Shown here in pieces: positions 1 through 64,000 of a stretch of 64,000 nucleotides of DNA. Position 1 is the stretch's first letter. The number at the start of each line of letters is the position of its first letter. The position numbers and the translations under genes were made by a program. Source of the stretch: Tropicimonas sp. IMCC34043 (lineage in GTDB: Bacteria; Pseudomonadota; Alphaproteobacteria; Rhodobacterales; Rhodobacteraceae); the NCBI RefSeq assembly GCF_003390845.1, contig NZ_QMEK01000004.1:186001-250000 (forward strand). The letters are read 5' to 3'. The notes under the pieces are model-generated. The model did not search any database and was not told the origin of the DNA. It saw nothing but the letters and a program-made list of their open reading frames with translations.

Positions 1-65
1 GGATGACCCCGCGCCAGATCGCCTATGCGCTGAAGAAATACGATATCGAGGTTCGCAAGATCTGA
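1..65 (+). CDS. nifA: C-terminal end of NifA (partial)
   Basis: The first 62 bases read through to a TGA at 63-65 in a frame ending MTPRQIAYALKKYDIEVRKI. This resembles the last helix of the Fis-type DNA-binding domain at the C terminus of NifA, the sigma-54-dependent activator of nif genes, which typically ends LTPRQ(I/V)xYALxKxxIEVK/RK. The ATG at position 3 is an internal codon, not a start. A nifA directly upstream of nifB is a common arrangement in Rhodobacter and its relatives, and the promoter that follows carries a NifA site. Only about 20 residues are visible, so the assignment rests on this short match plus context. Confidence 0.75.
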   Translation, partial: MTPRQIAYALKKYDIEVRKI

Positions 66-90
66 TTTCGGCACGTCTCCCTAGACCTGT

Positions 91-121
91 AAGCGGCCAC
101 CCCGGGTGGCCGCTTTTTTTG
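91..121 (+). terminator. Rho-independent terminator after nifA
   Basis: A GC-rich inverted repeat (AAGCGGCCACCC paired with GGGTGGCCGCTT, 91-115) runs directly into a T tract ending at 120. It lies 26 bases after the nifA stop, so nifA and nifB are separate transcription units. Confidence 0.9.
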
Positions 122-212
122 TCCGGCAGACCGGCATCTGACAATTTGGGGGCTTTGGGCAGGCGGGCGTCACGCCAAGAGTCGCAAAGCCCGCCTTTTC
201 ATGTCGCAGGCT

Positions 213-228
213 TGTACCTTGTCCGACA
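213..228 (+). promoter_or_regulatory. NifA upstream activator site (TGT-N10-ACA)
   Basis: TGTACCTTGTCCGACA matches the NifA binding consensus TGT-N10-ACA exactly. It lies about 42 bases upstream of the sigma-54 -24 element, within the usual range for an upstream activator site. NifA encoded just upstream would bind here. Confidence 0.8.
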
Positions 229-268
229 TTGTCGCGCGGTGAACTCCATTAAATCAAGACGTTAAAAC

Positions 269-285
269 TTGGCACGCTGCTTGCT
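269..285 (+). promoter_or_regulatory. Sigma-54 (-24/-12) promoter of nifB
   Basis: TTGGCACGCTGCTTGCT contains the full RpoN consensus TGGCACG-N4-TTGC. The predicted transcription start is about 10-12 bases downstream, leaving a short leader with a strong AAGGAG ribosome site (309-314) before the nifB ATG at 322. Confidence 0.92.
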
Positions 286-321
286 TGGTTTGTTTCGACC
301 GGACAAAAAGGAGACCGCGCC

Positions 322-1809
322 ATGAGTAGCAACGTGATTTCCCTCGAAGGGTTGGGCGTCGCCTCCCGCGATGAACTGACCAAGGCGATCGAGGCGGAGG
401 GATGTTCCTCGTCCTCCTGCGGATCCTCGGATGCCCCCGAGGACATGGATCCAGCAACCTGGGCCAAAGTGCAGGACCACCCCTGCTATTCCGAAGAGGC
501 GCACCATTACTTCGCCCGGATGCACGTGGCCGTGGCGCCGGCCTGCAACATCCAGTGCAACTACTGCAACCGCAAGTATGACTGCGCCAACGAAAGCCGC
601 CCCGGGGTGGTCAGCGAACGGCTGACGCCCGAACAGGCGGCGCGCAAGGTGATCGCGGTCGCCAACGAGATCCCGCAGCTGTCCGTTCTGGGCATCGCCG
701 GGCCGGGCGACAGCGCCTATGACTGGCGAAAGACCAAAGAGACCTTCAAGCGGGTCGTCGAAAAGCTTCCCGACATCAAGCTGTGTCTCAGCACCAACGG
801 GCTCGCGTTGCCCGATCATGTCGACGAATTGCTCGACATGAACATCGACCACGTGACGCTGACGATCAACATGATCGACCCCGAGGTCGGCACCAAGATC
901 TATCCCTGGATCTTCTGGGACCACAAGCGACGCACCGGCCTCGAGGCCAGCCAGATCCTGCACGAGCGGCAGATGCAATCGCTCGACATGCTGCACGAGC
1001 GCGGGATCCTGGTGAAGGTCAACTCGGTGATGATCCCGGGGATCAACGACAAGCATCTGCTCGAGGTCAACAAGGAGGTGAAGCGCCGCGGCGCCTTCCT
1101 GCACAACATCATGCCGCTGATCTCGGCGCCCGAACATGGCACTGTCTTCGGCCTTGAAGGCCAGCGCGGGCCGAATGCTGCGGAACTGAAAGAGCTGCAG
1201 GATGCCTGTACCGGCGGTGCCAACCTGATGAAGCATTGCCGGCAGTGCCGGGCCGATGCGGTCGGGCTTCTGGGCGAGGACCGGGGTCAGGAATTCACCA
1301 TGGATCTGGTCCCCGAAGAAGTCAGCTATGATCCCGCCAAGCGCGAAGCCTATCGCGACTGGGTGGAGAAGGAACGCGGCGACCGTCGTCAGGCGGCCGA
1401 GATTGCCAAGGCCGAGACCGAGGCCGCCGTCGCCGATGGGGCGCAGGCCCTGCTGGTCGCGGTGGCGACCAAGGGCGGCGGACGGATCAACCAGCACTTC
1501 GGCCATGCGACCGAGTTCCAGATCTTCGAGGTCGATGCCGATGGCGTCCGCTTCGTCACCCACCGGCGTTGCGACAACTACTGCGTCGGCGGCTATGGCG
1601 AGGAGGACAAGCTGGAACTGGTGATCAAGACGCTGGAGGGCATCGACACGATCCTCTGCGCCAAGATCGGCGACTGCCCGAAAGAGGATCTGGCGGCGGC
1701 CGGGATCGAGGCGATCCAGGACTATGCCTTCGACTATATCGAAACCGCGGTCTCGGCCGTCTATCGCGCCCGCATGGGTCTGCCGGCCATGCCGGCCGAA
1801 ACCGCCTGA
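322..1809 (+). CDS. nifB: NifB, FeMo-cofactor (NifB-co) synthase
   Basis: NifB is a radical-SAM enzyme that fuses [4Fe-4S] clusters and inserts a carbide to make NifB-co, the precursor of the nitrogenase cofactor. The 495-aa protein has the radical-SAM triad C75-x3-C79-x2-C82, preceded by a Cys/Ser-rich N terminus. The radical-SAM barrel runs to about residue 350, and a C-terminal NifX/NafY-like domain (about 375-490) probably holds NifB-co. This is the long, NifX-fused form usual in proteobacteria. The ATG follows an AAGGAG site and a sigma-54 promoter. It is the first gene of a tightly packed nif operon running to about 4182. Confidence 0.97.
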
Positions 1810-1833
1810 TCGCGTCAAAGGAAAGGAACGGCC

Positions 1834-2028
1834 ATGGCCTATCAGATCGTGCAAGCCAGTTGCACCGTGTGCGGCGCCTGCGAGTTCGAATGCCCGAACG
1901 CAGCGATCAGTTTCCAGAGCGATACCTACATCATCGACCCGGATCTGTGCACCGAATGCAAGGGCAACTTCGACACGCCGCAATGCGCCGCGGTGTGCCC
2001 GGTGCCCGACACCTGCATTCCGGCCTGA
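1834..2028 (+). CDS. fdxN: nif-associated 2[4Fe-4S] ferredoxin
   Basis: This 64-aa bacterial-type ferredoxin has one cluster motif C10-x2-C13-x2-C16-x3-C20 and a second C39-x2-C42-x8-C51-x3-C55 with the expanded spacing typical of nif-linked ferredoxins; C61 is extra. Such ferredoxins beside nifB are thought to supply electrons or clusters for cofactor assembly. It lies 24 bases after nifB behind an AAAGGAAAGG ribosome site and 6 bases before the LRV gene, so co-translation is likely. The family is clear; the symbol fdxN is by position and type. Confidence 0.85.
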
Positions 2029-2034
2029 GCCGGG

Positions 2035-2790
2035 ATGCGTGAAGGTCCTGCTCCTGTGGACTGGCAGGGGGCGCCGATCGACTGCGCCGCCTGCCGGTTT
2101 CGTTCCAGGCTGGACCAGGGACATTGCGGGCAGGGATGGGCCTGCGTCCACGACCGCTATGCCAAGCGGATCGAGCGGTTCTTTCTGCTCAATCCGGACC
2201 TCGCCGACGATTGCCTTTCGATGCCCTATTTCGAGACCCGGATGAACGCGGCGCGGGTGGCGACGCTGTTCCGGCTGCCAAGGCTTCTGACCGACCCCGA
2301 TGCCGGGGTGCGGGCGATGGCGATCCTGCGGTTGCCGGCCGCGCATGCCGAACGCCGGATCAAGGACCCGGACCGCCGGGTGCGGATCGCGGTCGCCCAC
2401 CGGATGCGGCCTGACGCGCTGTTGCCGTTGATGGAGGACCCGGATTCCTATGTCCGCTCGATCGTCGCGCGGCGGGCCGACCCCGGGGCGCTTCCGGTGA
2501 TGCTGGGCGATGCCGACCCCGAGATCCGCCGCATCGTGGCGCGCCGGATCGGCGAGGCCTGGCTTGACCGGCTGCGCAGCGATCCCGACCCGTTGGTGCG
2601 CCGCGAGGCCGCCGGCCGCCGGCCGGGGCTGTTTGTCGCCGACACCGACATTCGGGTCCGCCATGTGGTGGCCGAGCAGGGCAGGCTCGAGGATGTGACG
2701 CCTCTTCTGGACGACCCCGAGGACATCATTCGCGAGACCGCGGCAGCGCGGCTTGCCCAATTGAAGGAATCTGCCGATGTCGACCGATGA
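2035..2790 (+). CDS. Nif-associated LRV (leucine-rich repeat variant) Fe-S protein
   Basis: The 251-aa protein has an N-terminal cysteine set (C17, C20, C31, C37) followed from about residue 70 by repeats of roughly 24 residues, such as LLxDPDxxVRxxxxxR. This is the architecture of the Azotobacter LRV protein, in which a 4Fe-4S module caps a right-handed stack of alternating alpha and 3-10 helices. Such genes recur next to nifB/nifZ, but their role is not established. It starts 6 bases after the ferredoxin and its last 14 bases overlap nifZ, so translation is coupled. No signal peptide is seen, so it is probably cytoplasmic. Confidence 0.85.
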   Translation: MREGPAPVDWQGAPIDCAACRFRSRLDQGHCGQGWACVHDRYAKRIERFFLLNPDLADDCLSMPYFETRMNAARVATLFRLPRLLTDPDAGVRAMAILRLPAAHAERRIKDPDRRVRIAVAHRMRPDALLPLMEDPDSYVRSIVARRADPGALPVMLGDADPEIRRIVARRIGEAWLDRLRSDPDPLVRREAAGRRPGLFVADTDIRVRHVVAEQGRLEDVTPLLDDPEDIIRETAAARLAQLKESADVDR

Positions 2791-3133
2791 CCGCGAGATC
2801 GAGGTCTACCGCGCCCCGCGCTACATGCCCGGCGACAAGGTGGTCTCGAAGCGAAGCATCAAGAACGACGGCACCATGGCGGGCCGCGAGATCGGCGAAG
2901 TCGTCGTGAAGAAGGGCGATGTCGGCTATGTCCGCGACATCGGCGTCTTCCTGCAGCAGTTCTATATCTATTCGGTGGATTTCGTGGCGCGCGCCAACAT
3001 CGTCGGGATGCGCGAGCGCGAGTTGGTGCCGGACGAGACAAACGTCCGGGTGGGCTCCGCGCTGGCCGGCGAAACCCGGCTTCAGTCCCATATCGTGACC
3101 CGGCAAACCCTGGCTCAGAAGGAGACAATTTGA
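2777..3133 (+). CDS. nifZ: NifZ, nitrogenase P-cluster maturation protein
   Basis: This 118-aa protein carries the NifZ core: a small SH3-like beta fold with PRYMPGDKVVSKRSIKNDGT near the N terminus, then GEVVVKKGDVGYVRDIGVFLQQFYIY. NifZ helps form the second P-cluster of the MoFe protein. It is a little longer than the shortest NifZ proteins because of a C-terminal tail. The start overlaps the LRV gene by 14 bases and the stop overlaps the nifT ATG by one base (TGATG). Confidence 0.93.
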   Translation: MSTDDREIEVYRAPRYMPGDKVVSKRSIKNDGTMAGREIGEVVVKKGDVGYVRDIGVFLQQFYIYSVDFVARANIVGMRERELVPDETNVRVGSALAGETRLQSHIVTRQTLAQKETI

Positions 3134-3348
3134 TGAAGGTGATCATTCGCGACACGCCCAAGGGGATGGAGGCGTATGTGGCCAAGAAGGACCTCGAGGA
3201 AATCATCGTCGAAATGGAAAAACCCGACCTGTGGGGCGGCTGGGCGAAGCTGGCCAATGGCTGGGTCTTTGCCATGCCCGCATTCGATGTGCCGCCGAAG
3301 CTGCCGATCACGGTCGAAGCGACGCGCCTTTCTGCGGCGGAGGATTGA
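3133..3348 (+). CDS. nifT: NifT/FixU family protein
   Basis: This 71-aa protein begins MKVIIRDTPKGMEAYVAKKDLEE and contains WGGWAKLANGW, as expected for the NifT/FixU family. Members usually follow nifZ or fixX, and disruption generally gives little phenotype, so the exact role is unknown. The ATG at 3133 is preferred to the in-frame TTG at 3130 because it gives a TGATG junction with nifZ and has GGAGA 5-10 bases upstream. Confidence 0.92.
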   Translation: MKVIIRDTPKGMEAYVAKKDLEEIIVEMEKPDLWGGWAKLANGWVFAMPAFDVPPKLPITVEATRLSAAED

Positions 3349-3351
3349 GCC

Positions 3352-4182
3352 ATGAGCGATCTGGATATTCTTGACGACGTGCTGGGCGAAGTCTCGAACG
3401 GCGCCCGCATCCCCTATCTCGGCGCAGAGGTCGCGGCGCTGTCGGGCGGGCTTGCCCCGACCACGCCCAATGCGCTTTGCGCCAGGATCGAGGCCGAGGT
3501 GCGGGTGCCGCGGCGCGCCAGCGGCAACCTGTGGTCGGCCGCGCAATATGTCGAAAGCCGCAAGTTCCGCGCGACGCTGAACACGATCGTCGAGCGTGCC
3601 TTTGCGGTCGAGGACGGCGGGCCGAACCCGATCCACGACTGGCTGGCGCGGGTGCGCCCGCCGATGGTGGTGGATGCCTGGTACGACGACGGGTTGCTGA
3701 ACGCGTTCTCGGGGCCGGACAACTGGGGCTGGGTACAGGGTGTCAGCCGCAACGGCGAGTGGACGCTGATCTGGACCCGGGCCTATGATTCCAGGGGCGA
3801 GGAAGTGGACGAGGCGCGATCCGACTGGCCGACGCTGATCTACAAGCCCCACGGGCTGGCGCGCAAAGGGTCGAGCTTTCTGATTTCGGACAGCGACTAT
3901 GTCGAGGTTCTGACCGAGATCGACATTCAGACCCCGATCCCCGAGGAGGTGCGCCGCCGTCGCACCGGGCGGCCCTTCCTGTTCCTCGGCTGCCGGTTCG
4001 ACGATCAGATGCTGCGGATCTTTGCCCGTCAGATCGCCAAGCGTTCGGCCGAAAACCACGTCGCGGTGATCGAGGGTGACCTCACCCGGATGGAACGCAA
4101 GTTCCTTGACGAAATGGGGATCCGCCGGATCGACCTGCCGCTCTCGGCGGTGGCAGACCATCTGATGGTGCCCGAGGGCTGA
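3352..4182 (+). CDS. SIR2-like (SIR2_2 type) protein at the end of the nif operon
   Basis: The 276-aa protein shows the landmarks of SIR2-like NAD-binding domains: IPYLGAEVA near residue 20 (in place of the usual GAG), WYDDGLLNAF around 110 (where TNYD-type motifs lie), YKPHG around 164-168 with H167 in the position of the catalytic histidine, and PFLFLGCRFDDQMLR around 208-221, typical of the domain's end. It starts 3 bases after nifT and is followed by a terminator, so it belongs to the nif operon. SIR2-like domains bind or break down NAD. Here the role could touch nitrogenase regulation, but no function is established and the activity is inferred only from motifs. Confidence 0.7.
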   Translation: MSDLDILDDVLGEVSNGARIPYLGAEVAALSGGLAPTTPNALCARIEAEVRVPRRASGNLWSAAQYVESRKFRATLNTIVERAFAVEDGGPNPIHDWLARVRPPMVVDAWYDDGLLNAFSGPDNWGWVQGVSRNGEWTLIWTRAYDSRGEEVDEARSDWPTLIYKPHGLARKGSSFLISDSDYVEVLTEIDIQTPIPEEVRRRRTGRPFLFLGCRFDDQMLRIFARQIAKRSAENHVAVIEGDLTRMERKFLDEMGIRRIDLPLSAVADHLMVPEG

Positions 4183-4200
4183 TTGGCCCAAGGCAGACTG

Positions 4201-4237
4201 AAAACGCCCGGGCGCCGTTTCGGTGCCCGGGCGTTTT
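4201..4237. terminator. Bidirectional terminator between nif operon and minus-strand genes
   Basis: AAAACGCCCGGGC (4201-4213) pairs with GCCCGGGCGTTTT (4225-4237). The A and T tracts on either side let it act on both strands. It closes the nif operon and the convergent small gene that ends at 4258. Confidence 0.9.
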
Positions 4238-4257
4238 GTCGTTCAATCGCAGCCGTT

Positions 4258-4422
4258 TCAGTTCTGGCGCGACCACCAGACCAGAGTCGCCACCGCCAGC
4301 ACGGCGATTGCCGCCACGCCAGCCATTTCCAGCCAGTGGGGATGGAGATGCGGAATGCCGGCATCGTGGGCGGCCGCGGGCATTGCGGCAAAGATGGCGG
4401 GCAGGGCGGCGAGTTTCTTCAT
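4258..4422 (-). CDS. Small secreted or single-pass membrane peptide (54 aa)
   Basis: This short minus-strand gene reads MKKLAALPAIFAAMPAAAHD, then a His-rich segment AGIPHLHPHW, then one hydrophobic helix EMAGVAAIAVLAVATLVWW and SRQN. The N terminus looks like a Sec signal peptide cleaved after AAA-H. A GGAG sits about 9 bases before the ATG and a terminator follows the stop. The signal-HxHPHW-TM arrangement recalls short metal-related membrane proteins, but I do not recognise a family. It lies downstream of the di-haem cytochrome gene in the same direction, with a 125-base gap. Confidence 0.6.
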   Translation of the reverse strand: MKKLAALPAIFAAMPAAAHDAGIPHLHPHWLEMAGVAAIAVLAVATLVWWSRQN

Positions 4423-4547
4423 CGGGCAGGCTCCGTTCGGCAGGAAGGGTCAGGGGCTCGGGTGGGCGACCGCCGGCAGCGGCCTTCCCCTTGTTCGTAC
4501 ATCCACTTGTGGGCCGATGCCAAGAGAGGCGCGGCGTTTTCCCGGCG

Positions 4548-6197
4548 TCACCAGTTTGCCGCACGCAGCGGATCGGTCAGGCCCGTGGGCTCGTCCTGTT
4601 CGACCTCGCGGTGGACATTCCGGGCGGGGCTTGCCACCGCATCGCGGCCCTTCTCGAAGCTCTGTTCCAGCACGACCTCGCGATAGGCCTTGTTGAGCGT
4701 GCGGGCACGTTCGGCCGAGGGGAACAGCGCCACCGTCACATCCGCCTCGAGTGCCCGGGCAAAGGCCGGGTCAAGCGTGCCGTCGGCGTCGAAGGCGCGC
4801 GCGATGATCTCGTGATTGTTGCGGAACTCGTCGCCCGCGCCGTTCTGCAGCAGATAATACAGGATCTCGCCGTTGCCGTCGGTACGGACCGGATCTGGCG
4901 TGCCCTGAAGCCCCTTTTGCGTCCAGTGATACCAGCCGCGGGCATGGGCGGTGTCCGCGGCGAGTTTGCGCGGAAAGGCAAAGGCCGCGTCGTCGGTCAC
5001 GCCGATGCTGCCATGGCAGCCCATGCAGAACACGGTTTCCTCGAAGGTCTGCGGCCGCAGATCGCCCTGCGCATCCTCGATGAACGCCTGATAGCGCCAG
5101 CCCGTGCCATTGCCGATGCCGGTTTCAAGATTGCCGAAGAACTGCTTGGTCCGGTCGGGGAAATCCGCGTCCTCCTTGATCTCTGCGAGCGCCCAATCCT
5201 CGAGGTTGGCATAGGTCCGCCAGCTGGTCTTGCGGGCGTAACGGACCTCCTTGATGCGGGGGGCCATGGCGATGTCCCCGGCGGCGACGTCGATGTAGCG
5301 CACCGTATGCAGGAACTCGGTGCCAAGCGGGAAGAGGCCGGCGGCCAGCGGGGCGTCGCCAGCGGCCTGCGCATCCTTTGCGGCGCCGACATAGGACATG
5401 TTGCGGCCCTGCTTCGGGGCCCAGTCGAAGGCGACGTGATCGGCGGTGCCGAGCGTGCCGTCCTTGTCGAGATCGACGCCATAGACCGTTTCATCGACCG
5501 GGTCGATTGCCACGTCGCTGCGGCGGATCAATGCCTCGGTGATCGCAAGGTTCAGCTTGTAGGCCTCGGCGTCAGGGCGGCCATCCGCGGTGGTGCGATA
5601 GATCTCGGGCAGGCGGATCAGCACGTCGTCGGTCGAACCGTTGGCCGGCCAGAAGGTCGAGGGCAGCGGCATGTAGGCGAAGGCGCGCCAGCCCGTGGGG
5701 GTGCCGTCGGGCGCGTGGTCAAAACCGGCGTCATCGAAGGCGAAATAGGCATCGGGCACATAGCCCGCCCAGGCGCCGTCCTTGTCGTAATCCCAATCGG
5801 CGGGCAGGTCGGCCAGCTTGCGCGCCAGCGTGATCGTACCGTCGGCGTCGAAATAGTTGTCGCCTTCGACATAGGCGTCGATCTCGGCATCCGAAACGGC
5901 GGCAATCGCCGCGGTGCGGTCGACGAAAAGGTTGGTCCAGGGGTTCTTCAGCGCCGGGCCCGGGAAGGCATAGGACTGCTGCAGGTCCGGGTCGTTGACA
6001 TAGTTCGGCACGCGCGCGCGGACATGGCAGGTAAAGCAGGGGTTCTCGACCTTGCCGGTCGCCGCATTCTGCGTGTCGGTATAGCATTGCGGCGGGATAT
6101 AGGCGGTCGTGTTTCGCAGAACCTTCGATGTCAGGTCCTGCGCCATGCCGGGGCCGGCGGCCAGAATCACGGTCAGGGCGGTCAGGGTGGATCGCAT
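4548..6197 (-). CDS. Periplasmic di-haem cytochrome c-like protein
   Basis: The 549-aa protein starts with a Sec signal peptide ending GMAQ-D. It has two CxxCH haem-attachment motifs, C54FTCH58 near the N terminus and CMGCH near residue 390, so it should be a periplasmic c-type cytochrome. The region between them is rich in Asp/Gly (for example DKDG, DADGT), which may bind calcium. I do not recognise a named enzyme family; part of the size resembles large di-haem oxidoreductase-like proteins. It lies directly downstream of the PhoX-like gene on the same strand with a hairpin between them, so partial read-through is possible. Confidence 0.75.
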   Translation of the reverse strand: MRSTLTALTVILAAGPGMAQDLTSKVLRNTTAYIPPQCYTDTQNAATGKVENPCFTCHVRARVPNYVNDPDLQQSYAFPGPALKNPWTNLFVDRTAAIAAVSDAEIDAYVEGDNYFDADGTITLARKLADLPADWDYDKDGAWAGYVPDAYFAFDDAGFDHAPDGTPTGWRAFAYMPLPSTFWPANGSTDDVLIRLPEIYRTTADGRPDAEAYKLNLAITEALIRRSDVAIDPVDETVYGVDLDKDGTLGTADHVAFDWAPKQGRNMSYVGAAKDAQAAGDAPLAAGLFPLGTEFLHTVRYIDVAAGDIAMAPRIKEVRYARKTSWRTYANLEDWALAEIKEDADFPDRTKQFFGNLETGIGNGTGWRYQAFIEDAQGDLRPQTFEETVFCMGCHGSIGVTDDAAFAFPRKLAADTAHARGWYHWTQKGLQGTPDPVRTDGNGEILYYLLQNGAGDEFRNNHEIIARAFDADGTLDPAFARALEADVTVALFPSAERARTLNKAYREVVLEQSFEKGRDAVASPARNVHREVEQDEPTGLTDPLRAANW

Positions 6198-6222
6198 GTT
6201 CAGCGCCTCGGTTCTTCTCTAC

Positions 6223-6260
6223 GGAAAAGAGAGGCGCCGCGGCGCCTCTCCCGAATTTTC
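6223..6260 (-). terminator. Hairpin terminator downstream of the PhoX-like gene
   Basis: GAGAGGCGCC (6229-6238) pairs with GGCGCCTCTC (6241-6250). On the minus strand the stem is followed by TTTTCC. It lies between the PhoX-like gene and the cytochrome gene and could reduce expression of the latter. Confidence 0.7.
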
Positions 6261-6275
6261 CTTGGGCTTGAAGGC

Positions 6276-8045
6276 TTATTCAGCAATGGCCTTCATCGGG
6301 CCGATGTAGCCGACATAGGCCATGGCGTCGGTCGGATCCGCCAGCTTGTCTTCGTCGGACTCGCCATAGGGGTGCTGCACCACGGCGATGATATAAGACC
6401 AGCCGTTGATGTTCGGGTAGAAATAGGGCGAGGTGGTTTCCGAACCGTAGGGGGTCGACAGAACCCGGGTCAGGCCGCCCGTCTCCATGTCATAGGCCCA
6501 GATCACGTCGTTCTGGTGGCCCGAACCGGTGTCCTCGCCGATGATCAGCGTGCGGGTGCCGGTCAGGAAGGTGACGTTGTCGGGGTTTGCGATCCCGTCG
6601 ATGTCACAGGTGTTGCCCGCCATCTCCGAATTCTCGGGGTAGTCGGTCGGGATGCCGGCGACGAGGCCCTTGACCGATTTGGCCACATAGTCGGACTTCA
6701 TGTCGGCATCGGCCGCGAGGTCGAACTCATAGACAGCGCCGCATTCGTTGACGGTCAGCTGGACGTCGTCCGGGCCACCCTTGTCCTGCTTGCTGCCCTT
6801 GGCCATGCCCTTGGCAACTTCCGACATCGAGACGAACAGCTTGTTCGTGGCCGGGTCGAAGGTGATGCCTTCTTCCTTGCGCAGCTCGGTCGTCGCGCCC
6901 TTGATGGCGGCATAACGGCGGGTTTCAAGCCGCGAGGCAGCCATGTCCATGCCGTCCTTGACCTTCAGGCATTCCTGACCGGCCGAGGTGTTGATCGAGG
7001 TGAAGCCTGCGGCGCAGCTGCCGTCTTCGCCCGGCGCAACCGCGTCGAAGATGTCGGCGAAGGCCGGCTTGCTTTCGACGATCTTGCGGATCTCGTCGGA
7101 GGTGGCATGGCCCAGGTTGACCCAGGTCAGGTCGGCCGCACCGGCGCCGTCGCCCGAGGTCTGGTGCCACTTTTCGGCATAGAGCGTGCCGGCGTCGAGG
7201 TTGCCGGCCTCATCGGCCACGAACATGTAGAAGCCGACGTTGGTGCCGTCATCCGACATGTAGACGGTCTTCTGGTCGGGCATGACGTAGCCGAGCTCGA
7301 AGGCCATGCGGCCGGCGGCGAGGTGCTGTTTCACCGTGTCCTTGCCATCGGCGCTGACGGCAACTTCGGTCAGCCAGCCGTAATGGTAGGGATTGAAGAC
7401 GTCGCGGAACTGTTCGAGCGTCATGGTGTCCGGATCGACGCCGAAGAAGCGGGCCATGGGCTTGAAGTAATCGTCGATGTCGTCCAGCGATGCGGCCTCG
7501 AAGACCGAGCGCGCGTCGGGCTCATATTCTTCCGAGCCGAGGTGCGTGCCCCAGGGGGTCACGGACCCCGCGCAGGGAACCCAGAGGCCGCCGAACTCGG
7601 AAAAGTCTACCGGGCGGGTCGAGATCGGGGTCAACATGCCGGTGTCGGCATCCTGGCTGAGTTCGGAGAGGTACATCGCACCGGGGCGCGATTCAAAATG
7701 GGTGACCGAGAACAGCTTGTCGCCGACGGGCAGCAGCGAGGTGAAGTCGGCATCGACGGAAATATGCACCGAGCCGTCCGCGTTGGTGACCGGAAGGCCG
7801 TTCTGATCGACCAGCTCCGCAAACACGTTGCCACCGATCTTGTCGCCGCTGCGGGCGAGGATGTGATAGCCGGTCTCGTTGGTGACGCCGCCATAGGTGA
7901 CGGACGGCGTGGCCAGCACCTGGCGTTTCATCGCGTCGGTATTGGCGAAGGGGACCGGGGTGAATTCGATGGTTTGGGCACAGGCAGCACCCAGCGAGCC
8001 GACGACAGCGGTCGTGGCCAGCAGCGCAATTTTCGTGGAGATCAT
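6276..8045 (-). CDS. PhoX-family (DUF839) phosphatase-like protein
   Basis: The 589-aa secreted protein resembles the PhoX/DUF839 group of large Ca/Fe-dependent alkaline phosphatases and their relatives. Segments such as GLWVPCAGSVTPWGTHLGSEEYEPD, KQHLAAGRMAFELGYVMPDQKTVYMSDDG and DNVTFLTGTRTLIIGEDTGSGHQNDVIWAYD fit the family's propeller and metal-site pattern. The chosen ATG gives a Sec-type signal peptide (about residues 1-24, ending CAQT); classical PhoX proteins use a twin-arginine signal, which is absent here. The open frame extends 117 codons upstream, but that stretch lacks coding character. Substrate is not predictable from sequence alone. Confidence 0.8.
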   Translation of the reverse strand: MISTKIALLATTAVVGSLGAACAQTIEFTPVPFANTDAMKRQVLATPSVTYGGVTNETGYHILARSGDKIGGNVFAELVDQNGLPVTNADGSVHISVDADFTSLLPVGDKLFSVTHFESRPGAMYLSELSQDADTGMLTPISTRPVDFSEFGGLWVPCAGSVTPWGTHLGSEEYEPDARSVFEAASLDDIDDYFKPMARFFGVDPDTMTLEQFRDVFNPYHYGWLTEVAVSADGKDTVKQHLAAGRMAFELGYVMPDQKTVYMSDDGTNVGFYMFVADEAGNLDAGTLYAEKWHQTSGDGAGAADLTWVNLGHATSDEIRKIVESKPAFADIFDAVAPGEDGSCAAGFTSINTSAGQECLKVKDGMDMAASRLETRRYAAIKGATTELRKEEGITFDPATNKLFVSMSEVAKGMAKGSKQDKGGPDDVQLTVNECGAVYEFDLAADADMKSDYVAKSVKGLVAGIPTDYPENSEMAGNTCDIDGIANPDNVTFLTGTRTLIIGEDTGSGHQNDVIWAYDMETGGLTRVLSTPYGSETTSPYFYPNINGWSYIIAVVQHPYGESDEDKLADPTDAMAYVGYIGPMKAIAE

Positions 8046-8379
8046 GAGACACCTCGTGAGTAGTCGTAACCGATACTGACCCGGAACGTCGATTCGCTCC
8101 AGATTGTCGGCATAGGCCCCGGCTACTCCGGCTATGCGACAGGCATGTGACCATTCAAAAATCATGGTACTATCAGAAATCATGAGTATTTTCATCTGGT
8201 TTTCGGGTGTGTCACCCTCTGTTTTCTCCCCCGACCCCTGCGCGCAGGGCGGGCGGGCCACCGGGGCGCGAAGGACCTGGAACGTCCGGAAAGGGCCCGA
8301 TGCGGGACCGCCGGGTGACCGGCCGCGGACCAGCCCCCCGGCGCGATGCGCCCTGCTTGGGGCGGCCCTGGTCAAGGCG

Positions 8380-10134
8380 GTGGCCCTGACATTCACTCTG
8401 GTCTGGTTTGCCGCCGCGGCGGGGGCCGATACCTTGCGGATCGGGGTGCTGGACTATTCCGGGGCGGACCACCCGCTGACCGACTGGACGCCCACGATGG
8501 AGGCGCTCGACGCCGGTCTGCCGGGGTTCGACGTCGAGCTGGTCGCGCTCGACATTCATGCGCTCGAGGCGGCGGTGGCGGCGGGGACGCTCGATTTCCT
8601 CATCACCAATCCGGGAAATTACGCCGAGCTCGAATACCGCTATCACATCAGCCGGATTGCCACCGCGGACGAAAACCTGCCTGTGGCCTCGACACTTGTC
8701 GCGGTCGACCCGGCGCCTGCGGGGCTGGCGGATCTGGCAGGCAAGCGGCTGGCCGTGGTCGCGACCGAGGCGTTCGGCGGGTTTCAGGCGATGTGGCGCG
8801 AGTTGGCCGAGGCAAACCCGGGGCTGCCGGGACGGATCGACTGGGTGGTGACCGGCTATCCGATGCAGTCGGCGGCCCAGGCGGTTCTGGACGGTCGGGC
8901 CGATGCGGCGGTGTTGCGCGCCTGTCTGCTGGAGGAATTGCAGGCCGCCGAGCCGGAGGTATACGGCAGGCTCGTGTCCTTCGAGGCACGGTCCGATCCC
9001 GAAAGCGGCTGCGCGGTGTCGAGCCGGACCTATCCCGGCTGGCCCTTTGCCAAGATGGCCCAGACCCCGCCCGATCTGGCCAAGCAGGTGGCGGTGGTGC
9101 TGTTGCAGATGCAGGACGGCAACGTCTGGACCGTGCCGGTCGATTACCAGCCGGTGCACGACCTGCTGCGGGCACTGAAGATCGGGCCCTACGCGCGGAC
9201 CGGTCCGGTATCGCTCAGCGAGTTCTTCGAGGATTACCGCGAATGGCTGTTCGGGATTGCTGCGGCGCTGGCATTCTGGGCGATCCATTCGGTCCGGACC
9301 GAGACGCTGGTCAGGCGCCGGACCCGGGCGCTCGATCAGGCCAACGCCGGGCTGAAGCACGAGATTGCCGAACGTCACCGGATCGAGGAGGAGGAACGCC
9401 AGCACCGCCGCGAGCTGGAACATGTGGCGCGGCTGTCGATCCTGGGCGAAATGGCGTCCTCGATCGCGCACGAACTGAACCAGCCGCTCAGCGCCATTTC
9501 GACCTATGCCCAGGGTTGCCTGATGCGGTTGAAGGCCGGGCGGCTCGACCCGGGCGACATGGCGCGGGCGTCCGAGGAGATCGCCGCGCAGGCCGACCGC
9601 GCGGCGCTGGTCATCAAGCGGATCCGCGCCTTCGTGCGCAAACGCGAGATCCAGCGCACTCCGGTCGATCTGAGCGAGATGGTGCAGGATTGTGCCGCAT
9701 TGTTCGAGGCGACGACGCATCGCGCCGGCGTCCGGGTCGAGATGCTGCTGGCCCCCGATCTGCCGACGGTGCAGGCCGACCGCGTGCATCTGCAACAGGT
9801 GGTGCTGAACCTGGTGCAGAACGCGGTCGATGCCATGGCCGCGATCCCGCCCGCAGAGCGTCGGCTGCTGATCCGTACCGCGGTCGAGGTCGATCCGCTG
9901 CGTGGCGAGGGTCTGTGCCTGTCGGTGCGCGACCGCGGCTGCGGCATGAACGACGCAGCGCTCGATCGCTTTGCCGAAGCCTTCCACACCACCAAGCCCG
10001 AGGGGATCGGACTGGGGCTGGCGCTCAGCCGCTCGATCGTCGAGGCTCATGGCGGAAGCCTGCGGGCGGAACGGCCGCAGGACGGGCAGGGGCTGCGGGT
10101 GACACTGTGGCTGCCGATCGGGGAAGAGGCATGA
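8380..10134 (+). CDS. ttrS: TtrS-type sensor histidine kinase for tetrathionate
   Basis: The protein has a periplasmic PhnD/TtrS-like binding domain (LRIGVLDYSGADHPLTDW onward, about 300 residues), one transmembrane segment (WLFGIAAALAFWAIHSV), a coiled linker, a dimerisation/phosphoacceptor region with the histidine in SSIAHELNQPLSAI, and an ATPase domain with N-box NLVQNAVDAM and G-boxes. It would sense tetrathionate and phosphorylate TtrR, whose ATG overlaps this stop (ATGA). The start is uncertain: the frame is open back to 8134, with ATGs at 8134, 8164 and 8182, but the signal-peptide-like stretch begins only near 8353-8380, so a GTG at 8380 is given. Confidence 0.85.
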   Translation: MALTFTLVWFAAAAGADTLRIGVLDYSGADHPLTDWTPTMEALDAGLPGFDVELVALDIHALEAAVAAGTLDFLITNPGNYAELEYRYHISRIATADENLPVASTLVAVDPAPAGLADLAGKRLAVVATEAFGGFQAMWRELAEANPGLPGRIDWVVTGYPMQSAAQAVLDGRADAAVLRACLLEELQAAEPEVYGRLVSFEARSDPESGCAVSSRTYPGWPFAKMAQTPPDLAKQVAVVLLQMQDGNVWTVPVDYQPVHDLLRALKIGPYARTGPVSLSEFFEDYREWLFGIAAALAFWAIHSVRTETLVRRRTRALDQANAGLKHEIAERHRIEEEERQHRRELEHVARLSILGEMASSIAHELNQPLSAISTYAQGCLMRLKAGRLDPGDMARASEEIAAQADRAALVIKRIRAFVRKREIQRTPVDLSEMVQDCAALFEATTHRAGVRVEMLLAPDLPTVQADRVHLQQVVLNLVQNAVDAMAAIPPAERRLLIRTAVEVDPLRGEGLCLSVRDRGCGMNDAALDRFAEAFHTTKPEGIGLGLALSRSIVEAHGGSLRAERPQDGQGLRVTLWLPIGEEA

Positions 10135-10751
10135 GCGACGAAGATGCCGTGATCCATGTCGTCGATGACGACCGCGCGGCGCGCGAGGGGCTGGGATTTC
10201 TGCTGTCCTCTCTGGGACTGACGGTCGCGGCGCACGCCTCGGCGGCCGATCTGCTGGCGCGGCTCGATCCCGGGCTGGTCGGCTGCATCCTCGCCGATGT
10301 GCGGATGCCGGGGATGACCGGGCTTGAACTGCTCGATGAACTCGGTCGCCGCGGCTGTCCGCTGCCGGTGATCGTGATCACCGGACATGGCGATGTGCCG
10401 ATGGCGGTACAGGCGATGCGCGCGGGCGCGATGGATTTCTTCGAGAAACCCGTGAACGGCATGGCGCTCGTTGAACGCATTTCCGAGGCGCTGAAGCTTT
10501 GCCGCGAGCGGCTGGCGGCCGACCGCGACAAGGCGGGCCTGATGGCGCGGATCGAAAGCCTGACCGCGCGCGAGGCCGAGGTTGCCCGTGGCGTGTTGGC
10601 CGGCAAGCAGAACAAGGTGATCGCGGCCGATCTTGGCATCAGCCTGAAGACGGTCGAGATCCACCGTCACAATGCGATGGAAAAGCTGGGTGCAAGCGGC
10701 GCGGCCGATCTTGTGCGCCGGCTTGTCGCGGCGGGCTGGGGTAGCGAATAG
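10131..10751 (+). CDS. ttrR: TtrR response regulator (FixJ/NarL family)
   Basis: The 206-aa protein has an N-terminal receiver domain (VVDDD acidic pair, phospho-Asp in ILADVRMPGMTG, T/K residues in VITGHGD and FFEKPV) and a C-terminal LuxR-type helix-turn-helix (LTAREAEVARGVLAGKQNKVIAADLGISLKTVEIHRHN). It overlaps ttrS by four bases and precedes ttrBCA in the same direction, so it very probably activates them when tetrathionate is present. Confidence 0.9.
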   Translation: MSDEDAVIHVVDDDRAAREGLGFLLSSLGLTVAAHASAADLLARLDPGLVGCILADVRMPGMTGLELLDELGRRGCPLPVIVITGHGDVPMAVQAMRAGAMDFFEKPVNGMALVERISEALKLCRERLAADRDKAGLMARIESLTAREAEVARGVLAGKQNKVIAADLGISLKTVEIHRHNAMEKLGASGAADLVRRLVAAGWGSE

Positions 10752-10762
10752 GGGTTAACCCC
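10751..10762. promoter_or_regulatory. Perfect 12-bp palindrome upstream of ttrB
   Basis: GGGGTTAACCCC begins at the last base of the ttrR stop codon and lies about 83 bases before the ttrB ATG. Its position and symmetry suit an operator for TtrR or another dimeric regulator. This is inference from position only. Confidence 0.4.
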
Positions 10763-10845
10763 TAGGCCCCGCGGGTTTCCCACGAATATCGCACCGGGAG
10801 GGGTGGGCGTAGTGTCCGGCTGATCGCAAGAGAAAGGATCAGCCC

Positions 10846-11604
10846 ATGGAGATGAACCGTCGCGGCTTTCTGGGGGCGGTCGGTCGGGTGAGCATCGGTG
10901 CGGCGGCTTCGGTCGCAGGTGCCGGCCATGCCGCCGAGGCCGCCGCAGGGGGCCATATTCCTCACTGGGGCATGGTGGTCGATCTGCGCAAATGCATCGG
11001 CTGTCAGGCCTGCACCGTCGCCTGCATCATGGAAAACGACGTGCCCGAAGGCGCGTTCCGTACCCATGTCTCGGTCTATGAACTGGTGATGGACGGCCAG
11101 GACCCGGCGATGGTGATGCTGCCGAGGCTCTGCAACCATTGCGACAACCCGCCCTGCGTGCCGGTGTGCCCGGTCGAGGCGACCTTCAAGGCCGAAAACG
11201 GCGAGGTGCTGGTCGATGCCAGCCGCTGCGTCGGCTGCGCCTATTGCGTGCAGGCCTGCCCCTATGACGCGCGGTTCATCAATCATCAGACCCAGACCGC
11301 CGACAAGTGCACCTTCTGCTATCAGCGCACGCAAGCCGGGCTGCTGCCCGCCTGTGTCGAGACCTGCGTCGGCGGCGCCCGCAACTTCGGCGATCTGACC
11401 GATCCCGACAGCGAGGTGGCAAAGATGCTGTCCGAGAACGAGGTCTCGGTGCTGCGTCCCGAGATGCACACAAATCCCAACGTCTATTACATCGGGCTGC
11501 AGGACGTGCTGGCGGGCCGCGTGGCGGGCGAGGCCGCCTTTCATCCGGCCGTGCTGACCGAACCCGGCCTGACCGGAGCCGATGCCCACGGGGAGGGCGC
11601 ATGA
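10846..11604 (+). CDS. ttrB: TtrB, tetrathionate reductase iron-sulfur subunit
   Basis: The 252-aa protein begins with a twin-arginine signal (NRRGFLGAV) and contains four ferredoxin-type cysteine clusters (for example CIGCQACTVAC, CNHCDNPPCVPVC, CVGCAYCVQAC, CTFC plus a distal C), as expected for DmsB/NrfC-like four-cluster electron-transfer subunits. TtrB carries electrons from the membrane subunit TtrC to the catalytic subunit TtrA in the periplasm. An AAAGGATCAG ribosome site precedes the ATG, and the stop overlaps the ttrC start by four bases. Confidence 0.93.
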   Translation: MEMNRRGFLGAVGRVSIGAAASVAGAGHAAEAAAGGHIPHWGMVVDLRKCIGCQACTVACIMENDVPEGAFRTHVSVYELVMDGQDPAMVMLPRLCNHCDNPPCVPVCPVEATFKAENGEVLVDASRCVGCAYCVQACPYDARFINHQTQTADKCTFCYQRTQAGLLPACVETCVGGARNFGDLTDPDSEVAKMLSENEVSVLRPEMHTNPNVYYIGLQDVLAGRVAGEAAFHPAVLTEPGLTGADAHGEGA

Positions 11605-12719
11605 TGGAAATCCAGGAACTCGTTGGCGCCGTTCACCATGTGGCATGGCTGCCCTGGGCGGTGCAGTATTTCTTCCTGATCGCGATCTCGACCACAGCCT
11701 TCCTGCTGGCGCTGCCGGCCTTCCTGCTGGGCCGGGAAGCGGCGCTGCCGCGGGCGCGGCTGGCGTTGATGACGGCGGTCACGACCGGCATCACGGCACC
11801 CATCGCGCTGCTTGCAGACCTGCACCAGCCGGGCCGGTTCTGGGAATTCTTCGTCTACACCAATGCCAGTTCGTGGATGGCCTGGGGCGCCTGGTTCGTC
11901 CCGGCCTATGTCGGATTGCTGGTGCTGTTCGCCTGGGCGGTGCACCGGCCTGCCTTTCACGCATGCGGACAGGAGGACTGGCGCTTTGCCTGGATCTTCC
12001 GCTGGCTCAGCCTTGGCGGGTCGGCGAACGGCTTTGCCCGGCCGCTGGGCTATGCCGCATTGTTCGCCGCGATCCTGGTGCTGAGCTACACCGGCGCCGA
12101 GGTCTATGTGGTCAAGGCACGGCCGCTGTGGAACACGCCGTTCCTGCCCTGGCAATTCGTCGCCACGGGCTTTGTCGGGGCGCTTGGCGTGATGCTGGTG
12201 CTCGAACGCGTGCTGAGCCGCGATGGCGGGACCGAGGCGCAATTGAACCGCCGTCTGGCGCTGTGGCTCGGCGTGGTCGCGGTGCTGGGAGCCGCCTGGT
12301 ACGGCGTCGCCCTGTCGGGGATCAGCCCGCGCCACACCGAGGCGCTGGCCTCGGTCGCTGGCTTCCCGGTCTGGCACGTTCTTGCAATCTGGGGCGCCGG
12401 GACGGTCGCGATAACCTTCCTGCTGGCGTTGCTGGCGCCGCGCAACAGCGGCTGGGTCACCGGGCTGCTTGCGATCCATGCCGCCTGGATGTTCCGCTGG
12501 ACCGTCTTCATGGGCGGACAGGCGGTGCCGAAGGTGGGGTCGGGTCTTTACGACGCGCTGCTGCCTGCCGGGATCGCAGGGCTGATGGGGGTAATCGGCA
12601 CCTTCGGGCTCTGGCTGTTCCTGGTGATTGCCTACACCACCTTCATTCCCTGGTCCGAAGCAGGCGTGCCAACGGCCGGCAAGACCGCCGCGCCGTCCCG
12701 TCCCGCCAGCCAATTCTGA
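11601..12719 (+). CDS. ttrC: TtrC, tetrathionate reductase membrane subunit (NrfD family)
   Basis: This 372-aa integral membrane protein of the NrfD/PsrC type has about nine hydrophobic helices (for example YFFLIAISTTAFLLALPAFLL, LGYAALFAAILVLSYTGAEV, VIGTFGLWLFLVIAYTTFIPW). It oxidises quinol and passes electrons to TtrB. ATGs at 11601 and 11604 are adjacent; the first gives an ATGA overlap with ttrB. ttrA starts 11 bases after the stop. Confidence 0.92.
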   Translation: MMEIQELVGAVHHVAWLPWAVQYFFLIAISTTAFLLALPAFLLGREAALPRARLALMTAVTTGITAPIALLADLHQPGRFWEFFVYTNASSWMAWGAWFVPAYVGLLVLFAWAVHRPAFHACGQEDWRFAWIFRWLSLGGSANGFARPLGYAALFAAILVLSYTGAEVYVVKARPLWNTPFLPWQFVATGFVGALGVMLVLERVLSRDGGTEAQLNRRLALWLGVVAVLGAAWYGVALSGISPRHTEALASVAGFPVWHVLAIWGAGTVAITFLLALLAPRNSGWVTGLLAIHAAWMFRWTVFMGGQAVPKVGSGLYDALLPAGIAGLMGVIGTFGLWLFLVIAYTTFIPWSEAGVPTAGKTAAPSRPASQF

Positions 12720-12730
12720 GGAGATCCGCC

Positions 12731-15700
12731 ATGTCCACCCGCCGCAACATCCTGAAAGGCGCCGTCGCGACAGGCGCTCTGGGCACCTTCGCCGTCGGCT
12801 ATGCCGGCACGATCCAGAAGCTCGCCCGCGGCCATTGGTCGGGCGAAAAACCCGCGGGCAACCTGACCGGCAATGCGCCTGCGCCCGAATTCAGCGTCGA
12901 TGCCGCCACCGGCGACATCGAACTGAACCCCGATCAGGCGGTCAGCTATACCATGTGCATCGGCTGCACGACGCTGTGTGGCGTGCGGGTCAGGGTCGAC
13001 AAGGCGCGCAACAAGGTGCTCCGGGTCGCGGGCAACCCCTATTCGCCGCTCAGCACCGATCCGGCGCTGCCCTACGAGACCCCGGTGCGCGACAGCTTCC
13101 GCGCCATCGCGCAGGAGGGGAAGGGACAGGGCCAGCTGCATCGCTCGACCGCTTGTGGCCGCGGCAACGCGGTGCTGCAGCAGCTCGACAATCCGCGCCG
13201 GGTGCTGGCGCCGCTGAAGCGGGTCGGGCCGCGCGGGTCGGGCCAGTGGCAGACCATCAGCTTCGAACAACTGGTGGAAGAAGTGGTCGAGGGCGGCGAT
13301 CTGTTCGGCGAGGGTCCCGTCGCCGGACTGCGCGAGATCCGCGATCTTGAGACCCCGATCAAGGAGGGCGCACCGGAATTCGGCCCCCGCGCCAATGGCG
13401 TCGCGCTGATGAGCTCGGTCAACGACGGGCGCGAGGTCATTGTCCAGCGCTGGCTGAAGCAAAGCTATGGCTCGAACAATTTCGTCCGCCACGGGTCCTA
13501 TTGCGGCGGCGCCTATCGGTCCGGGTCGGGGGCGATGTTCAACGATCTGAAGGGCATGCCCCACGCCAAGCCCGATTTCAGCAATGCCGAGTTCATCATC
13601 TTTGCCGGGACTGCGCCCGGCAATGCCGGCAACCCGTTCAAGCGGGTGGGCGCGCTGGTGGCCAAGGCGCGCAGCGACGGCGATCTCGACTATGTCGTCA
13701 TCGACCCGGTGCTGAACAATTCGCAGAACGGGCCGTCGGGCGAGCGCTCGCGCTGGATCCCGATCATTCCCGGCACCGACGCCGCGCTCGGCATGGCAAT
13801 GATGCGCTGGATGTTCGAGAACGACCGGATCAATGCCGCCTATCTGGCCCAGCCAAGCCAGGCCGCGGCCGATGCCGCGGGCGAGGCAAGCTGGTCCAAC
13901 GCGACCCATCTGGTCATTGCCGACCAGAGCCATCCGCGGATGGGCAAGTTCCTGCGCGGCTCGGACCTTGGGGCCGAGATTGCGGGCGATCCCTACTCCG
14001 ATGCCGATCCGTTCATGGTGGCCTCGGACGCGGGCCCCGTGGCTGCGGCCGATACCCCCGCGCCGCTGTTCTTCGAGGGCAGTGTCGAGACGGCGAACGG
14101 GCAGGTCGCCGTCAGCACGGCATTGAGCCTTTTGCGCGCCGAGGCGATGGCCCACAGCCTTGAGGAATACGCCGCCGGCTGCGGCATCCCGGTCGAAACC
14201 ATCGTCTGGCTTGCGAGAGAATTCACCAGCCACGGCCGCAAGGCGGCGGTCAATTCGCACGGCGGCATGATGGGCGGGGCGGGCTTCTACAGCGCCTATG
14301 CTCTGATGATGCTGAACACGCTGATCGGCAACCTGAACTGGAAAGGCGGCACCACGGTCGCGGGCGGCTGGTTCCCCGACAACAAGGGGCCGGCCTATGA
14401 CCTGGCAAGTTTTCCCGGTGCGGTGAAGGCCGGCGGCCTGCCGCTGGGGCGCAATGTGCCCTATGAAAAGACCAGCGAGTTCAAGGCCAAGAAGGCGGCG
14501 GGCAAGCCGTTTCCGGCCGACGGCCCGTGGTATCCGAACGCCCCGGGGCTGGCCACCGAGTGGTTTGCCTCGATGGTCTCGGGCTATCCCTATGGCATCG
14601 AGGCGCTGATCCTGCGCAACGCGAACCCCGTCTATGGCATCCCGGGCATCGAACATATGGTCGAAAAGCTGAAGGATCCCAAGGTGGTGCCCCTGATCGT
14701 GTCGATCGACCCGTTCATCAACGAAAGCACCGCAATCTCGGACTATATCGTGCCGGATTCGGTGATGTACGAAAGCTGGGGGTTTGCCAAACCCTGGGCC
14801 GGGGTCGCGACAAAGGTGACCACGGCGCGCTGGCCGGTGGTCGAGCCGAAGATGGCCCGCACGGCCGAAGGCGTGCCAATCGATGTCGACATGTTCCTGA
14901 TCGCGACCGCAAAGCGCATGGGTCTGCCCGGGTTCGGCGAGAAGGCCATTCCCGACGCCGATGGGACGCTGCATCCGCTGAACCGGCCCGAAGACTGGTA
15001 TCTGCGCGGCGCGGTCAATGTCGCCACCATCGGCAAGCCCGTGCCGGATGCAAGCGACGACGATCTCGCGGTCTCGGGCGTCGACCGGATCCGCCCGGAT
15101 CTGGAGGCGGTGCTGAAGCCCGATGAATGGCGCAAGGCCGCGACGGTCTATGCCAAGGGCGGGCGCTACGAGAACGTCGACAAGTCGTTTGACGGCGAAA
15201 GGGCCGCTCATGCCTGGGAAGATCCCATGCAGGTCTGGAACGAATCCGTGGGCAGCGCCCGCAACGCGCTGTCCGGCAAACGCTCGCCCGGCACGCCAAG
15301 CTGGCGGCAGCCCGAGTTCGCGGATGGCACGAAAGTGTCCGACCACTTCCCGCAGGCCGACTGGCCGGTCAGCGTGATCAGCTTCAAGTCGCCGTTGCAG
15401 AACTCGTATTCCGTGGGCGCCTCGGCCTTGTTGCGGATCGTGGCGACCAATCCGGTCAATATCGGCCGCGCGCTGGCCGAGGCACATGGCATCGCGACCG
15501 GCGACATGGTGCGGCTGACGACGCCGGGTGGCAGCCTCGACAGCGTGGCCATTGTCCGCGACGGGGTGGCGCCCGACACGGTGGCGATCGAACACGGGTT
15601 CGGCCACCGCGGCTTTGGCGCGGCCACGGTCACCATCGACGGCACCACCTTGCCGGCCGATCCGCGGCAGGCCACTGGCGTGCTGCAAAACGATCTCGGC

Positions 15701-15802
15701 ATGCTCGATCCAACCCGTGCGCTGGCGGGCGTCTGGGTCGACCCGATCTCGGGGACTTCGGTGCGGCAGGGCCTGCCGGCACGGCTCGAACGCATCGGCT
15801 AG
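12731..15802 (+). CDS. ttrA: TtrA, tetrathionate reductase catalytic molybdopterin subunit
   Basis: The 1023-aa protein of the molybdopterin oxidoreductase superfamily begins with a twin-arginine-like signal (TRRNILKGAV). It has an N-terminal [4Fe-4S] site (MCIGCTTLCGV plus a downstream Cys in STACGRGN), a putative molybdenum-ligand cysteine in RHGSYCGGAYRSGSGAM, and a C-terminal dinucleotide-binding domain (NPVNIGRALAEAHGIATGD). It reduces tetrathionate to thiosulfate in the periplasm. Length and layout fit TtrA rather than thiosulfate or DMSO reductases. An AGGAGAT site lies 5-11 bases before the ATG. Confidence 0.93.
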   Translation: MSTRRNILKGAVATGALGTFAVGYAGTIQKLARGHWSGEKPAGNLTGNAPAPEFSVDAATGDIELNPDQAVSYTMCIGCTTLCGVRVRVDKARNKVLRVAGNPYSPLSTDPALPYETPVRDSFRAIAQEGKGQGQLHRSTACGRGNAVLQQLDNPRRVLAPLKRVGPRGSGQWQTISFEQLVEEVVEGGDLFGEGPVAGLREIRDLETPIKEGAPEFGPRANGVALMSSVNDGREVIVQRWLKQSYGSNNFVRHGSYCGGAYRSGSGAMFNDLKGMPHAKPDFSNAEFIIFAGTAPGNAGNPFKRVGALVAKARSDGDLDYVVIDPVLNNSQNGPSGERSRWIPIIPGTDAALGMAMMRWMFENDRINAAYLAQPSQAAADAAGEASWSNATHLVIADQSHPRMGKFLRGSDLGAEIAGDPYSDADPFMVASDAGPVAAADTPAPLFFEGSVETANGQVAVSTALSLLRAEAMAHSLEEYAAGCGIPVETIVWLAREFTSHGRKAAVNSHGGMMGGAGFYSAYALMMLNTLIGNLNWKGGTTVAGGWFPDNKGPAYDLASFPGAVKAGGLPLGRNVPYEKTSEFKAKKAAGKPFPADGPWYPNAPGLATEWFASMVSGYPYGIEALILRNANPVYGIPGIEHMVEKLKDPKVVPLIVSIDPFINESTAISDYIVPDSVMYESWGFAKPWAGVATKVTTARWPVVEPKMARTAEGVPIDVDMFLIATAKRMGLPGFGEKAIPDADGTLHPLNRPEDWYLRGAVNVATIGKPVPDASDDDLAVSGVDRIRPDLEAVLKPDEWRKAATVYAKGGRYENVDKSFDGERAAHAWEDPMQVWNESVGSARNALSGKRSPGTPSWRQPEFADGTKVSDHFPQADWPVSVISFKSPLQNSYSVGASALLRIVATNPVNIGRALAEAHGIATGDMVRLTTPGGSLDSVAIVRDGVAPDTVAIEHGFGHRGFGAATVTIDGTTLPADPRQATGVLQNDLGMLDPTRALAGVWVDPISGTSVRQGLPARLERIG

Positions 15803-15828
15803 GCCTTGGTCGGGTCCGGCCGGACAGA

Positions 15829-15862
15829 GCGGGGCGTCGCGGCATTTGCTGCGACGCCCCGC
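15829..15862 (+). terminator. Strong hairpin after ttrA
   Basis: GCGGGGCGTCGC (15829-15840) pairs perfectly with GCGACGCCCCGC (15851-15862) around a 10-base loop. There is no immediate T run, so it may be a Rho-dependent or stabilising 3' hairpin of the ttr transcript. Confidence 0.6.
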
Positions 15863-16010
15863 CTGCATTCTGCAATGCGGAACTTTTTTGTGAAAATGCG
15901 TGGGAATTCGTAGGGAAAGCCCGGAGGGTCACATAGGTACCGTCACAGTGCAGACGCTCTCGCGTATGGCCCGGGCGCCGAACGTCACATTGGGATGACA
16001 GGAGCAGACA

Positions 16011-17141
16011 ATGGCACACCAAGACCCACATCTTCCGCAAACCGAACACACGGTTCCCTGGTTCTGGCCGCTTGCGGCCGGGATCGAGATGGGCGAGGCA
16101 GGGTTCGACCTGTTTCGGCAGAACATGAAGTTCATCGAGGAAGCAGCCGAGATCACGACCCCGCCCGCACCCGAATGGGCAACCGCGAACCGCGTCGTGC
16201 GCGACCTCGACACCATGCGGCTGCGCGATTTCTCGGCGCCGGATGCCCCGGCGGACGCGGTGCCGGTGATCGTCGATGCGCCCTATGCGGGGCACCATTC
16301 GACCATCGCCGATCATGCCCCGGGCCAGAGCCTGGTCGAGACGCTGCTGGCCTCGGGGGCGAAGCGTGTTTTCGTCACCGACTGGAAAAGCGCCACCCCC
16401 GAGATGCGCGATTTCGACATCGACAAGTACCTTGCCGAGATCAACGTCGTTGTCGACGACCTGGGCGGGCGGGCCAATCTGGTCGGGCTGTGTCAGGGCG
16501 GCTGGATGTCGGCCATGTATGCCGCGCGATTCCCGGGCAAGATCGCCTCGCTGGTGCTGGCCGGTTCGCCCATCGACACCGACGCCGGCGACGGGCCGAT
16601 CCGCAAGATGGCGCATGAGACGCCGCTGTCGTTCTATCAGGAGCTGGTCGACAGCGGTGACGGCCGGATGCTTGGCCGCAACATGCTGGCCGGCTGGAAG
16701 AACATGCATCCGATGCAGCAATACGTCGAGAAATACCTCGACCTCTATGCCCATGTGAATGACGAGAACTATATCGACCGGACCGAGCGGTTCGAGGCCT
16801 GGTACGAGAACCCGCTGGACCTGCCGGGGCGGTACTACCTGCAGTCCATCGAACTGCTGTTCAAGGACAACCTCTTTGCCAAGGGCGAGTTCACCGGGCT
16901 CGGCCGCAAGCTGAACCTGAAGGACGTGACCTGTCCAACCTTCCTGCTGGCGGGCGAAAGCGATGACATCACGACCCGCGAACAGGTCTTTGCCGCACGC
17001 GGTTTGCTGGGCACGCCTGACGCGCAGATCGAACAGAAACTGGTTCCCGGCGGGCACATCGGCCTGTTCATGGGGGCGCGCACGTTGAAGGACGTCTGGC
17101 CCGGCATCGCGGAATGGATCGTCGCGAAGGGAGATGCGTGA
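16011..17141 (+). CDS. PhaC-like alpha/beta hydrolase (polyhydroxyalkanoate synthase related)
   Basis: The 376-aa alpha/beta-hydrolase has the lipase-like box GLCQGG with cysteine C161 as nucleophile, as in PHA synthases, where ordinary lipases have serine. It also has a late histidine in GGHIGLFMG and an aspartate in ESDDIT, completing a Cys-Asp-His triad. It is much shorter than class I PhaC (about 590 aa) and near class III PhaC (about 355 aa), but lacks an obvious partner subunit. An ACAGGAGCAG site precedes the ATG. Its stop overlaps the ATG of the H+-ATPase gene (TGATG), so the two are translationally coupled. Confidence 0.7.
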   Translation: MAHQDPHLPQTEHTVPWFWPLAAGIEMGEAGFDLFRQNMKFIEEAAEITTPPAPEWATANRVVRDLDTMRLRDFSAPDAPADAVPVIVDAPYAGHHSTIADHAPGQSLVETLLASGAKRVFVTDWKSATPEMRDFDIDKYLAEINVVVDDLGGRANLVGLCQGGWMSAMYAARFPGKIASLVLAGSPIDTDAGDGPIRKMAHETPLSFYQELVDSGDGRMLGRNMLAGWKNMHPMQQYVEKYLDLYAHVNDENYIDRTERFEAWYENPLDLPGRYYLQSIELLFKDNLFAKGEFTGLGRKLNLKDVTCPTFLLAGESDDITTREQVFAARGLLGTPDAQIEQKLVPGGHIGLFMGARTLKDVWPGIAEWIVAKGDA

Positions 17142-19588
17142 TGGCACGGAAATCCACTGTGGCGGCCACAGAGGGCGCCGACAAGTTTCAGACCCTGCCG
17201 CTGCCCGCACTCGAGGCCGAACTGAAGGCAACCCCGGACGGATTGAGCGATGACGAAGCCGCGCGGCGGCTGACGCAGTACGGCCCGAACGAGATCGCGG
17301 AAAAATCGGTCAGCGCGCTGAGGAAGTTCCTCGGCTATTTCTGGGGGCCGATCCCCTGGATGATCGAGGTCGCGGTGGTGCTGTCGGCAATCGACCGGCA
17401 TTGGCCCGACTTCTTCATCATCCTGCTGCTGCTGTTCGCAAACGCCCTCGTGGGCTTTTTCGAGGAACATCAGGCCGGAAACGCCATCGCGGCGCTCAAG
17501 GGCCAGCTTGCCGCCAAGGCGCGGGTGCGGCGCGGCGGGGCCTGGAAGGACATCGCGGCGGGGGCGGTCGTGCCGGGCGACGTGGTGCATCTGCGGCTTG
17601 GCGATATCGTGCCGGCCGATGTACGGATCCTGAATGGCGCCGAGGCCGAAGTGGACCAGTCGGCGCTGACCGGCGAGTCGCTGCCGGTGACGCGGCACGA
17701 GGGCGACGCGGCGTTTTCCGGCTCGATTATCCGGACCGGGGAATTCGACGGTCTCGTCTATGCCACCGGCGCCAACACCTTCTTTGGCCATACCGCCCAA
17801 CTGGTGCAGGAGAGCGGCGGCAAAAGCCACTTTCAGCGCGCAGTCCAGCAGATCGGCAACTATCTGATCATTCTGGCGCTGGTGCTGGTCGCGATCATCG
17901 TCCTCGTGTCGCTGTTCCGCGGCAATCCGCTGCTTGGCACATTGCAGTTTGCGCTGGTCCTGACGGTGGCGGCGATCCCGGTCGCGTTGCCGACGGTGCT
18001 GTCGGTAACGATGGCGGTCGGCGCCAAGCTGCTGGCCGGCAAGCAGGCGATCGTCAGCCGGCTGGCGGCAATCGAGGAACTGGCTGGCGCGGATATCCTG
18101 TGTTCGGACAAGACCGGCACGCTGACCATGAACCAGCTGACGCTGGGCGAGCCGTTCTGTCTGGACGGTGCGGACCGCGATGCGGTGATCCTGTCAGGGG
18201 CGCTTGCCTCGCGCGAGGATGGAGCCGACGCGATTGACGCGGCCGTCCTTGGCGGGCTGTCCGACCCGCAGGCGGTCGATGGCTGGAAGCTTGAGGAGTT
18301 CAAGCCCTTCGATCCGGTGGGCAAGCGCACCGAGGCGACGTTGACGGGCCTAAGCGGCACGCGGGTCCGCACCACCAAGGGGGCGCCGCAGGTGATCGTG
18401 GCGCTCTGCGATCTGGACGATGCGCGGAAGGCCGAAATCACCGAGGCGGTCGATGCCTTCGCCGCCAAGGGTTATCGCTCGCTTGGCGTGGCGCGGGCCG
18501 AGGGCGACGGTCCATGGACCTTCCTTGGCGTTCTGCCGCTGTTCGATCCGCCGCGCGACAGCGCCAAGGAAACGATCCGGCGCGCCCGCGCCATGGGCAT
18601 CGACGTCAAGATGGTCACGGGCGACCAGCTTGCCATCGCGCGCGAGACCTCGCGGGTGCTGGGGCTTGGCACCGATATCCTCGATGCCGAGACTCTGGGC
18701 GATGCCCGCCACCACGAGGGCACGCGGGTCGACGATTCGATCGAAACCGCCGACGGCTTTGCCCAGGTGTTCCCCGAGCACAAATACCACATCGTCGATG
18801 TGCTGCAGCAGGGCGGCCATATCGTTGCCATGACCGGCGACGGGGTGAACGACGCGCCGGCGCTGAAGAAGGCCGATTGCGGCATCGCGGTCTCGGGGGC
18901 GACAGATGCGGCCCGCGCCGCCGCCGACATCGTGCTGACGACGCCCGGCCTGTCGGTGATCATCGACGCCGTGACCGAGGCGCGCAAGATCTTCGAGCGG
19001 ATGAACTCCTACGCGATCTACCGCATCGCCGAGACGCTGACGGTCCTGCTGTTCATGGCGCTGTCGATCATGGTCTTCAACTTCTACCCGATGACCGCGG
19101 TGATGATCGTCATGCTGGCGCTGCTGAACGACGGCGCGATCCTGTCGATTGCCTATGACAATGTCGAGGGCAGCGCCGCGCCCGAGCGTTGGAACATGCG
19201 CCGGCTTCTGGGGATCGCCTCGGTGCTGGGGCTGATCGGGCCGATTGTTGCCTTCGGGCTGTTCTATATCGCCGACCGCAAGATGGGGATGCCGCGCGAC
19301 CAGATCCAGACGCTTATGTATCTGCTGCTGTCGGTGTCGGGCCATCTGACCGTCTTCCTTGCGCGAACGCGCGGGCCGTTCTGGTCCTCGCGGCCGGCGA
19401 ATGCGCTGATCCTGGCGGTGTTCGGCACCCAGGTCGTGGCGACGCTGATCGCGGTCTACGGGCTGTTCATGACCCCGCTTGGCTGGGGCTGGGCGCTGGC
19501 GGTCTGGGGCTATGCGCTGGTCTGGTTCCTCGTCACCGATCTGCTGAAGGTTCGCGCCTATCGGGTGTTCGATCCTGTGGACGCCTGA
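17141..19588 (+). CDS. Plasma-membrane proton-pumping P-type ATPase (type IIIA)
   Basis: This 815-aa P-type ATPase has the phosphorylated aspartate in DKTGTLT (D323), the actuator motif LTGESLPVT, the PAIPVALPTV-like membrane motif AAIPVALPTV, and the hinge motif MTGDGVNDAPALKKADCGIAVSGATDAARAAADIVL. Overall layout matches the H+-efflux type IIIA group found in plants, fungi, archaea and some bacteria. It would export protons at the expense of ATP. The ATG overlaps the stop of the preceding PhaC-like gene; a terminator follows. Confidence 0.9.
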   Translation: MARKSTVAATEGADKFQTLPLPALEAELKATPDGLSDDEAARRLTQYGPNEIAEKSVSALRKFLGYFWGPIPWMIEVAVVLSAIDRHWPDFFIILLLLFANALVGFFEEHQAGNAIAALKGQLAAKARVRRGGAWKDIAAGAVVPGDVVHLRLGDIVPADVRILNGAEAEVDQSALTGESLPVTRHEGDAAFSGSIIRTGEFDGLVYATGANTFFGHTAQLVQESGGKSHFQRAVQQIGNYLIILALVLVAIIVLVSLFRGNPLLGTLQFALVLTVAAIPVALPTVLSVTMAVGAKLLAGKQAIVSRLAAIEELAGADILCSDKTGTLTMNQLTLGEPFCLDGADRDAVILSGALASREDGADAIDAAVLGGLSDPQAVDGWKLEEFKPFDPVGKRTEATLTGLSGTRVRTTKGAPQVIVALCDLDDARKAEITEAVDAFAAKGYRSLGVARAEGDGPWTFLGVLPLFDPPRDSAKETIRRARAMGIDVKMVTGDQLAIARETSRVLGLGTDILDAETLGDARHHEGTRVDDSIETADGFAQVFPEHKYHIVDVLQQGGHIVAMTGDGVNDAPALKKADCGIAVSGATDAARAAADIVLTTPGLSVIIDAVTEARKIFERMNSYAIYRIAETLTVLLFMALSIMVFNFYPMTAVMIVMLALLNDGAILSIAYDNVEGSAAPERWNMRRLLGIASVLGLIGPIVAFGLFYIADRKMGMPRDQIQTLMYLLLSVSGHLTVFLARTRGPFWSSRPANALILAVFGTQVVATLIAVYGLFMTPLGWGWALAVWGYALVWFLVTDLLKVRAYRVFDPVDA

Positions 19589-19619
19589 TCCGGGGGGAGG
19601 ATCCATCCGGTGAAATTGA

Positions 19620-19656
19620 GAGCGCCAGCGGGGGACCATCCCGCTGGCGCTTTTTT
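19620..19656 (+). terminator. Rho-independent terminator after the H+-ATPase gene
   Basis: AGCGCCAGCGGG pairs with CCCGCTGGCGCT and is followed by TTTTTT (19651-19656). This is a textbook intrinsic terminator between the plus-strand ATPase gene and the convergent 4-TM gene. Confidence 0.92.
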
Positions 19657-19693
19657 CATTGGTTTGGGTGCGGGCCGTGCGCCCGACCCGCGA

Positions 19694-20083
19694 TCAGATG
19701 TTGGTCGTCCTGGGGCCGACCCACTTGGCCAGCAACTTCGGCAGAGCGAGGCCCGCCACCAGCGCGACCAGCCAGACGATCAGGACCGACAGCAGCCAGG
19801 TGTTCAGCCCGCTGATCTGAAAGCCGGACAGCAGCAGGTCGCAAAAGAACAGCCCGAGGAAGGTGGCGATCAGTGTGACGCTGCCCTGCATTGCGGGAAG
19901 GTTCTTTTTCGACAGGTTTTCCAGCAGCGGTCCCGCCAGCGCCTCGACCACCGACAGCAGCACAACGGCCAGAAAGAAGCCGCCGAAGTTGGTGGTGAAG
20001 CCGACAAGGAAGAACATGGCCACCAGCAGCCCGATTGCATTGGCCAGCAGGAAAACAAGGGCGGAAATCAACATCTTCTTCAT
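19694..20083 (-). CDS. Four-helix membrane protein (phage-holin-4 / YvlD-like)
   Basis: The 129-aa protein has four hydrophobic segments (LISALVFLLANAIGLLVAMFF, GFFLAVVLLSVVEALAG, GSVTLIATFLGLFFCDLLLSG, WLLSVLIVWLVALVAGLALP), resembling small 'phage holin family' or YvlD-like proteins that are usually chromosomal and unrelated to lysis. The ATG at 20083 is chosen because GGAGG lies 5-9 bases upstream; the longer frame upstream is unsupported. It is separated from acxC by a hairpin, so it is probably independent. Confidence 0.7.
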   Translation of the reverse strand: MKKMLISALVFLLANAIGLLVAMFFLVGFTTNFGGFFLAVVLLSVVEALAGPLLENLSKKNLPAMQGSVTLIATFLGLFFCDLLLSGFQISGLNTWLLSVLIVWLVALVAGLALPKLLAKWVGPRTTNI

Positions 20084-20207
20084 GGGCACCTCCAAATGTC
20101 CGTTTCCCCGAACTCTATCCTCGCAGACGTGAAATCCAAACCCCCGTTGCGTCATCGGGTGACGGGTGCGTCGCCTTACCGCCGTTGTGCCGCACCGCAA
20201 CGAAATC

Positions 20208-20231
20208 GGCCCCGGCGGATCTGCCGGGGCC
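20208..20231 (-). terminator. Hairpin downstream of acxC
   Basis: GGCCCCGGC (20208-20216) pairs with GCCGGGGCC (20223-20231) across a six-base loop. It lies 22 bases after the acxC stop on the minus strand, followed by a weak T-rich stretch, and likely ends the acx transcript. Confidence 0.6.
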
Positions 20232-20252
20232 GGGCTGGGGTGGGGGGAAAGC

Positions 20253-20753
20253 TCAGGCGCGCTCTGGCACCTCGAGCCCCAGCCATTCCTTGTAGAAGGT
20301 GTCGATGTCGGGTTCGAAATCGTGGATCACCGGGTACCAGGGCGTCGGCGCCTCGACATCCAGCAGATCGCCGGACAGGGGACAGAAGTATTCCCGGATC
20401 ACCTGCCATTCGGTCGAAGGCGCCATCAGCCGGGGATAGATCTCTTCCATCCGTTCGGCGGTCTCGCGCACCCGGACCTTGGCATAGAGCTTCCAGTTCT
20501 CGGTCCAGTCGCAGAAATCGTGCCCGGCAAAGCTGCGTACCACCCATTTCTTGTCGCTGGCGCGCTGCACGATGAACAGCTTTGGCCCCAGCGGCAGGAT
20601 GATCTTGTCGTCCCACGGCACTTCGTCCTGCAGGATCTCGATATACTTGACGAAACGGTCCTGGTCCTTCGGCGTCGACAGCATCTGTTGCAGCGTGTCG
20701 CGATCGATCTTGCCATCGACCAGGTCCTTGATCTTAGCCTTGGTGTAAGCCAT
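20253..20753 (-). CDS. acxC: Acetone carboxylase gamma subunit
   Basis: The 166-aa protein matches the acetone carboxylase gamma subunit along its length: MAYTKAKIKDLVDGKID, DQDRFVKYIEILQ, WDDKIILPLGPKLFIVQ, EEIYPRLMAPS, and VEAPTPWYPVIHDFEPDID. The enzyme uses ATP and bicarbonate to turn acetone into acetoacetate, and gamma is a small, metal-binding subunit. In the family members I remember, the middle carries CxCGH and CPxC pairs; here the corresponding stretches read SFAGHDFC and FCPLSG, so about half of those cysteines are missing. It is the last gene of acxABC, 51 bases after acxB, with AGGGAGGATTC before the ATG. Confidence 0.88.
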   Translation of the reverse strand: MAYTKAKIKDLVDGKIDRDTLQQMLSTPKDQDRFVKYIEILQDEVPWDDKIILPLGPKLFIVQRASDKKWVVRSFAGHDFCDWTENWKLYAKVRVRETAERMEEIYPRLMAPSTEWQVIREYFCPLSGDLLDVEAPTPWYPVIHDFEPDIDTFYKEWLGLEVPERA

Positions 20754-20804
20754 TGAATCCTCCCTTGGAAAAGCCGGGCGCGGCGATCCCGCGCCCGCGC
20801 GCCA

Positions 20805-23117
20805 TCATTCTTCGACCAGTTGAACCGTGTGGACGTCGGGCAGTTCGGAGATATCCATCGAATATTCCCGGCCATAGGACGGGATCGGCAGATCGGCCTC
20901 GTTCAGCACCCAGTCGTCGGGCAGGTTCCAGAAGGCACGGAAGTCCTTCTCGAACCGCGGCCCGAGCTTGAAGGACGCCGCGAACATCTGCTGCACATGG
21001 GTGCCGGCATCCTTGGCAAGGATCCTTTCGCGCTCCTTGGCCATCCATTCCTGCGTTGGCACCGCCTCGGCAAGCCGGGTCTTGCGGATCTCGGCGCGCA
21101 TGGCCGCCGTTGCCGCCTCGTCGACACCCAGAAGCCCGTCGCCCGCCTCGGCCAGCACCACGCCATAGACCTTGTCGGCAAAGCGGCGCAGCAGATAGCC
21201 GCCGTTCACGTCGTCGGCCACCGATTGCGGTTCGCGGTCCATCGGATCGCCAAAGCCCGGACCACCGCGCATGTAGTTGAGGTAGAGGTCATAGTCCTCG
21301 AACATCGCCTCGGTGGTGATCGCCTGCTTGTCGCGCTTGATCCGCGCGCCGTCGAGCATGCTGTCCCAGACCGGGTTCTCGGGGTCGCTGTCGCCGCCGA
21401 AGGGGATCGGCTCGCCATTGGCGATCTTTTCCTTCAGCCCGGCATCATGCGCCTCGAAACGATAGCCCGAGGCCGCCGGATAGCCGCCCATCAACCCCCA
21501 GTCCGAACTGATATGGCCGTTGCCCATGAAGAACATGGTCCAGTCCTTGGCGTTCCAGACCATGCGCAGCGACTCGAACCCGCAGCCGCCGCGGTACTTG
21601 CCCGCGCCGCCAGAGGATGCCTTGATCTGACGGCCGAGATAGACCAGCGGTTCCGCCAGTTCCCAGATCTCCATGTCGCCCATGTCGCCTTCGGGGTTCC
21701 AGATCGCCGCGGCATGGCTGATGCCGTCGCCGACGGCGCTGGCCCCGACCCCGTTGGCCGCACATTCGAACGAGTTCACGGCGTGGATCTCGTCATACTG
21801 GTTGAAGCCGCCTCCCTGCAGCCAGTTCGAGGTATTGGCGTTGCCGGCGTTGACCTCTTCCAGATAGCCGCGGCCGAAATAGGACCGCGACAGGCCCCGC
21901 CACAACGCCGTCCAGGACGACACCAGGAAGTGCCAGGAATAGCTGAACGCCACCCGCCGGTCGTCGGGGTTCATCCAGGTGCCCTTGGGCAGCCGGAATT
22001 CGGTGCCATAGGCCGCGCCGTCGTTGATCATCTCGGTCGGGATCAGCGACTGGGTCATCATCACCCAGATGCCGGAGGTGAAGCTGACCTGATGGGCGTT
22101 GTAGGTGTGCCATCCCCAGCGGCTCGATCCCTCGAAATCCAGCCGCCATGTGCCGTCGCCGCGGATCGTCATCTCGGACGGCGTGTGCATGATCGTGTCG
22201 AGCTTGGCAAAGTCCGACGGCACCCGCACATCGTCATGGGCATAGGGCACGTCGACGAAGCCGACCTGCCGGTACTTGCCCGGAACCGTCATTGCCTTGA
22301 TGCGGTTCTGCAACCCGGTGCGGCCGTGTTCGATGGCCTCGTAGGCGAACTTCCAGTAGGACTCGATGCCTTCTTCGGCGATCACTTCCTCGACCAGCTT
22401 GCGGATCATGTGGCAGCCGGCGACGCGGGTGCGTTCGTCCAGCATCCAGTAGCGCGTCGTGCGCACCGCACGCTGACTTTCGTGCAGCCAGTCGCGGAAC
22501 AGCGTGTCGTTTGCGCCGACCTTGCGGCAGGTGACGGAATAGCCGTCGCCAAAGCGCTGGATCTGCCCGGTGGACATGGAGCCGGGGCCGACCGAGCCGG
22601 TGTCGATCACATGGGTCACGCCGCCGACCCAGCCGATCAGTTTGCCCTGGTGGAAGATCGGCACGATGGTGTGGATGTCACAGGGATGGACGTTGCCGAT
22701 CAGGCTGTCGTTGTTGCAAAAGATGTCGCGGTCGTTGATGCCGGGGTTCGATTCCCAGTCGTTCTCGATCATGTACTTGATCGCCGCACCCATGGTTCCG
22801 ACGTGGATGATGATCCCCGTCGAGGTCAGGATGCAGTCGCCCGCCGCGTTGTAGAGCGAGAAGCAGAGCTCGCCTTCCTGCTCGACGATCGGGCTTGCCG
22901 CGATCTTCTTGGCGGTCTCGCGGGCATCGACCACCCCGGCCCGCAGCCGCGAGAACAGCTTGTTGTAGTGGATCGGATGTTCGTCGCGCAGCTCCATGTG
23001 GCGCAGCCCGGCATAGTGGCCGGTCCGCTTGGTGGCCTCCATCAGCCGGTCGCGGTGTTGTTTCAGGGTCTCGCCGCCGCGGACGATCCCCTCCTTGATT
23101 TCGCTTTGAATGTTCAT
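20805..23117 (-). CDS. acxB: Acetone carboxylase alpha subunit (HyuB-like)
   Basis: This 770-aa subunit of the hydantoinase B/oxoprolinase-like family is close in size to known acetone carboxylase alpha subunits. Characteristic stretches include SLYNAAGDCILTSTGIIIHVGTMGAAIKYM, NDSLIGNVHPCDIHTIVPIF and WLQGGGFNQYDEIHAVNSFE; Asp/His residues in the second may bind the metal. The ATG at 23117 follows GGGAGGACA; the frame is open upstream but lacks a better start. It lies between acxA (22-base gap) and acxC. Alpha-beta-gamma together carboxylate phosphorylated acetone enol and bicarbonate. Confidence 0.92.
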   Translation of the reverse strand: MNIQSEIKEGIVRGGETLKQHRDRLMEATKRTGHYAGLRHMELRDEHPIHYNKLFSRLRAGVVDARETAKKIAASPIVEQEGELCFSLYNAAGDCILTSTGIIIHVGTMGAAIKYMIENDWESNPGINDRDIFCNNDSLIGNVHPCDIHTIVPIFHQGKLIGWVGGVTHVIDTGSVGPGSMSTGQIQRFGDGYSVTCRKVGANDTLFRDWLHESQRAVRTTRYWMLDERTRVAGCHMIRKLVEEVIAEEGIESYWKFAYEAIEHGRTGLQNRIKAMTVPGKYRQVGFVDVPYAHDDVRVPSDFAKLDTIMHTPSEMTIRGDGTWRLDFEGSSRWGWHTYNAHQVSFTSGIWVMMTQSLIPTEMINDGAAYGTEFRLPKGTWMNPDDRRVAFSYSWHFLVSSWTALWRGLSRSYFGRGYLEEVNAGNANTSNWLQGGGFNQYDEIHAVNSFECAANGVGASAVGDGISHAAAIWNPEGDMGDMEIWELAEPLVYLGRQIKASSGGAGKYRGGCGFESLRMVWNAKDWTMFFMGNGHISSDWGLMGGYPAASGYRFEAHDAGLKEKIANGEPIPFGGDSDPENPVWDSMLDGARIKRDKQAITTEAMFEDYDLYLNYMRGGPGFGDPMDREPQSVADDVNGGYLLRRFADKVYGVVLAEAGDGLLGVDEAATAAMRAEIRKTRLAEAVPTQEWMAKERERILAKDAGTHVQQMFAASFKLGPRFEKDFRAFWNLPDDWVLNEADLPIPSYGREYSMDISELPDVHTVQLVEE

Positions 23118-23139
23118 GTCTGTTGTCCTCCCTTGAGCC

Positions 23140-25293
23140 TCAGATTTCCTGCAGGTGGAACAGCCGGTGTTCGTCCAGCCAGGTTTCGAAACCGTCCGGC
23201 ACGACAAAGGTCGTGGCGTCGGATTCGATGATCGCCGGGCCGAAGATCCGGTTGCCGGGCAGAAGCCGCTCCATCTGATAGAGCTGCGCGTCGAGCCAGT
23301 TGCCCTTGCGATAGAACTGCCGCGTGCCAAGCTTGGCCTCCTCGGGCGGCGTCGGGTCGTGCAGTTCCTCGCGCGGGATCCGCGGCTTCGGGATCGGCAC
23401 CGTGCCGCGCATGATGGCCCCGGTCACCGAATACCCCAGCTCGGGCGAGCGTGCGGACGCGGCATAGACCCGGCCGTAGGTGTCGTTGAAGGCGTCGACC
23501 AGTTTGTCCCAGTCGTCAGCATTTCCGGCGCTGGCGATCGGGCTTTCGATCTCCAGATCGTTCAACTGGCCGCGGTACTGCATCCGGAAGCCAGGTTGCA
23601 GCGTCACCTTGTCGGCGGAATGGCCGTTGAGGGCGAATTCCTCCAGCACCCGCTCGGCCAGCTCGTCCCAGGCCGCCTGCAGGATTGCGGCCTGCTTTTC
23701 CTTGTCGGCCTCGTGGGCATGTTCGTCGATGTTGATGTCGAGCGACTTGTCATAGCGATATTCGAAATCCGCCGCCGCGCAGCCGAAGGCCGAGAAGCCC
23801 GCGGCCCAGGCCGGCACGATCACGTCCTCGAACCCCAGCCCTTCGGTATAGCCATAGGTATGGACCGGGCCGGCCCCACCATAGGAGAAGCAGACAAAGC
23901 TCGACGGGCTGTAACCCTTGCCCGAGATCATCGAACGCAGGTAATCGCGCAGATCGCTGTCGAGCAGTTCGATAACGCCGGCTGCCGCCTCTTCGACGGT
24001 CAGGCCGAGGGGGTCGGCGATCTGTTCCTTCATCGCGTCCCAGGCGCGCTGCCGGTCAAGCTTGACCTGGCCGCCAAGGAAATTGTCGGGGTTCAGATAG
24101 CCAAGGATGACGTGGCAGTCCGAGATTGTGACCGTCTCGATCCCGCTTGCCTCCCAGCAGACGCCGACGCGATAACCGGCGCTGTCAGGCCCGAGCTTGA
24201 TCGCCTTGGTGTAGGGATCGAGCCGGATGAAGCTGCCGGCACCCGCGCCAACCGAATCCATCGCCACGAGCGGCAGCGACAGCACCAGACGCGCCATGTC
24301 GGGGTCGTTCTTGATCGTCAGTTCGTTCTGGGTGATCAGCGCCACGTCGAACGAGGTGCCGCCGATGTCGGAGCAGGCGATGTTCTTGTAGCCCAGCACC
24401 TCGCCCAGGTATTTCGCACCGATCACGCCGCCGATGGGGCCGGATACGATGGTCCGCGCCAGTTCCTTGGCCTTCCAGCTGATCGTGCCGCCATGGGTCG
24501 CCATGACGCGGAAGTCGAACTTCGATCCGTTGTCCTTGAACGCGGTCGAGATCTTTTGCAGCGTCTGGCGCGAGGGCTCGGCGGCATAGGCCTCGAGGAT
24601 CGTGGTGTTGGTGCGGTGGGTTTCCTTGCGCACCGGGTAGTAGTCGGTCGAGGCGAAGACCGGGATCGACTTGCCGGCGGCTTTCACCTCCTCCTCGACG
24701 ATGTCGCGCACCCGGCGTTCGTGCGCGGGGTTGCGATAGGAATGCAGCAAGGACACCACGATGCCTTCCACATCCTGCGCGACAAGGTCCTTGGCGGCCG
24801 CGCGCGCGGTTTCCTCGCGCAGCGGGATCACCACGGTGCCCGACATGTCGATGCGTTCCATCACGCCGCGTGTCAGGTGCCGCGGCACCAGCGGGTCGTC
24901 GTAATAGTGCGTGTTCAGGTGGATCCGGTCTTCATAGGCAAAGCCCAGATAGGCCTGGATGCCACGTCCCATGCGGTGGAAATCCTCCATCCCCGCATTG
25001 ACGATCAGGCCGCAGCGCAGCCCCTTGCGCTGAACCACGCGGTTCAGCATCGCGGTTCCCGAATAGACCCCGGTCTGGATCTGCGCCAGCGCCTCGTCAA
25101 GCTCGAGCCCCCAGTGCTCCAGCCCCTCCTTGCTGGAAGCGATCAGGCCGAGCGCCTCGTTTTCCGGCGTCGACTGCGCCTTGCCGACCACGAAATCCCC
25201 GTCGGCATCTACGAAGAAGGTGTCGGTCATGGTCCCGCCGGCATCGATGCCCAGCACCTGGACGTTGCGTATGTTTTCCCTGTCGAGTGGCAA
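23140..25293 (-). CDS. acxA: Acetone carboxylase beta subunit (HyuA-like, ATP-binding)
   Basis: This subunit of the hydantoinase A/acetone carboxylase beta family has nucleotide-binding motifs near the N terminus (GIDAGGTMTDTFFVD) and later DIGGTSFDVAL, plus SGKGYSPSSFVCFSYGGAGPVHTYGY. A TTG start at 25293 gives 717 residues, beginning LPLDRENIRNVQVLG, and has GGGAGG 7-12 bases upstream; no ATG or GTG is as well placed, and this length equals that of the Xanthobacter subunit as I remember it. It is first in acxABC. No acxR-type sigma-54 activator gene lies nearby and no RpoN site was found upstream. Confidence 0.92.
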   Translation of the reverse strand: MPLDRENIRNVQVLGIDAGGTMTDTFFVDADGDFVVGKAQSTPENEALGLIASSKEGLEHWGLELDEALAQIQTGVYSGTAMLNRVVQRKGLRCGLIVNAGMEDFHRMGRGIQAYLGFAYEDRIHLNTHYYDDPLVPRHLTRGVMERIDMSGTVVIPLREETARAAAKDLVAQDVEGIVVSLLHSYRNPAHERRVRDIVEEEVKAAGKSIPVFASTDYYPVRKETHRTNTTILEAYAAEPSRQTLQKISTAFKDNGSKFDFRVMATHGGTISWKAKELARTIVSGPIGGVIGAKYLGEVLGYKNIACSDIGGTSFDVALITQNELTIKNDPDMARLVLSLPLVAMDSVGAGAGSFIRLDPYTKAIKLGPDSAGYRVGVCWEASGIETVTISDCHVILGYLNPDNFLGGQVKLDRQRAWDAMKEQIADPLGLTVEEAAAGVIELLDSDLRDYLRSMISGKGYSPSSFVCFSYGGAGPVHTYGYTEGLGFEDVIVPAWAAGFSAFGCAAADFEYRYDKSLDINIDEHAHEADKEKQAAILQAAWDELAERVLEEFALNGHSADKVTLQPGFRMQYRGQLNDLEIESPIASAGNADDWDKLVDAFNDTYGRVYAASARSPELGYSVTGAIMRGTVPIPKPRIPREELHDPTPPEEAKLGTRQFYRKGNWLDAQLYQMERLLPGNRIFGPAIIESDATTFVVPDGFETWLDEHRLFHLQEI

Positions 25294-25320
25294 AGTATCG
25301 TCCTCCCTGCGTTGCTGTTC

Positions 25321-25334
25321 GGTTCGATCGAACC
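25321..25334. promoter_or_regulatory. Perfect 14-bp palindrome upstream of acxA
   Basis: GGTTCGATCGAACC lies 28-41 bases upstream of the acxA TTG start, within the likely promoter or leader. A second interrupted palindrome, GTCCGA-TTG-TCGGAC, lies at 25375-25389. Both are candidate operators for an unlinked regulator of acetone use. Confidence 0.4.
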
Positions 25335-25461
25335 TCACGCCGGGGAAGATGGCAGGCGGCCGGGGCGTCCGGGCGTCCGATTGTCGGACTGCGGATCGGA
25401 CATGCCGCGGACGCGAGATCGGGGCAGGCGGAGGACTGCTCTGCAACCGCCGACGGTCAAC

Positions 25462-25491
25462 AAAAAAGGGCCTGCGCAAGCAGGCCCCTTT
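25462..25491 (-). terminator. Rho-independent terminator of the nucleoside transporter operon
   Basis: GGGCCTGC (25468-25475) pairs with GCAGGCCC (25480-25487) around a GCAA tetraloop. On the minus strand the stem is followed by TTTTTT. It lies 22 bases after the stop of the BMP-family gene. Confidence 0.92.
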
Positions 25492-25512
25492 GGAACTGGC
25501 GGATGGCGCGGG

Positions 25513-26589
25513 TTACTGCGGGATGTCGCCCGTCAGACCCTCGACATAGAAATTCATGCCGGCGAGCGTGCCGTCGTCCGCGATCTCGCCCTCGGCAAGC
25601 CATACCGATCCGTCCTGCTTGTTCAGCGGGCCGGTGAAGGGGTGATAGGCGCCGGTGGCGATCTCTTCCTTCAGTGCCTCGGCCTCGGCCTTGACGTCTT
25701 CGGGAACGGCCGACGAGATCTCGCCGATCCCCACCATGCCGGCGCCGATCCCGTCCCAGGTGTTGTCGCTGACCCAGGTGCCGTCGATCACCGCACCGAC
25801 GCGCGAGATGTAGTAGGGCGCCCAGACGTCGATGATCGACGAGATCCGCGGCATCGGCGCGAATTCGGCCATGTCGGATGCCTGCCCGAAGGTATAGACG
25901 TTGCCGGCCTTCTGGGCGGCGGCCTGCGGCGCGGTCGAGTCGGTGTGCTGCAGGATCACGTCGGCGCCCTGTTCGATCAGCGCCTGCGCGGCGTCGCTTT
26001 CCTTGGCGGGATCGAACCAGGTATAGGCCCAGATCACCGAGAACTGGATGTCGGGGTTGACCTTCTTGGCGGCGATATAGGACGAGTTGATGCCGCGGAT
26101 GACCTCGGGGATCGGGAACGAGGCGATATAGCCGACCTTGTTGGTCTTGGTCATCTTGCCGGCAAGATAGCCCTGCACGGCGCGACCCTCATAGAAGCGG
26201 GCGGAATAGACGCCGACGTTTTCCGCGGTCTTGTAGCCGGTCGCGTGTTCGAACTTCACCTTCGGGAACTTCTTGGCGACGTTGATCGTCGGATCCATGT
26301 AGCCGAAAGAAGTGGTGAAGATGATGTTGGCCCCCGACAGTGCCATCTGGGTCAGCACCCGTTCGGCGTCCGCACCTTCGGGCACGCTTTCCTGTTCGAT
26401 CAACTCGACCTTGTCACCATAGTAGTCGGCCATCTCCATCGCGGCCTCGTGGTGGTGCTGGCTCCAGCCGCCATCGTTCTTTGGCCCGACATAGATGAAG
26501 CCGACCTTGACCGGGCCGTTCTGGGCCATCGCCGCCGAGGCCAGGCCGACGACCGCTGCCGTGGCAAGGAGGAAGGTTCTTCTGAGCAT
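25513..26589 (-). CDS. BMP/PnrA-family ABC transporter substrate-binding protein
   Basis: The 358-aa periplasmic protein has a signal peptide (MLRRTFLLATAAVVGLASAAMAQ) and the BMP/Med fold: KVGFIYVGPKNDGGWSQHHHEAA near the mature N terminus, FTTSFGYMDPTINVAKKFP and YIASFPIPEVIRGINS. BMP proteins bind purine nucleosides or related molecules. It lies last in a transporter operon with two permeases and an ATPase, themselves downstream of xdh genes, which supports purine or nucleoside uptake. GGGAGACC precedes the ATG at 26589. Confidence 0.88.
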   Translation of the reverse strand: MLRRTFLLATAAVVGLASAAMAQNGPVKVGFIYVGPKNDGGWSQHHHEAAMEMADYYGDKVELIEQESVPEGADAERVLTQMALSGANIIFTTSFGYMDPTINVAKKFPKVKFEHATGYKTAENVGVYSARFYEGRAVQGYLAGKMTKTNKVGYIASFPIPEVIRGINSSYIAAKKVNPDIQFSVIWAYTWFDPAKESDAAQALIEQGADVILQHTDSTAPQAAAQKAGNVYTFGQASDMAEFAPMPRISSIIDVWAPYYISRVGAVIDGTWVSDNTWDGIGAGMVGIGEISSAVPEDVKAEAEALKEEIATGAYHPFTGPLNKQDGSVWLAEGEIADDGTLAGMNFYVEGLTGDIPQ

Positions 26590-26620
26590 TTTGGTCTCCC
26601 GTTGGTAAATCTGAACTCGT

Positions 26621-27550
26621 TCAGGTGGTGGCGTGAAAGCTCTGGCCAAGGGTTGCAGGGGCGCCAATGGAGGCCCGGCTGCGACCGGATATGATGACCA
26701 GAACGAAGATGGTGATGAGGTAGGGTGACATGGCCAGATACTCGACCGGCACCTTCAGGCCCGCGGCCTGCAGGTTCAGTTGCAGAACCGTCAGCCCGCC
26801 GAACAGATAGGCGCCGATCAGCACCCGCCACGGCCGCCACGAGGCAAAGACGACAAGCGCGAGCGCGATCCAGCCCGCCCCCGCGGTCATCCCTTGGGTC
26901 CATTGCGGCACCCGCACAAGGCTGAGATAGGCGCCGCCAAGCCCCGCGCAGGCGCCGCCGAAAGCGATCGCCATCAACCGGATGCGCACGACCTTGTAGC
27001 CGAGCGCATGGGCGGCATCGTGGTTTTCGCCGACCGCGCGCAGGATCAGTCCGCCGCGGGTCCGGGTCAGGAACAGCCAGACCCCGGCGACCAGCAGCAG
27101 CGAGATATAGACCATGGCGTCGTGCTGAAACAGCACCGGCCCCAGCACCGGGATGTCAGCGAGCGGCCCGAGGTTCAGATCCTCGACCCGGATCCCCTGC
27201 ACCCCGACAAAGCTCTGCCCGATCAGCGCCGAGAACCCGAGGCCGAAGAGCGTCAGCGCAAGGCCGGTCGCAACCTGGTTCGACAGCAGGAACTGGGTCA
27301 GAAACCCGAACAGCATCGACATCGCCGCCCCGCCGAGGGCAGCCGCCAGATAACCGAGCGTCGCACTGCCGGTCTGGGTGGCGACGGCAAAGCCGCAGAT
27401 TGCGCCAGTGATCATCATTCCCTCGACCCCGAGGTTCAGAACGCCCGCGCGTTCTGTCACCAGCTCGCCAATACCGGCAAGCAGGATCGGGGTTGCGGCG
27501 ACCATAAGGGACGCAAGAAGCAGAAGCCAGTTGATCGAAGACAGGTCCAT
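26621..27550 (-). CDS. Nucleoside-type ABC transporter permease (NupQ/YufQ-like)
   Basis: The 309-aa integral membrane protein of the BPD_transp_2 family contains about eight to nine helices and the cytoplasmic motif RAVGENHDAAHALGYKVVRIRLMAIAFGGACAGLGGAYLSL, characteristic of the second permease of BMP-linked nucleoside transporters. Its ATG overlaps the stop of the other permease (single shared base at 27550), so the two are coupled and probably form a heterodimeric channel. Confidence 0.88.
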   Translation of the reverse strand: MDLSSINWLLLLASLMVAATPILLAGIGELVTERAGVLNLGVEGMMITGAICGFAVATQTGSATLGYLAAALGGAAMSMLFGFLTQFLLSNQVATGLALTLFGLGFSALIGQSFVGVQGIRVEDLNLGPLADIPVLGPVLFQHDAMVYISLLLVAGVWLFLTRTRGGLILRAVGENHDAAHALGYKVVRIRLMAIAFGGACAGLGGAYLSLVRVPQWTQGMTAGAGWIALALVVFASWRPWRVLIGAYLFGGLTVLQLNLQAAGLKVPVEYLAMSPYLITIFVLVIISGRSRASIGAPATLGQSFHATT

Positions 27551-28635
27551 CAGGCGTGGCCCTCCCGGCCGATCTTGATACGAAAGTTCGAAAGCACGTC
27601 GACGCCGAGCAGGAAGAACAGCAGCATCCCCTGGAACGCCTGGATCGCAGCAGATGGCAGGCCCAGCATGAACGATGCAAGCTCGCCGCCGATATAGGTC
27701 AGTGCCATCAGCAGGCCCGCCAGCAGGATGCCGATCGGGTTCAGCCGGCCGAGGAAGGCGACAATGATCGCGGTAAAGCCATAGCCGGTGTTGAACGAGG
27801 TGGTGATTTGGCCCGCCGGCCCCGTGACCTCGAAGATCCCGGCCAGACCCGCCAGCGCGCCGCCAAAGCCGAGGCAGAAGATCACCAGCCGCGCCGGGCT
27901 GACCCCGCCGAACCGCGCCGCCCGCGGCGATTGTCCGGCAAGCCGGATGTGATAGCCCATCAGATGCCGCGACAGCAGGATATAGCCGAAGATCACCGCG
28001 ATGATGGCCGCGACCACGCCCCAGTGCATGCCCGAATTCGGAAACAGCTCGGGGTTCGAGGCGGCCGGATAGCCCTGGAAGTTGCGCGAACCGGGAAAGC
28101 CGCCGCCCTCGGGGTTGCGCAGCGGCCCCAGCGCCATGGCGGCCATCAGCTTTTCGGCGACATAGACCAGCAAAAGCGACACCAGGATCTCGTTGGTGCC
28201 GAACACCACCTTCAGGACCGCCGGGATCATCGCCCAGAGAAACCCGCCAAATGCGCCCGCGATCACCATCGCAGGAAAGATCATCCAACTGTCCGAGGGA
28301 TACATCGCGAGCCCGACCGCGGCGCCGAAGATCGCGCCCATGATGTATTGCCCTTCGGCGCCGATGTTCCAGATTCCGGCGCGAAAGCCCATGGCAAGCC
28401 CGACCGCGATCAGGATCAGCGGCCCCGCCTTGACCAGAAGCTGCGGCCGCGAATAGGCGGCGAACTGAGGGTTGAACAGCGGGTCGTAGAAGATGATCTT
28501 GATCGCTGCCACCGGGTCCTTGCCCAGCAGCGCGAACATCAGCCCGCCTGCCAGCATGGTCAGCAGCACCGCCAGAACCGGTGTCGCCCAGGTCCAAGCC
28601 TGCGACGGCGTGGGGCGTTTTTCCAGCCGTATCAC
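27550..28635 (-). CDS. Nucleoside-type ABC transporter permease (NupP/YufP-like)
   Basis: The 361-aa permease has about ten hydrophobic helices and the family stretch GLAMGFRAGIWNIGAEGQYIMGAIFGAAVGLAM. It partners the shorter permease downstream. Its start overlaps the end of the ATPase gene by four bases. The cytoplasmic loop RHLMGYHIRLAGQSPRAARFGGVS is the likely coupling segment to the ATPase. Confidence 0.88.
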   Translation of the reverse strand: MIRLEKRPTPSQAWTWATPVLAVLLTMLAGGLMFALLGKDPVAAIKIIFYDPLFNPQFAAYSRPQLLVKAGPLILIAVGLAMGFRAGIWNIGAEGQYIMGAIFGAAVGLAMYPSDSWMIFPAMVIAGAFGGFLWAMIPAVLKVVFGTNEILVSLLLVYVAEKLMAAMALGPLRNPEGGGFPGSRNFQGYPAASNPELFPNSGMHWGVVAAIIAVIFGYILLSRHLMGYHIRLAGQSPRAARFGGVSPARLVIFCLGFGGALAGLAGIFEVTGPAGQITTSFNTGYGFTAIIVAFLGRLNPIGILLAGLLMALTYIGGELASFMLGLPSAAIQAFQGMLLFFLLGVDVLSNFRIKIGREGHA

Positions 28636-30191
28636 AGGCGGCCCTCCTCATAGGTTTCCCGGATATCCTCGGCCTCGTCGGTGTCGGCCACATCCATGTC
28701 GTGCGCGCCCCCCAGCATCAGGCCGATCTGTTCCATGGTCAGCCCTTCGGTCGACCGCGGCGCCGACAGTTTGCCGGCGTTGAGTGCGGCAAAACGGTCC
28801 GAAACCTCAAGGATCTCGTCCAGATCCTGACTGATGACGATCACCGCCGCACCCTGGGCCGCCAGATCCAGCAGCGCCTGGCGGATCGAGGCGGCAGCCG
28901 CCGCATCGACGCCCCAGGTCGGCTGGTTCACCACCAGCACCGAAGGATCCTGCAGCACCTCGCGACCGATCACGAATTTCTGCAGGTTGCCGCCCGACAG
29001 CGCCCGCGCGGCCACGAACGGCCCCGGTGTGCGCACGTCGAAATCCGCGATGATCTCCTCGGCGAAGTCCTTTGCCTTGCCCCAGCGCACGAACCCGCCC
29101 TCGGCCAGCTTCCTGCGGTGCCAGCCCGACAGCACGGCGTTTTCCACCAGCGTCATGTCGGGGGCGGCGGCATGGCCCAGCCGCTCCTCGGGCGCGCTCA
29201 GCATTCCCAGAGCGCGCCGGGCGTTGGGGCCAAGATGGCCGACCGCATTTCCCTGAAATCGCACCGTCTCGGACGAGCCCAGCGTCTCGCCCGACAGCGC
29301 GCTCAGCAACTCGTCCTGACCGTTGCCGGCAACCCCGCCGATGCCGAGGATCTCGCCGGCCCGCACCTCGAACCCGACGTTCTGCAGCCTCGTGCCGAAT
29401 TCCTCGACATGTTCGCTGGTCAGCCCGGCAACCTGCAGTACCACCTTGCCAGGCGCGCTGCGGCTGCGTTCGGGACGGTGCAATGCCTGCCCCACCATCA
29501 GTTCCGCGAGTTCCGAGGCCGAGCGTTCGCGCGGGTTGCAGGACCCCACGACCTTGCCGCGCCGCAGGATCGTCGCGCCGTCGCAGAGCGCGCGGATCTC
29601 CTCGAGCTTGTGCGAGATATAAAGGATCGAGGTGCCCTCGGCCTTCAGCTTGTTCAGCGTCGCAAACAGGATCTCGACCTCCTGCGGCGTCAGCACGCTG
29701 GTCGGTTCGTCCATGATCAGCAGCTTCGGGTCCTGCAGCAGGCAGCGCACGATCTCGACCCGCTGGCGTTCGCCGGCCGACAGATCGCCGACCATCCGCC
29801 GCGGATCGAGCGGCAGGCCATAGGCGTGACTGACCTCGCGGATCTCGCGCGACAGCTGGGTCGGCTTCGGCGGGTTCTCCATTCCGAGCCCGACATTCTC
29901 GGCCACGGTCAGTGCCTCGAACAGCGAGAAATGCTGGAACACCATGGCGACGCCCGCGGCCCGCGCGGCCCGCGGCTCGGCCGGGGTATAGGGCGTACCG
30001 TTCAGGATCATGGTGCCGGTGTCGGGCTTGACGAGGCCATAGATCATCTTGACCAGCGTCGACTTTCCGGCGCCGTTCTCGCCCAGAAGGGCGTGCACTT
30101 CGCCGCGACCGATGGAGAACGAGACATCGTCATTGGCGACGACCCCGGGATAGGCCTTGGTCAGGCCCTGCAAGGTAAGGAGATCGGTCAA
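28632..30191 (-). CDS. Nucleoside/sugar-type ABC transporter ATPase with two nucleotide-binding domains
   Basis: The 519-aa tandem ATPase has a complete first domain: Walker A GENGAGKST near residue 38, a signature region LSAGERQRVEIVR and Walker B LLIMDEPTSVLTP. The second half shows degenerate motifs (GIGGVAGNGQDELLSAL, LSGGNLQKFVIGRE, VLVVNQPTWGVD), typical of this family, where one site is catalytically weak. It sits between xdhC (four-base overlap) and the permeases. Confidence 0.9.
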   Translation of the reverse strand: MTDLLTLQGLTKAYPGVVANDDVSFSIGRGEVHALLGENGAGKSTLVKMIYGLVKPDTGTMILNGTPYTPAEPRAARAAGVAMVFQHFSLFEALTVAENVGLGMENPPKPTQLSREIREVSHAYGLPLDPRRMVGDLSAGERQRVEIVRCLLQDPKLLIMDEPTSVLTPQEVEILFATLNKLKAEGTSILYISHKLEEIRALCDGATILRRGKVVGSCNPRERSASELAELMVGQALHRPERSRSAPGKVVLQVAGLTSEHVEEFGTRLQNVGFEVRAGEILGIGGVAGNGQDELLSALSGETLGSSETVRFQGNAVGHLGPNARRALGMLSAPEERLGHAAAPDMTLVENAVLSGWHRRKLAEGGFVRWGKAKDFAEEIIADFDVRTPGPFVAARALSGGNLQKFVIGREVLQDPSVLVVNQPTWGVDAAAAASIRQALLDLAAQGAAVIVISQDLDEILEVSDRFAALNAGKLSAPRSTEGLTMEQIGLMLGGAHDMDVADTDEAEDIRETYEEGRL

Positions 30192-31174
30192 GCGCTGCGC
30201 TCCAATGCGGAGGTGTTTCGGGAACGGGCGGCGGAAAGAAGGCGGGCGGCAACCCCGATCGCGATCGCCTGCGGATGCTTGCCAAAGGACGGATCGCCGA
30301 TCGGGCAGGCGATGCGGGCGATCTCGGCCTCGCTATGGCCAAGCTGGCCGAGGCGTTTGCGAAACCGTGCCCATTTGGTCGCAGACCCGATCAGGCCGGC
30401 CGAGGCAAAGCCGTGGCCCAGCAGCGCGTGGCAGAGGGCGAAGTCGATTTCGTGGGAATAGGTCAGGATCAGGTGGTGCGCCTGCACCGGTGCATGCGGA
30501 ATGGCCCGCACCGGATCGACCGCGACCAGAAGGTCGACGCCCAGGGGCGGTGCCTCGGGGAAACGGTCAGGGGCGGTATCGACCCAGGTCACCTGCCAGT
30601 CGGGCAGCGGGGCGAAGACATCGGCGATGGCCCGCCCGACATGGCCCGCGCCATGCAGCCAGAGCGCATTCGACCGTCGCGCGAGCGGCTCGACCAGCCA
30701 GCCCGAGACAAGCCGCGTGACCGGCCCGGCCGAGCCGTTGCGGACTGCGGCAAGCAGACGGCGCAGCGCAAACGGCGCCCGCTGCGCGGCATCGGCCGCC
30801 GCTGTCACAGCGCCCGGCCCGACCGGCCGCAAGACATGGCCCGCGATGGCCGCGCCCGCGATCCCGGCCAGCCGGTCTGCGTCGAGCACCTCGCTCACCA
30901 GCGTCACCGCCCCGCCGCAGCACTGGCCGAGGGCCGGCCCCAGCGGCAGCCGCGCAACGGTGCCACCGCCCTCGGCCAGCAACAGCCGTGCCCGTTCGCT
31001 CGCCAGCCACTCCAGCGCTCCGCCACCGATCGTGCCCGACTGCCCGCCCTGCCAGACCAGCATCGACGCCCCGGCCTCACGCGGGGCCGATCCGACCGCC
31101 TCGGCCACAACGACCCGCACCACACGCCCATGTGCAGCGATGGCCTGACGGATCTGATCGTGATCGAAACTCAT
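30188..31174 (-). CDS. xdhC: XdhC, molybdenum-cofactor sulfuration/insertion protein for xanthine dehydrogenase
   Basis: The 328-aa protein has the XdhC/CoxI pattern: VVVAEAVGSAPREAGASMLVW near the N terminus, GTIGGGALEW, ALGQCCGGAVTL with paired cysteines that may bind cofactor, and a Rossmann-like C-terminal domain (LWLHGAGHVGRAIADVF, later AGLIGSATKWARFRKRL). XdhC binds molybdopterin and helps deliver the sulfurated cofactor to XdhB. Overlaps of four bases with xdhB and with the ABC ATPase gene tie xanthine oxidation to the transporter. Confidence 0.92.
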   Translation of the reverse strand: MSFDHDQIRQAIAAHGRVVRVVVAEAVGSAPREAGASMLVWQGGQSGTIGGGALEWLASERARLLLAEGGGTVARLPLGPALGQCCGGAVTLVSEVLDADRLAGIAGAAIAGHVLRPVGPGAVTAAADAAQRAPFALRRLLAAVRNGSAGPVTRLVSGWLVEPLARRSNALWLHGAGHVGRAIADVFAPLPDWQVTWVDTAPDRFPEAPPLGVDLLVAVDPVRAIPHAPVQAHHLILTYSHEIDFALCHALLGHGFASAGLIGSATKWARFRKRLGQLGHSEAEIARIACPIGDPSFGKHPQAIAIGVAARLLSAARSRNTSALERSA

Positions 31175-33537
31175 CCCTGCACCCGCGTGACCGCCATCAG
31201 CACCCGCTCGGCGGTCGCTGGCGCGTCGAGCGCGGGATAGGCGGGCCCACAGGCTGCCACCGCGTCCGACAGCGCCATCAATGCCGAAATGCCCAACATC
31301 AAAGGCGGTTCGCCGACAGCCTTCGAGCGATAGATCGTGTCTTCTCGGTTCGCTCTATCCCATAGCGCCACGTTAAACACCTCGGGCCGGTCGCCGCAGG
31401 CCGGGATCTTGTAGGTCGAGGGCGCATGGGTCCTGAGCCGTCCCGAACCGTCCCAGACCAGTTCCTCGGTGGTCAGCCAGCCAGCCCCCTGAACATAGCC
31501 GCCCTCGATCTGGCCGATGTCGAGCGCGGGGTTCAGCGAGGTTCCCGCGTCATGCAGGATGTCGCAGCGCAGGATCCGGTTCTCGCCCGTCAGGGTGTCG
31601 ATTGCGACTTCGGTCACGGCCGCGCCATAGGCGAAATAGAAGAACGGCCGACCGGATCCGGCGATCCGGTCCCAGGCGAGTTTTGGCGTCTTGTAGAACC
31701 CGGCGGCGCTCAGGCTGATCCGGGCCTGATAGGCCATCTCGACCGCCGTCTCGAAGGGCAGGGACTCGCCGCCGATCTCGACGCGGTCGCCCTCGAAGCG
31801 GACCGCGGCCGGCTTGGCCTGATAGCGTTCGGCAAGGAATGCAGCGATCCGGTCGCGGATCTGGTCGCAGGCGGCCTTCACCGCCATCCCGTTCATGTCC
31901 GATCCCGACGAGGCCGCGGTGGCCGAGGTGTTCGGAACCTTCCCGGTGTCGGTCGCGGTGATCTTCACCCGCCCGATATCGACGCCAAAACGGCTCGCCG
32001 CGACCTGCGCCACCTTCTGGAACAGGCCCTGGCCCATCTCGGTGCCGCCATGGTTCAGGTGGATCGAGCCGTCGTGATAGACATGCACGAGCGCACCCGC
32101 CTGGTTCAGATGCGTGAGCGTGAAGGAAATGCCGAACTTGACCGGGGTCAGGGCGATGCCGCGTTTGACCACCCCGTTGGTGGCGTTCCACGCGGCAATT
32201 GCAGCCCGGCGCGCACGATACTCCGAGGTTTCGACCAGCTCGGCCACCAGCCCATGCAGGCAGAAATCCTCGACTTCCATGCCATAGGGGGTGGTCTGCA
32301 CCGGCGGCTTCTTCTGTTTCGAAATATCCTCGGGGGGGCTCGCCTCCGGCGAGCGGGGGGCAGACAGCCCCCCTCCGTCCTCGGCCCCGGGCGCCTCGGC
32401 ATAGAAATTCGCCACCCGCACGTCGAGCGGATCGCGCCCCGTCACATGGGCGATGTGGTCCATCACCCGTTCGATGCCGACCATGCCCTGCGGTCCGCCA
32501 AAGCCGCGGAAGGCGGTCGCGGACTGCATGTTGGTGCGCAGCCGGTGCGAGGTGATGCGCACATCGGTCAGCAGATAGGCGTTGTCGGCATGCAGCATTG
32601 CCCGGTCCGCGACCGGCAGCGACAGATCGAGCGACCAGCCGCAGCGCATGTAATGGTCAAAGGCGATGCCAAGGATCCGGCCGCCGTCGTCGATTCCGAC
32701 GCGATAATCGACGCGGATGTCGTGGCGCTTGCCGGTGACCATCATGTCGTCGTCGCGGTCATAGCGCATCTTGCAGGCCCGGCCGGTCCGGCGCGCGGCA
32801 ATGGCACAGGCGATGGCCAGCGCAGTGCCCTGGCTCTCCTTGCCGCCAAAGGCGCCGCCCATGCGCCGGATCTCGACCCGAACCGCGTTCATGGGCAGCC
32901 CGAGCGCCTCGGCCACCTTGTGCTGGATCTCGCTCGGGTGCTGGGTCGAGCAGACCACGACCATGTCGCCGCCTTCCTGCGGCAGCGCAAGCGAGGCCTG
33001 ACCCTCGAGATAGAAATGCTCCTGTCCGCCGACCTCGATACTGCCCTCGATCACCCGGGATGCTGTCGCGATGGCCGCTTCGGGATCGCCGCGCTGATAG
33101 ATCCGCGGCCCGTCCTCGAACCGCCAGTCGGCGGCAAGCGCCTCCTCGACGCTCAGGATCGGTGTGCGCTCGGTCTTCGTCACCTTCCCCAGCCGCGCCG
33201 CCTTGCGGGCGGCGATATGGCTCTTTGCCACCACCAGAAACAGCGGCTGGCCGAGATAATGGACTTCGCCGGTGCTCAGCAGTTCCTCGTGAAACGCAGG
33301 CGTCGTCGAGATATCGTTGTGGCCCGGCAGGTCGGCTGCTGTCAGAACGGCGACGACACCGGGCGCCGCACGCACCGCATCGAGATCCATCTCCGCGACG
33401 GTACCGGCGGCAAAATCCGACAATCCGAAGGCAAGGTGCAGACAGCCGGCGGGAACCGGAATGTCGTCGACATAGCGCGCCTCGCCGGTGACGTGCAGGC
33501 GCGCGGAATCATGGGGCAGGGGGCGGGCGACGCTCAC
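31171..33537 (-). CDS. xdhB: XdhB, xanthine dehydrogenase molybdopterin subunit
   Basis: The 788-aa catalytic subunit contains expected molybdopterin-site motifs: [36 protein letters not shown] and, late, [11 protein letters not shown] with the catalytic glutamate. It oxidises hypoxanthine and xanthine. About residues 388-410 ([15 protein letters not shown]...) are the translation of a palindromic repeat (32309-32374) inserted in frame between the VANFYAEA segment and the conserved [11 protein letters not shown]; related proteins lack this segment as far as I know. Subunit genes overlap by four bases. Confidence 0.92.
32309..32374 (-). repeat. Palindromic repeat inserted in frame in xdhB (copy 1)
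   Basis: The 66-base element contains two adjacent hairpins: GGGGGGC-AGACA-GCCCCCC and CTCGCC-TCC-GGCGAG, followed on the element's own strand by a CGGGGGGG tract and a GAGGATATTTCGAAACAGAAG-like tail. It is about 61/66 identical to the copy in xdhA, in the opposite orientation. The reading frame of xdhB passes through it without a stop. Similar GAGGATATTT-ended palindromes are, from memory, scattered in Rhodobacterales genomes, usually between genes. Confidence 0.85.
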
Positions 33538-34973
33538 GGATGCACCTCGCGGACGTTGGTGACAGCGCCGGACGTTTCGGCAAAATAGCGCCGCAGAAGG
33601 TTCTGCGCCGCCAGCAGCCGGTAGCCGGCCGAGCCGCGCATGTCGGAAAGCGGCGTGAAGTCCTGCGCAAAGGCAGGCAGGGCCGCGGCGACGGTTTCGT
33701 CGGTCCAGGGCTTGCCGGTCAGGGCCGCCTCGACCGCGCTGGCGCGGGCCGGAATGCCTGCCATGCCGCCAAATGCGATCCGTGCCGAGGCGACGGTGCC
33801 GGCCTCGATCGTCAGGTTGAAGCAGCCGCAGACCGCAGAGATGTCCTGATCGAAGCGTTTCGAGATCTTGTAGCAGGCAAGGCCCGGGGCCTGCGCGGGG
33901 AAACTGACGGCCTCGACAAATTCGCCCGGGCGCCGGTCCTGACGCCCGTATTCGAGGAAAAAGGATTCAAGCGGCAGGCTGCGGCGGTCGTCGCCCCGGC
34001 GCAGGTGCAGTATGGCGCCAAGCGCGATCAGCGCCGGAGGGCTGTCGCCAATCGGCGAGCCGTTGGCGATATTGCCGCCGATCGTGGCCATGTTGCGGAT
34101 CTGGACCGAGGCAAAGCGGGTCAGAAAATCGGCCAGCACCGGATGCGGCGCTCGCATCGCCTCGAGCATCCGGGAAATCGTGACGCCGGCGCCGAGGCGG
34201 ATTTCCTCGGGCCCGATGTCGATGGTCTGCAGATCGGCGCATCCATGCAGGAACGCGACCTGTCCCAGATCGCGCAGCCCCTTGGTCACCTGCAGCCCCA
34301 GATCGGTGCCGCCGGCAAAGAGCCGCGCCCCGGAGTGTTCGAGATACCAGGCGGCGAGTTGGTCCGAGGAACGGGGCAGGAAGACTGCAGCGTCGGAAGC
34401 GGAGGGGACCGTTGCAGGGGGGCTGTCAGCCCCCCGCTCGCCTGTGGCGAGCCCCCCCGAGGATATTTCCGAACAGAAGAAATCGTCAGGCTCGTTCATC
34501 CAGTCCGGAACGGGGAGCGCAGCCGCGGCCTCGGCGGCGCGGACAATCGGGGTATATCCGGTGCAACGGCAGAGATTTCCGGCAAGCTGATCATCGTGAT
34601 CCTTGCGGCCGGTCATGTGGGCGGCCGCGAGCGCCACGGTGATGCCCGGGGTGCAGAAGCCGCACTGGCTGCCGTGGTGCTCGATCATCGCCTGTTGCAC
34701 GGGATGCAGCGCGCCATCCGGGCCCGAGAGTCCCTCGACCGTGCGCACGGCCTTGCCCTGAAGCTGCGGCAGCGGCACGAGGCAGGCGTTGATCGCCCGC
34801 GTGCCGTGTTCGGCATCGCTGAGAAGCACCGTACAGGCGCCGCAATCGCCTTCGTTGCAGCCTTCCTTGGTTCCGGTCAGGCCGCGATCTTCGCGCAGCC
34901 AGTCGAGAAGCATCTGCGATGCCGTCCCGTTCACCTGTATCGTTTCGCCATTGAGGCGGAAGGTAATCTCCAT
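33534..34973 (-). CDS. xdhA: XdhA, xanthine dehydrogenase FAD/iron-sulfur subunit
   Basis: The 479-aa subunit has an N-terminal [2Fe-2S] ferredoxin domain ([17 protein letters not shown]) and a second all-helical cluster domain ([24 protein letters not shown]), then an FAD domain from about residue 195 ([31 protein letters not shown]). It passes electrons from XdhB to NAD. Residues about 164-186 ([20 protein letters not shown]) come from an inserted palindromic repeat that lengthens the linker between the cluster and FAD domains. It is the first gene of the xdhABC-transporter operon. Confidence 0.93.
34416..34482 (+). repeat. Palindromic repeat inserted in frame in xdhA (copy 2)
   Basis: This is the same element as in xdhB but in the opposite orientation: GGGGGGC-TGTCA-GCCCCCC, then CTCGCC-TGT-GGCGAG, a GCCCCCCC tract and GAGGATATTTCCGAACAGAAGAA. 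The differences between copies fall mainly in hairpin loops and just beside the GATATTT segment, so the stems are kept. xdhA reads through it in a different frame from xdhB and meets no stop. Confidence 0.85.
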
Positions 34974-35259
34974 CCCGTCACCGGCCGCGGTACCCTGTTG
35001 GCGATGCAGCCGGCGCGCTCGATGCGGCGTAGAGGCGCGCGGTGCCCAGTTGCCCGGTCACAAAAGCCAAAGGTTACTGCCGTGGCAAGCGGCATGCGTC
35101 CGGCGCAGGCCACGCCGGCGCCGCTCTATCTGGCGCCGATGAAACGAGCAGAGTTCGGCGGGCTTTGGCCGAAAAACAGGCATATGCATTTTGTGGCAGG
35201 CGCGCGGGATTCGAGTCAATCCCGTTTCACCGCAGCGAGGCGACGGTTAAGATCGTACG

Positions 35260-38200
35260 ATGAACAAAGATCCCCGATTCATCCACCTTCGCCTTCACAC
35301 CGAATATTCGCTTCTTGAAGGCGCGGTTCGGGTCAAGAAACTTCCGGGGCTTGTGGCCGGGATGGGCATGCCGGCGGTTGCCGTGACCGACACCGACAAC
35401 ATGTTCGGCGCGCTCGAATTCTCGGTGACGGCCACCGCCAACGGGGTCCAGCCGATCCTCGGCTGTCAGGTCAGTCTTGGCTACGAGCCGACCCTGCCCG
35501 GGCAGAAGCCGGTTCCGCCGGCGCCGATCGTCCTGCTGGCGCAGGACGATGCCGGTTATGGCAATCTGCTGAAGCTGAATTCGTGCCTTTATTTGCGCGG
35601 TGACGGCCAGCTGCCGCATGTGACGCCCGAGGATATCGAACGGCATGCCGCCGGGCTGATCTGTCTGACGGGCGGTCCGGACGGCCCGCTTGGCCGGTTG
35701 GTGCGCGCGGGGCATCCCGAAACCGCCGAGATCTTGCTGGCGCGGTTGTCCGCGGCGTTTGCGGACAGGCTTTATGTCGAGTTGCAGCGCCATCCCGGCG
35801 AAGACGGGCTTCCCGGGGCCGAGGTGCAGACCGAACGGTTCTTTGTCGAGACCGCCTATGCACGGGGCCTGCCGCTGGTTGCCACCAACGACGTCTATTT
35901 CCCCGATTCCTCGTATTACGAGGCGCATGACGCGTTGATCTGCATTGCCGAGGGCGCCTATGTCGACCAGCAGCAGCCGCGCCGGCGGCTGACGCCGCAG
36001 CACTATCTGAAAACGCCCGAAGAAATGGCGACGCTGTTTGCCGATCTGCCCGAGGCGCTGGAAAACACGGTCGAGATCGCGCGGCGCTGCGCGGTCATGG
36101 CCGAAAGGCGCAAGCCGATCCTGCCGACCTTTGCCGAGAACGAGGTGGCCGAGTTGCGCCGGCAGGCCCATGAGGGGCTGGCCGAGCGGCTGAAGGTCAT
36201 TCCCCATGCCGCCCCGGTCGAGGAATATGAGGCACGGCTGGAATTTGAGCTTGGGATCATCGAGTCGATGGGGTTCCCGGGCTATTTCCTGATCGTTGCA
36301 GATTTCATCAAATGGGCCAAGGCGCAGGGTATTCCGGTCGGGCCCGGGCGGGGGTCTGGTGCGGGCAGTCTGGTTGCCTATGCGCTGACCATCACCAACC
36401 TCGATCCGCTGCGCTACAGCCTGCTGTTCGAGCGGTTCCTGAACCCCGAGCGGGTGTCGATGCCCGACTTCGACATCGACTTCTGCATGGATCGCCGGGA
36501 AGAGGTGATCCACTACGTTCAGGGAAAATACGGCAAGGACAAGGTGGGCCAGATCATCACCTTCGGCGCGCTGTTGTCGAAGGCTGCGGTGCGCGACGTC
36601 GGTCGCGTGCTGCAGATGCCTTTCGGTCAGGTCGACCGGCTGTCCAAGATGATCCCGGTCGAGGGCGTGAAGCCGGTGTCGATCGAGAAGGCGCTGGCGA
36701 CCGAAGAGCGTCTGCGCGAGGCCGCGAAATCCGAAGAGGTGGTGGACCGGCTGCTGACCTATGGCCAGAAGGTCGAGGGGTTGTTGCGCAACGCCTCGAC
36801 CCATGCCGCGGGGGTGGTGATCGGCGACCGGCCGCTCGACGCGCTGGTGCCGCTTTACCAGGATCCGCGCTCGGACATGCCGGCAACCCAGTTCAACATG
36901 AAATGGGTCGAACAGGCAGGGCTGGTGAAGTTCGACTTTCTCGGGCTGAAGACGCTGACGGTGATCCAGAACGCGATCGACCTGCTGCGGGCGCGCGGGG
37001 TCGAGATCGACATCGACCACATTCCGCTCGACGATCCGAAAGCCTATGAGCTTTACGCCACGGCGAAGACCGTCGCGGTGTTCCAGGTGGAAAGCTCGGG
37101 CATGATGGATGCGCTGCGCCGGATGAAGCCGACCTGTATCGAGGACATCGTGGCGTTGGTGGCGCTCTATCGTCCGGGCCCGATGGAGAACATCCCGACC
37201 TATTGCGAGGTCAAGAACGGGCTGCGCGAGATTACCTCGATCCACCCGACCATCGACCACATCCTGAAGGAAACCCAAGGGATCATCGTCTATCAGGAAC
37301 AGGTGATGCAGATCGCTCAGGTGATGGGGGGCTACAGCCTTGGCGGCGCCGACCTGTTGCGCCGCGCCATGGGCAAGAAGATCGCCGAAGAGATGGCCAA
37401 GGAGCGCCCGAAATTCGTCGAGGGCGCCAAGAAGACCCACGGCATCGATGCGAGGAAGGCGACCGAAGTCTTCGATCTGCTTGAAAAATTCGCCAATTAT
37501 GGCTTCAACAAGTCCCACGCCGCTGCCTATGCCGTGGTCAGCTATCAGACGGCCTGGCTGAAGGCCAACCATCCGGTCGAGTTCATGGCCGCGGTCATGA
37601 ACTGCGACATCCACCTGACCGAAAAGCTTGCGGTCTATGCAGAGGAAGTCCGCCGGGGTCTGGGGATCGAGATCGTGCCGCCCTGCGTCAACCGCTCGAT
37701 CACCTCGTTCGGGGTCGAGGATGGCAAGATCCTGTATGCCTTGGCCGCACTGAAAAATGTCGGGGCCGAGGCGATGCGGCTGATCGTCGAGGCGCGCGGC
37801 CAGACCCCGTTCGTCAGCCTGTTCGATTTCGCCCGCCGGGTCGATCTGAAGCATGTCGGAAAGCGGCCGCTCGAGATGCTGGCGCGCTCGGGAGCCTTCG
37901 ACGTGCTCGACCGCAACCGTCACCGGGTGCTGAAATCGCTCGATGCGCTGGTGGCCTGGTCGGCGGCCGTGCATGACCAGCGCGGTTCGAACCAGGTGTC
38001 GCTGTTCGGGGAATCGGGCGACGACCTGCCCGAGCCGCGGCTGCCGGAGATGCCAGACTGGTTGCCGAACGAACGGCTGGCCGAGGAACACGCCGCCATC
38101 GGATTTTACCTGTCGGGTCATCCGCTGGACGACTACATGGGGATGCTGCGGCGCCGCGATGTGCTGACGCTTGCCCAGGTGACCGAGCGGGTCAAGAGCG

Positions 38201-38724
38201 GCCCCGCTGTGGTCAAGATGGCCGGGGCCGTTTCCGGACGGCAGGAGCGCAAGTCGGCCCGCGGCAACCGTTTCGCCTTTGTGCAGATGTCCGATCCGAC
38301 CGGGCTTTATGAGGTCACGGTGTTTTCCGACACGCTGGAGAAGGCACGCGACATCCTTGAACCCGGGCAGAATGTCGTCATCACCGCCGAGGCGACCTTC
38401 GAAAGCGAACAGCTGAAGCTTTTGTGCAAGGGCGCGCGTCCGGTCGATGCCATCGCCGGTGGCAGCGCCGGGCGCGGGTCTGGCGGGTTTTGCCTGTTCC
38501 TCAATTCGGCGCAGGCGCTGCCGGTCGTCGAATCGATCCTGCGCCGAACCGTCGAGGCTGGCCCGGTTCGCCTGAAGGGGCTGATCCAGGTGACATTGCT
38601 CGATCCCGGCCTGCCGGGCGAGGTCGATATGGCGCTGGGCGAAGACCTGCCGATCAGCCCGCAGGTGCGTGGCGCGCTCAAGTCCGTGCCGGGGGTGGTG
38701 ACGGTCGAGGATCTGGACGCCTGA
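35260..38724 (+). CDS. dnaE: DNA polymerase III alpha subunit
   Basis: The 1154-aa replicative polymerase has an N-terminal PHP domain (FIHLRLHTEYSLLEGA, AVTDTDNMFG), the palm motif PDFDIDFCMDRR with catalytic aspartates, GPGRGSGAGSLVAYAL, fingers (GFNKSHAAAYAVVSYQTAWLK), a clamp-binding motif QVSLFG and a C-terminal OB fold. Length and order fit a DnaE1-type enzyme, the main polymerase, rather than DnaE2. The ATG at 35260 has only a weak Shine-Dalgarno-like sequence upstream. The 286-base gap from xdhA (divergent) must hold both promoters. Confidence 0.97.
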   Translation: MNKDPRFIHLRLHTEYSLLEGAVRVKKLPGLVAGMGMPAVAVTDTDNMFGALEFSVTATANGVQPILGCQVSLGYEPTLPGQKPVPPAPIVLLAQDDAGYGNLLKLNSCLYLRGDGQLPHVTPEDIERHAAGLICLTGGPDGPLGRLVRAGHPETAEILLARLSAAFADRLYVELQRHPGEDGLPGAEVQTERFFVETAYARGLPLVATNDVYFPDSSYYEAHDALICIAEGAYVDQQQPRRRLTPQHYLKTPEEMATLFADLPEALENTVEIARRCAVMAERRKPILPTFAENEVAELRRQAHEGLAERLKVIPHAAPVEEYEARLEFELGIIESMGFPGYFLIVADFIKWAKAQGIPVGPGRGSGAGSLVAYALTITNLDPLRYSLLFERFLNPERVSMPDFDIDFCMDRREEVIHYVQGKYGKDKVGQIITFGALLSKAAVRDVGRVLQMPFGQVDRLSKMIPVEGVKPVSIEKALATEERLREAAKSEEVVDRLLTYGQKVEGLLRNASTHAAGVVIGDRPLDALVPLYQDPRSDMPATQFNMKWVEQAGLVKFDFLGLKTLTVIQNAIDLLRARGVEIDIDHIPLDDPKAYELYATAKTVAVFQVESSGMMDALRRMKPTCIEDIVALVALYRPGPMENIPTYCEVKNGLREITSIHPTIDHILKETQGIIVYQEQVMQIAQVMGGYSLGGADLLRRAMGKKIAEEMAKERPKFVEGAKKTHGIDARKATEVFDLLEKFANYGFNKSHAAAYAVVSYQTAWLKANHPVEFMAAVMNCDIHLTEKLAVYAEEVRRGLGIEIVPPCVNRSITSFGVEDGKILYALAALKNVGAEAMRLIVEARGQTPFVSLFDFARRVDLKHVGKRPLEMLARSGAFDVLDRNRHRVLKSLDALVAWSAAVHDQRGSNQVSLFGESGDDLPEPRLPEMPDWLPNERLAEEHAAIGFYLSGHPLDDYMGMLRRRDVLTLAQVTERVKSGPAVVKMAGAVSGRQERKSARGNRFAFVQMSDPTGLYEVTVFSDTLEKARDILEPGQNVVITAEATFESEQLKLLCKGARPVDAIAGGSAGRGSGGFCLFLNSAQALPVVESILRRTVEAGPVRLKGLIQVTLLDPGLPGEVDMALGEDLPISPQVRGALKSVPGVVTVEDLDA

Positions 38725-38827
38725 TGCCGAAATCGCCCTTGTGCCCCGATTGCCGAGGGCAGGCCGAGGCGATACGCGAGGGGTCCGGCGCCGCGGGCGC
38801 TGCGCCTGAATAAAGGAGGGGACGCCG

Positions 38828-39436
38828 ATGATCCGATCCGCAGCCGGCCGCCTGGCAGGCGCGCTGCTGGTTCTTCTGCTGGCCCTGCCGGCGCCGGCGG
38901 ACGAGGCGCGCGGCCTTGGCAAGCTGTTCCGAAAGCGCGCGCCCGCGGTCTCCGGGCAAGCCGCCGGGGATGAGACCGGGGGCGGGGTCGAGGACGAGGG
39001 CGGGCCGGTTGTCAAGGTTTGCGGGGTCAAGGGCAGGTCGCTTGGTCGCAAGGTGGCCGATGCGCCGGGCGGCTGGTCGCTTCATGATCCCGCGCCGGGC
39101 GCCATGTCGGTGCGCGCCTTTGCCATCACCGGCTTCAAGGACCGCTGCGCCCGCCAGATAACCGGCGCAGTCGCGGTCTTCGGGTCGAGCGAGCTTTACG
39201 AAGTTCTTCACTTCGGTACGCTCGGGCGGCGTCACAGGGAAGACCCGGTCGCGGTGGCCTATGCCAAGCTGCGCGCCGGGGCTTGCGGCACCGCAACCGG
39301 CCGCTGCCCGCCGCGCGGGCAGGCGGCCCTCAGCCGCAATGTCGTCTTCGTCACAATCTATCCCAGCGCCGGCAGCATCGAGCATATCGACCTGCTGCTG
39401 AGCCGCGGTCGGCTGCTGGCGATCACGCAGCGCTGA
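38828..39436 (+). CDS. Secreted protein of unknown function
   Basis: The 202-aa protein has a signal peptide (RLAGALLVLLLALPAPADEARG) and a mature domain with four cysteines (VKVCGVKG, FKDRCARQ, GACGTATGRC) that could form disulfides; the centre reads FAITGFKDRCARQITGAVAVFGSSELYEVLHFG. I do not recognise a named family; it looks like a conserved exported protein of Rhodobacterales. A GGAGGGG site lies 6-12 bases before the ATG. The 103-base gap after dnaE contains no clear terminator, so co-transcription is possible. Confidence 0.65.
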   Translation: MIRSAAGRLAGALLVLLLALPAPADEARGLGKLFRKRAPAVSGQAAGDETGGGVEDEGGPVVKVCGVKGRSLGRKVADAPGGWSLHDPAPGAMSVRAFAITGFKDRCARQITGAVAVFGSSELYEVLHFGTLGRRHREDPVAVAYAKLRAGACGTATGRCPPRGQAALSRNVVFVTIYPSAGSIEHIDLLLSRGRLLAITQR

Positions 39437-39460
39437 CGCCTGGTCGCTCCGGCAGCGGCC

Positions 39461-39967
39461 TCAACCGACCTCGGCGCCGACCAGATCCGCAGGCGCCAGC
39501 ATATAGGCCTTGCCGAAACCGCCGTTCAGAAACCCGCGGAGGATGGCAAACCGGACAAAGCCGAAATCGGGGAAATCGACATAGAGCCGGGCCTTCGGGT
39601 GGTCGCGCAGCCAGTCGGCGCGCAGTTCGGATAGCGTCGGATCCGCAGGTCCGACGAATTTCGCCACGCATTGCAGGGTCAATCGGGGATGGCTCAACGG
39701 ATCTCCCCGTGGCCCCGGCTCGCCCAAAAGCAGCGAGGCGGCCGGATCGGCCGTCAGCGCCCCGGTGTGCTGCGCAAGCGTCGAAATCAAGGTGAGCGGC
39801 ACGCCATCGCGCGCGGTCCCGATCGCCACCCGTGTGACCATCGGCGCGCCGGAACCGGGTTCGATCACACCGAGCGCGGCAAAGCGCGCGCCGGCGATCA
39901 GGCGGCGTGCAAGGGTGCGTGCCTCGGCGTCGGTGGGGCGGATCGGATCGGTCGGCTTGTCGGTCAT
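39461..39967 (-). CDS. Pyridoxamine 5'-phosphate oxidase-like FMN-binding protein (HugZ-type)
   Basis: The 168-aa split-barrel protein resembles the PNPOx/HugZ group: ARTLARRLIAGARFAALGVIEPGSGAPMVTRVAIGTARDG, LISTLAQHTGALTADPAASLLLGEPGPRGDPLSHPRLTLQ and a C-terminal YVDFPDFGFVRFAI. Members bind FMN or haem and often use a flavin or degrade haem. It has no neighbours in its direction and converges on the secreted-protein gene with a 24-base gap. Confidence 0.82.
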   Translation of the reverse strand: MTDKPTDPIRPTDAEARTLARRLIAGARFAALGVIEPGSGAPMVTRVAIGTARDGVPLTLISTLAQHTGALTADPAASLLLGEPGPRGDPLSHPRLTLQCVAKFVGPADPTLSELRADWLRDHPKARLYVDFPDFGFVRFAILRGFLNGGFGKAYMLAPADLVGAEVG

Positions 39968-40116
39968 TTGCTGCCTTGCGTCGCTCTTGTTTGCCGCTCA
40001 GGGTAGCGTGCAAGGGCAGGGGGACGAAAGGGGGGGGAATGGGACGGGCCATGCAGGGGGCGGCTGCCGATCGCTATGCGACGCAGTCGGCGCGCCACGT
40101 TTCTTCACCGGTTTAC

Positions 40117-40130
40117 CTGACCTGAATCAA
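40117..40130 (+). promoter_or_regulatory. Candidate FnrL/CRP-type box upstream of uspA
   Basis: CTGAC-CTGA-ATCAA matches the FNR consensus TTGAT-N4-ATCAA at eight of ten defined positions, including a perfect right half. It is centred about 58 bases upstream of the uspA ATG, where it could act as an activator site in low oxygen. Confidence 0.4.
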
Positions 40131-40181
40131 GGCGTTCTGCGCCGTCTTGGGCTAGTCTCATCTCACCAAGGAGAATCCGTC

Positions 40182-40589
40182 ATGTACAAAAACGTTCTTG
40201 TTCCCGTTTCCTTCGAAGCTGACCGGAACGCACGCCAGGCGATGGTTATCGCCCAGTCCATCCGTGACCCGGACGGCAAGATCACCCTGCTTCATGTGAT
40301 GGAACACCTGCCGCAATACGCCACCGAGTATCTGCCGCCCGACCATATCGACCGGGCGCGCGAAGATGTCGCCTCAGGTCTGTCGGCCTTGTCCGCGGGC
40401 GTCGACAACGCCGAGGTGGTGGTGGTCGAGGGGCATTCGGCCCGCACGATCCTCGACTATGCCGACGAAGTGGGGACCGACTGCATCGTGATTGCGTCGC
40501 ACCGGCCCGGCATGCAGGACTATTTCCTTGGGTCGACCGCCGCCCGCGTGGTGCGTCATGCCAAATGCGCGGTTCACGTCGTCCGCTGA
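40182..40589 (+). CDS. Universal stress protein, UspA family (first copy)
   Basis: The 135-aa single Usp domain has the N-terminal strand NVLVPVSFE, ITLLHVMEHLP, and the C-terminal nucleotide-loop region DCIVIASHRPGMQDYFLGSTAARVVRHAKCAVHVVR. The usual ATP-binding G-2x-G-9x-G-(S/T) loop is modified (SHRPGMQDYFLGST). AAGGAGAAT precedes the ATG. It is closely related to the second copy at 42025, which shares the SGHRPGxQDFLLGSTAAxVVRHA segment, indicating local duplication. Confidence 0.9.
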   Translation: MYKNVLVPVSFEADRNARQAMVIAQSIRDPDGKITLLHVMEHLPQYATEYLPPDHIDRAREDVASGLSALSAGVDNAEVVVVEGHSARTILDYADEVGTDCIVIASHRPGMQDYFLGSTAARVVRHAKCAVHVVR

Positions 40590-40685
40590 ACCTGACGCTT
40601 GCGGTTTCCTCTGCCCGCCGTGACCGCTAGTCTGCGCCGCGACGGGCAATCCTGCCCGACCTTCCGATTGGCTGAAAGGGCGGCA

Positions 40686-41531
40686 ATGCGCGGCACCGAA
40701 ACGGACCTGCGGCAATTGATCGAGGGCGGCACCACCGCCCGGGGCGAGCCTGTGTCGAAGCTTGGCTATTTCTGCGCACCGTTCCGGCCCGCGGCGGGCC
40801 CTTTTGCAGACGATGTGATCAAGGTCTATCGCTCGCGCGCCAGCGCGGCCGAGCTTGATCGGCTGGCCATCGCCCATGCGGCCTATGTTGCTGCGATCCG
40901 CGACAGTGGCGTGACATTGCCCGAGACCCACTTCCTGCTGCTGGAAACCGAAGGCGCCCGGGTGCCGGTCGTCGTGCAGGCGGCGCTGCCGCCCGAAAGC
41001 ATGATGCGCCCGCAGATGATCGCGGCCGACCTCGACGGAGCGCTGGCGCTGATGGAGGCCGCGGGCGAGGTCATTGCCACCTTCTGGGCTGCGGTCGCCG
41101 ACCGCCCCGAACGCATCGGGTTTCACCCCTCGATCCGCAACCTTGCGGTGATCGACGGGCAGGGGATATTCTTCGACACCTTCCCGCCGCTGATCGGCTA
41201 TTCGCGCGACGAGATGGGGCGGCTGCTGATCACCTATTCGGGCTCGGCACTGATGCGGATGGTGGGTCCGCTGCTGCGCGCGCGGGTGACCGGGATCCAG
41301 GACGAATGGTATTCACCGCCCGAGACCCTGATAGGGCTTGTCGGCAGTGCCTGCAGGCTGCGCCCCGAGGATGCCGCGGCCTTCCTTGACTGGGGGCGCG
41401 ACTTTGCCGGCCGCCGCATGCAAGCCCATGCCGGGGCGATTATCGAGGGGCTCGCGCGTCCGCCGCGCCTGCCAGGGTACTGGACCGCAGCGCGCCGGCT
41501 GCTGGGCCTTGAAGGCCAGCCCAATATCTGA
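40686..41531 (+). CDS. Protein of unknown function, possibly phosphotransferase (APH)-like
   Basis: The 281-aa cytoplasmic protein has no signal peptide or membrane helix. Two stretches recall aminoglycoside-phosphotransferase-like kinases: DVIKVYRSRASAAELDRL, where a lysine could bind ATP, and GFHPSIRNLAVIDGQGIFFDTFPPLIG, which resembles the HxDxxxxN...IDxxx catalytic and metal segment although the first aspartate is missing. I do not recognise a named family. It lies between two uspA genes, so a stress or regulatory role is plausible but unproven. The ATG at 40686 is preferred to 40599 because coding character starts there. Confidence 0.6.
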   Translation: MRGTETDLRQLIEGGTTARGEPVSKLGYFCAPFRPAAGPFADDVIKVYRSRASAAELDRLAIAHAAYVAAIRDSGVTLPETHFLLLETEGARVPVVVQAALPPESMMRPQMIAADLDGALALMEAAGEVIATFWAAVADRPERIGFHPSIRNLAVIDGQGIFFDTFPPLIGYSRDEMGRLLITYSGSALMRMVGPLLRARVTGIQDEWYSPPETLIGLVGSACRLRPEDAAAFLDWGRDFAGRRMQAHAGAIIEGLARPPRLPGYWTAARRLLGLEGQPNI

Positions 41532-41617
41532 GCCCGATATCCGCGGTGGTGCGGATGGTTGATGTTTAGCTCCGGCACTATCTGCTTTAGGCTGGAGGCG
41601 GTTGAAGGGAGAGAGCC

Positions 41618-41938
41618 ATGTTACAGATAGCCAGCGCGAATACCTGCCAGACCGTCATAACGACCTTCGAGATGACGCCCGGCACCTGTCAGGACCTTTT
41701 GGAGGAACTGACCGATGCCTACGACAACTTCATCTCGAAACAGCCCGGTTTCATCGCCGCCGGTCTGCACGTGAACGACGCCCAGACCCGGATCGCCAAT
41801 TACTCGCAGTGGGAGCGGCGCGAGGATTTTCAGGCGACGCTGCGCAGCGAGGAAATGCGCCGCCGCAACCGCCGGATCCACGATCTTTGCCGCAGCTTCG
41901 AGCCGGTGATGTACGATGTCGTGGCAAGTTTCGGCTGA
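41618..41938 (+). CDS. Antibiotic-biosynthesis-monooxygenase-fold (ABM) protein
   Basis: The 106-aa protein has the dimeric alpha/beta-barrel ABM pattern: an initial strand VITTFEMTPGT, helix CQDLLEELTDAYDNFISKQPGF, strand AAGLHVNDAQTRIANYSQWERREDFQATL. Related small proteins include quinol monooxygenases and stress proteins of uncertain substrate. GGGAGAG lies upstream of the ATG. It precedes the second uspA by 86 bases. Confidence 0.8.
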   Translation: MLQIASANTCQTVITTFEMTPGTCQDLLEELTDAYDNFISKQPGFIAAGLHVNDAQTRIANYSQWERREDFQATLRSEEMRRRNRRIHDLCRSFEPVMYDVVASFG

Positions 41939-42024
41939 GCGCCAAGCTGTCTCATGGCGCCCGCGGCTGAGCAATGCCAGCATCGGCCCCCGGCCATCAA
42001 GGCTGTCTTCAACGGAGATCGACC

Positions 42025-42432
42025 ATGTTCAAGAGGCTCCTCGTTCCTCTGGCTTTCGAGGAAGGCCACGACCCGACACCAGCGCTTGAGCTTGCGCAAC
42101 GGCTTGCGGCCGATCAGCCCGAGATCGTCTTGCTGCATGTGGTCGAACCGGTGCCGCCCTATGCCATCCACTACATTCCCGAAGACCTTGTGGCCGCGAC
42201 GCGCGATGGGGTGCGGGCCGAGCTTGACCGGCTTGCCGCCGGACTGACCGGCGGCCGGGGCGAGCTTGTCGAAGGCCACCCGGGGCGGGCGATCCTTGAG
42301 ACGGCAGAGGCTTTGGGCACCGATTGCATCGTCATATCGGGCCATCGTCCGGGGGTGCAGGATTTTCTGCTCGGCAGCACCGCGGCCCATGTCGTCCGCC
42401 ACGCCCCCTGCTCGGTCATGGTCTTGCGCTAG
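42025..42432 (+). CDS. Universal stress protein, UspA family (second copy)
   Basis: This is a 135-aa single-domain Usp protein (LLVPLAFEEGHDP, IVLLHVVEPVPPYA, LGTDCIVISGHRPGVQDFLLGSTAAHVVRHAPCSVMVLR) closely matching the copy at 40182 in its second half. ACGGAGATC precedes the ATG. Its last two thirds are the source of a decayed duplicate at 43061-43313. It is followed on the opposite strand by a small membrane-protein gene, an arrangement also duplicated. Confidence 0.9.
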   Translation: MFKRLLVPLAFEEGHDPTPALELAQRLAADQPEIVLLHVVEPVPPYAIHYIPEDLVAATRDGVRAELDRLAAGLTGGRGELVEGHPGRAILETAEALGTDCIVISGHRPGVQDFLLGSTAAHVVRHAPCSVMVLR

Positions 42433-42555
42433 CAGGCCCCACGGCCGGCGTGCGCCACGGGGAATGTCGGCCGTTTCAGCACTTGGCGACTGACGCTGGA
42501 GAGAAGGCCGTTCTTTCGCCCTCTGATAGACACATCTGACCGGATTCGAGCCCGC

Positions 42556-42813
42556 TCAGCCAGACCGGGGTTCGGATCGCGACATATCCTTGGACTTTCC
42601 GGTCTGCTGCGCCATTTTCTTGGCCGCAGATGTCTTCTGCTGTGCCTTCGACGCAAGATGGTCACGCAGCAGGACCCAGCCCGTCAGCAAGAACACGGAT
42701 ATCGTCCCAGAGCCGATATAGACCAGAACGGCGTCCAGAATCCCGGCGCCGAGCACAAGCGACGCAATGGTGGTGCAGATCGCAATCAGCGTTGATGCAA
42801 GCAAAATTCCCAC
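42556..42813 (-). CDS. Small two-helix membrane protein, paralogue 1
   Basis: The 85-aa protein starts with a GTG (GILLASTLIAICTTIASLV) preceded by GGAAGAACC, has two hydrophobic helices (about residues 3-22 and 26-48, with GILDAVLVYIGSGT between) and a basic, polar tail with QQKTSAAKKM. It is clearly homologous to the proteins at 43495 and 45067: all share GIL(L/F)A-x-T-x-x-AIC, a Gly-Ser/Thr-Gly turn and GW(V/I)(L)LR. The family is not recognised. It is convergent with the uspA gene at 42025. Confidence 0.7.
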   Translation of the reverse strand: MGILLASTLIAICTTIASLVLGAGILDAVLVYIGSGTISVFLLTGWVLLRDHLASKAQQKTSAAKKMAQQTGKSKDMSRSEPRSG

Positions 42814-43060
42814 GGTTCTTCCCAGATGTGGTTAGCGGGAGCAAACTGCTCGAATACCTGAATTGGGCGCCAACAACCTACTCACGCTGCACCGACTACG
42901 ATGTGGTTCGCGAAGTAGCGAAAACGTTGCTAACACCAAATTCTCAAGTGTCTGCAACCTATAGTTGAATTGCCTATCGCGTTGCTTTGCCGCGTACAAC
43001 AGCTTTTCGCGGAGCTTTGTCTTCTACAACGTTTTTTTTCCCGAGAGGGGATTTTCGGAA

Positions 43061-43313
43061 CCAAAGAGGAATGGCCGCGACGCGTGATTGGGTGCCAGGC
43101 CGGACTTAATCGCCTTGGTATCGGGCTGACCCGCGGCCGCGACGAACCTGTCGACGGCCACCCGGGGCAGAAGATACTTGAGATGGCTATGGTTTTGGGC
43201 GCCGATTGCAGCGTCATATCGGGCCACCGTCCAGACGTGCAGGATTTTCTGCCATGCAGCACCGCGTGCCATGTCGTCCGCCGCGCCCCTGTTCGGTCAT
43301 GGTTCTGCGTTAG
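43061..43313 (+). pseudogene. Decayed third uspA copy
   Basis: The segment translates to EEWPRRVIGCQAGLNRLGIGLTRGRDEP... GADCSVISGHRPDVQDFLPCSTACHVVRRAP, matching residues about 60-130 of the uspA at 42025. The N-terminal half is missing, the nucleotide loop is damaged (LPCSTACH against LLGSTAAH), and one base is lost in the CGCCCCTGTTC segment near 43287, so the old stop (TAG at 43311-43313) is out of frame. Nucleotide similarity to 42180-42430 is evident. It is a duplicate in decay. Confidence 0.8.
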
Positions 43314-43494
43314 CCGGCCTTGCGGCTTATGTGTGTCGCGCACGCTGTCGGACGTTTCAGCATTTGATGCCTGACGCTCTCGCGAAGATTGTTCGCGTGT
43401 TCTTCGTCGAACCCCAGCGGACCGGGTATCGGATGGCTTGGACAGACCAGGCCCGGATTACGGCACGGCCTTGGACTTTCCTTACGGGAACAAT

Positions 43495-43731
43495 TCAATC
43501 GTGGACGATCGGCAGGAACATGAGCTTTGACGCCAAGTCCCGTTTCTTCGTTTTCGGCTGTGCTGTCGAAGCAATATGGTCGCGCAGCAGCACCCAGCCC
43601 AACAGCGCAAAGACAGCAGTTGTCCCGGAGCCAATATAGACGAGGACAGCAATCAGAATTCCGCTGTCCAACAAAACGGCAACAATCGTTGCGCAGATCG
43701 CGACAAGCGTCGCGGCAAACAAGATACCCAC
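43495..43731 (-). CDS. Small two-helix membrane protein, paralogue 2
   Basis: The 78-aa protein (from the GTG at 43731, with GGAG 6 bases upstream, aligning with the starts of its paralogues) has two hydrophobic helices, GILFAATLVAICATIVAVLL and ILIAVLVYIGSGTTAVFALLGWVLL, and a polar tail ending MFLPIVHD. A longer start (GTG at 43743) is also open. It follows the decayed uspA in the same convergent layout as paralogue 1 follows its intact uspA, so gene pair and spacing were duplicated together. Confidence 0.65.
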   Translation of the reverse strand: MGILFAATLVAICATIVAVLLDSGILIAVLVYIGSGTTAVFALLGWVLLRDHIASTAQPKTKKRDLASKLMFLPIVHD

Positions 43732-44257
43732 AGTAGGCTCCACTCCATTTCTTTCCGTCGGAAAGCTGTCTTAAAACATAAACTCATATGACAAAAAGTC
43801 GCATGAGACGCTTCCCGTCCTTTTCTCGCCGCTCGATGGTAATCCGTTCGCCATTCAGTTCGGAATATGCGAACATAACAGCCCTGCTTCATTCAACATG
43901 AGCAGATTGATCTTAAACCGTGATCGGTCTGTTGCTGTACATTCAACGAATAGCACGGGAATTTGTTCCCCTCAATCGACATTTCAAGCAAGTTCTGTTC
44001 ACCAGATAAAGGTTGAGCGGGAAATAATATCATACAAACAATGAGATACGGCTACCGTGAAATTACGGTGGATGACGCGGAGACGACCGCCAGAACACTT
44101 CCCAAGGCACTCAGGCAGTCATTCGACCGGGGATTCCGCTGTGCGGCCACGCGTGAGTCGCGATGTCGCATCGATCAGCCGTTGCGAGGTGGCGGGATGT
44201 GGTCCCATGCCGTCACTGCCGATCCCGAGGTCTGGTGGATGCAATCTCGCCTGCGGG
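43732..44257. other. Gene-poor, AT-richer interval
   Basis: About 500 bases with lower GC than the surroundings, best seen at 43740-44050. Short open frames exist, such as one starting MRYGYREITVDDAE at 44041, but none has coding support beyond about 30 residues. No terminator, tRNA or repeat was found. The composition suggests acquired or decayed DNA next to the duplicated uspA block. Confidence 0.5.
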
Positions 44258-44986
44258 TCAGAACTGAGTCCATACCCCGAACTTCACACCAAGCGAATCG
44301 TCATTCTCGATCCCGTAGAGAAACGCGCTTTCGAGGCTCAGATGCGGACCGAAATTTCGGACATAGGTTGGCACGACGCGGGTGAAGCCCGGGTTTTCGC
44401 CCAACTTGCCACTTTGCATCTGGATATAGATCAGCCGCTTGTCGTCGGGCTTGACGCCAAAGGTACTGTCGACCTTGTAGAGCACGTCCTCGGTGCCGGC
44501 GAGGGATTCGACCCGGGCGTTGACGTCGGCCCAGCCATCAATGCCGAAGGTCGAGAACCCGCGGCCCCACAGGAACGCCGCCCGGGTGACTGTGTCGGTC
44601 TCGCCGGTATAGGACCGGCCATTGCCGAGGCCAAGCTCCACCGCATACTGGCTGGACCAGTCGCGGGGGCCGACAGTGGCGCGTACGAACCAGATGTTGG
44701 CACCCGACTCCTCCTCGGGACGTCGATGGCTGTCGACCCCGACGGTCACGCGATCGGTCACCCCGTATTCGGCAAAGAACGTCAGCTCCTCGGTGGTCGT
44801 CAGCTGCGGCGCCTCGACAAAGGTCTCCTGCAGCGCATCGTAATAGCCCAGAAGATCGCCCCAGCTGGACCACGCGACCGAGGCGAAGAAATGCCCCTTT
44901 CCGCGCGGCCATGGACCAGCCGCCGCTTCGGAGGCGGCGGTTGCCAGACCGGCAGAGATAACGATGAGTCCCACCACCCTAATCAT
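44258..44986 (-). CDS. Secreted protein, probable outer-membrane beta-barrel
   Basis: The 242-aa protein has a signal peptide (MIRVVGLIVISAGLATAASEAAAG), then alternating polar and aromatic segments typical of beta-barrels (HFFASVAWSSWGD, TFFAEYGVTDRVTVGVD, YAVELGLGNGRSYTG, RLIYIQMQSGK) and ends in Phe (VKFGVWTQF), the usual C-terminal outer-membrane insertion signal. The start GPWPRGKGHFF resembles transporter-like barrels of unknown substrate. No partner genes are adjacent. Confidence 0.7.
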   Translation of the reverse strand: MIRVVGLIVISAGLATAASEAAAGPWPRGKGHFFASVAWSSWGDLLGYYDALQETFVEAPQLTTTEELTFFAEYGVTDRVTVGVDSHRRPEEESGANIWFVRATVGPRDWSSQYAVELGLGNGRSYTGETDTVTRAAFLWGRGFSTFGIDGWADVNARVESLAGTEDVLYKVDSTFGVKPDDKRLIYIQMQSGKLGENPGFTRVVPTYVRNFGPHLSLESAFLYGIENDDSLGVKFGVWTQF

Positions 44987-45066
44987 GTGATAAGGTTTTG
45001 GTCAGCAGGGTTAAAATCTGGTTTACAATGCCGGCTTTCCGGACCGGCTGCGGCGTCGATGCGTGC

Positions 45067-45246
45067 TCAGGACGGGCGCGCTTCGCAGGGCGTGCCGCGC
45101 AGGATGATCCAGCCCGCCAGGGCAAGGCAACAGCAGAACCCCGTGCCGACATAGATCCCGGCCGCCAGCAGCAAGCCAGCGCCCGCCGCAATCGCCAAGG
45201 ATGCGGCGCAGATCGCGACGCAGGTTGACGCAAGCAATATACCCAT
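45067..45246 (-). CDS. Small two-helix membrane protein, paralogue 3
   Basis: The 59-aa protein from ATG 45246 (GGAAGG seven bases upstream) reads MGILLASTCVAICAASLAI, then a second helix GLLLAAGIYVGTGFCCCLALAGWIILRG and a short tail. It aligns with the proteins at 42556 and 43495. It lies about 1.3 kb from paralogue 2, on the other side of the beta-barrel gene, and has no adjacent uspA copy. The CCC in helix 2 is unusual. Confidence 0.65.
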   Translation of the reverse strand: MGILLASTCVAICAASLAIAAGAGLLLAAGIYVGTGFCCCLALAGWIILRGTPCEARPS

Positions 45247-45499
45247 GGGGGCCTTCCCTTCCGGCAGAGACGAACGAAACAGGTTGAACACTCGTTTCGG
45301 GCTTCACCCGGGCACGTGGTCCCCTTCGGGGCGTGCGGTCAGCGACCTGGGCCGCTGTCGTCACGAGACACGCCTTTATCGTCTTGCGAGTCTTGCCAAG
45401 GGGTTAATTTCGGTTAGCAGTCGTTCAGCAAGGTTGGCAATTCGTTACTGCAACTTCATGGTCACCGGGCAATGTGACGCGGCAAATCAGGAGGGACCC

Positions 45500-45748
45500 A
45501 TGGCCGTACAGACCCTTCCGGGCTTTCTCGTCATCGGCCTCGTGGCCGGCTGGCTGGCAAGCTTTGTCGTCGGCGGCGGCGGGCTGGTGACTTACCTGCT
45601 TTCAGGCGTGATCGGTGCTTTCGTCGGCCCCATGGTCCTCAGGTTCGCCAAGCTCGAATTCCAACTCGGTGGCCCCCTGATCACCCAGATCCTTGTCTCG
45701 GCAATCGGCGCGATTATCGTCGTGCTGCTGGCCCGCGTGATCGCGTGA
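45500..45748 (+). CDS. GlsB/YeaQ/YmgE-family small membrane protein
   Basis: The 82-aa protein has three hydrophobic helices and the family's glycine-rich pattern: LPGFLVIGLVAGWLASFVVGGGG, LLSGVIGAFVGPMVL, and ITQILVSAIGAIIVVLLARVI. Members (transglycosylase-associated proteins) are often induced by stress or in stationary phase, but their function is unclear. AGGAGGGACCC precedes the ATG. It fits the stress-related character of this region. Confidence 0.85.
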   Translation: MAVQTLPGFLVIGLVAGWLASFVVGGGGLVTYLLSGVIGAFVGPMVLRFAKLEFQLGGPLITQILVSAIGAIIVVLLARVIA

Positions 45749-45836
45749 CCTGCAGGCCGCGCCGTTGCAAGGCGGCCGCGCAGCGCTGACCGGGCCTCCA
45801 CGGGTCCGGGACGCTGACCGAACCAGTCCGGTTCGC

Positions 45837-45864
45837 GACCGGGCGCCGATGACGCCGCCCGGTC
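45837..45864. terminator. Hairpin between convergent GlsB-type and pyruvate carboxylase genes
   Basis: GACCGGGCG (45837-45845) pairs with CGCCCGGTC (45856-45864). It lies 6 bases from the pyc stop, with no T run on either side, and probably serves as a 3' end for the minus-strand transcript. Confidence 0.5.
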
Positions 45865-45870
45865 GACGGA

Positions 45871-48800
45871 TCACTCCATGACGATCAACAGATCCTTGGC
45901 GTCGATCTGGGCGCCGGGCTGGACGTGAACTGCGGCGATGGTGCCGTCGCGCTCGGCCGAGAGGCCGGTTTCCATCTTCATCGCCTCGATTGTCAGAAGC
46001 AGATCGCCCGCGGCAACCTTCTGGCCCGCGTGCACCGCGACCGAGGCGACCACGCCCGGCATCGGCGCACCGATCTGTTTCGGGTTGCCGGTATCGACTT
46101 TGGGCCGTTCGGCCACACCGTTCTTGGCCTTGCGGTCGCGGATGCGGATCGTGCGCGGTTCGCCGTTGAGTTCGAAGAAGACCTTGACGATACCCTCGTC
46201 GTTCAGCTCCGAAACCGCCTGCATCCGGATGTCGAGCGTCTTGCCGGGCTCGATCTTTGGCGTGATCTCCTCGCCGGGTTCCATGCCATAGAAGAACGTG
46301 TCGGTGGGCAACAGCCGCACCGGCCCGTATTCCTCGTGCCGGCCCATGTAATCGGTGAAGACCTTGGGATACATGAGATAGCCGTTCAGATCCTCGTCAT
46401 CTATCGGGATCCCGCCGAGGTCCTGCGACAGCTTGCTGCGTGCGGCCTCCAGATCGACCGCGGGCAGGGCGGCGCCGGGGCGGTCGGTGGAAAAGCTCTC
46501 GCCCTTCAGGATCTTGGCCTGCAGCGCCTTGGGCCAGCCGCCCGGCGGCTGGCCAAGGCTGCCGCGCATCATGTCGACAACCGAGTCGGGGAACGAGACC
46601 TCGCGCGCCGGGTCCTCGACATCGGCCGGGGTCAGGTTCTGGCTGACCATCATCAGCGCCATGTCCCCCACGACCTTCGACGAGGGCGTCACCTTGACGA
46701 TGTCGCCGAACATCCGGTTGACCTCGGAATAGGCGCGGGCGACCTCGTGCCAGCGCTCCTCCAGACCCATCGAACGCGCCTGCGCCTTGAGGTTGGTGAA
46801 CTGGCCCCCCGGCATTTCATGCAGATAGACCTCGGAGGCAGGCGCCTGAAGACCGCTTTCAAAGCCGCGGTAGTGGGTGCGAACCGTCTCGAAATAGTTC
46901 GAGATCTGGCGGATCGCGCTGATGTCCAATCCGGTGTCGCGGGGACTGCGCGCCAGGGCCTCGACGATGGTGCCGAGCGTCGCCTGCGAGGTGTTGCCCG
47001 ACAGGCTGTCCATGGCGCAGTCGGCCGCATCGACCCCGGCATCGGCGGCGGCAAGGATCGTTGCGCAGGCGATGCCCGCGGTGTCGTGGGTGTGAAGGTG
47101 AATCGGCAGGCCGACCTCTTCCTTCAGCGCCTTGATCAGCACCGTGGCTGCGGCGGGCTTCAGCAGCCCGGCCATGTCCTTCAGCCCGAGGATATGGGCG
47201 CCCGCGGCCTCGAGGTCGCGTGCCATGGCGACATAATACTTGAGGTCGTACTTGGCGCGGTCGGGATTTAGGATGTCGCCGGTATAGCAGACGGTCCCTT
47301 CACAGATCTTGCCGCTGTCGACCACCGCGTCCATGGCGACGCGCATGTTCTCGACCCAGTTCAGGCTGTCGAAGACGCGGAAGATGTCGACGCCCGATTT
47401 CGCGGCCTGCGCGACAAAGCTCTGCACCACATTGTCGGGATAGTTGGTGTAGCCGACGCCGTTCGAGGCGCGGAGCAGCATCTGGGTCAGCAGGTTCGGC
47501 ATCGCCTCGCGCAGCTCGCGCAGGCGCTGCCAAGGGCATTCCTGCAAGAAGCGATAGGCAACGTCAAAGGTCGCCCCGCCCCAGCATTCGACCGAAAACA
47601 GCTGTGGCAGGTTGGCCGCATAGGCGGGGGCGACATTGATCATGTCGATCGAGCGCATCCGCGTGGCTAGCAGCGACTGATGGCCGTCGCGCATGGCGGT
47701 ATCGGTGATCAGCAGCCGCTTCTGGTCCAGCATCCAGCGTGCCACGCCTTCGGGGCCCTGGTCCTGAAGGATCTGGCGGGTGCCGGCGGGCGGAACATCA
47801 GTGCGCGCCGCGGGCGGCTTCGGATGGCGGATGTCGGCGGGCGGACGCGGCCTGCCGGCGGTCTCGGGGTGGCCGTTCACGGTGATCTCGCCGATATAGC
47901 GCAAAAGCTTGGTCGCCCGGTCCTTGCGTGGCGGAAAATGGAACAGCTCCGGCGTCTCGTCGATGAACTTCGTGTGGTATTCGTTCGACAGGAACTTCGG
48001 GTGCTTCAGCAGGTTCTCGACGAAGGCAATGTTGGTGGCGACACCGCGGATGCGGAATTCGCGCAGTGCGCGGTCCATGCGGGCAATCGCGGCCTCGGGC
48101 GTCGGCGCCCAGGCGGTGACCTTTTCGAGAAGCGAGTCGTAATAGCGGGTGATGACGGCGCCGGAATAGGCGGTGCCGCCGTCAAGCCGGATGCCCATGC
48201 CAGTTGCCCCGCGATAGGCGGTCAGCCGGCCATAGTCGGGGATGAAATTGTTGCGCGGATCCTCGGTGGTGATCCGGCATTGCAGGGCGTGACCCGAAAG
48301 CTCGACATCGTACTGGCTGGCGATGCCGGTCGCCTCGACCAGACTCTTGCCTTCGGCGATCAGGATCTGGGCGCGGACGATGTCGATGCCCGTAACCTCC
48401 TCGGTCACGGTATGTTCGACCTGCACCCGCGGATTGACCTCGATGAAATAGAACTCGCCCGAGTCCATATCCATCAGGAATTCGACGGTACCGGCGCATT
48501 CATAGTTCACATGCTCGCAGATCTTCTTGCCGAGATTGCAGATCTGTTCCCGCTGGGCGGCCGACAGATAGGGCGCGGGCGCGCGTTCGACCACCTTCTG
48601 GTTGCGGCGCTGGACGGAACAGTCGCGTTCCCAAAGATGATAGATATGGCCCTGCTTGTCGCCGAGGATCTGCACCTCGACGTGACGCGCGCGGGTGATC
48701 ATCTTTTCCAGATAGCCCTCGCCGTTGCCGAAGGCCGCTTCGGCCTCGCGCCGCCCTTCCAGCACCTTTTCGGGCAGTTCCTTTTCGGACAGGATCGGCC

Positions 48801-49314
48801 GCATGCCGCGCCCGCCGCCGCCCCAGGAGGCCTTGAGCATCAACGGATAGCCGACCTCGGCGGCCTGGCGCCTGATCAGCTCCATGTCGTCGCCCAGCAC
48901 GTCCGTCGCGGGGATCACCGGCACGCCGGCCTCGATCGCCACGCGCCGCGCGCTGGCCTTGTCGCCAAGCTCGCGCATGGTCTGGGCGCGGGGGCCGATG
49001 AAAGCGATGCCAGCCGCTTCGCAGGCGTCGACAAAGGCGGGGTTCTCGGACAGCAGGCCATAGCCCGGGTGGATCGCATCGGCGCCGCATTCGCGGGCAA
49101 CGCGGATCATCTCGTCGATGGAAAGATAGGCCGCGACCGGTCCCATCCCCTCGCCGATCCGGTAGGATTCGTCCGCCTTGAACCGGTGGAGCGACAGCTT
49201 GTCCTCTTCGGCATAGACCGCGACGGTGCGCTTTTGCAGTTCGGCCGCGGCGCGCATGATGCGGATGGCGATCTCGCCCCGGTTGGCAATGAGGATCTTC
49301 TTGAACTCGGCCAT
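45871..49314 (-). CDS. pyc: Pyruvate carboxylase
   Basis: The 1147-aa biotin enzyme converts pyruvate to oxaloacetate. It has an N-terminal biotin carboxylase with ATP-grasp motifs (LMLKASWGGGGRGMR, EVQILGDKQGH, VEFLMDMDSGEFYFIEVNPRVQVEHTVTE), a carboxyltransferase barrel (ITDTAMRDGHQSLLATR, HTHDTAGI) and a C-terminal biotinyl domain with the biotin lysine in EAMKMET. Length and order are those of single-chain pyc. It is monocistronic. Its role is to refill the TCA cycle, useful for growth on acetone-derived or other C2/C3 carbon. Confidence 0.97.
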   Translation of the reverse strand: MAEFKKILIANRGEIAIRIMRAAAELQKRTVAVYAEEDKLSLHRFKADESYRIGEGMGPVAAYLSIDEMIRVARECGADAIHPGYGLLSENPAFVDACEAAGIAFIGPRAQTMRELGDKASARRVAIEAGVPVIPATDVLGDDMELIRRQAAEVGYPLMLKASWGGGGRGMRPILSEKELPEKVLEGRREAEAAFGNGEGYLEKMITRARHVEVQILGDKQGHIYHLWERDCSVQRRNQKVVERAPAPYLSAAQREQICNLGKKICEHVNYECAGTVEFLMDMDSGEFYFIEVNPRVQVEHTVTEEVTGIDIVRAQILIAEGKSLVEATGIASQYDVELSGHALQCRITTEDPRNNFIPDYGRLTAYRGATGMGIRLDGGTAYSGAVITRYYDSLLEKVTAWAPTPEAAIARMDRALREFRIRGVATNIAFVENLLKHPKFLSNEYHTKFIDETPELFHFPPRKDRATKLLRYIGEITVNGHPETAGRPRPPADIRHPKPPAARTDVPPAGTRQILQDQGPEGVARWMLDQKRLLITDTAMRDGHQSLLATRMRSIDMINVAPAYAANLPQLFSVECWGGATFDVAYRFLQECPWQRLRELREAMPNLLTQMLLRASNGVGYTNYPDNVVQSFVAQAAKSGVDIFRVFDSLNWVENMRVAMDAVVDSGKICEGTVCYTGDILNPDRAKYDLKYYVAMARDLEAAGAHILGLKDMAGLLKPAAATVLIKALKEEVGLPIHLHTHDTAGIACATILAAADAGVDAADCAMDSLSGNTSQATLGTIVEALARSPRDTGLDISAIRQISNYFETVRTHYRGFESGLQAPASEVYLHEMPGGQFTNLKAQARSMGLEERWHEVARAYSEVNRMFGDIVKVTPSSKVVGDMALMMVSQNLTPADVEDPAREVSFPDSVVDMMRGSLGQPPGGWPKALQAKILKGESFSTDRPGAALPAVDLEAARSKLSQDLGGIPIDDEDLNGYLMYPKVFTDYMGRHEEYGPVRLLPTDTFFYGMEPGEEITPKIEPGKTLDIRMQAVSELNDEGIVKVFFELNGEPRTIRIRDRKAKNGVAERPKVDTGNPKQIGAPMPGVVASVAVHAGQKVAAGDLLLTIEAMKMETGLSAERDGTIAAVHVQPGAQIDAKDLLIVME

Positions 49315-49519
49315 TCGGTCCCCTTCTGGCAGGCATGTCTGTCGTTGTGACGAAACAGAACGGTATGCTGCGACGCGGCGCAAGGGGAATTCTGCAAAAC
49401 AAACAAGCCACGTGACGGCATTTGCAAAATTTGCACCCGGCGATTCTGGGCCGAGCGGTTCCGCAAATCCGGTCGGGTCGGCGCGTGGCGCGGATCGTCG
49501 CGCCGCGCGCCTGCAGCGG

Positions 49520-50104
49520 TCAGGCGGCGCGCTCGGCGGCCGCGCTGTCGAGCAGCGCCATGAACTGCATCATCCAGGCCGGGTGGGCGGGCCAGGCCGG
49601 CGCGGTCACAAGGTTGCCGTCGGTCACGGCCGCGGTCACCTCGATATCGGCATAGGTTCCGCCGGCCGCCGCAACCTCGGGCGCGCAGGCCGGATAGGCC
49701 GAGCAACGACGGCCCTTCAGCACGCCGGCCGCGGCCAGAAGCTGGGCACCGTGGCAGATTGCGGCCACCGGCTTGTCTGCGTCAAAGAAGTGGCGGACGC
49801 GGTTCAGCACCTCGGGGTCGAGCCGCAGGTACTCCGGCGCCCGGCCGCCCGGGATGACCAGCGCGTCGTAATCGGCTGCGGCAATTTCGGCAAAGGTGGC
49901 GTTGAGGGCAAAATTGTGCCCGGGCTTTTCGGAATAGGTCTGGTCGCCCTCGAAATCGTGGATCGCTGTCTTCACGGTCTCGCCCGCGGCCTTGCCCGGG
50001 CAGACCGCGTGTACCTCGTGGCCGCAGGCCAGCAGGGTCTGGAACGGGACCATGGTCTCGTAGTCTTCGGTGAAATCCCCGGTAATCATAAGAATCTTCG
50101 CCAT
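49520..50104 (-). CDS. DJ-1/PfpI-family protein
   Basis: The 194-aa protein has the class-I glutamine-amidotransferase-like fold of the DJ-1/PfpI family: [43 protein letters not shown], and the nucleophile elbow [10 protein letters not shown] with the conserved cysteine followed by His. Members are proteases, deglycases or stress proteins; this one is closest in layout to PfpI/YhbO types. AGGAGGAC precedes the ATG at 50104. Confidence 0.9.
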
Positions 50105-50194
50105 ACTGTCCTCCTCTGACTTTGGCGCTGCCAGTATAGCGTGGGCCGCGCGCAGGGCAGGGGAATTCTGCGCCCCTGGCACGGGCGCAGAGAT

Positions 50195-51724
50195 TTATTC
50201 GCTCTTGGGGACGAGGCGGCTGGCCAAATCGATCTCCTCCAGCAAGAACGCCAGAACAAGGCCGATGGCACCAAGCGCGGCGACGATCAGGAAGATCGGG
50301 TGGATCGCGGTCACCACCGCCTCGGCCACGGCGGTTCGCTGGGCGGGGGCGAGTGCGGCCATCTGATGTGGCCCGATCTCGCCGCCCGCGGGCAGGCTCA
50401 ACCCCGAATCGGCAAGCGATGTGGCCATGCGGCCTGCAAAGAGTGCGCCGAAAGCCGCGACGGCAAGCGAGCCGCCGATCTGGCGGAACATCACGCCAGA
50501 GGCCGTCGCCGTCCCCAGCAGCTTTCGCGGCACCGCGTTCTGCACCGCCGTGGTGACGACGGGAAAGATGCAGCCCATGCCGACGCCGAGGAAGGCGAGC
50601 GAGACGCTGAAGACGATCGGACCGGTGGTGGTACTGATACGCGACAGCAGCAGCCCGGCCAGCATGATCACCCCGGTGCCGATGATTGGCAGGATGCGAT
50701 AGCGGCCGGTCTTGCCCATGTAGCGCCCCGAAAGGTTTGCCGCCCCGACGATACCCAGCGTCATCGGCACCAGTTGCAACCCCGAGACGGTGGGCGACTC
50801 GCCCATTGCGAGCTGCAGATAGATCGGCAGGAAGGTCAGCGAGCCGAACATCGCGGCCCCGGCGACAAAGCCGATGGCCGAGGTGTTGCGAAACACATTG
50901 GTCGCAAACAGCGAGGGGGGCAGGATCGGCTCGCTGGCGCGGGATTCGATGCGGAAGAACAGCACGCCCGAAGCCAGCGTCAGCGCGATCAGCCCCAGCG
51001 CAAACGGCGAATCCCACGGGATGCTCTGGCCACCGAGGCTGGTCACCAGGGTCAGCGCGGCCAGTCCCAGTGACAATGTTGCAGCACCGGCCCAGTCGAT
51101 CTTGTGCTGTGTGTGCGCGGTGAAATGCGGGAAGCTGAGGGTGAATCCCAGAACGGCGAGGATCCCGAAGGGCAGGTTCACGAAGAAGATCCAGTGCCAG
51201 CTTGCGACCTCGACGAACCAGCCGCCGATCAGCGGGCCAAGCATCGAGGACGAGGCAAAGACAATGGCAAAGAGCCCCTGCACCTTGCCGCGTTCGCGCG
51301 GCGGGATGACATCGCCGATCACCGCCAGCGCCAGCACGAACAATCCGCCGCCGCCAAGCCCCTGCAGGGCTCGTGCGAGGATCAGAAACAGCATCGAGCC
51401 AGACACGCCACACAGTGTCGATCCGACCAGGAACAGCCCGACCGAGACATAGACCATGGAGCGCCGGCCAAAGAGATCGCCGAGCTTGCCATAGAGCGGG
51501 GCCGAGACGGTGGAGGCCAGCACATAGGCGGTGACCACCCAGGACAGGTGATCGAGCCCGCCAAGATCGGCGACGATGGTCGGCAGCGCGGTCGCGACGA
51601 TGGTCTGGTCGAGGGCGGCCAGCAGCAGCAGCACGCCGATCGAGGCAACGACAAGCCGCGTCGAGCCATGCGCCGCCTGGGCGGGTCCGTCTTCTTGCGG
51701 GGGCTGGGGGGCGGCTTCGGTCAT
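50195..51724 (-). CDS. MFS drug/H+ exporter, DHA2 (14-TM) family
   Basis: The 509-aa transporter has motif LDQTIVATALPTIVADLG (DHA2 signature near helix 1), GKLGDLFGRRSM (motif A) and ARALQGLGGGGLFVLALAVIGDVIPPRERGKVQGLF, with about 14 helices. It probably exports a toxic compound. It is divergent from a marR gene with a 119-base gap, and mirrored TTGACA promoters suggest joint control by MarR. Confidence 0.9.
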   Translation of the reverse strand: MTEAAPQPPQEDGPAQAAHGSTRLVVASIGVLLLLAALDQTIVATALPTIVADLGGLDHLSWVVTAYVLASTVSAPLYGKLGDLFGRRSMVYVSVGLFLVGSTLCGVSGSMLFLILARALQGLGGGGLFVLALAVIGDVIPPRERGKVQGLFAIVFASSSMLGPLIGGWFVEVASWHWIFFVNLPFGILAVLGFTLSFPHFTAHTQHKIDWAGAATLSLGLAALTLVTSLGGQSIPWDSPFALGLIALTLASGVLFFRIESRASEPILPPSLFATNVFRNTSAIGFVAGAAMFGSLTFLPIYLQLAMGESPTVSGLQLVPMTLGIVGAANLSGRYMGKTGRYRILPIIGTGVIMLAGLLLSRISTTTGPIVFSVSLAFLGVGMGCIFPVVTTAVQNAVPRKLLGTATASGVMFRQIGGSLAVAAFGALFAGRMATSLADSGLSLPAGGEIGPHQMAALAPAQRTAVAEAVVTAIHPIFLIVAALGAIGLVLAFLLEEIDLASRLVPKSE

Positions 51725-51752
51725 CGGGAGTCCTCTGTTGCGCGTGATGCCG

Positions 51753-51781
51753 TCCCTATCGGCGGGGAATATGTGTGTCAA
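51753..51781 (-). promoter_or_regulatory. Sigma-70-type promoter of the MFS gene
   Basis: On the minus strand TTGACA (51781-51776) and TAGGGA (51758-51753) are separated by 17 bases, near the start of the MFS gene at 51724. The -35 element is a perfect match. It faces the marR promoter. Confidence 0.6.
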
Positions 51782-51808
51782 CGGCAAGTATGTGTTGTTG
51801 GCATGTAA

Positions 51809-51837
51809 TTGACAGATGCATGGATTGCGGCTAAGGC
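51809..51837 (+). promoter_or_regulatory. Candidate promoter of the marR gene, with little or no leader
   Basis: TTGACA (51809-51814) and TAAGGC (51832-51837) are 17 bases apart. The predicted start point would fall at about 51844, the A of the marR ATG. No Shine-Dalgarno sequence lies before the ATG, so a leaderless message is suggested. TATGTGT occurs at 51770 and 51789 between the promoters and could be part of an operator. Confidence 0.5.
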
Positions 51838-51843
51838 GCGGCT

Positions 51844-52425
51844 ATGAAGAAACATGCTCACGGTCCACTGTCGCCGCGTTATCTGGCGGGTGTGAAGGAA
51901 AGGCTCTCGCGCGAGGGCGTAGCACCCGAGGTTGCCGCAGCGCTTCTGACGCTCGATTCGGCGGTGTTCCAGTGGCACCGCATGGCGGTGAAAGGCGATT
52001 TGCCGGCGCGTCTGGTGGCCGAAATGGGTGTGGGGCTGGAACCCTCGCAGTTTTTTGCCCTGACCGCGGTGATGCGGATCGAATGCGGCATCGGCAGACC
52101 CGCGCCCGAGGCCGCGACCGTGGGTCTTTTGGCCGAGGAACTGGCCATCGACCCGTCGCGGGCCAGCCGGATCGCGTCCGAGTTGATTGCAAGCGGGTTT
52201 CTGCGCCGCGAGGCCGATCAGAACGACGGCCGCAAGACGATCCTTCGGATGACCGAACATGCAGGCGAAACCATGGCGAACTATCGCGAGTTGAAGTGGA
52301 CCAAGATCCTCGACGTGTTCGATGCCTGGGAAGACGACGAGATCACATGCTTTTCGCGGCTGTTTATGCGGTATGTCGAGGGCATTCGCGGGGCCTATGG
52401 CATCGGTTGCGCAAGCGACGATTGA
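51844..52425 (+). CDS. MarR-family transcriptional regulator
   Basis: The 193-aa winged-helix regulator has the DNA-binding region VGLLAEELAIDPSRASRIASELIASGFLRREADQNDGRKTILRMTEHAGE. It is divergent from an MFS exporter gene, the standard setting for a MarR repressor that responds to a compound the pump exports. No ribosome site is visible before the ATG. Confidence 0.9.
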   Translation: MKKHAHGPLSPRYLAGVKERLSREGVAPEVAAALLTLDSAVFQWHRMAVKGDLPARLVAEMGVGLEPSQFFALTAVMRIECGIGRPAPEAATVGLLAEELAIDPSRASRIASELIASGFLRREADQNDGRKTILRMTEHAGETMANYRELKWTKILDVFDAWEDDEITCFSRLFMRYVEGIRGAYGIGCASDD

Positions 52426-52487
52426 TGCGGGCGAACATTTGCAGAACAGACCTTTCCAGTGGCAGGGCTTTCGCCTAATCTGCGCAC

Positions 52488-54851
52488 ATGCCCGTCTTTG
52501 ATGACTCAGAGGCCTTTTCGGCCGCCGTGCCGTTGTCGCGCCGTGCCATGGCCGCGCGGCCGGCCTCCTATCTCGACGACCTGAACCCGGCCCAGCGGGA
52601 GGCGGTGGAAACGCGCGACGGTCCTGTTCTGATGCTGGCGGGTGCCGGAACCGGCAAGACCAAGGCGCTGACCACCCGCATTGCGCATCTTCTCAACACC
52701 GGGGCCGCGCGCCCGAACGAGATCCTTGCCGTCACCTTTACCAACAAGGCGGCGCGCGAGATGAAGGAACGGGTGGCGCGGCTCTTGGGCGAATCTGTCG
52801 AAGGCATGCCCTGGCTTGGCACGTTTCACGCGATCTGCGTCAAGCTGTTGCGCCGGCACGCCGAGCTTGTTGAGCTGACCTCGAATTTCACCATCCTCGA
52901 TACCGACGATCAGGTCCGGCTGATGAAGCAGCTGATCGTGGCCGCCGGTATCGACGAAAAACGCTGGCCCGCCCGCCAGTTGGCCGGCGTGATCGACAAC
53001 TGGAAGAACCGGGCCTGGACGCCCGATGCCGTGCCCGCGGCCGAGGCGGGGGCCTTTGATCGCCGCGCGGTCGCGCTTTATGCGGCATACCAGCAGCGGC
53101 TGCAGACCCTGAACGCGGTCGATTTCGGCGATCTGCTGCTGCATGTGGTGACGATCTTCCAGCGCCACGAGGACGTACTGGCGCAGTATCGGCGCTGGTT
53201 CCGCTATATCCTTGTCGACGAATATCAGGACACCAACGTCGCCCAGTACCTGTGGCTGCGGTTGCTGGCGGGCGGGCATCACAACATCTGCTGCGTCGGC
53301 GACGACGACCAGTCGATCTATGGCTGGCGCGGCGCCGAGGTCGGCAACATCCTTCGGTTCGAAAAGGACTTCCCGGGCGCCAAGGTAATCCGGCTGGAAC
53401 AGAACTATCGTTCGACCCCGCATATCCTGGCGGCTGCCTCTGGGGTCATTGCGGCCAACAAGGGGCGGCTGGGAAAGACACTTTGGACCGATCTCGAAGA
53501 GGGCGAGAAGGTTCGCCTGATCGGCCACTGGGATGGCGAGGAAGAGGCACGCTGGATCGGCGAGGAGCTTGAGTCACTGGGGCACGGCACGCGCGGGATG
53601 CAGGCGATCGGGCTCGACGATTGCGCCATCCTTGTGCGCGCGAGCCACCAGATGCGCGCCTTCGAGGACCGGTTCCTGACCATCGGCCTGCCCTATCGGG
53701 TGATCGGTGGGCCGCGTTTTTATGAGCGGATGGAGATCCGCGATGCCATGGCCTATTTCCGCCTCGCCATCGGTCCCGCAGACGATCTGGCCTTCGAGCG
53801 GGTCGTGAACACGCCAAAGCGTGGCCTTGGCGACAAGGCGCAACAGAAGATCCAGGTTGCAGCCCGGGCCAACGGCGTCAGCCTGGTCGAGGGCGCGCGG
53901 ATTCTGCTGCAGGCGGGCGAGGTTGGCGGCAAGGGCGGCAAGGCGCTGGCCGAGTTGATCGCCGGGATCGACCGCTGGGCGCTGATGGTCCGGCGGGTTG
54001 ACTGCAACCACGTTGAACTGGCCGAGCAGATCCTGGACGAGTCGGGCTATACCGCTATGTGGCAGAACGACAAGACGCCCGAGGCGCCGGGGCGGCTCGA
54101 AAACCTCAAGGAACTGATCAAGGCGCTGGAAGGCTTTGACAATCTTCAGGGGTTTCTGGAACACGTCGCGCTGATCATGGACAACGAGACCGAAGGCGAC
54201 GAGGCCAAGGTCACGCTGATGACCCTGCATGGCGCCAAGGGGCTGGAGTTTCCAGCGGTCTTCCTGCCGGGGTGGGAGGATGGTCTGTTCCCGAACCAGC
54301 GCGCGATGGACGAAAGCGGCCTCAAGGGGCTCGAGGAAGAGCGGCGTCTGGCCTATGTCGGCATCACGCGGGCCGAACGGCTGTGCACGATCTCGTTTGC
54401 CGCCAACCGCAGGGTCTATGGCCAGTGGCAATCGCAGTTGCCCTCGCGCTTCATCGACGAATTGCCCGAGGAGCATGTCGAGGTTCTGACCCCGCCCGGT
54501 CTCTATGGCGGCGGCTTTGGCGCGGCGGCGGCCCCCTTCGGTGGCTCGCACATGGACGACCGCGCCTCGCGGGCCGATGTCTATAATTCCCCGGGCTGGA
54601 AGCGGATGCAAAGCCGTGGCGCGGCCCGCGGCATGGCGCAGCCGAAAGAGGCGCGCAACACCGTGATCGACCTTGCCGCGGTCTCGGCCTTTGCCACCGG
54701 CGACCGGGTGTTCCACTCCAAGTTCGGCTATGGCACCGTAACGGGCATCGAGGGTGACAAGCTCGAGATCGCGTTCGACAAGGCGGGGCTGAAAAACGTT
54801 GTCAGCCGCTTTGTCGTGCCAGCAGCCTCCGCAGATGATGTGCCCTTTTGA
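52488..54851 (+). CDS. uvrD: UvrD/PcrA-type DNA helicase
   Basis: The 787-aa superfamily-1A helicase has Walker A AGAGTGKT, Walker B IFIL...VDEYQDTN (YILVDEYQDTN), VGDDDQSIYGWRGAE, and later motifs V/VI (TLMTLHGAKGLEFPAVFLPGWEDGLFPN, EEERRLAYVGITRAERL). C-terminal region ends with a Tudor-like FHSKFGYGTVTGIEGDKLEIAFDKAG, as in UvrD/PcrA. It unwinds DNA in nucleotide-excision and mismatch repair. The gene stands alone, 62 bases after marR. Confidence 0.93.
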   Translation: MPVFDDSEAFSAAVPLSRRAMAARPASYLDDLNPAQREAVETRDGPVLMLAGAGTGKTKALTTRIAHLLNTGAARPNEILAVTFTNKAAREMKERVARLLGESVEGMPWLGTFHAICVKLLRRHAELVELTSNFTILDTDDQVRLMKQLIVAAGIDEKRWPARQLAGVIDNWKNRAWTPDAVPAAEAGAFDRRAVALYAAYQQRLQTLNAVDFGDLLLHVVTIFQRHEDVLAQYRRWFRYILVDEYQDTNVAQYLWLRLLAGGHHNICCVGDDDQSIYGWRGAEVGNILRFEKDFPGAKVIRLEQNYRSTPHILAAASGVIAANKGRLGKTLWTDLEEGEKVRLIGHWDGEEEARWIGEELESLGHGTRGMQAIGLDDCAILVRASHQMRAFEDRFLTIGLPYRVIGGPRFYERMEIRDAMAYFRLAIGPADDLAFERVVNTPKRGLGDKAQQKIQVAARANGVSLVEGARILLQAGEVGGKGGKALAELIAGIDRWALMVRRVDCNHVELAEQILDESGYTAMWQNDKTPEAPGRLENLKELIKALEGFDNLQGFLEHVALIMDNETEGDEAKVTLMTLHGAKGLEFPAVFLPGWEDGLFPNQRAMDESGLKGLEEERRLAYVGITRAERLCTISFAANRRVYGQWQSQLPSRFIDELPEEHVEVLTPPGLYGGGFGAAAAPFGGSHMDDRASRADVYNSPGWKRMQSRGAARGMAQPKEARNTVIDLAAVSAFATGDRVFHSKFGYGTVTGIEGDKLEIAFDKAGLKNVVSRFVVPAASADDVPF

Positions 54852-54923
54852 CCTGCGACACTTTGTGTGCAAATAAGGTCCCCGGGCCGGTCATCCGCGC
54901 CCGCTGAGTCGAGGAGGCCCTGT

Positions 54924-55337
54924 ATGAACATACTGGTTGTCGAAGACGATCCGAACCTGCTTGGGCTTTGGGGGCGGACGTTGGGGCGGGAGGGTCATCG
55001 CACGGTGCTGGCCGATACCGAAGCGGCCGCGTTGGCGGCGCTGGGGGACCGTCGCTTCGATCTGGTACTTCTCGATCTCTTTTGCCGCAACGGTCTGGCA
55101 AGCGGTGTCATCGGCATGGCCGCGACCCGAAGCCCCGATTGCAAGGTGGTCGTCGTCTGCGGCACTGCCGGGACCTGTGGAACAGACCTGTTCGCCCTGT
55201 CGCCGAATGTTGCGGCGGTTTTGAGCAAGCCCGTCGATATCGAGGATCTGCTGGCGGTCTGCGAGGCGGTGGGGCGGGGCCAGCGGCCTCTGCGCGTGCC
55301 GACGCCCGAGAACTGGGCGATCGAATTCCGCTCCTGA
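54924..55337 (+). CDS. Receiver-only response regulator
   Basis: The 137-aa protein is a single CheY-like receiver: acidic pair in ILVVEDDPN, putative phospho-Asp in LVLLDLFCRNG, and the lysine in AVLSKPVDIE; the usual Thr/Ser position is in VVVCGTAGTCG. No output domain or kinase gene is nearby. GAGGAGG is well placed before the ATG. It could be a phosphorelay intermediate or an orphan regulator. Confidence 0.8.
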   Translation: MNILVVEDDPNLLGLWGRTLGREGHRTVLADTEAAALAALGDRRFDLVLLDLFCRNGLASGVIGMAATRSPDCKVVVVCGTAGTCGTDLFALSPNVAAVLSKPVDIEDLLAVCEAVGRGQRPLRVPTPENWAIEFRS

Positions 55338-55522
55338 GGGCGGCGTCCGTCGGTGTGTTTCCACAAACCTTCGGACACGGTCGGCGATCCGACCAACGAA
55401 ATCTTCAATAATCTGGTATCAGCCGCCTGTCGCTTCCGCGGGCCTCCGTAATCGGGGGCCGTGCAGGCGCGAACGGGCGATGTCGTTCCGCGCACCGGGA
55501 ACCCCGGGGCGCGCAGCGCGGA

Positions 55523-55738
55523 TCAGGCCTCGTAGGCGGCCTGAAGGGCGATGTCGCGGATCATGTTGCGGCTCAGCCCGATGTCGGCCAGTTCGCGGTC
55601 ACTGAGCGAGGAAAGCTCGTTGTAGATCTGCGTGTAAACCGCACGACCTGCACGCCAGGCCTTGTAGGATGCAGAGATGCGGCTGGTCCAGCCAGAGAGC
55701 GGCAGGCCAGAGACGGTGGTTTGGTTGGTATAGGTCAT
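55523..55738 (-). CDS. DUF1127 protein, copy 1
   Basis: The 71-aa basic protein ends in the DUF1127 helix-turn pattern YNELSSLSDRELADIGLSRNMIRDIALQA. The ATG at 55738 has AAAGGA upstream. In Rhodobacter the short DUF1127 protein CcaF1 is an RNA-binding regulator transcribed with CcsR small RNAs. This copy, unlike copies 2 and 4, is not followed by a recognisable Cuckoo hairpin. A GATAGCG (minus-strand CGCTATC) lies about 65 bases upstream, similar to a CGCTAAC box before the other copies. Confidence 0.85.
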   Translation of the reverse strand: MTYTNQTTVSGLPLSGWTSRISASYKAWRAGRAVYTQIYNELSSLSDRELADIGLSRNMIRDIALQAAYEA

Positions 55739-55939
55739 TTTCTTCGGTCCTTTCGTACTCCGCACCGGCCGATGCCGGATCCCGGAGAGTTGTCGTTGCA
55801 GCGATAGCGCTAACGAACACTCATAAGATAGCGCCTTCGCGCCGGATTGTAATTGGCCGTTCTTTCAACGCCGCCATGCATTTTCGGACTGGATTGGCGG
55901 AATCGCTCGGCTGTCAAATTCGGCAGCCGAAGGCTGCAA

Positions 55940-56015
55940 ATAAAAAGCGGCGGCACCAGGGAGGATTGGTGCCGCCGCAGGATCGGACAACCCAGGGAGG
56001 AGGAGGGGTTACCCG
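55940..56015 (-). ncRNA. Cuckoo/CcsR-type small RNA (single copy)
   Basis: On the minus strand the sequence forms two hairpins: AACCCC-TCCTCCTCCCT-GGGTT and GCGGCGGCACC-AATCCTCCCT-GGTGCCGCCGC, followed by TTTTTA. Loop motifs with CCUCCUCCC or CCUCCC are the hallmark of the Cuckoo (CcsR) family of Rhodobacterales and rhizobia. It starts about 28 bases after the stop of DUF1127 copy 2, so it is probably cut from that mRNA. The second loop is slightly degenerate. Confidence 0.8.
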
Positions 56016-56042
56016 AATTCTATTGAATGTCCCGGATGCCGA

Positions 56043-56258
56043 TCAGGCGCGCGCAGAAACCTCGCGCGCAACAGGACGGATCATCGTACGGCTCAGGCCG
56101 AGGTCGGCGAGCGAGCGATCGCTCAGCGAGGAAAGCTCTGCCACGGTCTCGCGATAGATGCGGACGCGACGGTAGCGGGCGCGGAGCGTTTCAAGCAGAC
56201 CCTTGCCCTGGGCGTTTTGCAGTGCAGCGTTGCTGCGCGTGTTCAGTGCGGATTCCAT
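56043..56258 (-). CDS. DUF1127 protein, copy 2
   Basis: The 71-aa protein has the C-terminal pattern VAELSSLSDRSLADLGLSRTMIRPVAREV after a basic N-terminal half (GLLETLRARYRRVRIYRE). The ATG at 56258 is preceded by AAGGAACCGC. It is followed by a single Cuckoo RNA (55940-56015). A CGCTAAC box (minus strand, 56325-56319) lies 61 bases upstream. Confidence 0.85.
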   Translation of the reverse strand: MESALNTRSNAALQNAQGKGLLETLRARYRRVRIYRETVAELSSLSDRSLADLGLSRTMIRPVAREVSARA

Positions 56259-56436
56259 AGCGCGGTTCCTTCGTTTCCTGCCGACGCCTTCGTCGGCGAA
56301 CGGTCTCGTCTGTTGGATGTTAGCGGTAACTCTTGCCTCAATATAGGCACCCACGCCTCAGGTTCGACACCCAAAATTGGCAATGCTGCTATGCAGCATA
56401 AGCAGGGTCGGTGAAACCGGTAGAACGCTCCAGATC

Positions 56437-56510
56437 AAAAAAAAGCGGCGGCACCAAAGGGTTGGTGCAGCCGCCTGGCGTCCCGGGCTGACCCCGGGCT
56501 GGAGATCTGT
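56437..56510 (-). terminator. Terminator-like, degenerate Cuckoo-type structure
   Basis: On the minus strand a CCCGGG-based hairpin is followed by GGCGGCTGCACC-AACCCTTT-GGTGCCGCCGC and then eight T. The shape and stem match the second hairpin of the Cuckoo RNAs, but neither loop contains CCUCC. It lies just after DUF1127 copy 3 and should act as its terminator. Confidence 0.7.
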
Positions 56511-56523
56511 AAGTGTCAGGCGA

Positions 56524-56742
56524 TCAGCTGCGCGAAACGGACTGGCGCGCAATGTCGTCGATCATCGACCGGCTGAGGCCCATGTCACGAAGATTGCGGT
56601 CCGACAGGGCGGACAGTTCGTGACGGGTCATGATATAGCTTTCCTGGCGGCGGAGTCCTTTCAGGACTGCATTCATTGCATCGACAAGCCAATTCGAATT
56701 GGCGCGGATGTCCTGACCGTTCGCTGCGCGGGCGCTTTGCAT
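56524..56742 (-). CDS. DUF1127 protein, copy 3
   Basis: The 72-aa protein ends HELSALSDRNLRDMGLSRSMIDDIARQSV. The N-terminal half (IRANSNWLVDAMNAVLKGLRRQESYIM) is less basic than that of the other copies. ATG at 56742 follows AGGACGAGAAC. It precedes a degenerate Cuckoo-like terminator. A CGCTAAC box lies 167 bases upstream (56915-56909), further away than in the other copies. Confidence 0.83.
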   Translation of the reverse strand: MQSARAANGQDIRANSNWLVDAMNAVLKGLRRQESYIMTRHELSALSDRNLRDMGLSRSMIDDIARQSVSRS

Positions 56743-56959
56743 TGTTCTCGTCCTTGGTTCTGTGGCCGGAAATGCACTCCGGAATGGAAGGCGCCCTGCG
56801 GATCGAAAAACCGCCGCGCTTTCGTAGGGCCGTATACCGCGCCACATCGCCCGCGAGTATTCAGAATTCGCTCATCCCCGCTATGCGGCTGATGCATTTT
56901 GCCATGATGTTAGCGTGACCGCATCGCTGGGCGCGGCTGAAGACGGTGTGGGGAGGGCA

Positions 56960-57039
56960 TAAAAAAGCGGCGACACCAGGGAGGAGGAGGGTGTCGCCGC
57001 CGATAGCAGAAAACCCAGGGAGGAGGAGGGGTTCTCTGA
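56960..57039 (-). ncRNA. Cuckoo/CcsR-type small RNA, array copy 5 (last)
   Basis: Two hairpins: AGAGAACCCC-TCCTCCTCCCT-GGGTTTTCT and GCGGCGACACC-CTCCTCCTCCCT-GGTGTCGCCGC, then TTTTTT. The closing poly-T makes this the transcription end of the five-RNA array. Both loops carry CCTCCTCCC in full. Confidence 0.85.
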
Positions 57040-57095
57040 ACTCGTTCGCACCCCGGTGGGTGCTGCCCGACCCGTTGCGGGTCCGGCGGAAGAAA

Positions 57096-57173
57096 GGAAG
57101 CGGCGACACCAGGGAGGAGGAGGGTGTCGCCGCCAATTGCAGAAAACCCAGGGAGGAGGAGGGGTTCTCTGAA
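57096..57173 (-). ncRNA. Cuckoo/CcsR-type small RNA, array copy 4
   Basis: Same two-hairpin structure as copy 5, with both CCTCCTCCC loops intact and almost identical sequence (CAATTG replaces CTATCG between hairpins). No poly-T follows, so it must be released by processing. Confidence 0.85.
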
Positions 57174-57228
57174 CTCGTTCGCACCCCGGTGGGTGCTGCC
57201 CGACCCGTTGCGGGTCCGGCGGAAGAAA

Positions 57229-57306
57229 GAAGGCGGCGACACCAGGGAGGAGGAGAGTGTCGCCGCCAATTGCAGAAAACCCAGGGAGGAGGAGGGGTTC
57301 TCTGAA
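57229..57306 (-). ncRNA. Cuckoo/CcsR-type small RNA, array copy 3
   Basis: Nearly identical to copy 4, with one change in the second loop region (ACACTCTCCTCCTCCCTGG). Both loops keep CCTCCTCCC and the stems are intact. Confidence 0.85.
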
Positions 57307-57361
57307 CTTTGTTCGCACCCCGGTGGGTGCTGCCCGGCCCCGCGATCGGGGAAAGGCCGAA

Positions 57362-57441
57362 TAGGGCGGCGGCGACACCAGGGAGGAGGAGCGTGTCACC
57401 GCCTTTGGAAGACCCAGGGAGGAGGAGGGGCCTTCCGATTT
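57362..57441 (-). ncRNA. Cuckoo/CcsR-type small RNA, array copy 2
   Basis: Two hairpins: GGAAGGCCCC-TCCTCCTCCCT-GGGTCTTCC and GGCGGTGACACG-CTCCTCCTCCCT-GGTGTCGCCGCC. The stem sequences have changed with pairing largely kept, while the loop motif is constant, which supports an RNA function. Confidence 0.82.
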
Positions 57442-57487
57442 CGTCTGCGTTGCCGTTCCGGCCGCGCTACCCGTCGTGACGGGCGTT

Positions 57488-57572
57488 TGTCATGTGGCGA
57501 CGACACCAGGGAGGAGGAGAGGTGCCGCCGCCGTATCAGAAAACCCAGGGAGGAGGACGGGTTTCTGAATTC
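57488..57572 (-). ncRNA. Cuckoo/CcsR-type small RNA, array copy 1 (nearest the DUF1127 gene)
   Basis: Two hairpins: AGAAACCCG-TCCTCCTCCCT-GGGTTTTCT and GGCGGCGGCACC-TCTCCTCCTCCCT-GGTGTCGTCGCC. It begins about 10 bases after the DUF1127 copy 4 stop, so protein gene and RNAs share a transcript, as in the R. sphaeroides CcaF1-CcsR1-4 operon. Confidence 0.85.
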
Positions 57573-57582
57573 TCTACTTCGT

Positions 57583-57801
57583 TCAGGCGACCCGCGCTGC
57601 TTCGCGGGCCACGTTTGCGATCATCGCCTTGCTGAGGCCAAGATCGTTGAGTTCCCGGTCCGACAGCGCGGAAAGCTCTGCCGAAACCGACCGATACACG
57701 CGGACCCGGCGGACCTGATCGCTGAGCGCGGTCATGAGGGCTGAAATCCTGCCGGCACCAACTTCGCCGCGGTTTCCATTCATGTTTCCGGCCATCGCCA
57801 T
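57583..57801 (-). CDS. DUF1127 protein, copy 4 (CcaF1-like, heads the small-RNA array)
   Basis: The 72-aa protein starts MAMAGNMNGNRGEVG and ends SAELSALSDRELNDLGLSKAMIANVAREAA, with a basic middle (QVRRVRVYRS). AAGGAAGACGAAG lies before the ATG at 57801. By position it corresponds to R. sphaeroides RSP_6037 (CcaF1), the RNA-binding DUF1127 protein co-transcribed with CcsR1-4 from an RpoHI/RpoHII promoter under oxidative and heat stress. A CGCTAAC box lies 84 bases upstream (57891-57885). Confidence 0.87.
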   Translation of the reverse strand: MAMAGNMNGNRGEVGAGRISALMTALSDQVRRVRVYRSVSAELSALSDRELNDLGLSKAMIANVAREAARVA

Positions 57802-57891
57802 CTTCGTCTTCCTTGTCCGGAGCAAAGGGGCCTTTTAGGCTACCAGGGCTCCAAATTCCCGTTTCGTGGCGCTGTGGGTCAACTGTTAGCG

Positions 57892-58897
57892 CCCTCGTTG
57901 GTCATAAAGATAACCTCAGCGGCTGTTGGCGCAATCGGTCGAAAGCTCAATGCCGCTATGCAGCAAATGCATGTGTAGTGTTGACCTATCGCAGGGGCCC
58001 GATGACGGCTTCGCATCCTGACGGCACAGAATTTTCGGGGTCTGCACAATAATCGCGCTGGAGTTGCGCGGATTGTTCCATGTCGCGATGGCCGGCGGTC
58101 GTCGTACGGCCGTCTGTCAAGAGGGAAGCCCCGATTTTGTGACATCACTGTTGCTGGTCTGCTCCGCAGTGCCGTGGCGATCCGGAGCGGGCAAAAGGGG
58201 GAATCATCGAACGCTTCCCCGGGCCCGAAGTGCGAGGACGCCTCGCCCGCGCCGCCGGGACCCGGGTCTTTTGGACTCGTCCCGGCCCGCGTGCCTCGGG
58301 ACGGGGTGCCGATGGGATTTCATGGAATCGGCGCCGCGATTCCCCCAAAGCAGGGCGCGCGCCCTGGTGTTTCGGTCGATTCGAGCCGGTGACCGAGGGC
58401 TCTGATCCGTCGGATCGACGGTTGCGACCGCCGAGTGGGCCTTCGGGGCAACACTTGCGCGGCTTCGGTCTTTTTCTTGGGCGGCGTTGATATTGTGCGC
58501 CCTTCGGAGGCTTCCACCATATCCTGCGCCATCGCGCGCCAAATCCGTCTGACATCCCATCTGATCGAGGATTTCAGAAGTTGAGTGGGGCGCTTTCCCA
58601 AAAAGTGGTGTTGATTTCCATGTGATCCCACGGCATAAAGTTATCACGCGATGGTGACGGGCAACAAACGGGGCAACAAGACCCCAGACTTCCCCAAGTC
58701 AGGTTTCATACAGGCACCCGAAGTCATCGAAAAAACGATCCGACGTGCAGCGAGCAGAGATCCCCCCAGGTGATGCGCGCGATCGGACATACCCAGTGAT
58801 GGGACGAGGGCGACGGATCAGACAACGGCAGACGTCTGGTTCGTCGTTTTCGTTCCGACACCCGGAACGAGGGGCATAAGGCAGCGAGGGACGCTCT
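57892..58897. other. Long interval without a convincing gene, rich in palindromes
   Basis: About 1 kb between the DUF1127 operon and mraZ. Several open frames cross 58145-58650 on the minus strand, but none shows protein-like composition or a good start. The segment 58230-58420 is rich in inverted repeats, for example GGAATCG-GCGCCG-CGATTCC (58324-58343) and CAGGGCGCGCGCCCTG (58351-58366), and could be a structured RNA or leader. Consensus motifs of RNase P RNA, tmRNA and tRNA were looked for and not found. The mraZ promoter should lie in the last 300 bases. Confidence 0.5.
58585..58610 (+). promoter_or_regulatory. Possible MraZ boxes
   Basis: GTGGGG (58585-58590) and GTGGTG (58605-58610) are direct repeats 20 bases apart, about 290 bases upstream of mraZ. 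MraZ represses its own operon through repeated GTGGG-type boxes, usually spaced 10 bases apart. Spacing and number are not ideal. Confidence 0.3.
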
Positions 58898-59404
58898 GTG
58901 GCGTCGAACGTGTTCAGAGGTCAGGGGCGTCACAAGATAGACGCGAAGGGCAGGGTCTCGATCCCGGCCACCTTCCGGCGTGTTCTGGAAGCCAACGACC
59001 CCGACTGGACCGATGGTCTGGCCCCCAATCTTGTCATTCACTATGGTATCGCAGCCCGGGACGGTTGCCTTGAATGCTATACCATGGCCGCTGCGTCCGA
59101 AGTCGACGCCAAGATCGCGGCACTGCAGCGCGGATCCGAGAATCGGCGGGCGCTGGAAGCCTATTTCAATGCCCAGTCGCTGCCCGCAAGTGTCGATGAC
59201 ACCGGCAGGTTGGTGCTGTCGCAGTCCCTGCGCGACATGATCGGGCTGAAGGACGAGGCGCTGTTCGTCGCCGCCAGCGACACCTTCAAGATCTGGAACC
59301 CCGAGAGATACGAGCACGAAGTCGCGCCACGGACCGAGGTGACGTTCGCCGGCCTCAAGCCTGGCCAGGACCCGCTGACGCTGCTCGATGGGGGAGGGAT
59401 CTGA
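58898..59404 (+). CDS. mraZ: MraZ, transcriptional regulator of the dcw cluster
   Basis: The 168-aa protein has two AbrB-like half-domains, one with [22 protein letters not shown] and one with [38 protein letters not shown]. MraZ binds DNA upstream of its own gene and controls division and cell-wall genes. A GTG start at 58898 has AGGGA seven bases upstream; a second GTG at 58910 (V-FRG) is possible. It is followed 2 bases later by rsmH. Confidence 0.92.
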
Positions 59405-59406
59405 CC

Positions 59407-60408
59407 GTGCCCGCCGCCGACCACACCCCGGACCAGACCCCGCCCCATGTTCCTGTCCTGATCGACCCGCTGATCGAAGCGGTCGAACCGGTCAGCGGCC
59501 TCTGGCTTGACGGCACATTCGGCGCCGGCGGATACACGCGCCGCCTGCTCGAGGCCGGGGCCGACAAGGTGATCGGGGTCGACCGCGATCCCTCGGCGCT
59601 GGCGCTGGGGGCAGAGCTGAAGGCCGAATACGGCGAGCGGCTGGAACTGGTCGAGGGGCGTTTCTCGCAGCTCGACATATATAGTAGTGTGCCGCTGGAC
59701 GGCGTGGTGCTGGATCTGGGCGTCTCGTCGATGCAGCTCGATCAGGCCGAGCGGGGATTTTCGTTCTCGCGTCCCGGTCCGCTCGACATGCGGATGGGCT
59801 CCGAGGGTCCGAGTGCCGCCGATCTGGTCAACACCGCGTCCGACACCGAACTGGCCGACATCCTGCATTTCTTTGGCGAGGAGCGGGCGGCGCGCCGGAT
59901 CGCGCGCGCCATCGTGGCGGCGCGCCCCATTTCCGACACGGTAACGCTGTCCCAGGCGATCTCGGCCTGCCTGCCGCATCCGCGGCCGGGCCAGATGCAT
60001 CCCGCGACCCGCAGCTTTCAGGCAATCCGGATCGCGGTGAACGACGAATTCGGCGAATTGATCGCGGGGCTCGAGGCGGCCGAGCGGGCGCTGCGCCCCG
60101 GCGGCCGGCTGGCGGTCGTGACCTTCCATTCGCTCGAGGACCGGATCGTCAAACGGTTCCTGCAGGCGCGCTCCGGCACCGCCGCACGCGCCAACCGCTA
60201 TGCCCCCGAGGCCGCCGAGACGCGGGCGCAGTTCCGGCTGCTGACCCGGGGCGTGGTCGCGCCCGACGCAGACGAGACTCAACGCAACCCCCGGGCCCGC
60301 TCGGCCAAGCTGCGCGTCGCGGAACGCACATCGGCGCCGGTGACACCGATCGATCGTGGCGCCATGGGCCTGCCCGGCCCCAGCGACTGGTGGAAGGAGA
60401 AACGATGA
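59407..60408 (+). CDS. rsmH: RsmH, 16S rRNA (cytosine-1402-N4) methyltransferase
   Basis: The 333-aa SAM-dependent methyltransferase (MraW) has [30 protein letters not shown] (SAM-binding), [23 protein letters not shown] and [13 protein letters not shown]. It modifies C1402 in the ribosomal decoding centre. The start is GTG at 59407, with GGGGGAGG upstream overlapping the end of mraZ. It overlaps ftsL by four bases (ATGA). Confidence 0.95.
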
Positions 60409-60761
60409 AGGGCCTGTTCTATGTGCTTGCCACACTCGCAGTCATGGGCCTCGCCTTTTGGGCCTATCATGGCAACTACCAGACCCAGGCCGCATTGAAG
60501 GAATCGCGGCGACTGAAAGGCGAGATCGGGGATCTGCGTCAGGCGCTGGCGACGCTCGAGGCCGAATGGGCCTATCTCAACCGGCCCGAACGTCTGGCGC
60601 AGCTGGCCGAGATCAACTTCGACCGGCTGTCGCTGTTGCCGATGACACCCGAGCAGTTCGGTGGCATCGAACAGGTAACGTTCCCGGCCCCGCCGATGTT
60701 GCAGGTCAGCCAGCCGATCGAGATCCGCGGCCGCCTGCAGACTGCAGCGGTGAAACCATGA
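60405..60761 (+). CDS. ftsL: FtsL-like cell-division protein
   Basis: The 118-aa protein has one N-terminal membrane helix ([19 protein letters not shown]) and a short coiled segment ([42 protein letters not shown]), the FtsL layout with the typical [10 protein letters not shown] motif. It joins FtsB and FtsQ at the septum. Its position between rsmH and ftsI supports the assignment. Both ends overlap neighbours by four bases. Confidence 0.9.
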
Positions 60762-62539
60762 TCCGCACCCCGCTGCGCCCGCTTGCCCGTGTGCTTTCGG
60801 CTCGTGCGAGGGGGGAAAACCCCGACGACATCGAACGCGAGAACCTGGCGCAACGCCACGAGGCAATGCGCGACCGGATGCGGCACCGCGCCGAAGGGCG
60901 GCTGTTCGTTCTGGCGATGTGTTTTCTGTGCGCCTATGTCGTGGTGGGCGTCCGAATGGGTATGCTGGCCGGGTCGGAACCGACCGAGGCCCAGGTTGCC
61001 TCCACCGACAGCGAAATCGTGGCCCAGCGGGCCAACATCGTCGACCGCAACGGGCGGATCCTCGCGACCAACCTGTCGACCCATTCGCTCTATGCCCAGA
61101 TCCGCGACATGGTGGATCCGGTGCGCGCAGCCCAGCAACTGGCGGTGATCTTCCCCGATCTCGACGCGGCAAAGCTGCAGGCGCAGTTCACCGGCAAGGC
61201 AAAGTTCATCTGGATCAAGCGCAAGCTCAGCCCCGAGCAGATGCAGGCAGTCCACGACATCGGCGATCCGGGGCTGCTGTTCGGCCCGCGCGAGATGCGG
61301 CTTTATCCCAACGGGCGGTTGGCTTCGCACATCCTCGGGGGGGCAAGCTTTGGCCGCGAGGGCGTCGATTCGGCCGAGGTGATCGGGGTTGCCGGGGTCG
61401 AGAAGGCCTTTGACGGCTGGCTGCGCGATCCCGCCAACAACGGCGCGCCGCTGCAGTTGTCGATCGACCTGACGGTTCAGGCGGCGGCACGCGAAGTGCT
61501 TTATGGCGGCATGCGGCTGATGAATGCCAAGGGCGCAAGCCTCGTGATGATGGATGTGCACACGGGCGAGATCGTCTCGATGGTGTCGCTGCCCGATTTC
61601 GATCCGAACGACCGGCCGCGTCCGCTTCTGACCGGCGACGCCTCGGACAGCCCGATCTTCAACCGGGCGGTGCAGGGGGTCTATGAGCTTGGCTCGGTGT
61701 TCAAGCCTCTGACCGTCGCCCAGGCGATGGAACTGGGTCTGATGGGGCCCGACACGATGATCGACAGCCGCAGCCCGCTGGTCTGGGGCAAGTTCAGGAT
61801 CCGCGACTTCCACAACTATGGCGCGCAGCTTTCAGTGACGGACGTGATCGTCAAGTCGTCGAACGTGGGCGCCGCTCACATCGCGATGCAGATCGGCGGC
61901 AAGCGGCAGCGCGAGTTTCTGGGGGCTCTGGGCCTGCTGGAGCCGACCCCGATCGAGATGGTCGAGGCGCCGACTGGCCGGCCGTTGCTGCCGCCGAAAT
62001 GGTCCGAACTGTCGACCATGACGATTTCCTACGGTCACGGGCTATCTGTCAGCCCGGTGCATCTAGCCGCGGCCTACGCCTCGGTCCTGAACGGCGGCAC
62101 ACGGGTGCGCCCGACACTGCTGAAACAGACCGGGCCGCAGTATGGCGAACGGGTGGTCAGCGAGCGCAACAGCGCGGAGGTGCGCAAGATGATGCGCGCG
62201 GTTGTCACCCGCGGCACCGCAAGCTTTGGCGAGGTCAAAGGCTATTCGGTGGCCGGCAAGACCGGCTCCGCCGACAAACCCAAACCCCGCGGCGGGTATT
62301 ACAAGGACAAGGTCATCGCGACCTTCGCCAGCGTCTTCCCCTCGGAGGACCCGCGCTATGTGATGATCCTGACCCTCGACGAGCCGACCGAAACCTCGGG
62401 ATCGATCCCGCGCCGCACCGCGGGCTGGACGGCGGTGCCTGTTGCGGCTGAAATGATCCGGCGCACGGCGCCGCTGCTGGGGCTGCGACCACAGGTTGAA
62501 ACCGGGCCGATCGTTGCGTCCTTCCGGACGTCGAATTGA
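60758..62539 (+). CDS. ftsI: FtsI (PBP3), septal peptidoglycan transpeptidase
   Basis: The 593-aa class-B penicillin-binding protein has a short cytoplasmic tail, one membrane helix (LFVLAMCFLCAYVVVGV), a pedestal domain (QRANIVDRNGRILATNL) and a transpeptidase domain with the active serine in ELGSVFKPLT, SxN motif in KSSNVG, and KTG in VAGKTGSAD. It cross-links septal peptidoglycan. It overlaps ftsL by four bases and is followed 101 bases later by murE. Confidence 0.95.
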   Translation: MIRTPLRPLARVLSARARGENPDDIERENLAQRHEAMRDRMRHRAEGRLFVLAMCFLCAYVVVGVRMGMLAGSEPTEAQVASTDSEIVAQRANIVDRNGRILATNLSTHSLYAQIRDMVDPVRAAQQLAVIFPDLDAAKLQAQFTGKAKFIWIKRKLSPEQMQAVHDIGDPGLLFGPREMRLYPNGRLASHILGGASFGREGVDSAEVIGVAGVEKAFDGWLRDPANNGAPLQLSIDLTVQAAAREVLYGGMRLMNAKGASLVMMDVHTGEIVSMVSLPDFDPNDRPRPLLTGDASDSPIFNRAVQGVYELGSVFKPLTVAQAMELGLMGPDTMIDSRSPLVWGKFRIRDFHNYGAQLSVTDVIVKSSNVGAAHIAMQIGGKRQREFLGALGLLEPTPIEMVEAPTGRPLLPPKWSELSTMTISYGHGLSVSPVHLAAAYASVLNGGTRVRPTLLKQTGPQYGERVVSERNSAEVRKMMRAVVTRGTASFGEVKGYSVAGKTGSADKPKPRGGYYKDKVIATFASVFPSEDPRYVMILTLDEPTETSGSIPRRTAGWTAVPVAAEMIRRTAPLLGLRPQVETGPIVASFRTSN

Positions 62540-62640
62540 CTTGCGGAGCCGGTTGCGAACTGGCTTCAAAGGGGTGTGATGGCGTCGCCGCGGCAATGCG
62601 CGACGCTCGCGAGAGAGACCCGAAAAGGGGGTATTGAGCC

Positions 62641-64000
62641 ATGAGCACCGGAGCTTGCAGATATTTGGCCGACCTCGGCCTGACCGCCAAGGGGGGGGAC
62701 AGCGCCCGCATCCTCGGGCTTGCCGTCGACAGCCGCGAGGTCGGGCCCGGCTACCTGTTCGCCGCCTTGCCGGGCACCCGCGTGCATGGCGCCGAATTCA
62801 TCAAATACGCCCTTCGCATGGGGGCCTCGGCGATCCTGACGGACGCAGAGGGTGCCCGCATCGCGTCGCGGGACCTGGCCGCGGGCGATGCGGCGCTGGT
62901 CGTGGTCGAGGATCCGCGCTCGGCGCTGGCCGGCGCGGCGGCGCTGTGGTTCGCCGCCCAGCCCGACGTCATGGTCGCTGTCACCGGCACCAACGGCAAA
63001 ACCTCGGTTGCGAGCTTCACCCGCCAGATCTGGGGGGCCATGGGCCTGTCGGCGATCAATCTCGGCACCACAGGGATCGAAGGCGCGTGGGAGGCACCGC
63101 TTGCCCACACCACGCCCGAACCGATCACGCTGCACCGGGCGCTGGCCGAGGCGGTGGCCAATGGCGTGACCCACGCCGCGATGGAGGCCTCGTCCCACGG
63201 GCTGTCCCAGCGACGGCTCGACGGGATCCGGCTGGCGGCTGCGGGGTTCACCAACCTCACGCAGGACCACCTCGACTATCACCATGATCTGGCAGAGTAT
63301 TTCAATGCCAAGGCAGAGTTGTTCCGCAGCGTTCTGGGCGAGGATGGCGTGGCTGTCGTGCAGGTCGATACCGGCCCCGGCAAGCGGATGGCAGAGCTTG
63401 TCGATGACCTTGGGCAGGAACTGATCCGGGTCGGCCGATCCGAGACCTGCCATCTGAGGATCCTTGGTCTGCGGTTCGACAGTACCGGTCAGGACCTGCG
63501 GTTCTCGTGGAACGGCGCGGTCCGGCAGGTCCGGCTCGAATTGATCGGCGGCTTCCAGTCCGAGAACGTCATGCTCGCGGCGGGGCTTGTCATCGGGTCG
63601 GGCAGCGACCCGGTCGAGGTGTTCAATGCCCTGCCACAGATCCGCGGCGTGCGCGGCCGCATGCAGCTTGCCGCGCGGCGCGACAACAGTGCCTCGGTCT
63701 TTGTCGATTACGCCCACACCCCCGATGCGCTGGCGACCGCGCTGCAGGCGCTGCGCCCGCATGTCATGGGCCGGCTGATCTGTGTCTTCGGCGCGGGCGG
63801 CGACCGGGATCGCGGCAAGCGGCCTTTGATGGGGCAGGCCGTCGCCGCACACGCCGATGTCGCCTTCGTCACCGACGACAATCCGCGCAGCGAGGATCCG
63901 GCCGAGATCCGCCGCGCGGTGCTTGAAGGCTGCCCCGATGCGACCGAGATCGCCGACCGGGCCGAGGCGATTCTGCGCGGCGTCGATGCGCTGGAGCCCG
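62641..64000 (+). CDS. murE: MurE, UDP-MurNAc-tripeptide synthetase (partial, runs off the window)
   Basis: The frame from the ATG at 62641 stays open to the end (453 complete codons). It has the N-terminal VDSREVGPGYLFAALPGTRVHG, ATP-binding GTNGKTS, HTTPEPI, the carbamylated-lysine-region ASSHGLSQ and NLTQDHLDYH, and DYAHTPDAL, with the diaminopimelate-recognising motif DDNPRSEDP. It therefore adds meso-diaminopimelate to UDP-MurNAc-dipeptide. AAAAGGGGG lies upstream of the start. Only the last few dozen residues are missing. Confidence 0.95.
   Translation, partial: MSTGACRYLADLGLTAKGGDSARILGLAVDSREVGPGYLFAALPGTRVHGAEFIKYALRMGASAILTDAEGARIASRDLAAGDAALVVVEDPRSALAGAAALWFAAQPDVMVAVTGTNGKTSVASFTRQIWGAMGLSAINLGTTGIEGAWEAPLAHTTPEPITLHRALAEAVANGVTHAAMEASSHGLSQRRLDGIRLAAAGFTNLTQDHLDYHHDLAEYFNAKAELFRSVLGEDGVAVVQVDTGPGKRMAELVDDLGQELIRVGRSETCHLRILGLRFDSTGQDLRFSWNGAVRQVRLELIGGFQSENVMLAAGLVIGSGSDPVEVFNALPQIRGVRGRMQLAARRDNSASVFVDYAHTPDALATALQALRPHVMGRLICVFGAGGDRDRGKRPLMGQAVAAHADVAFVTDDNPRSEDPAEIRRAVLEGCPDATEIADRAEAILRGVDALEP

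Follow-up and report, generated by a model that had tools for sequence, protein, structure and literature searches.

A REP-like palindromic element occupies two linkers of xanthine dehydrogenase in many genera and tends towards the dialect of its own genome

In a 64,000-nt window of the Tropicimonas sp. IMCC34043 genome (the whole stretch of DNA analysed), the genes for both subunits of xanthine dehydrogenase are read in frame through a copy of one palindromic repeat. Many genera carry it in the same two linkers, its orientation being fixed for each gene, and the majority of the in-gene copies tested resemble the repeats resident elsewhere in their own genome. We favour, with a probability of about 0.5, a history in which each linker received one old insertion that many lineages have lost and that has otherwise been overwritten by resident copies. 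Rickettsia palindromic elements and REPs inside genes have been described before; new here are the paired occupancy of one enzyme over many genera and the genome-matched dialects.

Two inverted copies inside xdhA and xdhB

A repeat search returned a pair of inverted arms at 32309-32374 and 34416-34481 (66 nt, 92% complementary); among other inverted pairs of at least 40 nt in the 64 kb, one was listed, at 71% only. Inclusion of the tail known from other genomic copies brings the full element to 67 nt (32308-32374 and 34416-34482). The inverted two-hairpin pair described in the initial annotation is confirmed, as is its estimate of some 61 identities in 66 with changes mostly in the loops: read off the sequence, five differences separate the copies over the 66-nt comparison, three in hairpin loops and two in the tail spacer.

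The xdhB copy (32308-32374, minus strand; hairpins, GGATATTT core and tail) has the orientation usual for copies that follow genes, and encodes XdhB residues 388-410. Its genome-type tail CTTCTTCTGTT (32308-32318) and core AAATATCCTCGGGGGG (32322-32337), both on the plus strand, are followed by hairpin 1 (32338-32354, a 7-bp stem with a 3-nt loop) and hairpin 2 (32355-32373, GGGGGGC-AGACA-GCCCCCC). The xdhA copy (34416-34482, plus strand) is antisense to its gene, whose strand encodes XdhA residues 164-186 there; its hairpin 2 lies at 34417-34435, its hairpin 1, with a stem identical to that of the xdhB copy, at 34436-34452, and its core at 34453-34468 on the minus strand. The core occurs twice without mismatch, once per copy. 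RNA folding z-scores of the two copies on both strands are modest (−1.25 to −2.71), and a Rho-independent terminator scan of 32200-34600, covering the two in-gene copies, gave one match, elsewhere, neither copy satisfying its rule.

Both host genes look intact. On the minus strand, xdhA (33534-34973, 479 aa, the small subunit with 2Fe-2S and FAD domains; TIGR02963, Pfam) and xdhB (31171-33537, 788 aa, the molybdopterin subunit; TIGR02965, Pfam) precede the accessory gene xdhC (30188-31174; TIGR02964), next in the operon. XdhB scores 1215 bits against TIGR02965 and XdhA 558 bits against TIGR02963, each above the curated cut-off with an intact frame, and neither frame meets a stop within the element, in keeping with the earlier claim of stop-free translation inside conserved subunits. 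The insert sites are the FeS-FAD linker of XdhA and the linker between the two molybdopterin-binding domains of XdhB, and the encoded segments overlap stretches of pLDDT below 50 (XdhA 167-193, XdhB 385-409). In the crystallised enzyme of Rhodobacter capsulatus, each linker place bears a derived segment; this and the intact frames rule out a pseudogene reading, which the initial annotation had named as an outcome that would undo it. If our reading is right, that crystallised enzyme carries two segments of repeat-derived appearance.

A resident family behind genes

The element belongs to a REP-like family of about 47 copies in the window's genome, mostly just 3' of genes. A member has a core of the GGATATTT type, a tail rich in purines (AACAGAAGAAG, for example) and either a single GC-rich hairpin or a pair of them, and usually lies tens of nucleotides past a stop codon. 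Across four genomes, with copies gathered by tail/core patterns (which miss degenerate ones, such as both G005 xdh copies) and surrounding genes predicted by an in-house codon model, 90 of the 128 copies mapped (34/47, 15/26, 11/15 and 30/40) lie sense behind a gene at any distance. Only five lie inside genes, all in xdhA or xdhB, and 29 of the 33 remaining non-genic copies are antisense between genes. Mapped copies make up 15 of 17 pattern matches in G005 and 40 of 43 in Rhodosalinus, while in G004 the 26 unique copies represent 29 matches, identical array units collapsing into one; G004 carries a tandem array of the element, which explained nothing further. One photolyase and one CobN provide rare other in-gene cases outside the mapped set. 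Several subfamilies occur side by side in single genomes, and some intergenic positions are common to congeners. Non-canonical cores (AAATACCC and similar) are not mere decay, because several genomes have them as the core of a resident subfamily.

As dispersed palindromes near 3' gene ends, these repeats are REP-like in the loose sense. Their ends are unlike on inspection of the alignment, a hairpin at one and an asymmetric tail at the other, so that they lack the terminal inverted repeats of a MITE. The excerpted text of Di Nocera et al. 2013 (PMC3733652) describes REPs of the GTAG and CGTC superfamilies as small GC-rich palindromes mostly near gene 3' ends, some wholly within ORFs, with different REPs at about one site in recB of two Xanthomonas species. 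Our family shares the small GC-rich palindromes, the 3' placement and the occasional intragenic copy with REPs as excerpted there, but its units are longer, with a conserved asymmetric core and tail, and in many genera it fills the same pair of linkers in a single enzyme, with a sequence tending to the genome's dialect. It also differs from that account in lacking a GTAG tag and a CGTC excess: 3 of 45 copies have GTAG anywhere in the unit, where shuffles give 18.3, and 30 of 45 have CGTC, where shuffles give 28.7. In the REP/TnpA-REP systems of PMC8266576, TnpA-REP reads GTAG as the conserved sequence outside the stem. Both those systems and the present family consist of dispersed palindromes that have a short conserved stretch beyond the stem; here the tag is absent, as is the transposase family from the window's genome. 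PF01797 (REP-associated/RAYT transposase) had no match in that genome, and the three of nine genomes of the genus that do have one hold 0, 2 and 0 element copies by pattern. A GTAG/CGTC REP with its RAYT is thereby ruled out, and a known Rfam RNA is ruled out at the gathering threshold, where no match was found.

Rickettsia palindromic elements, in the excerpted review PMC10969869, are about 150 bp long and are inserted at 44 positions in R. conorii, in genes unrelated to one another. Compared by description with that excerpt, the present element is likewise a palindrome translated in frame within conserved proteins, but it is not spread over many unrelated genes of one genome: its copies are nearly all behind genes, and the in-gene ones are concentrated in xdhA and xdhB. 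Among the matches listed in the open-access literature there was no account of such palindromes in Rhodobacterales.

Occupancy of the two linkers in orthologues

Among orthologues, mostly of Rhodobacterales (the best 80 of 581 related loci, omitting paralogues below 55% identity and duplicate loci, and dropping XdhB row L082 with its empty linker), the element is present in the xdhA linker of 27 of 89 and the xdhB linker of 42 of 88, presence being scored on the core itself, whose ATA codons are partly there by construction. Variable in length and rich in G and C, such linkers might be ordinary low-complexity sequence owing its likeness to codon usage, a reading we find barely credible. Of 1617 control windows taken from other parts of the genes, 135 do score 11-12, and the six weakest calls therefore depend on the second hairpin; but 63 of the 69 linker copies score at least 13/16, a level that no control window (0/1617) and no opposite strand of a linker reaches, which contradicts convergence for those 63. 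Stems of at least 8 bp, moreover, occur in 7 of 534 control windows as against about half of the type I copies, and the in-gene copies match residents.

Orientation is one per gene throughout, and in the class scoring at least 13 the frame is constant in 23 of 25 xdhA and 38 of 38 xdhB copies. Stop avoidance is ruled out as the cause of the constant frame, residents being mostly open in all six frames (33-43 of the 45 intergenic copies of the window's genome in each). Exactly 40 nt separate 13 of 27 xdhA copies from a PDW anchor. The same two linkers, orientation and nearly single frame across many genera indicate old insertions and rule out insertions private to the window's strain. The initial proposal of entry at linkers in the manner of Rickettsia palindromic elements thus holds for in-frame, tolerated segments in both linkers, but not for two private events. 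Its alignment prediction fared well for XdhA, whose linkers are mostly shorter in homologues that lack the repeat; XdhB linkers without it may equal or exceed the occupied length, with different sequence. No empty site with identical flanks was found among the orthologues compared.

Presence is nevertheless patchy. On a midpoint-rooted tree, presence at the root requires 22 losses for xdhA and 29 for xdhB, and changes of any kind number at least 15 and at least 23. Type I and type II elements occupy one xdhB place in related genera (L053 versus L084 and L089, for example), and Ruegeria KLH11 has both elements where Ruegeria EL01 has neither, its linkers being different, despite 87.8% identity outside the linkers. 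These observations, together with the match to genome dialect described below, would fit a mobile system that inserts or re-inserts the resident element at both linkers in a site- and orientation-specific manner, lineage by lineage, perhaps where vestiges of an earlier copy persist. Such insertion is the proposed mode of spread of REPs and Rickettsia palindromic elements. We nonetheless regard it as somewhat unlikely here: constant frame and orientation demand an exact site, inspection of the alignment showed no target sequence common to the xdhA insert sites, and the PF01797 distribution and the intergenic positions partly common to congeners also tell against it. Of the mobile or spreading element first envisaged, the dispersed family stands; its mobility is putative, with no PF01797 match in the window's genome, no empty site with identical flanks among the orthologues compared and some intergenic positions shared among congeners.

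Genome-matched dialects and their origin

For 41 of the 69 in-gene copies, from 27 genomes, tail and core differ from the residents of their own genome by 2.24 mismatches; permuting the genomes raises this to 4.14, and none of 20,000 permutations reached so low a value, the permutation leaving shared ancestry in. Within two mismatches of the resident tail/core signature lie 28 of the 41 tested copies; 13 exceed two mismatches from listed residents, including both Phaeobacter, both Gemmobacter (for which the list is partial) and both R. capsulatus copies. A resident list was available for these 27 genomes only, compiled by eye and with some subfamilies known from one to three copies, and fixed-tail patterns came back empty in 17 of 32 and 14 of 25 genomes. 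The xdhA and xdhB copies of one genome also resemble each other (0.71 against 0.55, p = 5e-5, 17 genomes). For the G000 pair and the Rhodosalinus pair, hairpin parts are nearest to residents of the same genome, with 49/50 for the xdhA hairpin of Rhodosalinus and at most 28.5 elsewhere; both G005 hairpins are closer to G000 residents than to their own, and the G004 xdhB hairpin matches neither clearly.

In the history we favour, one copy would have entered the FeS-FAD linker of xdhA (antisense) and one the inter-molybdopterin-domain linker of xdhB (sense) early in the group, a probable single origin for each gene. Both linkers would be loose and permissive and hence, probably through disorder, tolerant of 20-25 added residues. 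Many lineages may later have deleted their in-gene copies, while retained ones would have been overwritten repeatedly in place by residents of the same genome, through ectopic gene conversion or equivalent copying, and would therefore share the genome's tail/core dialect and sometimes its hairpins. Against overwriting stand the patchy presence with its 22 and 29 losses, the 13 mismatching copies and the G005 hairpins; no conversion tract was seen, conversion itself not being observed. Copies of 60-70 nt are, besides, near the lower length limit for homologous recombination.

The dialects might instead reflect co-evolution with a trans-acting factor, all copies being sites of a protein or RNA of genome-specific specificity (a terminator factor, a nucleoid protein or an uptake-sequence-like system) that selection shifts together. 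The 90 of 128 copies sense behind a gene would suit such a factor, as would the long perfect stems kept at core scores of 11-13 and the tail, which goes with genome type at intergenic sites common to G000, G004 and G005. This element is a good deal longer than DNA uptake sequences and present in far fewer copies. Like their Neisseriaceae dialects, as excerpted from PMC3630211, it is a repeated motif with a genome-specific version. Still, several subfamilies coexist per genome, the Rhodosalinus in-gene copies share resident hairpin sequence as well as tail, strand is not strict, since 29 of 33 other copies outside genes are antisense between genes, and Rfam gave no match at the gathering threshold; we judge such a factor quite unlikely.

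Returning to overwriting, we tentatively propose, at somewhat less than even odds, that both xdh linkers are standing targets to which residents behind genes donate, rewriting 20-25 residues of a working enzyme according to the current dialect, a concerted evolution of non-coding repeats and coding sequence. If true, a protein segment would evolve by copying from non-coding repeats, beyond point mutation alone, and in many genera would be rewritten at the identical pair of positions in one enzyme. The in-gene copies are fixed in position, orientation and frame, and the mechanism that keeps a REP-like family uniform without an evident transposase therefore becomes testable. Across the genus, seven genomes (that of the window among them) have a copy in xdhB, and in these the decay of its tail and core increases as the residents become fewer (rho = −0.89).

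Two copies of one element within xdhA and xdhB

The genes xdhA, xdhB and xdhC lie consecutively on the minus strand, and the first two contain copies of a single REP-like repeat, at 32308–32374 in xdhB and, inverted relative to that copy, at 34416–34482 in xdhA (67 nt each). The copies agree at 61 of 66 compared bases, and both reading frames run on uninterrupted despite the element; when all 64 kb were scanned for repeats of at least 40 nt, one further inverted pair only was listed, at 71%. The element is built of two hairpins, a core (AAATATCC; other strand GGATATTT) and a tail (CTTCTTCTGTT; other strand AACAGAAGAAG), and a terminator scan found a terminator-like T run in neither in-gene copy.

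The xdhA element falls between the Fer2_2 and FAD_binding_5 matches, and that of xdhB between MoCoBD_1 and MoCoBD_2. AlphaFold2 models (means 79.4 for XdhA and 73.0 for XdhB) drop below a pLDDT of 50 at residues 167–193 of XdhA (element residues 164–186) and 385–409 of XdhB (element residues 388–410), suggesting that the element-coded segments are disordered; we word this as a suggestion because other weak stretches exist (six in total in XdhA, thirteen in XdhB). The corresponding segments of the solved R. capsulatus enzyme are FTLAQLSSGVRGQTAPAFLP (2w3r chain A) and ERGGLSAPPSPPEPIATKK (1jro chain B). At the DNA level, R. capsulatus DSM 1710 still keeps the second hairpin at both places, with cores that match at 14/16 positions in xdhA and 12/16 in xdhB. 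That the R. capsulatus protein, an active enzyme, could be crystallized is taken as evidence that segments of this kind can be compatible with folding.

Intragenic REPs are documented, including one recB gene pair struck at about the same site (PMC3733652), and the classic example of palindromes read in frame is that of the Rickettsia palindromic elements (PMC10969869). The xdh element family differs from these REPs in missing both the GTAG tag and a CGTC excess, and the window's genome lacks a RAYT (REP-associated transposase, PF01797). No Rfam entry matches at the gathering threshold, and no report of the family in Rhodobacterales or in xanthine dehydrogenase appeared among the papers that the literature searches listed.

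The window also holds two 201-nt direct repeats (42207–43289; 80% identical, starts 882 nt apart), and at 55557–57678 four related 62-nt stretches (63–81% to the reference) are interleaved with a GGGAGGAGGAGGG-bearing repeat array of 133-nt period, an arrangement that resembles Rhodobacter DUF1127 genes and small RNAs with the CCUCCUCC motif.

Occupancy, orientation and frame in orthologues

The 80 best-ranking of 581 named loci, to judge by title mainly from Rhodobacterales, yielded together with eight congeners and the window 89 XdhA and 88 XdhB linkers, in which the element was called 27 and 42 times, respectively. A score of at least 13/16 is reached by 63 of these 69 copies and by none of 1617 control windows taken elsewhere in the genes, nor by any linker on the opposite strand; the six weaker calls score 11–12, a level also met by 135/1617 control windows, and depend on the second hairpin. 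The element is antisense in xdhA and sense (the orientation usual behind genes) in xdhB throughout this set. Among copies scoring at least 13, the frame is constant in 23/25 for xdhA (exceptions L034, where the score chose another stretch, and L064) and 38/38 for xdhB; of the weaker calls, L047 and L104 share this frame; L083, L092 and both L085 copies do not. Stops do not impose this constancy, since 33–43 of 45 intergenic copies in the window's own genome are open in each of the six frames. In the constant frame, the xdhA core reads as an ATA codon in 21/25 copies, whereas ATA accounts for 122 of 2011 Ile codons in the remainder of xdhA. This excess is partly by construction, as presence was scored on the core itself, but it shows that a rare codon is retained along with the element's DNA sequence.

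Because site, orientation and frame are constant, we favor one origin per gene: the element would have inserted long ago into each linker, and would afterwards have been lost or been overwritten in place by copying from residents (copies elsewhere in the same genome). We give this reading a probability of about one half. Its main competitor, repeated site-specific insertion, accounts better for the patchy distribution. When mapped onto a tree built from 88 XdhA+XdhB sequences with linkers removed, presence requires at least 15 changes in xdhA and 23 in xdhB, against means of 23.3 and 29.4 (minima 17 and 21) for shuffled labels, such that xdhA presence fits the tree better than any shuffle but xdhB presence does not; an element at the root would require 22 and 29 losses, respectively. 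Ruegeria KLH11 has both elements and Ruegeria EL01 neither, at 87.8% identity outside the linkers, and presence in the two genes is only weakly associated (Fisher p 0.067). Repeated insertion would nevertheless need an exact site and a hypothetical enzyme, and we consider it rather unlikely. Of the xdhA copies, 13/27 lie exactly 40 nt from the PDW anchor, and inspection of the xdhA linkers revealed no common target sequence beside the copies.

Other palindromes occupy the same linkers in xdhB of L045, L073 and L106 (e.g., GGTGGATCTTGATCCACC in L106) and in xdhA of L038 (GTGGGTTGCACCCATCC), as if the linkers were general landing places. The xdhB linkers of L117 and L067, from two different genera, carry a more extended palindrome, CCATYGGTTCGAGCCCRATGG, in the place of hairpin 1.

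Genomic copies and their placement

A tail-plus-core pattern with at most one mismatch finds 47 unique copies in the 4.6-Mb own genome (reversed control, 0); blastn with one copy listed 42 matches at E up to 1. With genes called by a codon model, 34 of the 47 lie sense behind a gene (stop codon to core, 29–112 nt), 10 are antisense intergenic, one sits between divergent genes and two are intragenic (xdhA, xdhB). The mapped copies number 26 in the congener G004 (15 sense, 10 antisense, one in xdhB), 15 in the congener G005 (11 sense, 4 antisense, both xdh copies escaping the pattern) and 40 in Rhodosalinus (30 sense, 5 antisense, 3 divergent, two in xdhA and xdhB), a few "sense" copies in these three genomes sitting hundreds of nt from the gene. 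Intragenic copies thus number 5 of the 128 mapped across the four genomes, every one in xanthine dehydrogenase.

Nine further loci comprised seven intergenic copies, one in xdhB and one in cobN. The element is in frame in a CobN-like protein (L245, 1505–4501, plus strand; a genome of the same taxonomic family), near the start of the Pfam match, and in a photolyase of Cereibacter azotoformans plasmid pORIO5 (L242, 920–2287, minus strand), between its two Pfam domains. Sixteen plasmid records match at E up to 0.01, the best place lying under an annotated gene in 1/16 (the gene table being incomplete); two are from Acuticoccus (Hyphomicrobiales), so the family extends beyond Rhodobacterales. A weak match on a Phaeobacter plasmid (78%, E 0.05) starts on the final base of a CDS in the annotation. 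On contig C38 of G004 (L183, 1555–2763), a tandem array of 4.6 copies of a 264-bp unit (96% matches) holds the element core and tail in each unit.

In-gene copies and resident dialects

Resident tails and cores vary by genome: AACAG in the own genome, GACAG in 29/29 listed G004 and 16/17 G005 copies, CCAAG in nearly all 43 Rhodosalinus copies and GCCAG in Salipiger and KLH11, with several subfamilies within Mameliella and within Ruegeria marina. Fixed-tail patterns found no residents in 17/32 and 14/25 genomes searched, and residents were therefore listed in 27 genomes only, allowing 41/69 in-gene copies to be tested. Their tail and core differ from their own residents by a mean of 2.24 mismatches versus 4.14 with genomes permuted (lowest mean among 20000 permutations, 3.24). 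Within two mismatches lie 28/41; the 13 misses include both copies each of Phaeobacter HF9A, Gemmobacter (partial resident list) and R. capsulatus. The xdhA and xdhB copies of one genome also resemble each other (0.71 vs 0.55, p 5e-5, 17 genomes). It is because in-gene DNA tracks the resident dialect that old insertion is joined, in our preferred reading, to later copying from residents.

The hairpin parts were compared likewise. Own residents fit best for both copies of the window's genome (40 and 37 vs at most 27.5) and of Rhodosalinus (49 and 42 vs at most 28.5); both G005 hairpins match the residents of the window's genome better than those of G005, and the G004 in-gene hairpin fits the resident sets without difference. 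Among the seven genus genomes with an xdhB copy (own included), fewer genomic copies accompany a more decayed xdhB tail and core (rho -0.89, p 0.007, uncorrected for kinship).

The window's genome, G004 and G005 yield 13 copy pairs with a common neighboring gene family, seven of them with both neighbors in common, and tails at the shared intergenic sites are of the genome type. Co-evolution of all copies with a factor would account for such intergenic dialects but leaves the copied Rhodosalinus hairpins unexplained, and we judge it improbable. Congener-shared sites with both neighbor genes kept (L018, L020 and L030, with counterparts L193, L189/L186 and L167) are useful for telling conversion from factor co-evolution.
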